DNA from: Phycisphaerales bacterium
GTDB taxonomy: Bacteria > Planctomycetota > Phycisphaerae > Phycisphaerales > UBA1924
DNA length: 43,477 nucleotides
Assembly (NCBI GenBank): GCA_013360675.1
Contig: JABWBB010000020.1
Coordinates: forward strand, 1-43,477
Direction: 5' to 3'
The notes beneath the pieces were generated by a model. It had not been told where the DNA came from. It did not search any database and saw only the letters and a list, made by a program, of their open reading frames with translations. A program made the position numbers and the translations under genes. Positions within the stretch are counted from its first letter, which is position 1. Every line of letters begins with the position of its first letter. Shown here in pieces: positions 1 through 43,477 of the stretch.

Positions 1-596
1 GTACCGCTTACTCGTGTCTCCCATGTTCGCGCCCCTTGAATGCGTCCTCGCCGCCACAGACTAACTCGGCGGATGGACTGGTTCTTGGGGGGCAGGTCAC
101 GCCGCCCCACGATCGCCGCATACTCATCCGCCATCCACGCCATCACCAGCGCGTTGGTGTTCACGTCGGGCGCGGGCACGTCCACGTCGGTGCCGACGAC
201 GTGGGCCACCGCGCGCATGTACCCGCGTGACAGCCGCTCCTTCTCGCCCGCGCTCATCGTCTGCGGATCGACGACCACGCCCCCCTTGCCGCCGCCGAAG
301 GGCAGCCCCACCACCGCGCACTTGAAGGTCATCCAGAAGGCCAGCGCCTTCACCTCTGCGGGCGTGACATCCGCGTGGAACCGGATCCCGCCCTTGGCCG
401 GCCCGCGCGTGTCATCGAATCGGCAGCGATACCCCGTGAAGATCTTCAGCGAGTGATCATCCATCCGAACCGGAATGCTCACCTCGAGGAACTGCTTGGG
501 CTGCCTGAGACGCTGCACCGACTCGGCGTGCACGCCCGCGATGGCGGCGGCGGACTCAAGTCGGCTCAACGCGGCGGCAAAGACGTCGTGGCTCAT
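1..596 (-). CDS. gdhA: Glu/Leu/Phe/Val dehydrogenase (glutamate dehydrogenase), 3' end missing
   Basis: N-terminal part of an NAD(P)-dependent glutamate dehydrogenase, which interconverts glutamate with 2-oxoglutarate and ammonia. The ATG at 596 opens a frame that runs off the window. Visible family motifs are the substrate-binding stretch RGPAKGGIRFH, the KCAVVGLPFGGGKGG segment with the catalytic-region lysines, and DVPAPDVNTN followed by MAWMADEYA. These make up the dimerisation/substrate domain (ELFV_dehydrog_N). After about residue 166 (VGRRD, near base 97) the translation no longer resembles the family: the expected V-TGKP-x-x-LGGS and GRxxATGRG segment is absent, although the frame stays open. 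The last ~97 bp are therefore suspected to be a bad contig end. Family assignment is firm; the exact isotype and cofactor are not visible. Confidence 0.88.
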   Translation of the reverse strand, partial: MSHDVFAAALSRLESAAAIAGVHAESVQRLRQPKQFLEVSIPVRMDDHSLKIFTGYRCRFDDTRGPAKGGIRFHADVTPAEVKALAFWMTFKCAVVGLPFGGGKGGVVVDPQTMSAGEKERLSRGYMRAVAHVVGTDVDVPAPDVNTNALVMAWMADEYAAIVGRRDLPPKNQSIRRVSLWRRGRIQGARTWETRVSG

Positions 597-660
597 AGGC
601 GAAGCGTAGCCCCTAATAGTTCCAAGCCAAAGTCATACGAGTATCGCCCCGCAGCTGGCG

Positions 661-1410
661 CTAGTTGTCTTCGTTGAGCGGCGCCAAGCCAGGCTCGACA
701 AAGAGCGACATGACTGCCCTAAACATGTTCTCAAGCACACCCAACTCCTCTTCAGTAACGGGACGCCAAGCACCGCCGTCTTCACGTACCTCCCACTCGG
801 TTGTCTCGCCCTCTCGATAACTAATCCGAAGCATGGGTTTGCCCTCGTCATAAAAAGTCCACAACCCATGCACAAAGCCGTTCACAATCGGCCCTTCCAT
901 GATAAGCTTGCCTTTTTCATCCCTAATCGACACGTTCTGGTCATTCAGTCGACCATCGGTGTACTTAATCCTCACCTTGGTCCTGTCAGCCTTGCCGAAG
1001 TAAATCACATCGCCATGTCTGATTGCCGTAGCGCCCTGAATCTTTATTGGCTGCTTTGATAGCAACACTCCCTTTGCGTCACGAACCTCGAGCACTGTTG
1101 AAGTGCGCAGCAATGCAACCTCTGCTTCTGCCTTCTCAGCACGCGATGCTGATGCTTCTCGCTCCTCCCGACAGGCTTTGATCTTCGCTTCATGCTCTGC
1201 AAGAGTTGTCTCAACTGACTCGTGTCTCGTTCGGAGGGCGTCAACCTCGGCCTTTGATTCACCTAGCGCTTTCTCAACGGCAATCCTTGCCTCGACCGCA
1301 GCGTTGCGCTCTTCGAGCAATCGGGCCACCTGCTCCTTGTCGCCACAACCCGCCACAATCATCAGCACTGACACGACACCAAGAACGGCGCCATAAATTC
1401 GCATTGACAT
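661..1410 (-). CDS. Lipoprotein with coiled coil and MORN-like C-terminal segment
   Basis: A 249-residue protein of unknown function. The N-terminus is a lipoprotein signal: Met-Ser-Met-Arg, a hydrophobic stretch, then a VAGC lipobox with Cys near position 22. Residues ~25-100 are rich in Glu/Ala/Lys/Arg with heptad character and are probably a coiled coil (EERNAAVEARIAVEKAL). The C-terminal half contains a DEKGKLIMEGPIVNGFVHGL-type segment followed by WTFYDEGK, resembling MORN_2 repeats. The base composition is visibly more AT-rich than that of the neighbours, which hints at acquisition or relaxed selection. It is likely anchored to a membrane facing the periplasm. It lies between gdhA and a zinc-ribbon membrane gene, all on the minus strand, but with gaps of 50-65 bp; no operon partner suggests a function. 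Confidence 0.75.
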   Translation of the reverse strand: MSMRIYGAVLGVVSVLMIVAGCGDKEQVARLLEERNAAVEARIAVEKALGESKAEVDALRTRHESVETTLAEHEAKIKACREEREASASRAEKAEAEVALLRTSTVLEVRDAKGVLLSKQPIKIQGATAIRHGDVIYFGKADRTKVRIKYTDGRLNDQNVSIRDEKGKLIMEGPIVNGFVHGLWTFYDEGKPMLRISYREGETTEWEVREDGGAWRPVTEEELGVLENMFRAVMSLFVEPGLAPLNEDN

Positions 1411-1464
1411 GACGATTCTCCGTGATAAAAGCGAGCCCAGCGTACCAACTGCAATCGAGGAGAG

Positions 1465-2538
1465 TCAACTACCCACTACCGCTGACTGACCGGGTTCGTG
1501 GTTAGACTTCCACGCCCCGCCGCAGCGGCGGCAGAGTTGCGCCCCATCACTCTTCACCGGCACGGGATCGAGTTCGCCCTCGCAACACGGGCACACGTCC
1601 CGTGCGACAAACCCGCCGACAAACTCCGCGTTCGCCGCGTGCCGCGTGCGCCCGACCCGGTGGATGAGCAGCACCACCAGCAGAATCCCGCCCCACCCCG
1701 CGATGACCACCGCCGCCGTGTTCGCGCTCCAGCCCTGAATCATCACCAACGGCACCAGGCCCAGCAGCGCCACGCCGACGACCCACACCGCCACCGCCCG
1801 CGCGTCGGTGCGATCGAGCCTGCGCCAGTGCCGCCGGCGCACCGCACCAAGCCCATGCCATGCCTCGTGCTTGGTCCGCCCCGCCAGGCTTGGCCATGAC
1901 GCGTCGCGTGCGTCGAAGATCCGCAGGCCCCGCCCGCGCTGGGGGGCTTTCCACTCTGCCTCGGGGCGCGGGTGCTCCACCCAGTCACGCCGCCACGCGG
2001 GAAAGTCCCAGCGGGCGTTGCATTCGGGGCAGGGCATGAGCCCGTGCTCATCCGTGCGGATCTGGTCCAGCGTGAAGTCGCACACGCCGCAGCGCCCGCG
2101 GCGAAGCCTCTGGATCGACGCGGCGCGGGCCTCCGTCCGAAGGCCCCGACGCTCCCATGGAAACAAGTGCCTCAGGCGAGAACCGAAGAATGTCCAGCCG
2201 AAGAAGATCGCCACCGCCACCGGGCCGGCGACCCACGAGGACATGCCCATCGCCGCCCCGATCCGCGCACCGAGCCTCCAGATCAGCCAGACCGCGAGCG
2301 TGGCGAAACCGAGCACCGCGCCCAGGACAAGCACATACAGGCACCAACGCCACACCCACGCCGCGAACGTGGCGGGCTTTTTCTCGTCCTCTGCGTCCTT
2401 GTCCATCACGTCGGCCGAATCGACATCGACCGAGCCACCCTCATGCACAAACGCATGGTCCCGTCCAGCGTCATCGGTGACGAGAATCGGCGGGTCGAGC
2501 CATCGCGCCAATCGCCCGCGCGATCCATCCCCGCTCAC
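1465..2538 (-). CDS. Zinc-ribbon multi-pass membrane protein, unknown function
   Basis: A 357-residue protein. The start chosen is the GTG at 2538, because its first four bases (GTGA) overlap the stop codon of the upstream dus gene, a classic arrangement for translational coupling. After ~50 soluble residues there are two hydrophobic segments (around VLVLGAVLGFATLAVWLIW and VAGPVAVAIFFGWTFFG), a cytosolic-looking zinc ribbon (CGVC ... CPEC), a long basic Trp-rich region, two more hydrophobic segments (VAVWVVGVALLGLVPLVMI; GWGGILLVVLLIH), and a second Cys cluster (CPCC ... CRRC). Two CxxC pairs at each site fit two structural zinc sites. Such zinc-ribbon membrane proteins are common and uncharacterised in planctomycetes. 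The gene at 25.3-26.3 kb has a similar layout. No catalytic motif was seen. Confidence 0.75.
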   Translation of the reverse strand: MSGDGSRGRLARWLDPPILVTDDAGRDHAFVHEGGSVDVDSADVMDKDAEDEKKPATFAAWVWRWCLYVLVLGAVLGFATLAVWLIWRLGARIGAAMGMSSWVAGPVAVAIFFGWTFFGSRLRHLFPWERRGLRTEARAASIQRLRRGRCGVCDFTLDQIRTDEHGLMPCPECNARWDFPAWRRDWVEHPRPEAEWKAPQRGRGLRIFDARDASWPSLAGRTKHEAWHGLGAVRRRHWRRLDRTDARAVAVWVVGVALLGLVPLVMIQGWSANTAAVVIAGWGGILLVVLLIHRVGRTRHAANAEFVGGFVARDVCPCCEGELDPVPVKSDGAQLCRRCGGAWKSNHEPGQSAVVGS

Positions 2539-3731
2539 GGCGCGGCCTCTTCCTGCATCTCGAGCCCGCCGCGGAGTTCCCCCGCCGCGAATCGATCGAT
2601 CGCGTCGTAAACCTGCGCGGGGCTGCGGGCGTTGCGGACCGCCTCTTTGAAGGGCTTGATGCTCTCGAGCTTGCCGTTGTGGAGTTCGCGCTGCAGCGAG
2701 CGCGAGAACCACGACACCCGCCGGTTGATCTGGAAGAGCGCGTAGCGATCATCGCGGTAGTCGCGCATCAGGTCAAAGAAGCGTCGCACACTCGCCAGGA
2801 TCTCCGCCTCGCTGGGCTCGCCGGGCGTCAACTCCACCGGCGCGGCACCGCGCCCCAGCCCAGCCCGGTGCAGGTGCGCCCAGCAATCACGAAAGAGCCA
2901 CGGCTTCGACAGCCCACCCCGCCCGATCATCACGCCGTCGCACCCGGTCTCGCGGATCATCCGCTCGCAGTCCTCGGGCGTGCGCACGTCGCCATTGCCG
3001 ATGATCGGGATCCGCCCGTTCACCGCCTCGACCACACGGGCTATTCCCTCGAGGCGCACGGTCCCCGCGAACTTGTCCTCGGTCGTTCGGCCGTGCACCG
3101 TCACCGCGACCACGCCCGCATCCGCCAGCGCCAGCGCCAGCCCCGGCGAGCAGGCCTGCCCCGCCTCGTAATCGCTCGTGTGCCAGCACAGACGAACCTT
3201 GCACGTCAGCGGCACGGGCATGGGCCCATCGCCCGCCAGCGTTGCATTCCCCAGGCGCCTGGCCCATTCATCACGCGGCAGGGGGCACGCCTCGAGCGCC
3301 CGAGACACACGCTCGACAATCGCCGCCGCCCGCAACAAATCCGTCAGCAGTTTCGAGCCGCCGTCCTTCTTCGTCACCTTGTCGACCGGGCAGCCCATGT
3401 TGATGTCGACGACCGTCGCGCCGTGCTCGACGGCCCATCTCGCCCCCTCGGCCATCAGGTCGGGGTCGCTCCCGTACAACTGCATCCCCACCGGCTTGTC
3501 AAAGTCGTTGGTCCGCGCCAAGTCCAGGCTCGTCGCCGTCCCTCGCAGCAAACCCTCGGGCGAGAGCAGGTCCGTGCAGGCCAGGCCCACCCCGCCCCAC
3601 TCGCGGCAGATGGTCCGAAAGGCCAGGTCGCAGTACCCGGCGATCGGGGCCAACAGCAGGTTCGTCGCCAGACGAACCGGTCCGAGTTGAAGCGCCACGC
3701 CGTTCATGCTCCCAACTGTATGAATTGCCAT
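2535..3731 (-). CDS. dus: tRNA-dihydrouridine synthase (Dus family)
   Basis: A flavoenzyme that reduces specific uridines in tRNA to dihydrouridine, acting in the cytoplasm. The 398-residue form has the N-terminal LLLAPIAGYCD strand of the FMN-binding TIM barrel, the catalytic cysteine in DINMGCPVDK (Cys114) followed by KKDGGSKLL, and the FMN-phosphate segments IIGNGDV and GCDGVMIGRG. About 25 extra residues sit between the catalytic loop and the TCKVRLCW strand, including CPLPRDEWARRLGNATL. The start is uncertain: ATG 3731 (used here) or ATG 3707, which would give the short N-terminus typical of DusB-like proteins. The stop overlaps the GTG start of the downstream zinc-ribbon gene, so the two are probably co-translated. 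Position specificity on tRNA cannot be read from sequence. Confidence 0.88.
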   Translation of the reverse strand: MAIHTVGSMNGVALQLGPVRLATNLLLAPIAGYCDLAFRTICREWGGVGLACTDLLSPEGLLRGTATSLDLARTNDFDKPVGMQLYGSDPDLMAEGARWAVEHGATVVDINMGCPVDKVTKKDGGSKLLTDLLRAAAIVERVSRALEACPLPRDEWARRLGNATLAGDGPMPVPLTCKVRLCWHTSDYEAGQACSPGLALALADAGVVAVTVHGRTTEDKFAGTVRLEGIARVVEAVNGRIPIIGNGDVRTPEDCERMIRETGCDGVMIGRGGLSKPWLFRDCWAHLHRAGLGRGAAPVELTPGEPSEAEILASVRRFFDLMRDYRDDRYALFQINRRVSWFSRSLQRELHNGKLESIKPFKEAVRNARSPAQVYDAIDRFAAGELRGGLEMQEEAAP

Positions 3732-3919
3732 CGCCACCCCCGAGCGCACCCCCCACAATCGAGGAATAGGGTTACAGAAGGCGGATGGAGCCGCCGATAT
3801 CCCGGACAGAACCCGTCCGCCCGGCAAGAATGGGATGCCGGTCGTGACAGGGTTTCGAGACACCATGTTCAGACCACTCGCGGCATGCGGGGGTCGTTGA
3901 AGATCAGAGGAGACGCACG

Positions 3920-5140
3920 ATGGCCCGCACGTTCACGCTCGTTGCCCCGCTCGCACTCGTCCTGTCCGCCGGCATGGCCCTCGCGCAGGGAATGCCCGCC
4001 GAGTTGTCGCCGACCGGCCCCATGAAGGGCGCCCCCGAGATCAAGGTACAGCCCGGGGCCAGCCCCGCCCTGCCCACCAACCCGGAAACCGCACCCCGCA
4101 TCACCTTCGACGCGACCGATCACAACTTCGGCGCCATCACCGACGAGGCGCCCGTCACCCACAAGTTCCGCTTCACCAACACCGGCAAGGGCCCGCTCGA
4201 GATGGGCAACCTCACCGGGTCGTGCGGGTGCACCGTCCCCCAGCTCGAGAAGAAGACCTACGCCCCGGGCGAGAGCGGCGAGATCACCGTCACCTACAAC
4301 CCCGCCAACCGCCAGGGCTCGCAGCACACCACCATCACCGTCAACTCCAACGACCCCACCGCCCCCATCCAGACGCTCAACGTCCGCTCCACCGTCAAGC
4401 CCATGGTCGGCGTTGAGCCCAAGGTCATCACGCTGGGCAACATCGAGCGTGGCGAGCCCGTCACCCAGACCGCCAAGTTCATCACCCGCATTCCGGGCCT
4501 GACCGTCGCCTCGGTCGCCTCGAACAACCCGCGCACCGAGGCCGTTGTGCTCCCCGCCGTCGAGGAGGAGATCGAGGGCGAAAAGGTGACGGTGATCCCG
4601 ATCCAGATCACGATCAAGGACACCTCCAAGACCGGCACCGTGCAGGACCTGCTCACCATCCGCACCAGCGATGAGAAGCGTGCGCTGCTCAACTGCACCG
4701 TCATGGGCGAGATCCTGGGCGAACTCGTCACCCTGCCCAAGAGCCTGAGCGTCGGCGGCAAGGGCATGGCCGAGTCCTTCGCCACTCAGATCCGCGTCCA
4801 GAGCCGCAAGAGCAAGCCCTTCAAGGTGCTCGGCGTGCAGAGCGTCGCCGCCCAGGGCCCCAATGTCATGGGCTTCCAGGTCGCCAATGACCCCAGCGCC
4901 CAGTACCCCACCTACGTCATCACCGTCAACGGCGTCTCGCCCACCGAGCCCGGCTCGTTCCGCGGCGACATCGTGATCTCCACCGACATGGAAGGCGAAC
5001 AGGAAATCCGCATTCCCTACTTCGGCTTCGTCCGCGCTCAGCAGCGCCAGGTGCCCCCCGGCGGCGTGGCCAACCCCGTCGGCCAGCCCGTCGCCAACGA
5101 TCCCTGGCAGCAGCGCCCCAGCTCGCTTATCCCCCGCTGA
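3920..5140 (+). CDS. DUF1573 domain-containing secreted protein
   Basis: A 406-residue exported protein with a cleavable signal peptide (hydrophobic stretch ending AGMALAQG). A DUF1573/ASPM-SPD-2-Hydin-like Ig domain follows: DHNFGAITDEAPVTHKFRF, then TGSCGCT with the paired cysteines typical of the family, and ITVTYNPANRQG. A second Ig-like region with I-V-I-S-T-D-M-x-G strands lies near residues 290-375, and the tail is Pro/Gln-rich. The start ATG is preceded by AGAGGAGA at a good spacing. It is the first gene of a rightward set with a rhodanese (21 bp later) and a MauE/DoxX-like gene (1-bp overlap). The biochemical role of DUF1573 is unknown; the context suggests an envelope redox or sulfur function, which is inference. 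Confidence 0.85.
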   Translation: MARTFTLVAPLALVLSAGMALAQGMPAELSPTGPMKGAPEIKVQPGASPALPTNPETAPRITFDATDHNFGAITDEAPVTHKFRFTNTGKGPLEMGNLTGSCGCTVPQLEKKTYAPGESGEITVTYNPANRQGSQHTTITVNSNDPTAPIQTLNVRSTVKPMVGVEPKVITLGNIERGEPVTQTAKFITRIPGLTVASVASNNPRTEAVVLPAVEEEIEGEKVTVIPIQITIKDTSKTGTVQDLLTIRTSDEKRALLNCTVMGEILGELVTLPKSLSVGGKGMAESFATQIRVQSRKSKPFKVLGVQSVAAQGPNVMGFQVANDPSAQYPTYVITVNGVSPTEPGSFRGDIVISTDMEGEQEIRIPYFGFVRAQQRQVPPGGVANPVGQPVANDPWQQRPSSLIPR

Positions 5141-5161
5141 TCACCGCGACGCCAAACCACC

Positions 5162-5737
5162 ATGCCCAGCCCCTTCATCGCACGCCTCGCGATCCTCACG
5201 CTCATCGGCGTGGGCGCGGGGACTGTGCATTCGTACATCCGCCCCGTCGTCGTCCGCCCCAAGGCCCCGCCGCCGCCCGTTTCAACAATGGCGCCGGAAA
5301 CGCCGGGCGTCCAAGCCTCAACCTCGGACACCAACCCCGGTGCTTCATCCGCCGCCGCCCCGATCACACCCTCCGCCCCTCAGGGGCTCGGGCTCGAGAT
5401 CAGCGTGGCCCAGGCCTTTGACCTCTACCAGCAGGGGCGGCCGTTCCTCGATTCGCGCAATCTCGCGGACTACACCAAGTCGCACGTCGAGGGGGCCTTC
5501 TGGCTCCCCGCCGAGGCCTTCAGCGGCGGCAAGGTCCCCGCGGCGCTCAACTACCTCGACCCCTCGCTCGAGGTCGTGATCTACTGCTCGGGCGGACACT
5601 GCGACGCTTCGCACAACCTGGCCATCCTGCTCCAGCAGGCGGGCTTCGCTCGCTGCCACATCATGACCGACGGTCTGCCCGGGTGGGTCAGCGCGGGGCA
5701 CGCCGTCGCCGCGGGCGCGCCGGAGGGCATGGAGTAA
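5162..5737 (+). CDS. Membrane-anchored rhodanese-domain protein
   Basis: A 191-residue protein with one N-terminal hydrophobic segment (residues ~5-25, LAILTLIGVGAGTVHSY), a Pro/Ala/Thr-rich linker to about residue 75, and a single rhodanese domain (residues ~80-185). The domain shows FLDSRNLADYTKSHVEGA (the usual D-x-R ... H-I-x-G-A pattern) and the active-site loop YCSGGHCDAS, with Cys in the position that carries persulfide in rhodaneses. It probably handles sulfane sulfur or thiols outside the cytoplasm, since the domain follows the anchor. It lies between the DUF1573 gene and the MauE-like gene and ends TAATG, sharing one base with the next start, so translation is coupled. Confidence 0.87.
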   Translation: MPSPFIARLAILTLIGVGAGTVHSYIRPVVVRPKAPPPPVSTMAPETPGVQASTSDTNPGASSAAAPITPSAPQGLGLEISVAQAFDLYQQGRPFLDSRNLADYTKSHVEGAFWLPAEAFSGGKVPAALNYLDPSLEVVIYCSGGHCDASHNLAILLQQAGFARCHIMTDGLPGWVSAGHAVAAGAPEGME

Positions 5738-6198
5738 TGGGCAAAGGACTCCCCCACCTTTTCGCCCTGCCCGTGCGCCTCATCCTGGGCGGGCTCTTCC
5801 TCTTCGCGGCCTATGTCAAACTGGGCGATCCGCAGCAGTTCGCCTTCAGCGTCCATGCCTTCAAGATCCTCCCCGAGCACCTGAGCATCCTCGCCACGTT
5901 CGTCATCCCCTGGGTCGAGATCGTCCTGGGGGCCTGCCTCGTGCTGGGATGCTGGACCCGAGCCGCGGCGACCCTCCTCTCCCTGCTCATCGCGGGATTC
6001 CTTGGGGGGATCATCTCGGTGATCGCCCGCAAGATGGACGTGACCTGCGGCTGCTTTGGCAAGTTCGAGATCCCCTGCACCGGGCCCATCGGGTTCTGCC
6101 ACGTCGCCCGCAACGCGGTCCTGCTTGCCGGGGCGATGTTCATCGCGGTCGTCGGCCCCGGGCCGGCGGCGTTCGATCGCCACCCCCAGGCGGGGTGA
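5737..6198 (+). CDS. MauE/DoxX-like membrane protein
   Basis: A 153-residue, four-helix membrane protein. The first helix region reads RLILGGLFLFAAYVKL, which resembles the DoxX/MauE start (LxxGxxFxxAGxxKL). A conserved CGCFG motif appears between helices 3 and 4, as in MauE proteins that take part in disulfide formation during methylamine dehydrogenase maturation. No other mau gene is in the window, so methylamine use is not implied. The start ATG overlaps the rhodanese stop by one base. Together with the rhodanese and the DUF1573 protein it forms a small envelope module rich in redox cysteines. Confidence 0.82.
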   Translation: MGKGLPHLFALPVRLILGGLFLFAAYVKLGDPQQFAFSVHAFKILPEHLSILATFVIPWVEIVLGACLVLGCWTRAAATLLSLLIAGFLGGIISVIARKMDVTCGCFGKFEIPCTGPIGFCHVARNAVLLAGAMFIAVVGPGPAAFDRHPQAG

Positions 6199-6336
6199 AA
6201 CTCGCCCCCGGGCCGGATACGACCTATGGTTGAGGCCACCCGTCGCCTGCACCCAGCGTCGCGTTGACGCCCAACCGTGCAGGCCCGAAGACCACGACGG
6301 AGCCCGCGGGGCGCACCCCCACGGGAGATGACGACC

Positions 6337-6579
6337 ATGTCGAAGTTCGCACGTTTCGGACCGGCCCAGAAGACCCGCATCGCCAACGTCGCCGCCAACG
6401 GCAAGGCCCACGTCGATTGGAAGGACGTGGACGCCCTCCGCCGCATGATGTCGCCCAACGGCAAGATCATGGGTCGCAAGCGCCTGTCCGCGTCGGCCAA
6501 GGAGCAGCGTCTGCTCTCGCAGGCGATCAAGCGGGCCCGGTTCATGGCCCTGCTGCCCTTCACCTCCGCCACGCTCTAA
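6337..6579 (+). CDS. rpsR: 30S ribosomal protein S18
   Basis: An 80-residue small-subunit ribosomal protein S18. Recognisable are WKDVDALRRMMSPNGKIMGR (family: YKDVxxLxxFxSExGKIxPRR), the basic SASAKEQRLLSQAIKRAR helix and the C-terminal MALLPF. The start at 6337 is favoured because GGGAG lies nine bases upstream; an in-frame ATG at 6328 is possible. It is not in the usual rpsF-ssb-rpsR-rplI cluster but stands alone behind the MauE-like gene, followed 15 bp later by a GAF-domain gene. The 138-bp gap in front probably holds its own promoter. Confidence 0.93.
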   Translation: MSKFARFGPAQKTRIANVAANGKAHVDWKDVDALRRMMSPNGKIMGRKRLSASAKEQRLLSQAIKRARFMALLPFTSATL

Positions 6580-6594
6580 ACCCAAGGCCCCGCG

Positions 6595-7146
6595 ATGTCG
6601 TCAGACATCGACCTGCTGGGTCGCGCGCCCGTGTGGCGCGACTACCTCACGCTGCTGGCGCGGGAAGATTTATCCTTTGACCACCCGCCCCCCCTGCGGG
6701 GCCCGGCCGAACGCACCGACGCCATGCGCCGCGCCATCGACCTGCTCTGGAGCGCCTTCGCCTGCCAGAACATCTCGTGGATCGGGTTCTACGAAAAGAC
6801 CAGCGGCCAAGACGAGATGACGCTGGCCTGCCGCGAGCCCAAGCCCGCCTGCTCGCCCATCGGGCTGCACGGGATGTGCGGGCGCGGCTGGCAAGAGAAG
6901 CGCCCCATCATCATCGCCGACGTGGCCACCCTGGGCGCGAACTACATCGCCTGCGACCCCAAAGACCGCTCGGAACTGGTGATCCCCTGCATCGATGACG
7001 ACGGGGAGTGCTGGGGCGTGCTCGACGCCGACAGTTACGAGACGGGCGCGTTCGACGAGCATGATGCCCAGGGCATGACCAAACTGCTGATCGCGCTAGG
7101 TCTGACGCACAAGGCGATGCTGATCGAACGCCCGATGCGGCTGTGA
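6595..7146 (+). CDS. msrC: GAF-domain protein, probable free methionine-(R)-sulfoxide reductase
   Basis: A 183-residue single GAF-domain protein. Its pattern follows the free methionine-R-sulfoxide reductase family (fRMsr/MsrC): SWIGFYEK, KPACSPIGLHGMCGRG, YIACDPKDRSELVIP and GVLDADS. Three cysteines sit where the family has its redox trio (Cys86, Cys95, Cys120), although the first spacing is one residue shorter than in the E. coli enzyme. If active, it reduces free Met-R-sulfoxide using thioredoxin in the cytoplasm. A plain ligand-binding GAF protein is the alternative. The ATG is 15 bp after rpsR, so the two are likely co-transcribed. Confidence 0.78.
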   Translation: MSSDIDLLGRAPVWRDYLTLLAREDLSFDHPPPLRGPAERTDAMRRAIDLLWSAFACQNISWIGFYEKTSGQDEMTLACREPKPACSPIGLHGMCGRGWQEKRPIIIADVATLGANYIACDPKDRSELVIPCIDDDGECWGVLDADSYETGAFDEHDAQGMTKLLIALGLTHKAMLIERPMRL

Positions 7147-7152
7147 AACGTT

Positions 7153-8520
7153 TTATCCCTCGACCGGCGTGATCGTCCCCTCGCACGCGCCAAAGCCGAT
7201 GCGTCGGAAGCCCTCGGCCTCGCATGCGCCGCGGAGAATCACGCGGTCGCCGTCCTGCAGGAATGTGCGTGTCTCGCCGCCGGGGAGAGTCACGGGCTTT
7301 CGCGGCTTGCCCGGCGCGTCCCACGTCAGTTCCAAAAGGCACCCGCGCGCGTCGGGCTCGGGGCCCGAGACCGTGCCGCTGGCGATGAGATCGCCCGGCT
7401 CGAGGTTGCACCCGTTCGAGGCGTGGTGGGTGAGCATCTGAGCGAGGGTCCAGTACATGTGGCGGAGGCTGCCGCGCGACAGGCGTGCGGGCCCCTGGCC
7501 CGCGCTGCGCATGGCGGGGGTGTCGATCCAGGCCTCGACGCGGATGTCGAACCCGCCGCGGTTCTGGTCGGCGTCGTCATCGAGGTAGGGCAGCGGCGCG
7601 GGCAGATCACCCGTGCGCGGGCGGGCGGGCACGCGGAAGGGTTCGAGCGCGTCGAGCGTGACGATGTAGGGCGAGATCGTGGTCGCGAAGTTCTTGGCCA
7701 GGAACGGGCCCAGGGGCTGGTATTCCCACTTCTGCAGGTCGCGGGCGGACCAGTCGTTGACGAGGCACAGGCCCAGGATGTGCTCGCCGGCCTCACCGAT
7801 GGGGATCGACGACCCGCGGGCGTTGCCGCGCCCGATGAAGGCGCCAACCTCGAGCTCGTAATCGAGGAGTTTGCAGGGCCCAAAGACGGGGGCGTTGGCG
7901 TCGTCGGCCTTGGTCTGGCCGCGCGGGCGTCGGACGCTGGTGCCCGAGATGACGATCGAACTGGCGCGGCCGTGGTACCCGATGGGGACCCAGGTGTAGT
8001 TGGGCAGCAGCGGGTTGTCGGGGCGGAACATCGCGCCGACGGTCGAGGCGTGGTCGATCGAGGCGTAGAAGTCGGTGTAATCGCCGATGCGGTGCGTGAG
8101 CACGAGCGTGCATGACGCGGCGTCCTTGCAGACCTTGGCCCGCAGGGCGGCGTCGTCGCGCAGGTCGGGCGTGCTCGCGTTGAAGAGATGCGAGAGAGCG
8201 CGGCGGATGGCGCGCCCAGCACCCCGCCCCAGCACCGCCACACGGGCCAGGTCGCCCGAGGCCAGGGCAAGGGCGATGCCCGGCTCTGGGGCCTTCTCCT
8301 TGGCCAGGCACGCCGCGAAGGCGGGCGAGGCGGCGAGCAGGCCCAGGTCGACGATCGTGTCGCCGATGCGCGTGGCCAGGCGGCGCACGCCCTTCTCCTC
8401 AAAGGCGCAGTAGGGCAGGTTCTGGATGGGAAAGTCGGTGGCCGGGTCGTTGGCCGAGGTGATCCACGAGGAGAGCAGGGCGTCGTGGGTCTGGTCGAGG
8501 TGCGAGGCGTGGGTCGTCAT
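7153..8520 (-). CDS. fahA: Fumarylacetoacetase
   Basis: A 455-residue hydrolase of the last step in tyrosine/homogentisate breakdown, cleaving fumarylacetoacetate to fumarate and acetoacetate. It has the full eukaryote-like FAH architecture: an N-terminal domain (FPIQNLPYCAFEE, the usual entry motif), then DYTDFYASIDHASTVGAMFR, NYTWVPIGYHGRASSIV, YELEVGAFIG with metal-binding acidic residues, and VNDWSARDLQKWEYQPLGPF. Length agrees with family members (~420-450). The start ATG 8520 places FPIQNLP at the expected distance. The other homogentisate-pathway genes are not in the window. It is convergent with the GAF gene (6 bp between stops) and divergent from the FIST gene. Confidence 0.95.
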   Translation of the reverse strand: MTTHASHLDQTHDALLSSWITSANDPATDFPIQNLPYCAFEEKGVRRLATRIGDTIVDLGLLAASPAFAACLAKEKAPEPGIALALASGDLARVAVLGRGAGRAIRRALSHLFNASTPDLRDDAALRAKVCKDAASCTLVLTHRIGDYTDFYASIDHASTVGAMFRPDNPLLPNYTWVPIGYHGRASSIVISGTSVRRPRGQTKADDANAPVFGPCKLLDYELEVGAFIGRGNARGSSIPIGEAGEHILGLCLVNDWSARDLQKWEYQPLGPFLAKNFATTISPYIVTLDALEPFRVPARPRTGDLPAPLPYLDDDADQNRGGFDIRVEAWIDTPAMRSAGQGPARLSRGSLRHMYWTLAQMLTHHASNGCNLEPGDLIASGTVSGPEPDARGCLLELTWDAPGKPRKPVTLPGGETRTFLQDGDRVILRGACEAEGFRRIGFGACEGTITPVEG

Positions 8521-8636
8521 GGCGGAGTTTAGTGCCCCATGCGACGCGGGCGTAACGCCGCTGCACACCCTGCGACGGATCATCGCGGGCGGGTTTGGCT
8601 TCACTACAGTGGGGTGTGACGAGCGAACCCACCCAG

Positions 8637-9866
8637 ATGCGTGTCGGCGCGGGGCTCTCGGCGGACCCGGACGTGAGCTTGGCCACCGCCAACGCCTGCA
8701 CCCAGGCGCAGGCGAGCCTGGGGGGCGAGCGCCCGTCGCTGGTCGTCGTCTTCTATTCGCTGCACCACCGCGACCAGGGACACCGCATCGCCAGCGTCAT
8801 CCGGCGGATGCTCAACCCGGTGCACGTGATCGGCTGCAGCGCCGAATCGGTGGTCGGTGGCGGGACGGAACTCGAGCGCACGCCCGGGCTGTCGATCCTG
8901 GCCGCCTGCATGCCGGGGGTGACGTTTACGCCCTTCACCGAGGCGGACCTGCCCCCGCCCGACGATGCCAACGAGACGGCGATCGCCGCCGCCGTGGGCA
9001 TGACCGACCAGTGGCGCGCCACGCTGCTGCTGGCCGATCCGTTCAGCGTGCCGATGATCCGCCTGCTGCCCGCGCTCAACCGGGCGAAGGGGTCGCTCGG
9101 GGGCGTGGTGGTCGGCGGGATGGCCTCGGCGGGGAAGGCGGCGGGGATGAACTCGCTGATCCTCGACGAGCGCCTGAAGCGATCGGGCGCGGTGGGGATC
9201 TCGCTGTCGGGCCCGGTGCGGGTGGACACGGTCCTTTCGCAGGGGTGCCGCCCCTTCGGGCCCAACCTCGTGGTGACCAGGGCCAAAGGGAATCTGATCT
9301 TCGAACTGGGCGGGCAGAGCGCGATTGATGCGGTGCAGGCGGCGGTGAACACGCTCGACGCCAAGCAGCGCAAGGGCCTCTCGGACGGGCTCTTCATGGG
9401 CGTGGCGATCAACGCCAGCAAACCGCGCCTGGGGCGCGATGACTTTCTGATCCGCAACGTGATGGGCGTGCGCCCGCAGGAGGGGGCCATCGCCGTGGGC
9501 GACATCGTGCCCGTGGGCGCGACGATCCGCCTGCACGCGCGCGACGCCACCACCGCCCGCGAGGACCTGGCCCTGCTGATGGACCTGCAGAAACTCTACG
9601 ACCGCCCGCGCGGCGTGCTGCTCATCACCTGCAACGGACGGGGCGAGCGCCTCTTTCACGAACGCCACACCGACGCCCGCGCGGTCGCCAAGGCCTTTGC
9701 CACGCCCATGGGGGGCGAATCGCTGGCCAAGGGTGGGATGCCCTTTGATAGCGAACCGCTGGTGCCGCTGGCGGGTTTCTTTGCCGCGGGCGAGATCGGC
9801 CCCATCGGCGGCGAGTGCTTCCTGCACGGGCAGGCGGCGTGCGCGGTGATGCTGCGGGAGGTGTGA
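8637..9866 (+). CDS. FIST N/C sensory-domain protein
   Basis: A roughly 409-residue soluble protein with FIST_N followed by FIST_C, a small-ligand (possibly amino acid) sensory module usually tied to signal transduction. Seen are GLSADPD at the start, LVVVFYSLHH, VIGCSAESVVGGG, a GGVVVGGMASAG segment, SQGCRPFGPNLVVTRAKGNL at the FIST_N/FIST_C boundary, and a C-terminal GEIGPIGGECFLHGQAACAV that closely follows the FIST_C consensus (GEIGP ... LHGxT). No kinase or output domain is fused, so it is a stand-alone FIST protein. The start could also be GTG at 8616; neither has a clear Shine-Dalgarno sequence. It is divergent from fahA across a short gap and convergent with a pseudouridine synthase gene. 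Confidence 0.85.
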   Translation: MRVGAGLSADPDVSLATANACTQAQASLGGERPSLVVVFYSLHHRDQGHRIASVIRRMLNPVHVIGCSAESVVGGGTELERTPGLSILAACMPGVTFTPFTEADLPPPDDANETAIAAAVGMTDQWRATLLLADPFSVPMIRLLPALNRAKGSLGGVVVGGMASAGKAAGMNSLILDERLKRSGAVGISLSGPVRVDTVLSQGCRPFGPNLVVTRAKGNLIFELGGQSAIDAVQAAVNTLDAKQRKGLSDGLFMGVAINASKPRLGRDDFLIRNVMGVRPQEGAIAVGDIVPVGATIRLHARDATTAREDLALLMDLQKLYDRPRGVLLITCNGRGERLFHERHTDARAVAKAFATPMGGESLAKGGMPFDSEPLVPLAGFFAAGEIGPIGGECFLHGQAACAVMLREV

Positions 9867-9876
9867 GTTCGCCGAC

Positions 9877-10518
9877 CTAAAACGCCGGTTCGCTCACAAA
9901 AACACGCGGCTCCTGCTCGCCCGGCGGCGTCAGCACCAGGCGAGTGGCGTGCAGCAGCAGGCGGTCGCCCGCGTGCCCGTCGCCGTACAGCACATCGCCG
10001 ACGATCGGGCACCCAAGGCCAATGGCGCAGTGCAGGCGCAGTTGGTGCGAACGCCCGGTGACGGGGTGCAGTCGCAATCGCGTGGTGGCGGTATCGCGCG
10101 AAATGACGCGCCACTGCGTGATCGCCGCCCGCCCGTGGATGTGATCCACCACCTGGCGCGGGCGGTTGTCGGGGTCGAGGCGCAGGGGCAGATCGACGGT
10201 TCCTTCGTCGGCGTCGGGGCCGCCGTGGACGATCGCGATGTAGTCCTTCTCCACCTCGCGCCGCTCGAAGCGGCCCGAGAGTTCGCGCTGGGCGTCGGCG
10301 TCGAGCGCGACGATCATCAGCCCCGAGGTTTCCATGTCCAGTCGGTGCACCACCATGGGGCCCGCGGCGTGCGGAAAAGCCTCGCGCACGCGGGTAATCA
10401 CGCAGTCTTGCTTCGCCTCGCCCTTGCCCGGAACACTGAGCAGCCCGGGGGGCTTGGCGACGACCACGTATCTCCCGCAGGCGTGGACGATGGGGATGCC
10501 CGGCGGGATCGGAAGCAT
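9877..10518 (-). CDS. RluA-family pseudouridine synthase
   Basis: A 213-residue RNA-modifying enzyme that isomerises uridine to pseudouridine. The catalytic block VVHRLDMETSGLMIVA contains the invariant Asp (about residue 61 in HRLD). Other RluA-family blocks are VVVAKPPGLLSVP, LRLHPVTGRSHQLRLH and GCPIVGDVLYG. There is no N-terminal S4 domain, so it is like RluA/TruC-size enzymes rather than RluD; the target (23S rRNA or tRNA) cannot be told. The start is ATG 10518; a longer frame upstream to 10617 has no family match. It ends 10 bp from the FIST gene stop (convergent) and is divergent from the next gene. Confidence 0.9.
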   Translation of the reverse strand: MLPIPPGIPIVHACGRYVVVAKPPGLLSVPGKGEAKQDCVITRVREAFPHAAGPMVVHRLDMETSGLMIVALDADAQRELSGRFERREVEKDYIAIVHGGPDADEGTVDLPLRLDPDNRPRQVVDHIHGRAAITQWRVISRDTATTRLRLHPVTGRSHQLRLHCAIGLGCPIVGDVLYGDGHAGDRLLLHATRLVLTPPGEQEPRVFVSEPAF

Positions 10519-10604
10519 GCGGAAATCTGCGGCAGAGGGTCGAATCGGTGCGGAAAACGGGCGTGTGTCAACGACGCGCGACAGCGTAGGGCCAACAATG
10601 ACGC

Positions 10605-11840
10605 ATGCTGTACCCACTCGTCGCGAGCATCGCCGTGGCCATGCCTGTTGCGCCCCCCACCGACGCCGCGCCCCAGCCCGAAGCGGCCCAAGTCGCCACG
10701 GGCGAGAGCGCGTATCTCGCCGACCACGTGCAGTTGACGTTTGTCGAGCAGTTCAGCCGCGCGGGCGAGGCTTACTTCAGCCCCGATGGGCGGTCGATCA
10801 TCTTCCAGGCGATCCCCGTCCCCGAGGCGGGCAAGGAGGCCGACCCCTTCTACGCGATGTATGTCGCCTCGGTCGTGCGCGATGAGCAGGGCAAGATCAC
10901 GGGACTCGCCGGCATCACCCGTGTCAGCCCGCCCGGGAGCGCGAACACCTGCGGCTGGTTCCACCCGACACAGCCCAACCGCATCCTCTTCGGTACCACC
11001 TTCACCACCCCCTCCGACGATCAGAAGTCGGGCTTTCAGGTCGGCTCGCGCAAGTATGTGTGGATGTTCCCGGCGGAGATGGAGATCGCCGAGGCATCCT
11101 TCACGCCGTGGACCCTGAGCACGCCCGCGGGCACGAGTGCGGCGGTCGAGGCGAGCGCGCCCAAGGCCCTCTTCAACCGCCCCAACTACGACGCCGAGGG
11201 GTCGTGGGACCCCACCGGGCGCTTCCTGCTCTATGCCCACGTCGAAGACGCCCCCGCGATGGGCCGCCCCGACGCGAACCTGTACATCTTCGACAGCATC
11301 ACGGGCAGCCACACCCCGATTGTCACCGCGCAGGGGTACGACGGGGGGCCCTTCTTCTCGCCCGACGGCAAGGCCATCTGCTATCGCTCAGACCGCAAGG
11401 GCGATGACCACCTGCAACTCTTCGTCGCGACGCTGCGTTTCGAGACGCTCACCGACGGCACGCAGGCCCCCGTGGGCATCGAGCACGAGTTCCAGATCAC
11501 CGACAACGCCGACGTCAACTGGTGCCCCTTCTGGCACCCGTCGGGCAAGTTCCTGGTCTATGCGACCAGCTCGGTCGGGCACCACAACTATGAGGTCTTT
11601 GCGCTGCAGGTGGACATCGACGCGCTCAAGGCGGGCGCGCCCGTGAGTTCGATGCGCAGCGAGCGCGTAACCTTCACCAATGGCGCGGACGTGCTGCCGG
11701 CCTTCAGCCCCGACGGGCAGTGGATGATGTGGACCGCCCAGCGCAGCCCCGCCGAGAAGGGCAGCCCGCGCCCCTCGTCGCAGCTCTGGGTGGCACGGTG
11801 GGTTCGTGGTATCGTGGGTGTTGACACCCCGGCCAACTGA
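10605..11840 (+). CDS. Secreted PD40/TolB-like beta-propeller protein
   Basis: A 411-residue protein with a short N-terminal hydrophobic segment (LVASIAVAMP) suggesting export, then repeated WD40-like (PD40) blades. Each blade is visible as a D/S-P-[DTS]-G-[RKQ] turn: SPDGRSIIF, DPTGRFLLY, SPDGKAICYRS, HPSGKFLVYATS and SPDGQWMMWTA. This matches the TolB-type propeller family found in periplasmic proteins, which bind peptides or proteins. No protease domain is attached, so it is not a full DPP-IV or Tricorn protein. The next gene starts 26 bp later on the same strand. Function unknown. Confidence 0.83.
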   Translation: MLYPLVASIAVAMPVAPPTDAAPQPEAAQVATGESAYLADHVQLTFVEQFSRAGEAYFSPDGRSIIFQAIPVPEAGKEADPFYAMYVASVVRDEQGKITGLAGITRVSPPGSANTCGWFHPTQPNRILFGTTFTTPSDDQKSGFQVGSRKYVWMFPAEMEIAEASFTPWTLSTPAGTSAAVEASAPKALFNRPNYDAEGSWDPTGRFLLYAHVEDAPAMGRPDANLYIFDSITGSHTPIVTAQGYDGGPFFSPDGKAICYRSDRKGDDHLQLFVATLRFETLTDGTQAPVGIEHEFQITDNADVNWCPFWHPSGKFLVYATSSVGHHNYEVFALQVDIDALKAGAPVSSMRSERVTFTNGADVLPAFSPDGQWMMWTAQRSPAEKGSPRPSSQLWVARWVRGIVGVDTPAN

Positions 11841-11866
11841 CCCGACCAGGGAGCAGGCAACAGCGT

Positions 11867-12817
11867 ATGACCCGATCGCTACGCATCCTGATGACCGGAC
11901 TGATCGATTACGCCGGGCTCTTCCCGCCGGCGAAGCTCGGGATGCAGGACGCCGTCGAGACGTACAACCGTTCGATCGTGGGCGAGCACGAGTGGATGCT
12001 GGGGCGGTTCATCTGCCCGGTGTCGCGCCTGGGCGAGTTTTCTCACGCCGCCGCCGCCCTCATGCCGGGCACGTTTGCCTCCAGCGGCTATCGCGAAACG
12101 ACCGCGCAGCGCCCGCCCTGGCGTGTGTCGGCGTTGATCGACGGCGACCTCTTGGCCGACATCGACCGCATCGACGAGTTCAATGCGCACCATGCCAACC
12201 CCGACCAGGGTCTGGCCCGCGTCGAGATGATCGAGCTCAAGGTCGCCAAGGTGGGCGAGATCGACGACGCGCTGGACATCATCCCCGACGACATCGTCCC
12301 GTTCTTTGAGTTCCCGGTGAGCTGTGCCGGGGGCGGGGCCGACTGCCGCGGCTATGTCGCTGCCCTGGCCGGCACGGGTGCGGCGGCGAAGATCCGCACC
12401 GGGGGGGTCGTGGGCAACGCCTTCCCAACGTGCGCCGAGGTCGCGGCGTTCCTGCACGCGTGCGCGGCGGCGAGCGTCCCCTTCAAGGCCACCGCGGGCC
12501 TGCACCATCCGGTTCGGGCGTGCCACAAACTGACCTACGAGCCCGATGCGCAGACCTGCACCATGCACGGATTCCTGAACCTGTTCATCGCCGCCGCCCT
12601 GGTGAACGCGGGCAAGCTCGACGAGGCCCGCACCATCGACCTGCTGCAATCCGAGGATCCCGACGAGTTCAAGTTCGCTGACGCTGCCCTGACCTGGCGC
12701 AGCTGGGGGCTGGATACCGCCCAGATTGCCATGGCCCGCGAGCACTTCGCCCTCTGCTTTGGGTCCTGCTCGTTCGACGAGCCGCTGGCCGATCTGGGCA
12801 CGCTCGGGCTTCTCTAG
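11867..12817 (+). CDS. Conserved protein of unknown function
   Basis: A 316-residue protein that I do not recognise. No signal peptide or membrane segment is seen. The alternation of hydrophobic strands and helices, with segments AAKIRTGGVVGNAFP, ASVPFKATAGLHHPVR and ALVNAGKLDEARTIDLLQ, is compatible with a TIM-barrel-like fold. Several polar motifs look catalytic or ligand-binding: the GLIDYAGLFPP start, an SCAGGGADCRGY loop with two cysteines, K-A-T-A-G-L-H-H-P, and a C-terminal CFGSCSFDEPL. The motif density suggests an enzyme. It follows the propeller gene by 26 bp and has a GGGAGCAGG ribosome-binding site, so the pair may be an operon. Confidence 0.7.
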   Translation: MTRSLRILMTGLIDYAGLFPPAKLGMQDAVETYNRSIVGEHEWMLGRFICPVSRLGEFSHAAAALMPGTFASSGYRETTAQRPPWRVSALIDGDLLADIDRIDEFNAHHANPDQGLARVEMIELKVAKVGEIDDALDIIPDDIVPFFEFPVSCAGGGADCRGYVAALAGTGAAAKIRTGGVVGNAFPTCAEVAAFLHACAAASVPFKATAGLHHPVRACHKLTYEPDAQTCTMHGFLNLFIAAALVNAGKLDEARTIDLLQSEDPDEFKFADAALTWRSWGLDTAQIAMAREHFALCFGSCSFDEPLADLGTLGLL

Positions 12818-12976
12818 CCCCTCGCACGGTCTCAAAAACGCCCCGGATCGCCTGTGACACCCCGGGCTGAAAGAAGCCGCCCGCGGGGTTGCCCGCCTAT
12901 CCTTCCTGCGACTGAGTCTCAATGGTTCTAGCGTGGATTGCTTCTAAAAAAGGCGATCCCGAGGGAGGTTGGTCCG

Positions 12977-14215
12977 ATGGCGAGCAAGGCCCCGATTTAT
13001 CTCGATCACGCGGCGACGACGCCCTGCGATCCGCGCGTCGTCGAGGCGATGCTCCCCTACTTCACCCAGAAGTTCGGCAATCCCGGCAGCCGCAACCACC
13101 GCTACGGGTGGGAATCTGAAGAAGCCGTGGATACGGCCCGTGCCCAGGTCGCCGCCCTGCTGGGTGCCGACGAGAAGGAGATCATCTTCACGTCGGGCGC
13201 GACCGAGAGCAACAACATCGCGATCAAGGGCGGGGCGTACATGTACGAGAAGGCCCCCGCGGGCTCGGCTTCGCGCGGGCACATCGTCACGACGATCCTC
13301 GAGCACAAGGCCGTGCTCGACCCGGTCAAGCGCCTCATGAAGGAGGGCTTCGACGCGACGTTCATCGAGCCCGGCCCCGACGGGATCATCACCGCCGACC
13401 TCGTGAAGGCCGCCCTGCGTCCCGACACGATCCTGGTCAGCGTGATGTGGGCGAACAACGAGATCGGGACGATCAATGAGATCCCCGCGATCGGCGCCCT
13501 CTGCCACGAGAAGGACATCCTGTTCCACACCGACGCGACGCAGTGGGCCGGCAAGATGCCGGTGAACGTCGAGAAGGACAACGTGGATCTGCTGAGCATG
13601 AGCGGGCACAAGATCTACGGGCCCAAGGGCGTGGGCGCGCTGTTCGTGCGTCGGCGTCGCCCGCGCGTCCGCCTGCAGGCCCTGGTCGACGGGGGCGGGC
13701 AGGAGCGAGGCTTCCGTCCGGGCACGCTCAACGTGACGGGGATCGTGGGCCTGGGCAAGGCCGCCCAGATCGCCAAGGACGAGATGGACAAGGACGCCAC
13801 GCGGTTGCTCGCGCTGCGCAAGCACCTCGAGCAGACGCTGGTGACGCGTCTGGATTCGTGCGCGATCAACGGGCACCTCGAGAAGCGACTGCCGCACATC
13901 ACGAATGTGTCGTTCGGCTTCGTCGAGGGCGAGAGCCTGATGATGGCGGTGAGCGAGATCGCCTGCTCGTCGGGGTCGGCGTGCACGAGCGCGAGCCTCG
14001 AGCCCAGCTACGTGCTCAAGGGCCTGGGCGTGGGCGACGAGCTGGCCCACAGCTCGCTGCGCCTGAGCCTGGGGCGCTGGACCACGAAAGAGCAGGTCGA
14101 TCACGCGGCCGAGCGGATCATCGCCTCGGTGACCAAGCTCCGCACGCTCTCGCCCCTCTACGACATGCACAAGGAAGGCATCGACCTGTCGAAGGTCGAA
14201 TGGGCCAAGCACTGA
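12977..14215 (+). CDS. iscS: Cysteine desulfurase IscS
   Basis: A PLP-dependent class V aminotransferase-fold enzyme that takes sulfur from cysteine and passes a persulfide to IscU. The 412-residue protein has [18 protein letters not shown], the His stacked on PLP (EHK, His110), the PLP lysine in [10 protein letters not shown] (Lys212), RPGTLN, and the mobile-loop catalytic cysteine in SSGSACTS (Cys336), which together mark group I (IscS/NifS) desulfurases. The start ATG 12977 has GAGGGAGG just upstream. It is the first gene of iscS-iscU-iscA (50-bp gaps). No IscR-type repressor gene is adjacent. Confidence 0.95.
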
Positions 14216-14264
14216 ACACCACGCGCCCCGCCCGGCGGGACGCGATCATCGGGAGGAACCACCC

Positions 14265-14699
14265 ATGGCATACGGACCCAAGATCATCGAGCATTACGAG
14301 CACCCGCGCAACGTGGGCACCTTCGGCACCAGCGCCGAGGTCAAGGCCCGCCCCGACGTGGGCGTGGGCCTGGTCGGTGCGCCCGAGTGCGGCGACGTGA
14401 TGCAGCTGCAGATCCGCGTCAACCCCGATTCGGGTGTCATCGAGGACGCCAAGTTCAAGTGCTTCGGGTGCGGATCGGCCATCGCCTCGTCCTCGCTCGC
14501 CACCGAATGGCTCAAGGGCAAGACCATTGACGAGGGGCTGGCCATCCGCAACACGCAGATCGTCGAGGAACTCGACCTGCCCCCGGTCAAGATCCACTGC
14601 TCGGTCCTCGCCGAGGATGCCATCCGGGCCGCGATCGCCGATTATCAGGCCAAGCACGCCGGGGTCGGCACCCCCGCATCTTCCTCGGCCAAGCATTGA
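14265..14699 (+). CDS. iscU: Iron-sulfur cluster scaffold IscU
   Basis: A 144-residue scaffold on which IscS-derived sulfur and iron form a [2Fe-2S] cluster. The three cluster cysteines are in place: Cys42 (GAPECGDVM, with the stabilising Asp two residues later), Cys66 (KFKCFGCGSAI) and Cys112 (KIHCSVLAEDAI). The classic chaperone-recognition LPPVK motif is present just before the third cysteine. The protein ends with a short Ser/Ala-rich tail. The RBS GGGAGGA precedes the ATG. Middle gene of the isc operon. Confidence 0.95.
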   Translation: MAYGPKIIEHYEHPRNVGTFGTSAEVKARPDVGVGLVGAPECGDVMQLQIRVNPDSGVIEDAKFKCFGCGSAIASSSLATEWLKGKTIDEGLAIRNTQIVEELDLPPVKIHCSVLAEDAIRAAIADYQAKHAGVGTPASSSAKH

Positions 14700-14748
14700 C
14701 GAACCCAGGGCCCCAAAGCGGCCTTAGAATGACGTGAAGGAGTCTCCC

Positions 14749-15117
14749 ATGCCCGAAGCCGCCATCGACACCAAGCCCGCCCAGAGCGTGGTCATCCTGA
14801 CCGAACTGGCCGCCCGCGAGGTCAACAAGATCGTCGCCGAGAACGAGTTGGAGAAGGACAAGGTCCGCCTGCGCGTGGGGGTCAAGGGCGGCGGCTGCAG
14901 CGGTTTCTCCTACACGCTCGATCTGACCGAGACCCAGAAGGAGACCGACGAGGTCTTCGAGCAGCACGGGATCAAGATCGTCTGCGATCCCAAGAGCCTG
15001 CTCTATCTCGCCGGCACGACCATCGACTTCCGCGAGGAGCTCATGGGCCGCGGGTTTGTATTCAACAACCCCAACGCCACGAGCACCTGCGGCTGCGGCT
15101 CGAGCTTCAGCGCCTGA
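14749..15117 (+). CDS. iscA: Iron-sulfur assembly protein IscA/ErpA (A-type carrier)
   Basis: A 122-residue A-type carrier that receives and delivers iron-sulfur clusters. The three conserved cysteines appear as GGGCSGFSY and the C-terminal CGCGSSF. The intervening strand GRGFVFNNPNA is family-typical. A GAAGGAG sequence lies directly before the ATG at 14749, which decides against the in-frame GTG at 14734. It closes the iscS-iscU-iscA operon. No hscA, hscB or fdx gene follows. Confidence 0.94.
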   Translation: MPEAAIDTKPAQSVVILTELAAREVNKIVAENELEKDKVRLRVGVKGGGCSGFSYTLDLTETQKETDEVFEQHGIKIVCDPKSLLYLAGTTIDFREELMGRGFVFNNPNATSTCGCGSSFSA

Positions 15118-15263
15118 CCACCCGGGCCCGTACCACTCCCTTCGGGTTTGGTGGGGGCTCGCGCCTTGCCCTATCCTGACCCGGCATACACGCATCTTGA
15201 CGTGCGTGAGATGGGGTCGGTGCGGTATGACGGGCTTGCCCGCCTCCCTTCGGAGTCTTCAGG
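15118..15263. other. Gap with GC-rich dyads between iscA and the ACT gene
   Basis: This 146-bp gap carries several short dyads, among them GCGGGC..GCCCGC-like bases near 15227-15242 and the CCCTTCGG-type segments near 15137 and 15245. There is a TATCCTGACCCGGCAT element near 15171 echoed by a CTTCAGGATGACGCAG segment near 15257. It could hold a terminator or promoter for the ACT gene, but neither is clear. Confidence 0.3.
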
Positions 15264-15746
15264 ATGACGCAGGCGCCAACACCCCTCGAAACCACTCACG
15301 GCTACTGCGCCCCCCGGGTGACGCAGTTCTCCGTCTTTCTGGCCAACAAGGTCGGAAAGCTCGCCGACCTCGTCGAGGGGTTTGAGGGATCGACCGTCAA
15401 TATCTGCGCCCTCTCGGTGCACGAGGCCAGCGATCACGCCGTGGTCCGCATCATCACCAGCAGCGCGGGCGAGGCGGCCAAGGTGCTCATCGCCAGCGAT
15501 CTGCCCTACACCACGCTCGATGTGCTGGTGGTGGAACTCTCGGGCGGGCACACGCTGGCGAGCATGTGCCTGCACCTGCTCGCCGCCGAACTCTCGATCC
15601 ACTTCGCCTACCCGCTCATGATGCGTCAGAACGCGCCGGCCATTGCCCTGGCGGTTGATGACATGACCCTGGCCGGGCAGATCCTGCGGCGCAAAGAGTT
15701 TCGCATGCTGGGCGAGGCCGATCTGCCCAAGCGCCCGGGCGGCTGA
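15264..15746 (+). CDS. ACT-domain protein
   Basis: A 160-residue protein that appears to be two ACT-like domains in tandem. The first starts near VTQFSVFLANKVGKLADLVEGF, a typical ACT beta-alpha start for amino-acid sensing, and includes VNICALSVHEASDHAVVRII. The second, weaker one starts near SIHFAYPLMM. No enzyme domain is attached, so it is a stand-alone regulator or binding protein. Such proteins often sense amino acids, which is family knowledge; the ligand is unknown. It lies 146 bp after iscA, perhaps in a separate transcript, and is convergent with a secreted unknown (16 bp between stops). Confidence 0.82.
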   Translation: MTQAPTPLETTHGYCAPRVTQFSVFLANKVGKLADLVEGFEGSTVNICALSVHEASDHAVVRIITSSAGEAAKVLIASDLPYTTLDVLVVELSGGHTLASMCLHLLAAELSIHFAYPLMMRQNAPAIALAVDDMTLAGQILRRKEFRMLGEADLPKRPGG

Positions 15747-15762
15747 GCCTCTCGTTCGATCG

Positions 15763-16209
15763 TTACTTCCTGGGCGGCACGAACGCCACGGGCCCATTGG
15801 GCGTCAGGCCCCACGCGTTCACGAACATCGGCCCGTCGGCGCGCAGCGGGTCGAACTCCTTGAGATCATCGAAGGGCACGTGGATCGAGCGCACCCGCAC
15901 CTCGTGCTCGGGGCGGATTGTCCATCCCGCGGCGAAGGGGATCGTCACCGTCTCGCCCGGGTTGATCGACACCGGGAATGACGTCCCCGCGTGCTCGATC
16001 GTCACGATCCAGCGCCGGGTATTCGCGTTCGCGCTCGAGGTGAAGACAAACCCTGTGTACGTCCCCGGGGCCACCCACCACTCATAGATACGCGGGGCCG
16101 CTTCGTTGGCGCTCGTTTCGCGGGCTCGATGCCCGAGGCCCATGGCCCCCGCCGCCGCCAACCCGCACGCCAGAACCACCGCTCCGGCCATAACGCTGCG
16201 TTTGTTCAT
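15763..16209 (-). CDS. Small secreted protein, unknown function
   Basis: A 148-residue protein with a signal peptide (MNKRSVMAGAVVLACGLAAAG, cleavage likely after AAAGAMG). The mature part is beta-rich and includes YEWWVAPGTYTGFVF, RWIVTIEHAGTSFPVSINPG and IRPEHEVRVRSIHVPF, which suggests a compact beta-sandwich. No family was recognised. The start ATG 16209 has GAAGGAGTG upstream. A strong hairpin (GGGGCG ... CGCCCC, about 16217-16235) lies in the presumed leader. It follows trxB on the minus strand with an 85-bp gap. Confidence 0.68.
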   Translation of the reverse strand: MNKRSVMAGAVVLACGLAAAGAMGLGHRARETSANEAAPRIYEWWVAPGTYTGFVFTSSANANTRRWIVTIEHAGTSFPVSINPGETVTIPFAAGWTIRPEHEVRVRSIHVPFDDLKEFDPLRADGPMFVNAWGLTPNGPVAFVPPRK

Positions 16210-16294
16210 GTGAACACTCCTTCGGGGCGCGCACGACGCCCCGTTGCTTGGTTGTACCGGACAGGCTCGCGTCGCGTTCGCCCGGGACGCTGGT

Positions 16295-17266
16295 TTAGTG
16301 CACGCCCTCGGCGGCGAGCCAGCGTTCGGCGTCGAGCGCCGCCTGGCAGCCCATCCCCGCCGCCGTGACGGCCTGGCGATACTCGGCGTCGGCAACATCG
16401 CCCGCGGCGAAGACACCGGGGATGTTCGTCGTGCTCTTGCGCGAATCCAGGCGGATATAGCCCTTGTCGTTCACTTCGATCCCCGCCCCGTTCAGGAACT
16501 TGGTCGAGGGCGTGTGCCCGATCGCGATGAACAGGCCCTTGAGCGCGAGGGTCGAACGCGCCTTGGTCTGCGTGTCCTCGAGCAGGACACCCTCGATCAT
16601 GTCCTTGCCCAGCACGTCCACCACCGCCTTGTTCCAGTGCACCTTCACGTTGGGGCGAGAGAGCAGCCGGTCCTGCATGATGCGGCTGGCGCGGAAGGCA
16701 TCGCGACGGTGGATGACGTGCACCGTGCTGGCGAACTTGGTGAGGTAGCTCGCCTCTTCCATCGCCGTGTCGCCGCCGCCGACCACGCCCAGTTCCTGCC
16801 CGCGGAAGACCGGCAACGCCCCGTCGCAGACGGCGCAGGCGCTCACGCCCCCGCCGCTGGTGGCCAGTCGCATCTCGTTGGGCAGGTTGAGCCAGTTGGC
16901 CACCGCGCCCGTCGCGATGATCACGCTGTGGGCGCGCACCACCTTGGCGTCGCTCGTGTGCAGCTCGAAGGGCCGCTTCGAGAAATCGCAGCGGAGGATG
17001 TCCTCCTCGATGATCGTGGTCTTGAAACGCTCGGCCTGCTGGCGGAAGAGCGTCATCATCTCCGGGCCCATCACCCCGTGGGGAAAGCCCGGATAGTTCT
17101 CGACCTCGGTGGTGAGCATGAGCTGCCCGCCCGGGAGCACCGGGCCGGGGTCCTGCTTGGCCACGCCCGTATAGACGACAGGGTCCAGCTGGGCGCGGGC
17201 GGCGTAGATCGCCGCCGTCCACCCCGCGGGGCCCGATCCGATGATGACCACCTTGTGCGCGTTCAT
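16295..17266 (-). CDS. trxB: Thioredoxin reductase
   Basis: An FAD enzyme transferring electrons from NADPH to thioredoxin. The 323-residue protein shows the FAD Rossmann motif (VVIIGSGPAGWTAAIYAARA), the active-site CAVCDG disulfide, the NADPH motif VVGGGDTAMEEA followed by HRRDAFRAS, and the second FAD motif GVFAAGDVADAEYRQAVTAAGMG. It is therefore the low-molecular-weight bacterial type. The start could be ATG 17278 (overlapping the upstream stop as TAATG) or ATG 17266 with GGAAG upstream; the latter gives the usual N-terminus. In either case it is tightly coupled to the secreted unknown upstream. Confidence 0.94.
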   Translation of the reverse strand: MNAHKVVIIGSGPAGWTAAIYAARAQLDPVVYTGVAKQDPGPVLPGGQLMLTTEVENYPGFPHGVMGPEMMTLFRQQAERFKTTIIEEDILRCDFSKRPFELHTSDAKVVRAHSVIIATGAVANWLNLPNEMRLATSGGGVSACAVCDGALPVFRGQELGVVGGGDTAMEEASYLTKFASTVHVIHRRDAFRASRIMQDRLLSRPNVKVHWNKAVVDVLGKDMIEGVLLEDTQTKARSTLALKGLFIAIGHTPSTKFLNGAGIEVNDKGYIRLDSRKSTTNIPGVFAAGDVADAEYRQAVTAAGMGCQAALDAERWLAAEGVH

Positions 17267-17277
17267 GCCGTCTTCCA

Positions 17278-18870
17278 TTACTTGATCTCGCCCAGGAGCA
17301 GGCGCGTGTCGCGCTCGAGCGAGATCACCGGGGGCCAGATCAGGTAGTCGGCGTTCTCGACCTTGACGTAGGTGTTCTGCGTGCGCCGCGCGAAGCTCTT
17401 GCCGTTGTCCGAGCCCCACGAATAGAGCACGAACGAGTCGTCCTTGAGCGGCACGTTCAGCACCCGCCCATCGGGCGTGACCACCTCGATCGGGTAGGGC
17501 TGGGGCGTTTCACGCTCGTTGCGCGGGGTGTCGCGGATCGGAACGAAATACTCCAGCGGCGGGCGGGCGCCGAACTCGCGATTGGGGTTGAACGGATCGG
17601 GCATCAGCTCCTTCACCCACTGCGGACGCACCGCCGAGATCGTCGTCGGATAGCCGCGCGTCGCCCCCAGGCGCGTCCAGCCCACCACCGCCAGCGCGGT
17701 CTGCGAGCCCACGGCCTCGGTCCTGGCCACCATCCGCCGGAAGTAGAGCACGCTCATGTCGGGCAGGCCCACGTCGATCGCGGCGAACTTCGTGCGGTCG
17801 AGCTTGCTCTGCTCGCTCACCACCGCGAAACGCCGGTCCCACATCCGCACGCCCCACCGCTGCACCTGGTCTTCCCATACGCCGGCGAGCTTCTCCGTCG
17901 CGTCGAACCAGTTGGCCTGCTGGTCGCCGATCGTGCGCCAGCGCCCCGTCTCCGAGAAGAGCCGCAGCGGGAACTCGGTTGTCCCAAGGCGGGAGAGCGT
18001 CGGCGCGAAGGTACGCTCGTCGATCCCGTTGCGCGGGATGTACACGCGGGCGATCACCTGCTCGGCGGCGACCTTGTTGCCCTGCGGGAATGTCATGCGG
18101 TCCAGATCGAGGTACGACCCTTCGATCTTCAGGCGGTCGATCTGCCCGTGCAGGCGATCCACCACCAGCGCCTTGGGCCCACGGAGGTCGTTGTACGCCA
18201 CGTCACGCACGCGCTCGAGGGCCATGGCCATCGAACGAAGGCCCCAGTCGGCCTCGGTGAACAGTTCGCGATCGGCCATCTGGCGGCAGAAGAAAACCCA
18301 GTTGATCAGCACGTCGATCGCGTCGGACGGATTCCCCGCCGCGGCCAGACGCGTCGCCTCGACCTGCACCAGGGATTCGAGCGCCTCGAGCCCCTTGAGA
18401 TAGAAGAACTGCGCCCCCGCCAGCGTGGGCGGATCGCCCAGCTCGGTGTAGAGCCGCTTCTGAACCAGGGCGAAATCAACACCCTCCACGCCGTAGGGCT
18501 GGCCAAAGGCGTAGGCATCGCGGATGTTGGGCTCCTTGGTGATCGTGGCGAGCACCTTGAGCACGTCCTGCTGGGGCTTGGCCTGCGCCCAGGCCTCGGC
18601 CTCGGACCAGCCGCTCTTGCCCGCGGGGAGCATCGCCGCCGCATAGACCTGACGCACACCCGCGGGCGTGGGGTCCATCAGGGCGATGGCAGGGAGCAGG
18701 AGCGTGTCGCTCCGGCGGGCGGCGGGCAGGCTCGCGTAGGGCGCATTGGCCCGGTTCACAAACTCGTCGGCGTGCGCACCGGGGAGGACCCCGCCCAGCA
18801 TCGCCGCGAGGACCACCATCGACACCCGGCCAGAGCCCCTGGCGCACAACGACCACATGCGTGAAATCAT
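17278..18870 (-). CDS. Secreted protein of unknown function, co-transcribed with trxB
   Basis: A 530-residue exported protein: a signal peptide (hydrophobic core VVLAAMLGGVLPGAHA) and no other membrane segment. The first half is alpha-helical (repeats of Ala/Leu/Glu-rich stretches such as LKGLEALESLVQVEATRLA); the second half has beta-rich stretches and ends with VPLKDDSFVLYSWGSDNGKS, a motif seen in planctomycete surface and type-II-secretion-like proteins. I do not assign a family. It ends exactly at the trxB start (TAATG possible), implying coupling; whether the function is shared is unknown. Its terminator-proximal neighbour upstream is the sigma factor gene. Confidence 0.72.
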   Translation of the reverse strand: MISRMWSLCARGSGRVSMVVLAAMLGGVLPGAHADEFVNRANAPYASLPAARRSDTLLLPAIALMDPTPAGVRQVYAAAMLPAGKSGWSEAEAWAQAKPQQDVLKVLATITKEPNIRDAYAFGQPYGVEGVDFALVQKRLYTELGDPPTLAGAQFFYLKGLEALESLVQVEATRLAAAGNPSDAIDVLINWVFFCRQMADRELFTEADWGLRSMAMALERVRDVAYNDLRGPKALVVDRLHGQIDRLKIEGSYLDLDRMTFPQGNKVAAEQVIARVYIPRNGIDERTFAPTLSRLGTTEFPLRLFSETGRWRTIGDQQANWFDATEKLAGVWEDQVQRWGVRMWDRRFAVVSEQSKLDRTKFAAIDVGLPDMSVLYFRRMVARTEAVGSQTALAVVGWTRLGATRGYPTTISAVRPQWVKELMPDPFNPNREFGARPPLEYFVPIRDTPRNERETPQPYPIEVVTPDGRVLNVPLKDDSFVLYSWGSDNGKSFARRTQNTYVKVENADYLIWPPVISLERDTRLLLGEIK

Positions 18871-18921
18871 GGGCGGATCGTAGCAGTTTCACGCCCGCCC
18901 CGGGCATGGACGTGACCCATC

Positions 18922-18954
18922 AAAAACACGGGCGTGCCACGAAGGACACGCCCG
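18922..18954 (-). terminator. Rho-independent terminator after the sigma factor gene
   Basis: On the minus strand an 8-bp stem (CGGGCGTG / CACGCCCG, bases 18929-18936 and 18947-18954) with a 10-nt loop is followed by TGTTTTTG. It lies 32 bp past the sigma-factor stop and separates that gene from the secreted unknown downstream. Confidence 0.75.
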
Positions 18955-18985
18955 GAAAGAGGCTGGATTTTCCTGAAACGCCGGC

Positions 18986-19957
18986 TTAGCGGATGACCCG
19001 CTGCGAGACATCGGCCTCGCGGGGAATCTCGCTGTCGATCCGGTCGTCGATGTCCTGGGCGGCGAAGGTGTCCTCGCGCCGGAAGAACCGGCTGGGACGC
19101 TCGTCGAGCAGACGCTCATTGAGCTTGGTCAGCGACTCGTCCACGATCTGGCGGACTCGCTCGCGGCTGATCCCGACCTCGTCGGCGATCTGCTTGAGGG
19201 TCAGGGGCTCGCAGCCGTCCATGCCGAAGCGCAGACGCAGGATGCGGGCCTCGCGCTCGTCGATGGTGTCGAGCAGGCGCTTGAGGGTAGTCAGTTCGTC
19301 CTCGCGGAGCATCCGCTCTGAGGGGGCGCCCACACGCTCGTCGGCGACCATCTCGCTCATGGTCATCAGTTCGCCCGAGGAATCGCGACGCTCCTGCGTC
19401 GCCCCCTGGAAAGCCTTGACCGCGCGCCGGATGATGCGGATCTTCTTGAGGGGGAGGTCCATGGCCTTGGCCAGGTCCTGCAGCGAGGGCGGATAGCCCA
19501 GCTCGGCCTCGAGGCGACGGGCCGCGACTTTCCACTTGGCGATGAGCTCGACCATATACGCCGGGATATGGACCGGCTGCGAGGCGTTGATCAGGGCCCG
19601 CTTGATGGCCTGCTTGATCCACCACGAGGCGTAGGTGCTGAACCGGGCGCCCTGCGCGGGATCGAACCCTTCCACGGCCCGCATGAGGCCGATGTTGCCC
19701 TCTTCGATGAGATCGGTGAGTGAAAGTCCCCGCCCGCCGTAGTTCTTGGCGATGGAAACCACCAGGCGAAGGTTGGAGCGGATCATCCGCTCACGGGCCT
19801 GCGGGCAGGACTCGTTGATGATCTTCCAGCCCAGATCGCGCTCTTCCTCGGCGGTGAGCAGCGGGGTGCGGTTGATCTCTTTCAGGTAGAGTTGAATGTC
19901 CGACTGGACGGAACGACTGCCGGTTAGGCCCGGCTTGGATCCACGTGTACGAGGCAA
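18986..19957 (-). CDS. RNA polymerase sigma-70 factor, RpoD/SigA type without region 1.1
   Basis: A 323-residue group 1/2 sigma factor. Region 1.2: [22 protein letters not shown]. Region 2: [14 protein letters not shown], the core-binding [19 protein letters not shown], and the -10 recognition helix [17 protein letters not shown]. Region 3 follows ([18 protein letters not shown]). Region 4: [11 protein letters not shown], then the -35 helix-turn-helix [20 protein letters not shown]. Region 1.1 is absent, so this could be an alternative primary-like sigma rather than the main RpoD. The only start that includes region 1.2 is TTG at 19957, with GGAGAGGGTGG upstream. It is divergent from the UVR gene. 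Confidence 0.93.
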
Positions 19958-20215
19958 TTGTCTACCACCCTCTCCCGGCGAGAACCGCCGCCTCCCTACG
20001 ACACCGTCGCAACCTCCTCCGTTGCGGTCGGTTACCTATCCGTATATCCCCGTCATGGGGATGCATCGACATGGGGAAAGAGGTGCTTGAGTGCGGAACA
20101 CTGGGCACCACTCCCCACATTCACTTTGACACGCATATCCGGGGATGCAACCCTTCCCGTCAGAAAAAATGCAAAACCATGGTCCTCCGGCAATTACCGT
20201 TAAGGTAGGCCGCCG
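19958..20215. promoter_or_regulatory. Divergent promoter region with paired dyad motifs
   Basis: This 258-bp gap separates the divergent sigma-factor and UVR-motif genes and must hold promoters for both. Two related elements are visible: ATATCC-x7-GGGGATGCA at 20045-20066, which contains a perfect 6-bp dyad ATCCCC/GGGGAT (20046-20062), and ATATCC directly joined to GGGGATGCA at 20135-20149. A TTGACA (20126-20131) precedes the second copy, but no convincing -10 follows at 16-18 bp. The repeats may be operators; this is inference. Confidence 0.4.
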
Positions 20216-21058
20216 ATGTACACTCCGAACACCCCTCGCACACCCGAACCGGGGGCATTTCCGGGCGTATCGGGGATCAGCACCCTGATGAACCACGACC
20301 TGACACCCTTTCTCGACGAATGGCCCTACCAGCCCGGCCAACTGACGGCACGTATTGTTCGTGGTCTGGATGGGTCCGATAAGGTTCAGGTCCGCCTTGA
20401 TCTTGGCATCCTTCAGCTCAACGCCGACGGCCATCCGGCGGGAAATCCACCCCCGGGATACCCCAGCCTGCTCGAATACCTCGAGGATCAGATCGACGCC
20501 GGACGCGATGGGGCGGGGCGTGAGGGCGAATCCGACCAGCGGCGTCAACTCACCCCCGAGGAATGCCGTCAACTTCGTGAAGAGGCGGTCCAGTATTACC
20601 ACCGGTACCTGGCCCTGCTGGTGCTGGAGGACTTTGACCGGGTGGTGCGCGACACGACCCGTAACCTGCGGGTGCTCGACTTGTGCGCCAAGCACGCCGA
20701 GGAGGACGACGACCAGGAGGTCCTCGAGCAGTTCCGCCCGTACATCGTGATGGTGCGGGCGCGGGCGCTGGCCAGCCGCGCGATCCTCGACGATGAGCCC
20801 CGGGCGGCGATCGTCGCGCTCGACGACGCGCTCGACGCGCTGCAGCGGCACTTTGTCGACGCGGGGCTGCCTCAGGCCTTCGAGCAGTCCAACGAGGTGC
20901 AGATGCTCCGCGGGATGCGTGACTCGCTGACGCCCAAGCTGCCCGTCAGCCCCCAGGCCGAGCTGCGCGAGCGCCTCCGCCAGGCGATCACCCACGAGAA
21001 CTACGAGCTGGCGGCGATCCTCCGCGACGAACTCAAGCAGTTCCCGGAGAAGGGTTAA
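20216..21058 (+). CDS. UVR-motif protein of unknown function
   Basis: A 280-residue soluble protein. The C-terminus (ELRERLRQAITHENYELAAILRDELKQ) is a UvrB/UvrC-type UVR motif, a helical hairpin known from UvrB-UvrC contacts and from McsA/Clp adaptors. The N-terminal ~90 residues include VRLDLGILQLNADGHP; the centre (residues ~115-215) is a long charged helical region. There are no zinc-finger cysteines of the McsA type. It is probably a protein-protein adaptor; a role in repair or proteolysis control would be a guess. The 3' end overlaps the antiporter gene on the other strand by 26 bp. Confidence 0.75.
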   Translation: MYTPNTPRTPEPGAFPGVSGISTLMNHDLTPFLDEWPYQPGQLTARIVRGLDGSDKVQVRLDLGILQLNADGHPAGNPPPGYPSLLEYLEDQIDAGRDGAGREGESDQRRQLTPEECRQLREEAVQYYHRYLALLVLEDFDRVVRDTTRNLRVLDLCAKHAEEDDDQEVLEQFRPYIVMVRARALASRAILDDEPRAAIVALDDALDALQRHFVDAGLPQAFEQSNEVQMLRGMRDSLTPKLPVSPQAELRERLRQAITHENYELAAILRDELKQFPEKG

Positions 21059-22784
21059 CCCGCTCGCCCCGGCGCGTCAGCGCCTCCATCACTTCCTGCT
21101 CCATGGCGACGGCGGTGGCAATCTCCTCGACCGTCACGTGGTCGGCCCCCAGTTGCATCGCCTGCACCTTGCCCGACAGGTACCCCGTGCGCACCGCGAT
21201 GAAGACCTTCGGGGCCACGCGGCGGATCGCCTGAACCGCGCGGAGCATGATCTCGCTGTCGGGGATGGTGATGACGACGGCGTCGGCGTCGCGGATGCCC
21301 GCCGATTCGAGCACTTCGCTGTTGGTGATATCGCCATACACCACGCGACGCCCCAAGCCCGATTGTCGTTCGACCGTGCGCGGATTGAGTTCGACGACCG
21401 TAAAAGGCACGCCCTTGGTCAGCAGCCGATCGGCCAGCGCCCTCCCGACGGGCCCGATGCCCGCGATGATGACGTGCGCGGGGGCCACGGGCACGGGCTC
21501 GTCGGCGTTGTCGGGGGCGGTCTCGGTGAGGGGCGTGATCCGCGGCACGCGCGCCAGGCGCACGGTGGACAGACGGTGGCCCCATTCGTGCGCGGGGCGC
21601 ACGAGCATGGGCGAGATGATGAGCGTGCAGACCACCACGCCCGTGAGCACGCCCATGGTGTGCTCGCTGATCACGCCCGTCTCTAAGGCCTGCGAGGCGA
21701 GTACCAGCGTGAACTCGCCGGCGTTGGCGAGGTAGATACTGGTGAGGAGCGCCCCCGAGGCGGTCATGCCCTGAAGCCAGCCGCTGCCGCCGATCGTCAC
21801 CACCTTCAGGCTCATCAGCATGCCCACGCCCAGCAGCACGACCCACCAGTTCTCGAGCACGATACCCGGGGCGATCCGCAGCCCCACCGCCGTGAAAAAG
21901 ACGGCCATGAGCACGTCGCGCACCGGCGCAAGCTGGCCGGCGAGTTGAAAGCGATAGGGCGTGCCCGCGAGCAGAAAGCCCGCAATGAAGGCGCCCATCT
22001 CGGGGCTAAAGCCGAGCTTGGTCGTAATCACCGCGGCCCCGAAGGCCACCGCCCCCGACACGATCAGCACCAGTTCGTTTGATCCGCTGCGGGCGACGAT
22101 CCGCATCGCGCGGGGCAGCAGGTACCGCCCCAGCAGCACCATGAGGAACACGCCCGCCACGCCCAGCATGCCCCGGGCGGCAACCTCGACCCAGCGGGGC
22201 ATCCCCTCGAACCAGCCCGCCTCTTCGGGGGCGATGCCCGTCTTCCATCGAGCCAGCACGGGGATGAGCGCGAGGTAGAGCACCGCGAAGAGGTCCTGCA
22301 CGATCGCCACGCCCAGCCCCACGCGCGCGTGGAGCGAGCGCGATTCGCGGCGTTGCTGCACGATGCGCACGAAGACCGCCGTCGATGACATCGACACGCC
22401 CATCGCCACGGCGAGGGCCGACTGCACATCGAGGGGCGTGAGCGCGAGCAGCCCCCACGTGACGAAGAGCACCCCCAGCGTCGAGATCGCCCCGATGGCC
22501 ATGATGTGCACCAGGCCCCGGCGCATGACCGTCAGGTCCATGTGCATGCCGATGCCCGCCATGAGCAGGATGATCGCGATGCTCGAGATCTGGTCGATCG
22601 TCTCGCCCCCGGGGATCAGCCCCAGCGCGTGCGGGCCGATCAGCACCCCCGCGATGAGATAACCGGGGATCGCGTCGATCCGGACGACCTGAAAGACCCA
22701 GGCCACCACCGCCGCCACGCCCATCACGATCACCAGGTCGGTGGCCAGGGCCATGCCGTCGGCGCTGGCCAGGAGGTGCGTCAT
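21033..22784 (-). CDS. KefB/RosB-type cation:proton antiporter with TrkA-N domain
   Basis: A 583-residue CPA2-family membrane transporter. Residues ~10-395 carry about 12 membrane segments, with family blocks IPGYLIAGVLIGPHALGLI, MGVSMSSTAVFVRIV, GLGVAIVQDLFAVLYLALIP, MGAFIAGFLLAGTPY and MAVFFTAVGLRI. The C-terminal ~140 residues are a TrkA-N/RCK nucleotide-binding domain starting HVIIAGIGPVGRALA, with YGDITNSEVLESAGI and DADAVVITIPD. It probably exchanges K+ or Na+ for H+ under nucleotide control. The start ATG overlaps the mnmG stop by one base (TGATG), so the two are translationally coupled; such a pairing is unusual and its meaning is unknown. Confidence 0.9.
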   Translation of the reverse strand: MTHLLASADGMALATDLVIVMGVAAVVAWVFQVVRIDAIPGYLIAGVLIGPHALGLIPGGETIDQISSIAIILLMAGIGMHMDLTVMRRGLVHIMAIGAISTLGVLFVTWGLLALTPLDVQSALAVAMGVSMSSTAVFVRIVQQRRESRSLHARVGLGVAIVQDLFAVLYLALIPVLARWKTGIAPEEAGWFEGMPRWVEVAARGMLGVAGVFLMVLLGRYLLPRAMRIVARSGSNELVLIVSGAVAFGAAVITTKLGFSPEMGAFIAGFLLAGTPYRFQLAGQLAPVRDVLMAVFFTAVGLRIAPGIVLENWWVVLLGVGMLMSLKVVTIGGSGWLQGMTASGALLTSIYLANAGEFTLVLASQALETGVISEHTMGVLTGVVVCTLIISPMLVRPAHEWGHRLSTVRLARVPRITPLTETAPDNADEPVPVAPAHVIIAGIGPVGRALADRLLTKGVPFTVVELNPRTVERQSGLGRRVVYGDITNSEVLESAGIRDADAVVITIPDSEIMLRAVQAIRRVAPKVFIAVRTGYLSGKVQAMQLGADHVTVEEIATAVAMEQEVMEALTRRGERVNPSPGTA

Positions 22785-24742
22785 CACGCGGTCACCCCCT
22801 GCGTGGCGCGCGGGCCCTCCCATCGCTTGGCCAGTACGGCCAGGAGCGTGAGATCCGCGGGCGTCACGCCCTCGAGCCGCCCGGCCTGCCCGAGCGTCGC
22901 CGGGCGGAACTTCGCCAGCGCGTGGCGGGCCTCGGTGCGGAGACTCTCGAGCGCGTGGTAGTCGATCGAATCGGGGATGGGCTTGTGCTCGTAGCCGGCC
23001 AGGCGCTTGACCTCGGCCCGCTGGCGGATGATGTACGCCTCGTAACTGCGCTCGGCGTGGGCGGTGAGCCACACGTCATCGCGGAGCGTGCGCAAGGGTT
23101 CGTGCGCGTGCATCGCCTCGCGCATCTGGGCGAGGGTCAGGCGGCCGGCGCGGGCGTCGGCGCCCACGCCGCGGGGCACGTCCAGCGCGGCGCCAATGTC
23201 GTGCAGTTGCTGTTGACGCTGCACATAGCGCCGCTCGCGCAGGCGCCCCAGGGGCGTGGTCGAGAGCAGCCCCAGTCGCTGAGCGATCGGGGTGAGTCGA
23301 TCCGCGCTGTTGTCGGCGCGCAGCAGCAGCCGGTGCTCGGCGCGGCTGGTGAACATGCGATACGGCTCGACGGGCGTCTTGGTCACCAAGTCGTCCATCA
23401 GCACGCCGATGTACGCCTCTTCGCGCCCCAGCACTAGTTCATCCCCGCCGCTCACCAGGAGCGCGGCGTTGATGCCCGCGATGATCCCCTGGGCCGCGGC
23501 TTCTTCGTACCCGCTGGTGCCGTTGATCTGACCGGCGAGGAAGAGCCCGCGCACGAGGCGCGTCATGCCCGTGGCGCGGATCTGGTGCGGACGCACCATG
23601 TCATACTCGACCGCATAGCCAGGGCGCAGGATCACCGCCCGCGAGCAACCGGGCATCATCCGCACGAGGCGTTCCTGCACGTCGGCGGGAAGGCTCGTCG
23701 AGATGCCGTTGCAGTAGATCCAATCGCTCTCGTGGCTCTCGGGCTCGAGGAAGACGCCGTGGGTCTCGCGCTCGGCGAAGCGCACGACCTTGTCCTCGAT
23801 CGAGGGGCAATAGCGCGGGCCCGACGAGGTGATCTGCCCGCTGAACATCGGCGCGCGGTCGAGGTTCGCACGGATCAGTTCGTGCATCTCGGGCGTTGTG
23901 TTGGTCTGGTGGCAGCAGACCTGCGGCAAAGCGGGGAAGCGAACCAGCGACGGCGCGGCTTCATCAACCGCCTCGCCCGAGAGCGTCAGATCGCTGAAGG
24001 GCTGCGCGGGGTCGTCGCCATGCTGGGGGGTGAGCGTTTCCCAGTCGATCGAATCTCGCGCCAGGCGCGGCGGGGTGCCGGTCTTGAGCCGCCCCAGTTC
24101 AAAGCCAAGGTCGGCCAGCGCGCCCGAGATGCCCAGCGCGGGGGCCTCGCCGTGCCGACCGCCGGGCGTCTGGCTGGTGCCCGTGTGCATGAGCCCACGC
24201 ATGAAGGTGCCAGTGGTGAGCACGACCGCGCCCGCGTGGAGCGTGAGGGGCACATCGGTGAGGATCGGGCGCGGGCCGCGGCCTTCTGGCCACTGGCCCG
24301 TGGCGCGCGTGAGCGGGGCGATGACGACGCCGCGGATCTCGCCCCCTTCGACGAGCAGTTGCTCGACCGAGCCGGCGATGACCTGGATCTCGGGGCGCGA
24401 AGCGATGAGTTGACGGATGCACCGGGCGTAGGCGAGTTTGTCGCACTGGGCCCGCGGGCCGTGCACGGCGGCGCCCTTGCTGGTGTTGAGCACGCGGAAC
24501 TGGATACCCGTGGCGTCGGTGGCCAGACCCATGAGCCCGCCCAGGGCATCGACCTCGCGGGCGAGTTGGCCCTTGGCCAGCCCGCCGATGGCGGGGTTGC
24601 AGGACATGACGCCGACGCTGCCCGGGTCGAGCGTGACGAGGGCGACGCTGGCGGGCGTGCCCAGACGGTTGGCCGCCGCCCACGCGGCTTCGACGCCCGC
24701 GTGCCCCCCGCCCACCACGATGACATCGAACCGATTTGGCAC
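22784..24742 (-). CDS. mnmG: tRNA uridine 5-carboxymethylaminomethyl modification enzyme MnmG (GidA)
   Basis: An FAD-dependent subunit that with MnmE modifies the wobble uridine (position 34) of certain tRNAs. The 652-residue protein has VIVVGGGHAGVEAAWAAAN (FAD motif), SCNPAIGGLAKGQLAREVDALGG, the GTFMRGLMH block, GRLKTGTPPRL, CPSIEDKVVRF, LFLAGQINGTSGYEEAAAQG, and the C-terminal helical domain with EPYRMFTSRAEHRLLLR. The GTG at 24742 is the start giving the family N-terminus (PNRFDVIVVGGG). Length is slightly above the usual ~630. MnmE is not in the window. It is divergent from the CDP-alcohol transferase gene, with only 45 bp between the starts. Confidence 0.95.
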   Translation of the reverse strand: MPNRFDVIVVGGGHAGVEAAWAAANRLGTPASVALVTLDPGSVGVMSCNPAIGGLAKGQLAREVDALGGLMGLATDATGIQFRVLNTSKGAAVHGPRAQCDKLAYARCIRQLIASRPEIQVIAGSVEQLLVEGGEIRGVVIAPLTRATGQWPEGRGPRPILTDVPLTLHAGAVVLTTGTFMRGLMHTGTSQTPGGRHGEAPALGISGALADLGFELGRLKTGTPPRLARDSIDWETLTPQHGDDPAQPFSDLTLSGEAVDEAAPSLVRFPALPQVCCHQTNTTPEMHELIRANLDRAPMFSGQITSSGPRYCPSIEDKVVRFAERETHGVFLEPESHESDWIYCNGISTSLPADVQERLVRMMPGCSRAVILRPGYAVEYDMVRPHQIRATGMTRLVRGLFLAGQINGTSGYEEAAAQGIIAGINAALLVSGGDELVLGREEAYIGVLMDDLVTKTPVEPYRMFTSRAEHRLLLRADNSADRLTPIAQRLGLLSTTPLGRLRERRYVQRQQQLHDIGAALDVPRGVGADARAGRLTLAQMREAMHAHEPLRTLRDDVWLTAHAERSYEAYIIRQRAEVKRLAGYEHKPIPDSIDYHALESLRTEARHALAKFRPATLGQAGRLEGVTPADLTLLAVLAKRWEGPRATQGVTA

Positions 24743-24787
24743 GGGCAAGGGTACGCGTTTCGGGGGCGATGGCCCGGGTGGTATGGT

Positions 24788-25396
24788 GTGGGCGTGGGCA
24801 CGCCCTTCCGACCACCCTGGTGGGTTCCCAACGCGCTGACGCTGCTGCGCCTGGCGATCGCGGGGTATTTCCCCTTCGCCGCCGCCGGGTGGCGCCTGCC
24901 CCTGGTGCTGGTCGCCGCCGCCAGCGACTGGGCCGACGGGGCGATTGCGCGACGGTTCAAGTTGACGAGTTGGGTGGGGTCGCTGATGGACGGCATCGCG
25001 GACAAGGCCGTCACGCTGAGCGTGCTCGCGACCTTCGCTCACGAGGGGGTCATGGCCTGGTGGCACCTTGGGTTGGTGCTGTCGCGCGACGTGACGGTCG
25101 GGGTGATCGCGGCCTTGACCGCGCTGTGGCGCGAATGGGCGCAGTTTAAATCCATGACCGCCCGCTGGCCGGGCAAACTGACGACCGCCGGGGTCTTTGT
25201 GCTGATGGGCGTGCTGCTGGTCGCGCCGGCGTATGCGCCGTGGGCGCTGTGGCCGACGATCGCGCTGAGCGTGATCGCGGGGATCGATTACTTCATGCAG
25301 TTCCGGCGGACGAACCGGGCGCTGCGTCGGAGCCCGCGTTTGGGGCCACGTTTGGGGCCGGAGGATTCGCCCGATTCGCCTCGAGTTCGGCCTTGA
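24788..25396 (+). CDS. CDP-alcohol phosphatidyltransferase
   Basis: A 202-residue integral membrane enzyme with the complete family signature D-x2-D-G-x2-A-R-x8-G-x3-D-x3-D (SDWADGAIARRF ... WVGSLMDGIADK), which binds the metal and CDP-alcohol. The short N-terminal NALTLLRLAIAGYF and about five or six further hydrophobic helices resemble PgsA (phosphatidylglycerophosphate synthase), so phospholipid synthesis is likely, but cardiolipin-synthase-like or inositol-type substrates are possible. The start is GTG 24788 or GTG 24794. The last 104 bp overlap a membrane-protein gene on the other strand; the Arg/Pro-rich tail there may not be conserved. Confidence 0.87.
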   Translation: MGVGTPFRPPWWVPNALTLLRLAIAGYFPFAAAGWRLPLVLVAAASDWADGAIARRFKLTSWVGSLMDGIADKAVTLSVLATFAHEGVMAWWHLGLVLSRDVTVGVIAALTALWREWAQFKSMTARWPGKLTTAGVFVLMGVLLVAPAYAPWALWPTIALSVIAGIDYFMQFRRTNRALRRSPRLGPRLGPEDSPDSPRVRP

Positions 25397-25955
25397 GTTT
25401 GGCGGGGACGTCTGCCACTCCGAAAAACCAGTAACCCCAAGCGATGGAGAGGGCGAGAATGCCTACGGGCGCGATCGAAGCTGCTACGTGCAGACCAGTC
25501 GGTCTTGGGTACCATCGAAAGAACGACATCGCGGGGCAACCCAGATCGAAGACGAGCGCGATGGCGAAGAGAATTGTCGCCACGTTGATCGTGCCTTGAT
25601 ATCGGTTCGCGCGCTGGATGACCCACCCTTGCGTGCGCCATTCCAGGCGCCTAAAGAATCGAGCCGCATAGATGATGTGCGCGTAGGCAAGGGTGTCGAT
25701 CGACACTTCGATCGCTACGACGCCCCACTTATGCAAGAGCCAACGCGGCCCAAATCCCGACATACTGACGACATTAAGCACGACGAAGAGCAGGCCGGTC
25801 CACAGCGCATCGCGGCCATTCCGCATTTCAAGCCGATCTTCCTTGGGCGCCTGCGTCAGAAGCCACCATGACACCAAGTAGACCAACACTCCCAGTGGTA
25901 TCAGCGCCGAGACAACTCCCATCGACAAGTAGGAAATCACTGACCCAAAGAACAT
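25293..25955 (-). CDS. Membrane protein fragment: downstream part of a frameshifted gene
   Basis: About 220 residues from the first plausible ATG (25955), with four hydrophobic segments: VVSALIPLGVLVYLVSWWLL, GLLFVVLNVVSMSG, INVATILFAIALVFDLG and VAASIAPVGILALSIAWGYWF. The tail is rich in Ala/Pro/Asn and overlaps the CDP-alcohol transferase gene by 104 bp. The frame stays open upstream to 26135 without family-like sequence before about 26005. Most likely it is the C-terminal part of one protein whose N-terminal zinc ribbon is encoded at 25994-26275 in another frame. Composition is more AT-rich than the surroundings. Function unknown. Confidence 0.6.
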   Translation of the reverse strand: MFFGSVISYLSMGVVSALIPLGVLVYLVSWWLLTQAPKEDRLEMRNGRDALWTGLLFVVLNVVSMSGFGPRWLLHKWGVVAIEVSIDTLAYAHIIYAARFFRRLEWRTQGWVIQRANRYQGTINVATILFAIALVFDLGCPAMSFFRWYPRPTGLHVAASIAPVGILALSIAWGYWFFGVADVPAKLKAELEANRANPPAPNVAPNAGSDAAPGSSAGTA

Positions 25956-25993
25956 ACTCTCGATCTCTTGAGCGATATCCAAGCTATTCGAGA

Positions 25994-26275
25994 TCAGAAA
26001 AAAACAAAGAACAAGAGAAACGCGAGAAAGGCATCCACCGCGGCGTACGCCCCCCAGCGCAGCCAGCGTGATGCCCAGTAGGTGCGTTTGAGCCACGCCC
26101 GATCCGCCGCCCTGAGCAAGCCGTACGGCGGGCAAGTCAGTATTCGATCAAAGCCGCATTCGGGGCAGGGGGCCTCTCGCGCGATCCCCGCGAGTTCATA
26201 GCCGCAGTCGAAACACTTCCCCCCACCGCCGCGGCTGATGATACTTTGTGTGTTGATTTCTTCGGGCCAGCGCAT
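25994..26275 (-). CDS. Zinc-ribbon N-terminal fragment of the same frameshifted membrane protein
   Basis: A 93-residue frame. A zinc ribbon (CFDCGYELAG ... CPECGFD, two CxxC pairs) is followed by a basic stretch (RAADRAWLKRTYWASRWLRW) and one hydrophobic segment (AYAAVDAFLAFLLFFVFF) that ends abruptly at a stop in a run of seven T (minus strand, 25998-26004). Reading one base back at T-TTT-TTC continues into the next frame (FFLISNSLDIAQEIES...), restoring a protein of about 320 residues with the layout of the zinc-ribbon membrane protein at 1.5-2.5 kb. It could be a sequencing indel, a real pseudogene, or -1 slippage; the heptamer is a recognised slippery type. Confidence 0.6.
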   Translation of the reverse strand: MRWPEEINTQSIISRGGGGKCFDCGYELAGIAREAPCPECGFDRILTCPPYGLLRAADRAWLKRTYWASRWLRWGAYAAVDAFLAFLLFFVFF

Positions 26276-26387
26276 GGGCCGCAGTCTACGACGAAACCGA
26301 CCCCGTTTAAAACGGGAATCCGTCCGCCCGACAGCCTCTTTGGTCGGGGTGGCTCAGGCGTCCCGCCTGAGCATTCGCTGTTCGATC

Positions 26388-26776
26388 GAAGACACCACGG
26401 TTCGCGAAAATGCGGCGGGCGGTGGCACGCGGCATCAGATCCGCCACGATGCTGGGCAAGCAGCCCGAGCGTGAGCGAGGGCTTTCTTGGCTCAATAACA
26501 CCTGAGTAGGAGGGCCCTCCCTGACGGTCGGGCTGCATGCCGGACACCACGCGCCGCGAAGACGCGTCGTGTGGTGGCACCCATCGGCGAGCGGTTGCAC
26601 ACGCCAGCGGGTGGTGGCACGGGCTTCGGATCAGGCTCGATGCGGGGCAAGCAGCCCGAGCGTGAGCGAGGGCTTTCTTGGCCGATAAAGAAGTAGATGG
26701 CCCTCCCTGACGGTCAGGCTGCATGTTGGAATCAGGACACCACGCGCCACGCAGCCGCGGCGGGTGGTGGCACCCG
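26388..26776. repeat. Tandem intergenic repeat, ~190-bp unit, about two copies plus a partial
   Basis: Within a 532-bp non-coding gap, a 38-bp segment beginning GGGCAAGCAGCCCGAGCGTG occurs identically at 26454-26491 and 26645-26682 (191 bp apart). A 27-bp segment beginning GGCCCTCCCTGACGGTC occurs at 26513-26539 and 26699-26725 with one change. A third, more diverged part beginning GGACACCACGCGCC and ending GGTGGCACCC occurs at 26542-26582 and 26735-26775, with a weaker echo from 26388. The elements are rich in short inverted pieces (CCCGAGCGTGAGCGAGGG; CCTCCCTGACGGTCGGG). Similar Ser/Arg-codon-like CGAGCGTGAGCGAGGG elements are scattered in planctomycete genomes (from memory). No ORF or transposase is present. 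Confidence 0.8.
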
Positions 26777-26807
26777 GATCGGGCAAGCTAGCTTCCTTCC
26801 ACTCGGC

Positions 26808-28247
26808 TCAGTGCGCGTTGCGGTGCAAGAACCCGCGGAAGAGGGTGAGCCACAAAATCTTGATGTCGAACCAGATCGACCAGTGCCGGATGTAGAAGAG
26901 GTCGAGCTGGAGGCGTTTGCGCAGGCTCGTGTCGCCGCGGAGCCCGTTGACCTGGGCCCAGCCGGTGATGCCGGCCTTGACGTGCTGGCGGAGCATGTAG
27001 CCGCGCCAGTCGTCGCGGAAGCGCTGGATGAGTTCGGGGCGTTCGGGGCGCGGGCCCACGAGGCTCATCTCGCCGCGCAGCACGTTGAGGAGTTGCGGCA
27101 GTTCGTCGAGGCTGGTGCGCCGCAGCCAACGCCCGATGGGCGTGATGCGCGGGTCTTCGCGCTGCGTCCACGTGGGCGTCTGCTCATCTTCGGCGGCGAA
27201 CATCGTGCGGAACTTATAGATATTGAACTCTTCACCGCCCAGGCTCACCCGGCGCTGTTTGAAGATCACCGGCCCGGGGCTGGTGAGGCGCACGAGCAGC
27301 GCGGTGGCGAGCATGACGGGCGAGAAGAGGACCAGGGCAAAGACCGCCCCGCCCACGTCGAGCAGGCGCTTGGCCGCCCCGCCCAGGCCGTAGAGCGGGC
27401 TCTCGCGCACGCTGAGGATGGGCATGCCCTCGAGTTCGCTCACGCTCATGCTCTGGGGCATGTATCGCGGGTGCACGTCGGGCACGATGCGCACATCGAC
27501 CACGTAGCGCTCGAGGCGCTTGAGCAGCTCGGGGATGCACGCGGCGCAGGCGTTGGGCAGCGCGAGGTAGACCGCGTCGGGCTCGCCCTCGTCCTCCATG
27601 ATGCGCTCGAGGTCGCCCAGCCCGCCCAGCACCGGTCGCCCGTTGCACTCGACCCCTTCGCCCACGCTCTCGCGGTGCGAAATGAAGTAGTCGACGTGGA
27701 TGCCCGTCCAGGTGTTGCGCTCGAGCGTGCGGCAGACGATCCGCCCCAAGCGGCCCGTCCCGATCACCGCCACGTGACGCAGGTTGTGCCCGCGGCTGCG
27801 GATCGCCCGCAACCCCAGGCGAAACGCCGTGCGGAAGACCCCCACCGCAATGACCATGACCACGCCCAGCGCGAGGATCTGCGTCTTGGCCGCTTCGCCC
27901 GCGAGTTCGCCCTGAGCCTTGTCGATAAGTTCGGGCCCGATGAGCCAGAGCGCGACGATGACACCCACGATGGTGGCGGCGGTCCCCTTGGCCACCTGGC
28001 GCATCTCGCCCACCACGCTGCGGTCGCGCCAGGGTTGATACAGCCCGAAGATCCAGAACGAATACAGGGCGATGGGGACGGCGATGGGCGCGATGGGCTC
28101 GCGGACCCAGGTGTCCCAGGCCTGGGGCATGGCCCCCTCGACCCAATACCGGCGGATGAACCACGCCGCGTAGCACGCGCCCACCACGACGCACGCGTCC
28201 ATGACGCTCAGGAGCCAGACGAACAACTGATGGCGTTGTTTCAGCAC
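26808..28247 (-). CDS. Polyprenyl-phosphate sugar phosphotransferase (exopolysaccharide initiation)
   Basis: A 479-residue membrane enzyme of the WcaJ/PssY-type family that loads the first sugar phosphate on undecaprenyl phosphate for capsule or exopolysaccharide. The N-terminal ~145 residues hold four membrane segments. A Rossmann-like middle ([20 protein letters not shown]) follows. The C-terminal bacterial sugar-transferase domain has the reentrant helix [45 protein letters not shown], the catalytic DE in [27 protein letters not shown], and [17 protein letters not shown]. The sugar (glucose, galactose or other) cannot be told. No other polysaccharide gene is adjacent; it sits between the tandem repeat and a DnaJ-like gene. 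Confidence 0.93.
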
Positions 28248-28344
28248 GCGGGTCGATCCTCAACTCATCTCGCCAATGGCTGGCGACCCGGACTCCCCCG
28301 GGGAACTCACTGTCGTTTCTCGGGGGCGGGTTGTCAACCGCCCA

Positions 28345-29325
28345 TCAGGCCGACCGGGGGCTGGCCCCGGGCCACTCCGACGCCGCACGAGGAGCAGGGC
28401 CCTTCGCGGCGGCATCTTGCAGCGCCCGTCGTTCCGCGTCGCTCAGGGCGTCGGCGGGCGGGGGCACGATCTTCACAATAGCGTATAAGTCGCCCTGACG
28501 CCCGTGGGAGTCCTTCAGGCCCATGCCGCGGCAGCGCAGGCGACGCCCGCTGGCCGTGCCGGGCGGGAAGGCCACCTCGACCGAACCATCAAGCGTGGGG
28601 ATTGCAATCTGGGCGCCGAGCGTGGCTTCGGCAATAGTGAGGGGGACATCGATGTAGAGGTCAAGCCCGCGTCCGGTCTCGCTGTGCTCGCCGCGCCGAA
28701 AGAGCGGGTGCGCTCCAACGTGGATCGTGAGGAGCAGGTCGCGCTCGGCGCCGCGCGAGCCGACGACCTTGCGCATGCGAAGCGTCGTGCCGTCGTCGGT
28801 CCCGGGTGGGATCGTGACCTCGATCGTGCGCGAGCGGTCGGTGTCGTCGAGGCGCAGGTGCTCGGTGCCGCCTCGGGCCGCGGTCATGAAACTGACGCTG
28901 ATCTCGTGCGTGGCGGGCGGGGGCTCGGGTGCGCGTTGGGCGGGCCCGTGGCGGGGGCGCGGGCCATGCTGGCCTTTCGCGCCGAAGATTGATTCAAAGA
29001 CCGAGCCCAGATCGTCCGAGTCGAAATCGACCCCGCCCACGCCGGTGGCGTGGCGCCACGCCTGCTGGCTGGTATACCCGCCGCCCCCCGGCGCGGCGCC
29101 GGCCTTCACGCCCGCCTCGCCGTGGTGGTCGTACAACTTGCGGGTGCGTTCGTCGCTGAGCACGTCGTAGGCGTTCTGGATCTCGTTGAACTTCGCTTGC
29201 GCCTCGGGGGCCTTGTTCACGTCGGGGTGGTACTGGCGCGCCAGGGCCCGGTAGGCCTTGCGGATCTGATCCGGGGTGGCGTCGCGCGTCACCCCCAAAA
29301 CCTCGTAGTAATCCTTCGACGCCAT
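28345..29325 (-). CDS. DnaJ-like (CbpA-type) co-chaperone
   Basis: A 326-residue J-domain protein that stimulates DnaK ATPase. The J domain is at residues 1-70 (DYYEVLGVTRDATPDQIRKAYR, the HPD triad in QYHPDVNK, and FNEIQNAYDVLSDE). A Gly-rich stretch follows, then the two beta-sandwich substrate domains (IEVTIPPGTDDGTTLRMR; LYIDVPLTIAEATLGAQI; LDGSVEVAFPPGTASGRRLR). The Cys-rich zinc domain of DnaJ is missing, which places it with CbpA. It is alone on its transcript or follows the FKBP gene across a terminator. Confidence 0.93.
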   Translation of the reverse strand: MASKDYYEVLGVTRDATPDQIRKAYRALARQYHPDVNKAPEAQAKFNEIQNAYDVLSDERTRKLYDHHGEAGVKAGAAPGGGGYTSQQAWRHATGVGGVDFDSDDLGSVFESIFGAKGQHGPRPRHGPAQRAPEPPPATHEISVSFMTAARGGTEHLRLDDTDRSRTIEVTIPPGTDDGTTLRMRKVVGSRGAERDLLLTIHVGAHPLFRRGEHSETGRGLDLYIDVPLTIAEATLGAQIAIPTLDGSVEVAFPPGTASGRRLRCRGMGLKDSHGRQGDLYAIVKIVPPPADALSDAERRALQDAAAKGPAPRAASEWPGASPRSA

Positions 29326-29364
29326 GGCGGGGCGATTCTAGGTTTGCGTCAACGATGTCCAGCG

Positions 29365-29404
29365 TCAAAAACACGCGAAGCCCGGCGGATGGCCGGGCTT
29401 CGCG
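29365..29404 (-). terminator. Rho-independent terminator after the CpcT-FKBP gene
   Basis: On the minus strand a 12- to 13-bp stem (CGCGAAGCCCGGC paired with GCCGGGCTTCGCG, bases 29374-29386 and 29392-29404) with a 5-nt loop is followed by TGTTTTTG. It lies 36 bp after the stop of the gene at 29440. Confidence 0.85.
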
Positions 29405-29439
29405 GAAGCGATCGTGATCAGGGACGATTTCCCATGGTC

Positions 29440-30561
29440 TTACTTGGGCTCGGCGTTCTGCTTGGCCTCCAACTCGGCCTGCATCTTCTTCTTGGCCTCG
29501 AGCTGGGCGGCCTCGTCCATCGTCGGCGCGGCCTCGGGCGTCGCGGCGACTTCAAGCACCTGGACATCGAAGATCAGGTTCGCGTTGCGGGGAATGAGCG
29601 GCGGGTTTCCCTGCTCCTTGTAAGCAAGGGCCGAGGGGATGAGCAGTCGACGGATCTGGCCGCGCTTGGCGTCCGCCATGGCCAGCGTCCAGCCGTCGAT
29701 CAGCTTGCGATCGTGCCTGTAGGTGAAGGGAACGCCCCGCTCGTACGAGCTGTCGAAGATCTTTCCGTCCTCGAGGTAGCCGATGTAATGAACGCTGACG
29801 GTGTCGCTGCCGCTGGCGACGTCGCCGCTGGTCTGCGAGGGGTACTCGATCACCGCGACCCCGCCCGGGTGGCGGATGACGCTGACACCCGAGTCGGTGC
29901 GAACGAAGGTCGTGGGCGTGCCGCCCCAGGCAACCTTGCCGTCGGCGTCGGTGCCCGTATCGGTGATAGTGAGCCCGTCGGCGTTGAGGGTCATCTGGCT
30001 GGTCATCGTGGAGGCGAAGCCTACGAAGGTGGGATAAGGATGGGGAGTCGCGCCCGACCACGAGCCGTCCTTGCCGTCGATCGCCAGGTTCAGCGTGGCC
30101 ACGAGATCGTCGGTGGTGAGCGCGGCGGGGAAGGCCTCGGGGGCGGCCCACATGCCGGCCAGTTGCATCGCCGCGCCGCGCGGGCGACGGAACTCGAGGG
30201 TCTGAAGCTGGATCTTGCCGTTGGCACGATAGAGACGCCAGATGGCCTGGCGATAGGGACGGTTGAGCTGCCCCTCGCGGCTCAGTTCGACGTACATCGC
30301 GTTACGGACCGTGCCAAATGCCACGGGGGCCACGTGCATCGTGACCGTGGTCGACTCGTTCGCCGCGCCGTATAGCCGCATGGGTGCGGCGGTTTTCCAC
30401 GACCCGGTGAGAGCATCGCCCAGGGCGCCGATCTCGGGGTCGGTCCAGGCGGTGCGGACGATGGGGTTGGCCGAGAGGGTCTTGGGGGCGTCCTGGGCCA
30501 CCGCGACGCCGGCCAGGCCAAGGCCGGCCAGGAGAGATAACAACACGATTCGCTTGGACAT
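29440..30561 (-). CDS. Secreted CpcT/CpeT-like domain fused to an FKBP-type peptidyl-prolyl isomerase
   Basis: A 373-residue exported protein. After a signal peptide (VLLSLLAGLGLAGVAVAQ), residues ~45-235 resemble the CpcT/CpeT lipocalin-like family (LTGSWK, AMYVELSREGQLNRPYRQ, IWRLYR, GKIQLQTLEFRRP), known from phycobilin lyases but also present in non-photosynthetic bacteria. Residues ~240-340 are an FKBP domain (SVHYIGYLEDGKIFDSSYER, LIDGWTLAMADAKRGQIRRL, YKEQGNPPLIPRNANLIFDV). The Lys/Ala/Glu-rich tail is probably helical. A proline isomerase in the periplasm is likely; the ligand of the first domain is unknown. Upstream is mdh (53 bp), with possible co-transcription. Confidence 0.85.
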   Translation of the reverse strand: MSKRIVLLSLLAGLGLAGVAVAQDAPKTLSANPIVRTAWTDPEIGALGDALTGSWKTAAPMRLYGAANESTTVTMHVAPVAFGTVRNAMYVELSREGQLNRPYRQAIWRLYRANGKIQLQTLEFRRPRGAAMQLAGMWAAPEAFPAALTTDDLVATLNLAIDGKDGSWSGATPHPYPTFVGFASTMTSQMTLNADGLTITDTGTDADGKVAWGGTPTTFVRTDSGVSVIRHPGGVAVIEYPSQTSGDVASGSDTVSVHYIGYLEDGKIFDSSYERGVPFTYRHDRKLIDGWTLAMADAKRGQIRRLLIPSALAYKEQGNPPLIPRNANLIFDVQVLEVAATPEAAPTMDEAAQLEAKKKMQAELEAKQNAEPK

Positions 30562-30614
30562 GATTCGAAGGCTCCTCAGTGGATCCGCCCGGGCGTGCGC
30601 CGGGGGTGTGGGGT

Positions 30615-31589
30615 TCAGGCCAGGTCGGGGAAGAGGTTGCGCACCGTCCCCACGAGGTCTTTCACGTGGCTGACGGATTCGTCCATGAATTTCTGCTCTT
30701 CGGCGTTCATTTTGAAGGTCAGAACCTTCTCGATGCCGCCTGCGCCGATCAGGGCGGGCACCCCGACGAAGTAGCCCTTGCCCTTCTGGCCGGGGGCGAT
30801 GCCAAACTCATCCTCGCAGTAGGCGGCGGAGGCGATGACGCGCTTCTTATCGCGGACGATGGCCTCGACCATCTGGATGGTGCCGCTGGCGGGGGCGTAG
30901 TACGCGCTGGTGCCCATGAGATTGACGATCTCGCCGCCGCCGACCTTGGCCCGCTGGACGCAGGCGTCGATCTTCTCCTTGGGGAGGAGGTCGGTGACGG
31001 GGATGCCGCCAACGCTGGTCAGACGGGGTAGGGGGACCATGTCGTCGCCGTGCCCGCCCAGGAGGAGGGCGGTGATGTCCTCGACGGAGCAGTTGAGTTC
31101 CATGGAGAGGAAGGTCTTGTAACGGGCCACATCGAGAGCGCCGGCCTGGCCCATCACGCGGTGCGTGGGGAAGCCGGTGACCTTCCACGCGGTGTAAACC
31201 ATCGCGTCGAGGGGGTTGCTGACGACGATGACGTGGGCGTTGGGGGCGAACTCGCGGACCTTGAGCGAGACGTCCTTGACGATGACGACGTTGGTCTTGA
31301 TGAGGTCGTCGCGCGACATGCCGGGCTTGCGGGGCATGCCCGCGGTGATCACGACCACGTCGCTGTTGGCGATGTCCTTGTAGTCGCTGGTGCCGGTGAT
31401 GCGGGCGTCGAAGCCCTCGATGGGGCTGCAGCAGGCCAGGTCGAGGGCCTTGCCCTTGGCCACGCCGACACGATCGGGGATGTCGAGGAGAACGATGTCG
31501 CCCAGTTCCTTGGCCGCGGCCCAGTGGGCGCAGGTCGCGCCGACGTTGCCCGCCCCAATGATGCTGATCTTCGCTCGCTTGGTCGCCAT
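30615..31589 (-). CDS. mdh: Malate dehydrogenase (LDH-like type)
   Basis: An NAD-dependent TCA-cycle enzyme of 324 residues that oxidises malate to oxaloacetate. Seen are the NAD Rossmann motif ISIIGAGNVGATCA, the substrate arginines in MPRKPGMSRDDL (Arg in the 'PR-K-PGMSR' loop, which specifies malate over lactate), SNPLDAMVY, GQAGALDVARY, and the catalytic His in GGHGDDMVPL. This is the [LDH-like] MDH group found in many bacteria. The start ATG 31589 is used. Its 3' neighbour is the CpcT-FKBP gene on the same strand. Confidence 0.95.
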   Translation of the reverse strand: MATKRAKISIIGAGNVGATCAHWAAAKELGDIVLLDIPDRVGVAKGKALDLACCSPIEGFDARITGTSDYKDIANSDVVVITAGMPRKPGMSRDDLIKTNVVIVKDVSLKVREFAPNAHVIVVSNPLDAMVYTAWKVTGFPTHRVMGQAGALDVARYKTFLSMELNCSVEDITALLLGGHGDDMVPLPRLTSVGGIPVTDLLPKEKIDACVQRAKVGGGEIVNLMGTSAYYAPASGTIQMVEAIVRDKKRVIASAAYCEDEFGIAPGQKGKGYFVGVPALIGAGGIEKVLTFKMNAEEQKFMDESVSHVKDLVGTVRNLFPDLA

Positions 31590-31690
31590 GAATCGTCGCT
31601 CCGGTGGTGCTGTTCGACAAGGAATGGGTTGCGATGAAAACCGATCCTAGGCGTTCGATACCGGTTTTCGGGCCCGTCGATGCTCGCGCG

Positions 31691-31723
31691 AAAAAAAAGC
31701 CCCGGAGCGAAATGCTCCGGGGC
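31691..31723 (-). terminator. Rho-independent terminator after the first PTPG-tail gene
   Basis: On the minus strand a 10-bp perfect stem (GCCCCGGAGC / GCTCCGGGGC, bases 31699-31708 and 31714-31723) with a 5-nt loop is followed by eight T (31691-31698). It lies 28 bp past the stop of the gene at 31752. Confidence 0.92.
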
Positions 31724-31751
31724 CTTGTGATTCACGAAATCGAAGGAGGGA

Positions 31752-32462
31752 TTAGCGACGGCGACGGCCGGCCACGATCCCGCCCAAGCCCAGCAGCGCC
31801 AGCGCGCCGGGGGTGGGGATGATCTGGCCCGTCACGCCCGTGGCGCGATCCGCAAAGCCCGTCTGGAAGAAGTTCTGCGCACCGAAGACGAGCTGCACAA
31901 GGGCGCCCGAGTAGGGAGGCCCACCCGGAAGACCCATGTTCCACGCGCCGGCGGCGGTGCCGTCGAAGGTGCCGTCGCCCAAACCGTTGTCGTTCAGGAA
32001 GACGTTGCTCATGGACCCATTGAAGTTGAGGAAGAGGCCCTGGCTGTTGGGAGTGGCGGTCCAGAAGCCATTGAGGTCAGCGGTGATGGTGTCGCCGTCG
32101 GCGTCGGTGACGACGACGCTGCCCACGCCCAGGCCAAACTCGTTGCCGGGGGTGGCGTTGATGACGTTCACCGAGACGTTGACGACCATGTTGGCCGTGC
32201 CCTGCGTGACGAACCCGTTCTGGAACGAGGCGTCACCCGTGGGCGAGACCAGTCGAGACGTGGTGCCCCAGCTGCGAAGGCCGCCGGGACCCTGATCCAC
32301 CGCAACGGCGGAGAAGGAGCCGACGCCCGGGGACGCCTGGGTGTACGTGCCCGCGAGGTCATCGTACGAGAACGTCGCGATGACCGTGGCGCTCGCCGTC
32401 GAGGCGATAGCCCCGCCCGCAAGGGCGACGATCAGAGCAACACTGCGAATCGACATGGACAT
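31752..32462 (-). CDS. Secreted protein with PEP-CTERM-like (PTPG) sorting tail
   Basis: A 236-residue exported protein: signal peptide to about residue 25 (VALIVALAGGAIASTASA), a beta-rich body with FSYDDLAGTYT, ITADLNGFWTATPN and a conserved GALVQLVFGAQNFFQTGFADRA stretch, and a C-terminal tail of P-T-P-G, ~12 hydrophobic residues and RRRR. This is the PEP-CTERM arrangement with PTPG in place of PEP, a variant seen in Phycisphaerae, so it is likely processed by an exosortase-type system; no exosortase is in the window. A paralog lies at 33.5-34.2 kb. RBS GGAGGGA precedes ATG 32462. Confidence 0.85.
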   Translation of the reverse strand: MSMSIRSVALIVALAGGAIASTASATVIATFSYDDLAGTYTQASPGVGSFSAVAVDQGPGGLRSWGTTSRLVSPTGDASFQNGFVTQGTANMVVNVSVNVINATPGNEFGLGVGSVVVTDADGDTITADLNGFWTATPNSQGLFLNFNGSMSNVFLNDNGLGDGTFDGTAAGAWNMGLPGGPPYSGALVQLVFGAQNFFQTGFADRATGVTGQIIPTPGALALLGLGGIVAGRRRR

Positions 32463-32705
32463 TGAAATCCCTCCTCTAACGTCGCTGCCGGTACGGCAGA
32501 GACAGAATCACGAATGCCGGGTCTCTCGGGCCGGCTGTCTAAGTATGTCATGTCAGGAACTTGAAGGCAATACCAAATCGAACCATTGGCAAAAATTGCC
32601 CTATGGGACCGGGCGCAGCCCCCCGAAATAAGTGCGACGCACTCGTCCGAGAAATCCCTTTTCACCGAACGTCGACCGTACGATCTGGGCGATACCCTGA
32701 AGGGT
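32463..32705. other. Divergent promoter region of the PTPG-tail and flavin reductase genes
   Basis: A 243-bp gap between the divergent starts. The left end carries the GGAGGGA ribosome-binding site of the minus-strand gene. The centre is AT-richer (about 32540-32590), consistent with promoters. No dyad or repeat was recognised, and a plus-strand open frame here (from 32586) has no family-like sequence. Confidence 0.4.
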
Positions 32706-33359
32706 ATGGAAATTGACCCTGGTGCTCTCTCTCCCGCGGATCGGTACAAGTTGCTGATCGGCTGCATCGTGCCGCGCCCCATCGCGGTGGTGGCGACGCG
32801 CAGTACAGATGGGCGTATCAACCTGGCCCCCTTCTCGTTTTTCTGCGGCGTGGGATCGAACCCCATGACGCTGCTCTTCTGCCCGGCGAACAAGCCCGAC
32901 GGCAGCGAGAAGGACACGCTGCGCAACTGCAAATCTGTGAATGATGGCGGCACGGGCGAGTTCGTGGTGAATGTCGCGCCCGAAGCGATCATCCGCCAGG
33001 TCGTCGCCGCGGCCGAGCCGCTCGAGTTTGGCGCATCCGAGTTTGATCTGACGGGGCTGACACCCGCGTCTTCGCGTGTGGTGAAGGCGCCGCGGCTGCG
33101 TGAATCGCCGGTGTCGTTCGAATGCCGCACGCTGCAGGTGATCCGCACGAACCCGGGCGCGCCCGCGGGCGGGAATGTGGTGCTGGGCGAGGTGGTGCAC
33201 GTGCACGTGCGCGACGATCTGATCAACGATCGCCTGCACACCGACCCGGGGCTTCTCAATGCGGTGGGTCGGATGGGTGGCTTGGCGTACTGCCTGACGC
33301 GCGACCGGTTCGAGTTGCCCATGGGGGTCGCCGCGCTGGAACAACGCCCCGCGGAATGA
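32706..33359 (+). CDS. Flavin reductase-like (FMN-binding split-barrel) protein
   Basis: A 217-residue protein of the flavin reductase/DIM6-NTAB family. Seen are KLLIGCIVPRPIAVVATRSTDG, NLAPFSFFCGVGSNPMTLLFC, DTLRNCK, GEFVVNVAP and a CRTLQVIRTN strand followed by GNVVLGEVVHVHV. These bind FMN and resemble proteins that reduce flavin or use it for oxidoreduction; the substrate is not visible. The chosen start is ATG 32706, which removes an unrelated N-terminal extension. It lies between two paralogous exported-protein genes that point the other way. Confidence 0.88.
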   Translation: MEIDPGALSPADRYKLLIGCIVPRPIAVVATRSTDGRINLAPFSFFCGVGSNPMTLLFCPANKPDGSEKDTLRNCKSVNDGGTGEFVVNVAPEAIIRQVVAAAEPLEFGASEFDLTGLTPASSRVVKAPRLRESPVSFECRTLQVIRTNPGAPAGGNVVLGEVVHVHVRDDLINDRLHTDPGLLNAVGRMGGLAYCLTRDRFELPMGVAALEQRPAE

Positions 33360-33460
33360 TCGAAGGTGCCCGAAGCATGGACGGTCGTGCGCGACGAGAA
33401 GCCGCGGCGCAGGCTCGCTTCGACCGGCGAGCGCCGAGTGATGGCGTCGATGTCGTTGAC

Positions 33461-33499
33461 AAAAAAGAACCGGCCCCCGTCGCAAGGACGAGGGCCGGT
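33461..33499 (-). terminator. Rho-independent terminator after the second PTPG-tail gene
   Basis: On the minus strand a ~12-bp stem (ACCGGCCCTCGTC against GACGGGGGCCGGT, bases 33469-33481 and 33487-33499, one mismatch) with a 5-nt loop is followed by TCTTTTTTG. It is 26 bp past the gene's stop. Confidence 0.88.
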
Positions 33500-33524
33500 G
33501 AATCGAGCGGAGGTTGCGAAAAAC

Positions 33525-34190
33525 TTAGCGGCGGCGACGCAGGCCGACCAGGCCGGCGACGCCGATGAGGGCGATCGAGCCGGGGGTGGGAACGATCTGA
33601 GCCGTGATGCCCGTGGCGCGGTTGGCGAAGGGCGTCTGGAAGAAGTTGGCTCCGCCGAAGACGAGCTGCACGAGAGCGCCCGAGAAGACGGGGCCGCCGG
33701 GGAGGTTCATATCCCACGCACCGCCAGCGGTGCCGTCGAACGTGCTGTTGACAACGGAAACGAGCTGCACGTTACTGAGTGCACCGTTGAAGAAGATGAA
33801 GCCGGGGCCGGGGTAGAACCAAGTGCCGCTGATCGTGCCGGTGACGAAGTCGCCATCACGGTCGGTCGCGGTGAAGGTGCCCGAACCCGACGCCATCTGC
33901 CCGTTGATCGGGACGACGCTCAGGGACAGGTTGAAGCTCGCGGGATCGAGGCCGCCCTCGAAGCCGGGTTCAAACGTGGCGGACGAAACGCCAGGGCCGA
34001 CGAGACGCGACGTGTTCCCCGAGGAACGGAGGAACGCGTTGTTGACGGCGCTCGCCGTGAACATGCCCGCGTTGTACCCGCCCGCGAGATCGTCGTACGT
34101 CAGCGTGGCGAGCACGTCGGCGTTGGCCGACGATGCCGCGATACCGGCGATCGAGATCAGACCGATGGCAAACTTCTTCGAAACGTTCAT
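33525..34190 (-). CDS. Secreted protein with PEP-CTERM-like (PTPG) tail, paralog of the gene at 31.8 kb
   Basis: A 221-residue exported protein with signal peptide (FAIGLISIAGIAASSANA), a beta-rich body and the same marks as its paralog: TYDDLAGGYN near the N-terminus, FDGTAGGAWDMNLPGGPVFSG, GALVQLVFGGANFFQTPFANRATG, and the tail PTPGSIALIGVAGLVG-Arg-rich. The two are clearly duplicates that have diverged. They flank the flavin reductase gene. The ATG at 34190 has GGGAGGAG upstream, and a strong terminator follows the stop. The function of the body is unknown; the tail indicates envelope sorting. Confidence 0.85.
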   Translation of the reverse strand: MNVSKKFAIGLISIAGIAASSANADVLATLTYDDLAGGYNAGMFTASAVNNAFLRSSGNTSRLVGPGVSSATFEPGFEGGLDPASFNLSLSVVPINGQMASGSGTFTATDRDGDFVTGTISGTWFYPGPGFIFFNGALSNVQLVSVVNSTFDGTAGGAWDMNLPGGPVFSGALVQLVFGGANFFQTPFANRATGITAQIVPTPGSIALIGVAGLVGLRRRR

Positions 34191-34486
34191 TGACTCACTC
34201 CTCCCGCTCTCTTCCAACCGGCGAAACACAGCCGGCCAGTGTCGTTGTCTTACAACTACACGGGACTCTCCAACCCCGTGCATGGTCATTGTGGCACGCC
34301 TTGCCGAACCTGTCAACGCAGAATCCGCGCTTGGTCACGCAATTCCTGACGAAATCTGACTAGTCGCGTCCAAGAACACCTAATCCGGGGGATTCACGTC
34401 GGCAAAGCTCCCGTGCGACTGAACGTATCCCTAATTCATTTCAATGGTTATGCACCATTGGTCATCGGTTCGACAACGAACCGGCT
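34191..34486. other. Gap upstream of the second PTPG-tail gene, probable promoter region
   Basis: A 296-bp AT-richer stretch that must hold the promoter of the minus-strand exported-protein gene. A perfect 7-bp hairpin CGGTTCG-ACAA-CGAACCG is at 34466-34483, next to the terminator-like hairpin. No other feature was recognised. Confidence 0.4.
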
Positions 34487-34524
34487 GAAAACAAAGAAGC
34501 CCCCGGGCGGTGGGACCCGGGGGC
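34487..34524 (-). terminator. Terminator-like hairpin downstream of nrdJ on the minus strand
   Basis: On the minus strand a 9-bp stem (GCCCCCGGG / CCCGGGGGC, bases 34499-34507 and 34516-34524) with an 8-nt loop is followed by TTCTTTGTTTTC, a T-rich but broken run. It would end transcripts from nrdJ or from the structured block next to it. Confidence 0.6.
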
Positions 34525-34603
34525 TCAGGGAGGTGCGGGGGTCGCGGCATCAGGGCCAAAGCCCAAATCCAACGCCCCCGCGGTGGGTGGCTCTAAGTAG
34601 TCT

Positions 34604-34898
34604 GGAGACTGCGGAGGTCGCCGTCCCGCGGCCGGATGTGCCATGGGTCGTGTGCCGACTCAGGCTCCTCCTTGGCGGTGACCCTCATGCCCCCTGTTAG
34701 GGGGTTATCGGGCCACGGGTCCTCCCATCGAGCGTCGTGGCGTGAGCCGCGACGTGGTTCGCCGAACTGGTCTTGAGCGGGCCAAGCGGTGGGTCGGCGG
34801 GCGATCCTCGCCGCCGCCCCAGCACGCATCCATTCGTGGCTGGCTCTTTGCTGTCCCGGGTCAGGCCCGGCCCAGGTTCGGCGACCTCCGCAATCTCC
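34604..34898. ncRNA. Candidate structured RNA, ~295 nt, family not recognised
   Basis: A non-coding block closed by a long-range stem: 34604-34623 pairs with 34879-34898 (5 bp, one C/A position, then 14 perfect bp). Inside are a 9-bp stem with a GUGA tetraloop (34733-34741 / 34746-34754, plus-strand reading), a C5-TGTTA-G5 hairpin (34690-34704), a GGCGG...CCGCC arm (34796-34818) and a CCGGG/CCCGG hairpin near 34856-34870. Strand is ambiguous: the closing stem's odd pair is U-G on the minus strand but C-A on the plus, whereas the GUGA stem contains U-G on the plus strand and C-A on the minus. A minus-strand terminator lies at 34487-34524. It does not match RNase P, tmRNA, SRP or 6S motifs that I know. 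Confidence 0.5.
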
Positions 34899-34958
34899 TC
34901 GTGTTGAGTGGTGAACAGCGCGTAACGAAACAACGGTGGTCGTGATGCGTGGGGCGGC

Positions 34959-38390
<3,432 letters not shown>

Positions 38391-38404
38391 AAATGCGCTT
38401 CCCT

Positions 38405-38429
38405 CAAAACAAACCCCGCGAGCGCGGGG
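38405..38429 (-). terminator. Short rho-independent terminator between dcd and nrdJ
   Basis: On the minus strand a 6-bp CCCCGC/GCGGGG stem (38414-38419 and 38424-38429) with a 4-nt loop is followed by TTTGTTTTG. It is 17 bp after the dcd stop and just before the nrdJ start, so it may be partial or attenuating. Confidence 0.6.
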
Positions 38430-38446
38430 CGTCCGTGCGTGCAGAG

Positions 38447-39025
38447 TTAGTCCACCTTCGGCAGCGTCAGTCCGCTCTGATCCTGGTACTTCCCCGCCTT
38501 GTCCGCGTATGACTTCGTGCAGACCTCGTCGGCCTTGAGGAAGACGAGTTGGGCGATGCCCTCGCCGGCGTAGACGCGGGCGGGCAGGGGCGTGGTGTTG
38601 GAGATTTCGAGGGTGACCTTGCCGCGCCACTCGGGCTCGAGGGGCGTGACGTTCACGATGAGCCCGCAGCGGGCGTAGGTGCTCTTGCCCACGCAGATGG
38701 CCAGGACGTTGCGCGGGATCTCGATGTACTCGACGGTCTCGCACAGGGCGAAGGAGTTGGGCGGGATGATGACGAAGCGCTGGCCCTCGGGGCGCGTGCC
38801 GACATCGACCTCGACCATCATGTCGTCGGAGAAGGCCTTGGGGTCGACGACGGCGATGGAGCCCGAGCGCGGGGTGGGCGTGAAGATCTTGAAGCGGCCG
38901 CCGACGCGGACGTCGTAGCCGTAGCTGGAGACGCCGTAGGAAATGCGCCCCGGGCGCTTGGTGGCGGTTTCGAAGGGCTCGATTTTGATGAGCCGCTGGA
39001 TTTGATTGTCGGAGAGGACGCCCAC
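38447..39025 (-). CDS. dcd: dCTP deaminase
   Basis: Converts dCTP to dUTP (or directly to dUMP in bifunctional members), feeding thymidylate synthesis. The 192-residue protein has [100 protein letters not shown], split here for length: the trimer-fold core and catalytic Glu in TLEISN are present. The start is GTG at 39025 with GAAGGG upstream. nrdJ follows on the same strand 57 bp later. Confidence 0.94.
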
Positions 39026-39677
39026 GTGCGACCCTTCACGAAACGCGTGGGGGGAGGCGACGCCGCCGGCCGACGCGACACCCGCGCGATCAGCCGATCA
39101 CTTAACCCCACAGACACCGTATTTTATGCGAACATTTGCGGGCTTGGGAACGAGTCGAACGGAGGGGCCGTTGGGCCGCGGGGTGTAGGACTCGGCGGGC
39201 GGAAGGGTGGCATGGGCCGCCCTTCAAGACCAGGGCCGAGTGAGTTGAGGGGGGCAGCATACCACTACAGATCGTGTGGGCAATGGGGTCGGAGTACAAA
39301 ATCGTGGGTGTCGGCTGTGAAAAGACTGTCGATTGTGGCGCAAGTTTCGCTCTGACTGGCGCTTCGGTGCGGGGTGCGGAATCGAGTCCAGAAACGCGTG
39401 GTGGCGTTCGATCCATGGAAAACCACGGCTTGTTTGCATGGTGGCCGGGTGTTCGGGTGCTCGCTCTGTGGAAAACGTGTTGCGGGGACATGGTGATCGC
39501 CCGGCGAGATGCCGTCGGAGCAAGCCGCGGCTCCTGAAATGAGGCTCGTGGCGGGTGCCTGGTGTATGAAATGAGCACGGCCCCGCGGACCAAGGTCGGG
39601 CGCAAAGCCGTACATTGGTGGTGCGTTCCGCGCGGGGCCTAGCGCTGGCGAGGGGATGCGTACGAAGGGAGCTGGGA
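39026..39677. other. 652-bp intergenic region, no gene recognised
   Basis: The divergent gap between dcd and the FlgI-like gene. It has lower GC than the flanks, and its open frames (up to ~170 codons on the minus strand) have no family-like sequence or clear ribosome-binding site. Two TGTGGAAAA/TGTGAAAAG-like 9-mers (near 39317 and 39468) resemble DnaA boxes weakly, but spacing and number do not suggest an origin. A 39-bp pyrimidine/purine-rich stretch lies near 39120. Promoters for both flanking genes are presumably here. Confidence 0.5.
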
Positions 39678-41609
39678 ATGGCGTTGAGGCGCGTGGCGGC
39701 GTGGTTGTGCCTTGGGATGCTCGCAGCAGGGTGTTCGAGCGAGAAGCCCAAGGCCCGCGAGGTGCAGGCGCCCATGGTGCGCGACGTCAATCCGCTGCTG
39801 CGCGAGACGATCCACGCCGAGGCGACCTTCCTCAACACCGAGCCGGTGCTCGTGAGCGGGTATGGCATCGTCGTCGGCCTGCGCGGCACGGGCGGAGAGC
39901 CGAACCTGCCCGAGCCCATCGCGGCGACGCTCGAGCGCGAGATGCAGTTGCGCGGGATCTCGGGGACGAACCGGGACGGGAGCGCGATCTCGGGGAAATC
40001 CCCGCGGGAGATCCTGCGCGACCCCAACGTGGCGGTGGTGCTGGTGCAGGCGGCGATCCCGCCCGGCTCGCCCAAGGGCAAGCGGTTCGACGCGTATGTG
40101 ACGGCGTTGAACGCGTCGAGCCTGGACGGGGGCACGCTGTGGACGACCGAACTGCGCGTGGGCGACGCGACGACCTTTGGGCGGGCGCAGGAGCGGGTGA
40201 TCGCGGCGGCGGGCGGGCCGCTGTTCGTGAATCCCTTCGCGGACCCGGGTCGCGAGAGCGAGGGGCCCAGCCGCAAGTCGGGGCGCGTGCTGGGGGGCGG
40301 CGTGGTGACGAACCCGGTGGGGATCGCGCTGATGATGGGGAACACGAGCCACGCGCGGGCGCGGAGCATCGTGTCGGCGATCAACACGCGTTTTCCCAGC
40401 GGGCGGGGTGACAGCGGGCCCATCGCACGTGGGGTATCGGGGCAGGCGATCGAGTTGAGCGTGCCCGCACGCTATCGGGACAAGCCGGCAGAGTTCCTGG
40501 AGGTGGTGAAGTACCTGCGGTTTGATGCGACACCCGCGCCGGTGGCGGCGCGCCGGTATATCGAGGCGCTCAAGGCCGAGCCGGGGTTGTCGAGCGAACT
40601 GGGGGCCGCGCTGCTGGCGCTGGGGGATGCGGCGGTGCCGTTCGTGCGCGAGTTGTACGACCACCCCGAGCCGGTGCCGCAACTGACGGGGCTGATGGTC
40701 GGGGCAAAACTCAACGACGCGCGGTCGTCGTCGTTCCTGCGGGAACTGGCCAAGAGCGGGAGCGGGGTGCAGCGGCTCGAGGCGATCGCGCTGCTGGGCG
40801 AGATCGACGCCGGGCCGAGCGTCGACATGACGCTGCGCGAGATCATGGGCGAGACGGAGTTGTCGATCCGCGTGGCGGCGTATGAGGCACTGGCCGGGCG
40901 GGCCGAGCGGCTGAACGCGGCGCGCCGGGCGGCGGTGCTGTCGGGGGTTGGCGCCGGCACCCATCGCGAGGCGCTGACCGGATGGGGAGCGAACGAGGCC
41001 GCGGTGCAGGGCGTGCAACGCCGCGTGGTGGCGGGGAAGTTCCTGGTCGACATCGTTCCTGTGGGCGAGCCGCTGATTTATGTGACGCAGCAGGATCGCC
41101 CGCGGATCGTGCTCTTTGGCGAGGGGATGGAGATAGCCAATCCGGCGGTGATCCCGGTGTGGGAGGACCGCCTGCTGATCAAGCGCGACGCGGGCGAATC
41201 GACGGCGTCGATCCTGTGGCGCGGGCCCGGCATGGACCGGGCCACCACGCACAGCGTGCGCGCGACGATCCCGGACCTGATCGAGTTCCTGGCGCGCGAG
41301 GCCTTCCCGGGGGATACGCAGTCGGGGCTCAATCTGACGTATTCCGAGGTGATCGGCGTGCTCGACGCGGTGCAGCGGGCGGGGGGGACCGCCGCCGCCA
41401 TGACCACCGAGCGCAACAAGCTGAAGGCGGACCTTCTGACGGCGGCCGCGGCGGGCCAGGTGCGTCACCGCCCCGAGACGCCCGCGGACCGGGAGGTGGT
41501 CGTGGTGCGCGAGCCCGCCTCGCTCAAGGGCGATGCCCCGGGAACCGACGACACCCCGCGGATCGTGCCCATTGTGCCCGCCAACCCCGAGAAACCCAAG
41601 AAGAACTAG
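39678..41609 (+). CDS. FlgI-like (P-ring family) lipoprotein with HEAT-like insert
   Basis: A 643-residue lipoprotein: signal with LAAGC lipobox (Cys ~18). Residues ~45-290 follow the FlgI P-ring family: LVSGYGIVVGLRGTGGEPNLPEPIAATLEREM, DPNVAVVLVQAAIPPGSPKGKRFDAYVTAL, SLDGGTLWTTEL and a LGGGVVTNP segment. Residues ~310-430 look like HEAT/Armadillo-type helical repeats (LSSELGAALLALGDAAVPFV, LEAIALLGEIDAGPSVDMTL). The C-terminal part (FLVDIVPVGEPLIYVTQQDRPRIVLFGEGM) is beta-rich. There are no other flagellar genes nearby, so a P-ring role is doubtful; envelope-spanning ring or scaffold is possible. ATG 39678 has AAGGGAGCTGGG upstream. Confidence 0.82.
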   Translation: MALRRVAAWLCLGMLAAGCSSEKPKAREVQAPMVRDVNPLLRETIHAEATFLNTEPVLVSGYGIVVGLRGTGGEPNLPEPIAATLEREMQLRGISGTNRDGSAISGKSPREILRDPNVAVVLVQAAIPPGSPKGKRFDAYVTALNASSLDGGTLWTTELRVGDATTFGRAQERVIAAAGGPLFVNPFADPGRESEGPSRKSGRVLGGGVVTNPVGIALMMGNTSHARARSIVSAINTRFPSGRGDSGPIARGVSGQAIELSVPARYRDKPAEFLEVVKYLRFDATPAPVAARRYIEALKAEPGLSSELGAALLALGDAAVPFVRELYDHPEPVPQLTGLMVGAKLNDARSSSFLRELAKSGSGVQRLEAIALLGEIDAGPSVDMTLREIMGETELSIRVAAYEALAGRAERLNAARRAAVLSGVGAGTHREALTGWGANEAAVQGVQRRVVAGKFLVDIVPVGEPLIYVTQQDRPRIVLFGEGMEIANPAVIPVWEDRLLIKRDAGESTASILWRGPGMDRATTHSVRATIPDLIEFLAREAFPGDTQSGLNLTYSEVIGVLDAVQRAGGTAAAMTTERNKLKADLLTAAAAGQVRHRPETPADREVVVVREPASLKGDAPGTDDTPRIVPIVPANPEKPKKN

Positions 41610-41777
41610 CCCGCGGGGCCATTCCTGCTCGCGTTGAGGCGGGCGGGGCGATATCTTCTTGAAGTACGGCGGACGGGGGGCCCCTCTGGGGGGCGTGCCC
41701 CGGAGGCGGCATGGAGGCTGCTTGATACGGGCGATGGGCATGCCCCACCGTCCCGGCGGCACGGAGGTTGCTTGGCG
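41610..41777. other. Intergenic region before smc with a duplicated GC-rich segment
   Basis: A 168-bp gap. The segment GGCATGGAGGCTGCTTGATACG near 41709 and GGCACGGAGGTTGCTTGGCGAT near 41758 are similar, each preceded by a CCCGGAGGCGG/CCGTCCCGGCGG stretch, so a ~50-bp unit appears twice. The second copy carries GGAGG, which can serve as the smc ribosome-binding site. Confidence 0.45.
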
Positions 41778-42764
41778 ATGCGTCTAGCCCGTCTCACGCT
41801 CAACGGCTTCAAGAGTTTCGCGGATCGGACGGAGTTCACGTTCGATCACGCGGTCACCGGCATTGTCGGGCCCAACGGGTGCGGCAAGAGCAACGTAGTG
41901 GACGCGGTGAAGTGGGTGCTGGGCGAGCGGTCGAGCAAGAGCCTGCGCGGGACGGAGATGATCGACGTGATCTTCGCCGGGAGCGCGGGGCGCAAGCCCA
42001 GCGGGATGGCGAGCGTCTCGCTGACGTTCGAGAACCCGGTGGACGAGTCGGTCGCGGGGCGCGAGATCAGCGCGGGCGAGCCTGACGCCGAGGGTGAGAC
42101 GACCGTGCTGGCCGCCTGCAAGCGGGCGCTGCCCATCGACACGGACATGGTCGAGGTGGAGCGACGGCTGTACCGGGACGGGACGAGCGAGTATCTGATC
42201 AACGGACGCAAGGCCCGCCTGCGCGACATCCGCGAGTTGTTCCTGGATACAGGCATCGGGGCCGACGCCTACTCGATCATCGAGCAGGGCAAGGTCGACG
42301 CGATGCTGCTGGCCAGCCCGCAGGAACGCCGGACGATCTTTGAAGAGGCGGCGGGGATCGCCAAGTACAAGCAGCGCCGGATCGAATCGCAGCGGAAACT
42401 CGACAAGACGCAGCAGAACCTGCAGCAGACGCGCGAGCAACTCGATTCGACCGAGCGCCGGCTGCGCCTGGTGCGCGGGCAGGCGGCCAAGGCGCGCAAG
42501 TGGAAGGACCTCGACGCGGAGTTGAAGGCCTGGCGCCTGGCGCTGGTCTTTGAGCAATACGACGATCTGCGCACGCGGCTGTGCGGGCTGACCTCGCGCC
42601 AGGAGGGGCTGCGGGGCGAGCGCGACCAAGCCGCGGGCGTACTGTCGGATCTGGAGACGCGCCGCCAGGAGGCGGAACTGTCGCGGCACGAGGCGGCGGG
42701 GTGGCACAAGTCGCTCGAGCAGGAACGCCTCGCCGCGCTGCACCTGGGGCAGCAGGCACTCCTG
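41778..42764 (+). CDS. smc: Chromosome segregation protein SMC, 5' part only
   Basis: The N-terminal ATPase head and the beginning of the coiled coil of SMC, the condensin ATPase. ATG 41778 follows GGAGGTTGCTTGGCG. Seen are [20 protein letters not shown], Walker [59 protein letters not shown], the SMC-typical [39 protein letters not shown], then a heptad-rich helix ([21 protein letters not shown]). The SMC-like sequence ends near base 42765; the frame happens to stay open to the window end but translates the antisense of fusA and rpsG. A gene caller would produce a false fusion. About 330 of ~1200 residues are present. Confidence 0.9.
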
Positions 42765-42790
42765 GGCGCCCGCGCGGTCCATCTTGTTGA
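42740..42790. other. Suspected assembly junction (planctomycete smc joined to a proteobacterial str operon)
   Basis: Plus-strand smc coding and minus-strand fusA coding meet here and both stop resembling their families at the same place: fusA is intact to Met-Asp-Arg-Ala-Gly-Ala (codon 149, base 42765) and then reads the antisense of smc. No insertion-sequence end or attachment site is visible, only short GC-rich sequence (GGGCGCCCGCGCGG). See findings. Confidence 0.85.
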
Positions 42791-43211
42791 CGAAGGCGAT
42801 GCGCGGCACGCCGTACTTGTTCATCTGCCGCCACACGGTCTCCGACTGCGGCTGCACGCCGGATACCGCGCAGAACAGCGCCACCGCGCTGTCGAGCACG
42901 CGCAAGGACCGCTCGACCTCGATGGTGAAGTCCACGTGCCCAGGGGTGTCGATGATGTTGATGCGGTGCTCGGGGAGGTTGCTGTCCATCCCCTTCCAGA
43001 AGCAGGTCGTGGCGGCCGAAGTGATCGTGATGCCGCGCTCCTGCTCCTGCTCCATGTAGTCCATCACCGCAGCGCCGTCGTGCACCTCGCCCAGCTTGTG
43101 CGAGACGCCGGTGTAGAACAGGATGCGCTCGGTCGTGGTCGTCTTCCCGGCGTCGATGTGCGCCGAGATACCGATGTTCCGGTAGCGCTCGATGGGCGTA
43201 GTGCGGGGCAC
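42765..43211 (-). CDS. fusA: Elongation factor G, N-terminal part only
   Basis: The first 149 residues of the GTPase that drives ribosome translocation. GTG start at 43211 ([20 protein letters not shown]), G1 [14 protein letters not shown]2-region [20 protein letters not shown]3 DTPGHVDF, and G4 NKMDRAGA are all present. The ATTCFWKG with the short insert before [11 protein letters not shown] is typical of proteobacterial EF-G, unlike planctomycete EF-Gs as far as I know. Beyond residue 149 the frame reads antisense smc. The ribosome-binding site GAGGAAG overlaps the rpsG stop 12 bp upstream, so it is the usual rpsG-fusA operon order. Confidence 0.9.
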
Positions 43212-43223
43212 GGGCTTACTTCC

Positions 43224-43477
<254 letters not shown>

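Follow-up and report, generated by a model that had tools for sequence, protein, structure and literature searches.

The window analysed here is the whole of a 43,477-nt stretch of a Phycisphaerales contig (JABWBB010000020.1, positions 1 to 43,477), which belongs to a genome of 2.92 Mb. On its minus strand it carries a gene for a B12-dependent ribonucleotide reductase, which we take to be nrdJ from an earlier note on this DNA and from its zinc-ribbon C-terminus, and the region behind this gene holds a structured feature, here termed the nrdJ-tail element (Table 1). The element exceeds the coordinates given in the earlier note, in that it begins at the nrdJ stop (34958) and extends through the terminator tail to 34487, and along the minus strand it comprises the closing stem P1, hairpins A and B, a GCCANGGAG motif and a 3' domain with conserved CCACC motifs. 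Two related genes for PTPG-tail proteins are also found on the minus strand of the window (31752-32462 and 33525-34316), and at a contig end in another genome (L135) the same type of neighbour lies behind the element.

Table 1. Features of the nrdJ-tail element and its host gene (positions are those of the window).
Feature	Position	Strand	Basis
nrdJ (B12-dependent ribonucleotide reductase); host transcript or upstream neighbour	34959..38744	-	ORF list; C-terminus matched in 159 of 163 family genomes
Whole nrdJ-tail structured element, nrdJ stop to terminator tail end	34487..34958	-	Fold z -6.6; homologous regions downstream of nrdJ
P1 closing stem, 5' arm	34879..34898	-	Pairing kept, sequence differs in close relatives
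A-B core (model R1)	34786..34851	-	58.2 bits for the window, itself a training sequence
Hairpin A loop, AAUGGAUG	34834-34827	-	Within A-B core
Hairpin B loop, GAGGAUC	34809-34803	-	Within A-B core
Motif C, GCCAAGGAGG; relatives GCCANGGAG or similar; second ANGGA site	34667..34676	-	Relatives compared by eye
P1 closing stem, 3' arm	34604..34623	-	Pairing with 34879..34898
3' domain (model R2): single-stranded CCACC, P2 arm, linker CACCUCCC, terminator	34492..34593	-	53.4 bits, E 1.6e-9; covariation
CCACCCACC, single-stranded motif before P2	34582..34590	-	Sequence
P2 hairpin, GCGGGGG...CCCCCGC	34535..34581	-	Sequence; fold
CCUCC linker	34529..34533	-	Sequence
Intrinsic terminator, loop CCCACC at 34514-34509	34487..34526	-	Sole terminator found in 34300-35200

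The 20-position closing stem that the earlier note had described is present, with 19 Watson-Crick pairs and one G-U pair, and in the window copy it stands out from 60 shuffles of its flanks with a z of 5.5. The fold energy of 34598-34904 corresponds to a z of -6.6 for the minus and of -5.2 for the plus strand, and none of 100 shuffles was as stable on either strand. Two other parts of that description, the GCGGGGG...CCCCCGC arm and a terminator-like hairpin, were found again on the minus strand, at about 34581-34535 and at 34526-34497 with a tail to 34487, respectively. A 9-bp stem was also recovered, but its description as carrying a GNRA-type loop does not hold on the favoured minus strand, where the loop reads UCAC and GUGA belongs to the plus strand only. 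The coding strand had been left open; the terminator, both covariance models, the strand bias of the ANGGA motif (see below) and the position behind nrdJ now assign it to the minus strand, that is the strand of nrdJ. No sigma70-like promoter was found in 34300-35200, which includes the stretch between nrdJ and the element, so that their co-transcription is likely, and minus-strand transcription of the element is predicted. Across genera the sequences of P1 differ, and its pairing beats shuffled flanks at P<=0.05 in 13 of 28 loci, as judged by a crude segment scheme in which three further loci were skipped as too short; one sequence from g3 and the two from g29 do not pass. For most close relatives, as well as for g60 and g94, P1 is therefore clear, but not for every relative.

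Relatives of the element were collected through its host gene. A DNA similarity search of 101 genomes gave almost nothing other than the 3' end of nrdJ or short terminator-like stretches, and the C-terminus of NrdJ was therefore used to locate the equivalent loci among the 163 genomes of the family. One hundred loci were fetched, and both the end of nrdJ and a terminator were placed in 97 of them, 91 being unique (L007 and L019 gave no nrdJ end and L081 no terminator, and six duplicates were kept off the main motif counts). A filter for a gap of more than 240 nt and a hairpin with CACC was passed by 56 of the 91, which together provide 23.0 kb up to the terminator. The best 80 named relatives of nrdJ are mostly MAGs labelled Phycisphaerales, Phycisphaerae or Planctomycetota. 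Sequence turnover in the element is fast, with pairing retained in close relatives.

Compensatory changes, which bear directly on the proposal in the earlier note of a structured RNA, were found in both the A-B core and the 3' domain, using MAFFT alignments made without structure and segments picked by eye. In the close genera both loops of the A-B core hold GGA, as ANGGAUG or similar in hairpin A and as GAGGAYY in hairpin B. Both sides have changed in six of its 15 pairs (shuffle mean 2.4; slid controls 1-2), and the count of pair types is not above that of shuffles (8 vs 8.6). When the 163 genomes were searched with model R1 at E<=0.01, 12 matches were obtained, one in each of 12 genomes and every one of them downstream of nrdJ; three of these genomes lie outside the training set, and 151 of the 163 have no match under these stricter filters. 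In the 3' domain of the close genera, the P2 stem encloses hairpins (one with the loop UCCACCC) and is followed by a linker, CU-rich in some relatives, and then by a terminator with CCACC in its loop. Here both sides have changed in 11 of 27 pairs (shuffle mean 5.0; slid controls 1-3), and 96.3% of the cells of the alignment pair, as against at most 56% in slid versions.

Model R2, trained without the window, recovers the window copy at the score given in Table 1. Its search of the 163 genomes at E<=0.01 returned 58 rows in 52 genomes, leaving 111 without a match under the stricter filters, and 44 of the rows were placed just downstream of nrdJ by coordinate comparison. Among the best 22 rows, 21 lie behind nrdJ, and the remaining one is a contig end that repeats the sequence of an nrdJ copy. 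The 14 rows placed off nrdJ comprise G000:C31, G101:C92, a second contig-end copy in G038, a row in G132 (for which the coordinates compared include no nrdJ place) and ten weak rows with E between 0.0019 and 0.0099. Neither of the first two was accepted as an additional copy: by sequence, the row in the window's own genome (G000:C31) amounts to no more than a terminator and an unrelated hairpin, and the G101:C92 row, from a contig end, is identical in sequence to the nrdJ copy. A weak second match was also seen inside the window, at 31692-31752 (E 0.0095). In 65 of the best 80 named nrdJ loci, from genomes that in several cases overlap the set of 163, R2 found 29 matches at E<=0.1, and every one of them lies behind nrdJ on the strand of that gene.

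No match at gathering score to Rfam 15, the scan that the earlier note had proposed, was found in the whole window, and none came near gathering in 34200-35000 at E up to 10. Weak local hairpin or terminator likeness to ftsZ-DE and SorX was seen on the minus strand, at 19.8 and 17.8 bits, far below the gathering scores. The models for CsrB, CsrC and the Rsm RNAs were unmatched in 34200-35000 at E up to 10, and the element is for this reason not filed under those families. Identity with 6S RNA was rejected, since RF00013 was unmatched in the window's own genome (the control was matched in five of 14 genomes) and Rfam similarity is lacking. Protein coding was likewise rejected as an explanation of the region: tblastn with the four ORFs over it gave no more than short, weak matches in relatives (among the best 15; best E 0.001), the leading ones derived from a plus-strand ORF over the DNA of the terminator and P2. 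No description of the element was found in PMC, a library with few subscription papers, among articles on small RNAs of Planctomycetes and Phycisphaerae, on CsrB, on nrdJ RNA motifs and on CsrA with FliW or with CsrB-like RNAs. With no Rfam match, with compensatory changes in homologues and with no convincing conserved protein frame, the suggestion that this is a real, undescribed structured RNA is supported, and we are confident that the nrdJ-tail is a genuine and conserved element of the minus strand.

The 3' domain is a second conserved module, in which CCACC is exposed at as many as three places, one of them the terminator loop. CCACC was found inside the chosen terminator hairpin at 62 of the 91 unique nrdJ loci and at 30 of 48 further loci, with an automatic choice of terminator that is wrong in some loci; in the 62 loci the distance from the nrdJ stop to the terminator ranges from 78 to 752 nt (median 379). 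By comparison, among the 28 strong terminators found over 357 kb of the window's own genome, CCACC falls in the loop region of only two, the nrdJ-tail terminator being one of them. In the 56 filtered loci CCCACC occurs 100 times, against 23.6 expected, and the complementary GGTGG is depleted (19 vs 34.8), a depletion that is not repeated in the second set of loci (20 vs 15.6). When GGTGG was sought as a target of CCACC at 463 start-site windows of the own genome, it was not in excess (29 vs 24.6). The loop sequences, both CCACC and GAGGA, are better conserved than their stems. The CCACC of the nrdJ terminator hairpin (34509-34514 in the window) recurs even in relatives without ANGGA sites. This module may provide a seed for base-pairing or a site for a protein.

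Up to the terminator, the 56 loci hold an excess of the motif ANGGA, with 233 occurrences on the minus strand where dinucleotide shuffles predict 112.5 (z 13.9); this and the other motif tests treat sites as independent, which those of related sequences are not. The excess is specific to the A and to its place, as substituting C, G or T yields 0.82, 0.91 and 0.76 times expected, a shift of the A by one or two places outward gives 1.18 and 0.98 times, and the opposite strand gives 0.96 times. At the N position, A, C or U are found at 2.2-2.7 times expected and G at 0.97; AAGGA alone could be a ribosome-binding-like sequence, which ACGGA and AUGGA are not. A rise is seen for ANGAA as well (1.60 times expected, z 5.6), and part of the ANGGA excess may therefore belong to a wider purine pattern. 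For GGA on its own, the main set shows no enrichment relative to dinucleotide shuffles (641 vs 627). No excess of ANGGA was seen beyond the terminator (68 vs 85 in 52 loci) or ahead of 22 further terminators in the own genome (6 vs 14 expected), and a slight one was seen at the coding end of nrdJ (78 vs 61.6, z 2.1, 40 loci). Because the main set had been filtered by gap length and CACC, unselected tests of the first 250 nt after nrdJ were added, and these gave 260 vs 126 in the 97 loci (91 unique) and 124 vs 61.5 in a second, non-overlapping set of 48 loci. The excess was also found with one sequence per genus (101 vs 47.6, 26 sequences) and in eight regions that represent the order's other families (28 vs 11.6). 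A compact version is seen in one locus of another family (L027, in G072), with five ANGGA in about 165 nt after nrdJ. In predicted folds, GGA is unpaired more often within ANGGA (0.60 vs 0.35) and lies in a hairpin loop at 79 of 233 ANGGA sites, compared with 43 of 387. By an exact-hexaloop test ANGGAN (16 of 233) is no higher than GNGGAN (13 of 168), and is above shuffles (mean 6.5).

The window copy itself contains 11 GGA and two ANGGA (2.0 expected), the latter at 34833 and 34673 and both at positions common to relatives. As this is a chance number, the case for CsrA rests on the family, in which relatives have about four ANGGA on average; multiple exposed ANGGA or GGA sites, as in RNAs of the CsrB/Rsm type, are a property of the set of relatives and not of the window copy by itself. 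Among 18 inspected relatives with a short gap (<240 nt), 16 have none or one ANGGA and the other two have five and three, and the ANGGA module is therefore dispensable. Nine of these 16 keep the CCACC terminator (counted by eye), and the GGA and CCACC parts are thus separable.

CsrA is encoded in 162 of the 163 family genomes and FliW in 159, and this near-universality makes tests of co-occurrence uninformative. Family genomes usually have two CsrA genes, as does the window's own (G000:C32 and G000:C16), in which the C32 paralogue sits just behind fliW. The one own-genome CsrA whose sequence was inspected has L4 and R44, which we take to be RNA-binding positions. In the leaders of csrA (last 100 nt, 20 genomes) ANGGA occurs 37 times against 7.7 expected, and still 13 times against 4.7 once the ribosome-binding zone is left out. 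The own csrA leader (G000:C32, about 3390-3455) reads GGGC-ACGGAU-GCCC followed by CCAAGGAG, which are the forms of the motif seen in hairpin A and in motif C of the element. ANGGA hairpins together with ANGGAG at the ribosome-binding site are seen in csrA leaders of the family (L137, L234-L253). These leader motifs suggest that CsrA may regulate its own synthesis in the family. In two published studies, the ANGGAN loop is given as the recognition element of CsrA/RsmE (PMC7652899) and ANGGA loops are recognised by the CsrA of Campylobacter jejuni (PMC4894983). In view of the motif statistics, the exposure of the sites and the motif shared with the csrA leaders, ANGGA is taken to be the clade's CsrA signature, and the nrdJ-tail to be a likely CsrA-binding RNA.

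The closest functional parallels are the CsrB/CsrC and RsmX/Y/Z RNAs of Gammaproteobacteria, with which the element shares repeated and preferentially exposed GGA, an intrinsic terminator and the presence of csrA in the genome. It differs from them in that its confident matches lie behind nrdJ, in its long closing stem and CCACC 3' domain, in its smaller number of sites and in its occurrence in a family in which FliW is nearly always encoded. As a point against the CsrA reading, csrB of Escherichia coli has 22 GGA and is richer in CAGGA (10 vs 1.3 expected) than in ANGGA (7 vs 4.5). The flaA leader of C. jejuni (PMC4894983) is similarly part of an mRNA, has ANGGA loops, titrates CsrA and belongs to a host with FliW, whilst it differs in being the 5' leader of a flagellin mRNA with two sites, the nrdJ-tail being a 3' tail with about four on average. 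A CsrB-like mode of action is likely for the element, without membership in the CsrB-type families.

We consider it probable, from the motif evidence, that the element binds CsrA, and on balance we favour the view that it acts as a CsrA-titrating RNA, or sponge, either as the nrdJ 3' UTR or as an RNA processed from it. The minus strand of 34958-34487 would form the 3' end of the nrdJ mRNA, or a small RNA released from that mRNA by cleavage, and the exposed ANGGA sites of this tail would bind and titrate CsrA, such that the level of free CsrA would be tied to transcription of nrdJ. Given the distribution of FliW, the RNA would work next to a protein antagonist. We infer transcription, CsrA binding, and titration rather than control of nrdJ alone. 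The last of these points is the one on which the reading most similar to ours departs from it, namely that CsrA binds the tail as cis-control of nrdJ, the mRNA being stabilised or exposed to decay via its 3' UTR with no titration. The CsrA motif evidence applies equally to that reading, and the placement behind nrdJ of every R1 match and of 21 among the 22 top R2 rows, together with the probable co-transcription, agrees with it; it is nevertheless rather unlikely, as known CsrA control is usually exerted at 5' regions (PMC4894983), and several exposed sites per RNA would fit titration better than a single cis site.

The CCACC results raise another alternative, in which base-pairing is the main function of a small RNA, with CCACC and CCUCC as seeds for target mRNAs and the GGA loops as secondary or chaperone sites. 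The excess of CCCACC and depletion of GGTGG in the 56 loci, the frequency of CCACC in nrdJ terminator hairpins compared with other strong terminators of the own genome, and the CCACC terminators kept in ANGGA-poor short-gap relatives would all suit such an RNA, but the depletion is absent from the second set, the start-site windows hold no excess of GGTGG and no target was found, and we regard this function as unlikely. It is very unlikely that the region is only a structured 3' UTR that protects the nrdJ mRNA and terminates transcription, with GGA as a by-product of loop composition: the strong terminator, the long closing stem, the quick turnover of sequence with pairing kept in close relatives and the enrichment of ANGAA are what such a tail would have, but the excess of ANGGA depends on A at a single position, is confined to one strand and has a counterpart in csrA leaders, and the CCACC and GAGGA loops are more conserved than their stems. 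Chance folding, which comes easily to GC-rich intergenic DNA such as this, can be set aside almost entirely, being at odds with the fold z, the match of a model blind to the window and the syntenic homologues, and already contradicted by the covariation counts.

In the literature, RNA antagonists of CsrA are described as a trait of the Gammaproteobacteria (PMC4894983), with FliW taking their place in other bacteria; FliW and BarA-UvrY are strongly anti-correlated, with Planctomycetes among the groups that may use FliW, and the existence of inhibitory sRNAs in species with FliW is left as a question (PMC4682653). The titration reading, if true, would provide a CsrA-antagonist RNA from the Planctomycetota with a fold unrelated to that of the CsrB or Rsm RNAs, and the element is a concrete, conserved candidate for an inhibitory RNA in FliW-bearing genomes. 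As a tentative picture, to which we give somewhat less credence than to titration itself, an order-wide and undescribed RNA fused to the end of nrdJ would act as a CsrA sponge beside FliW, the production of DNA precursors would set the level of free CsrA, and the CCACC domain would add base-pairing or protein binding. The ANGGA motif, common to the element and to the csrA leaders, opens the Csr regulon of this little-studied phylum to searches, and the element would link that regulon with nucleotide metabolism.
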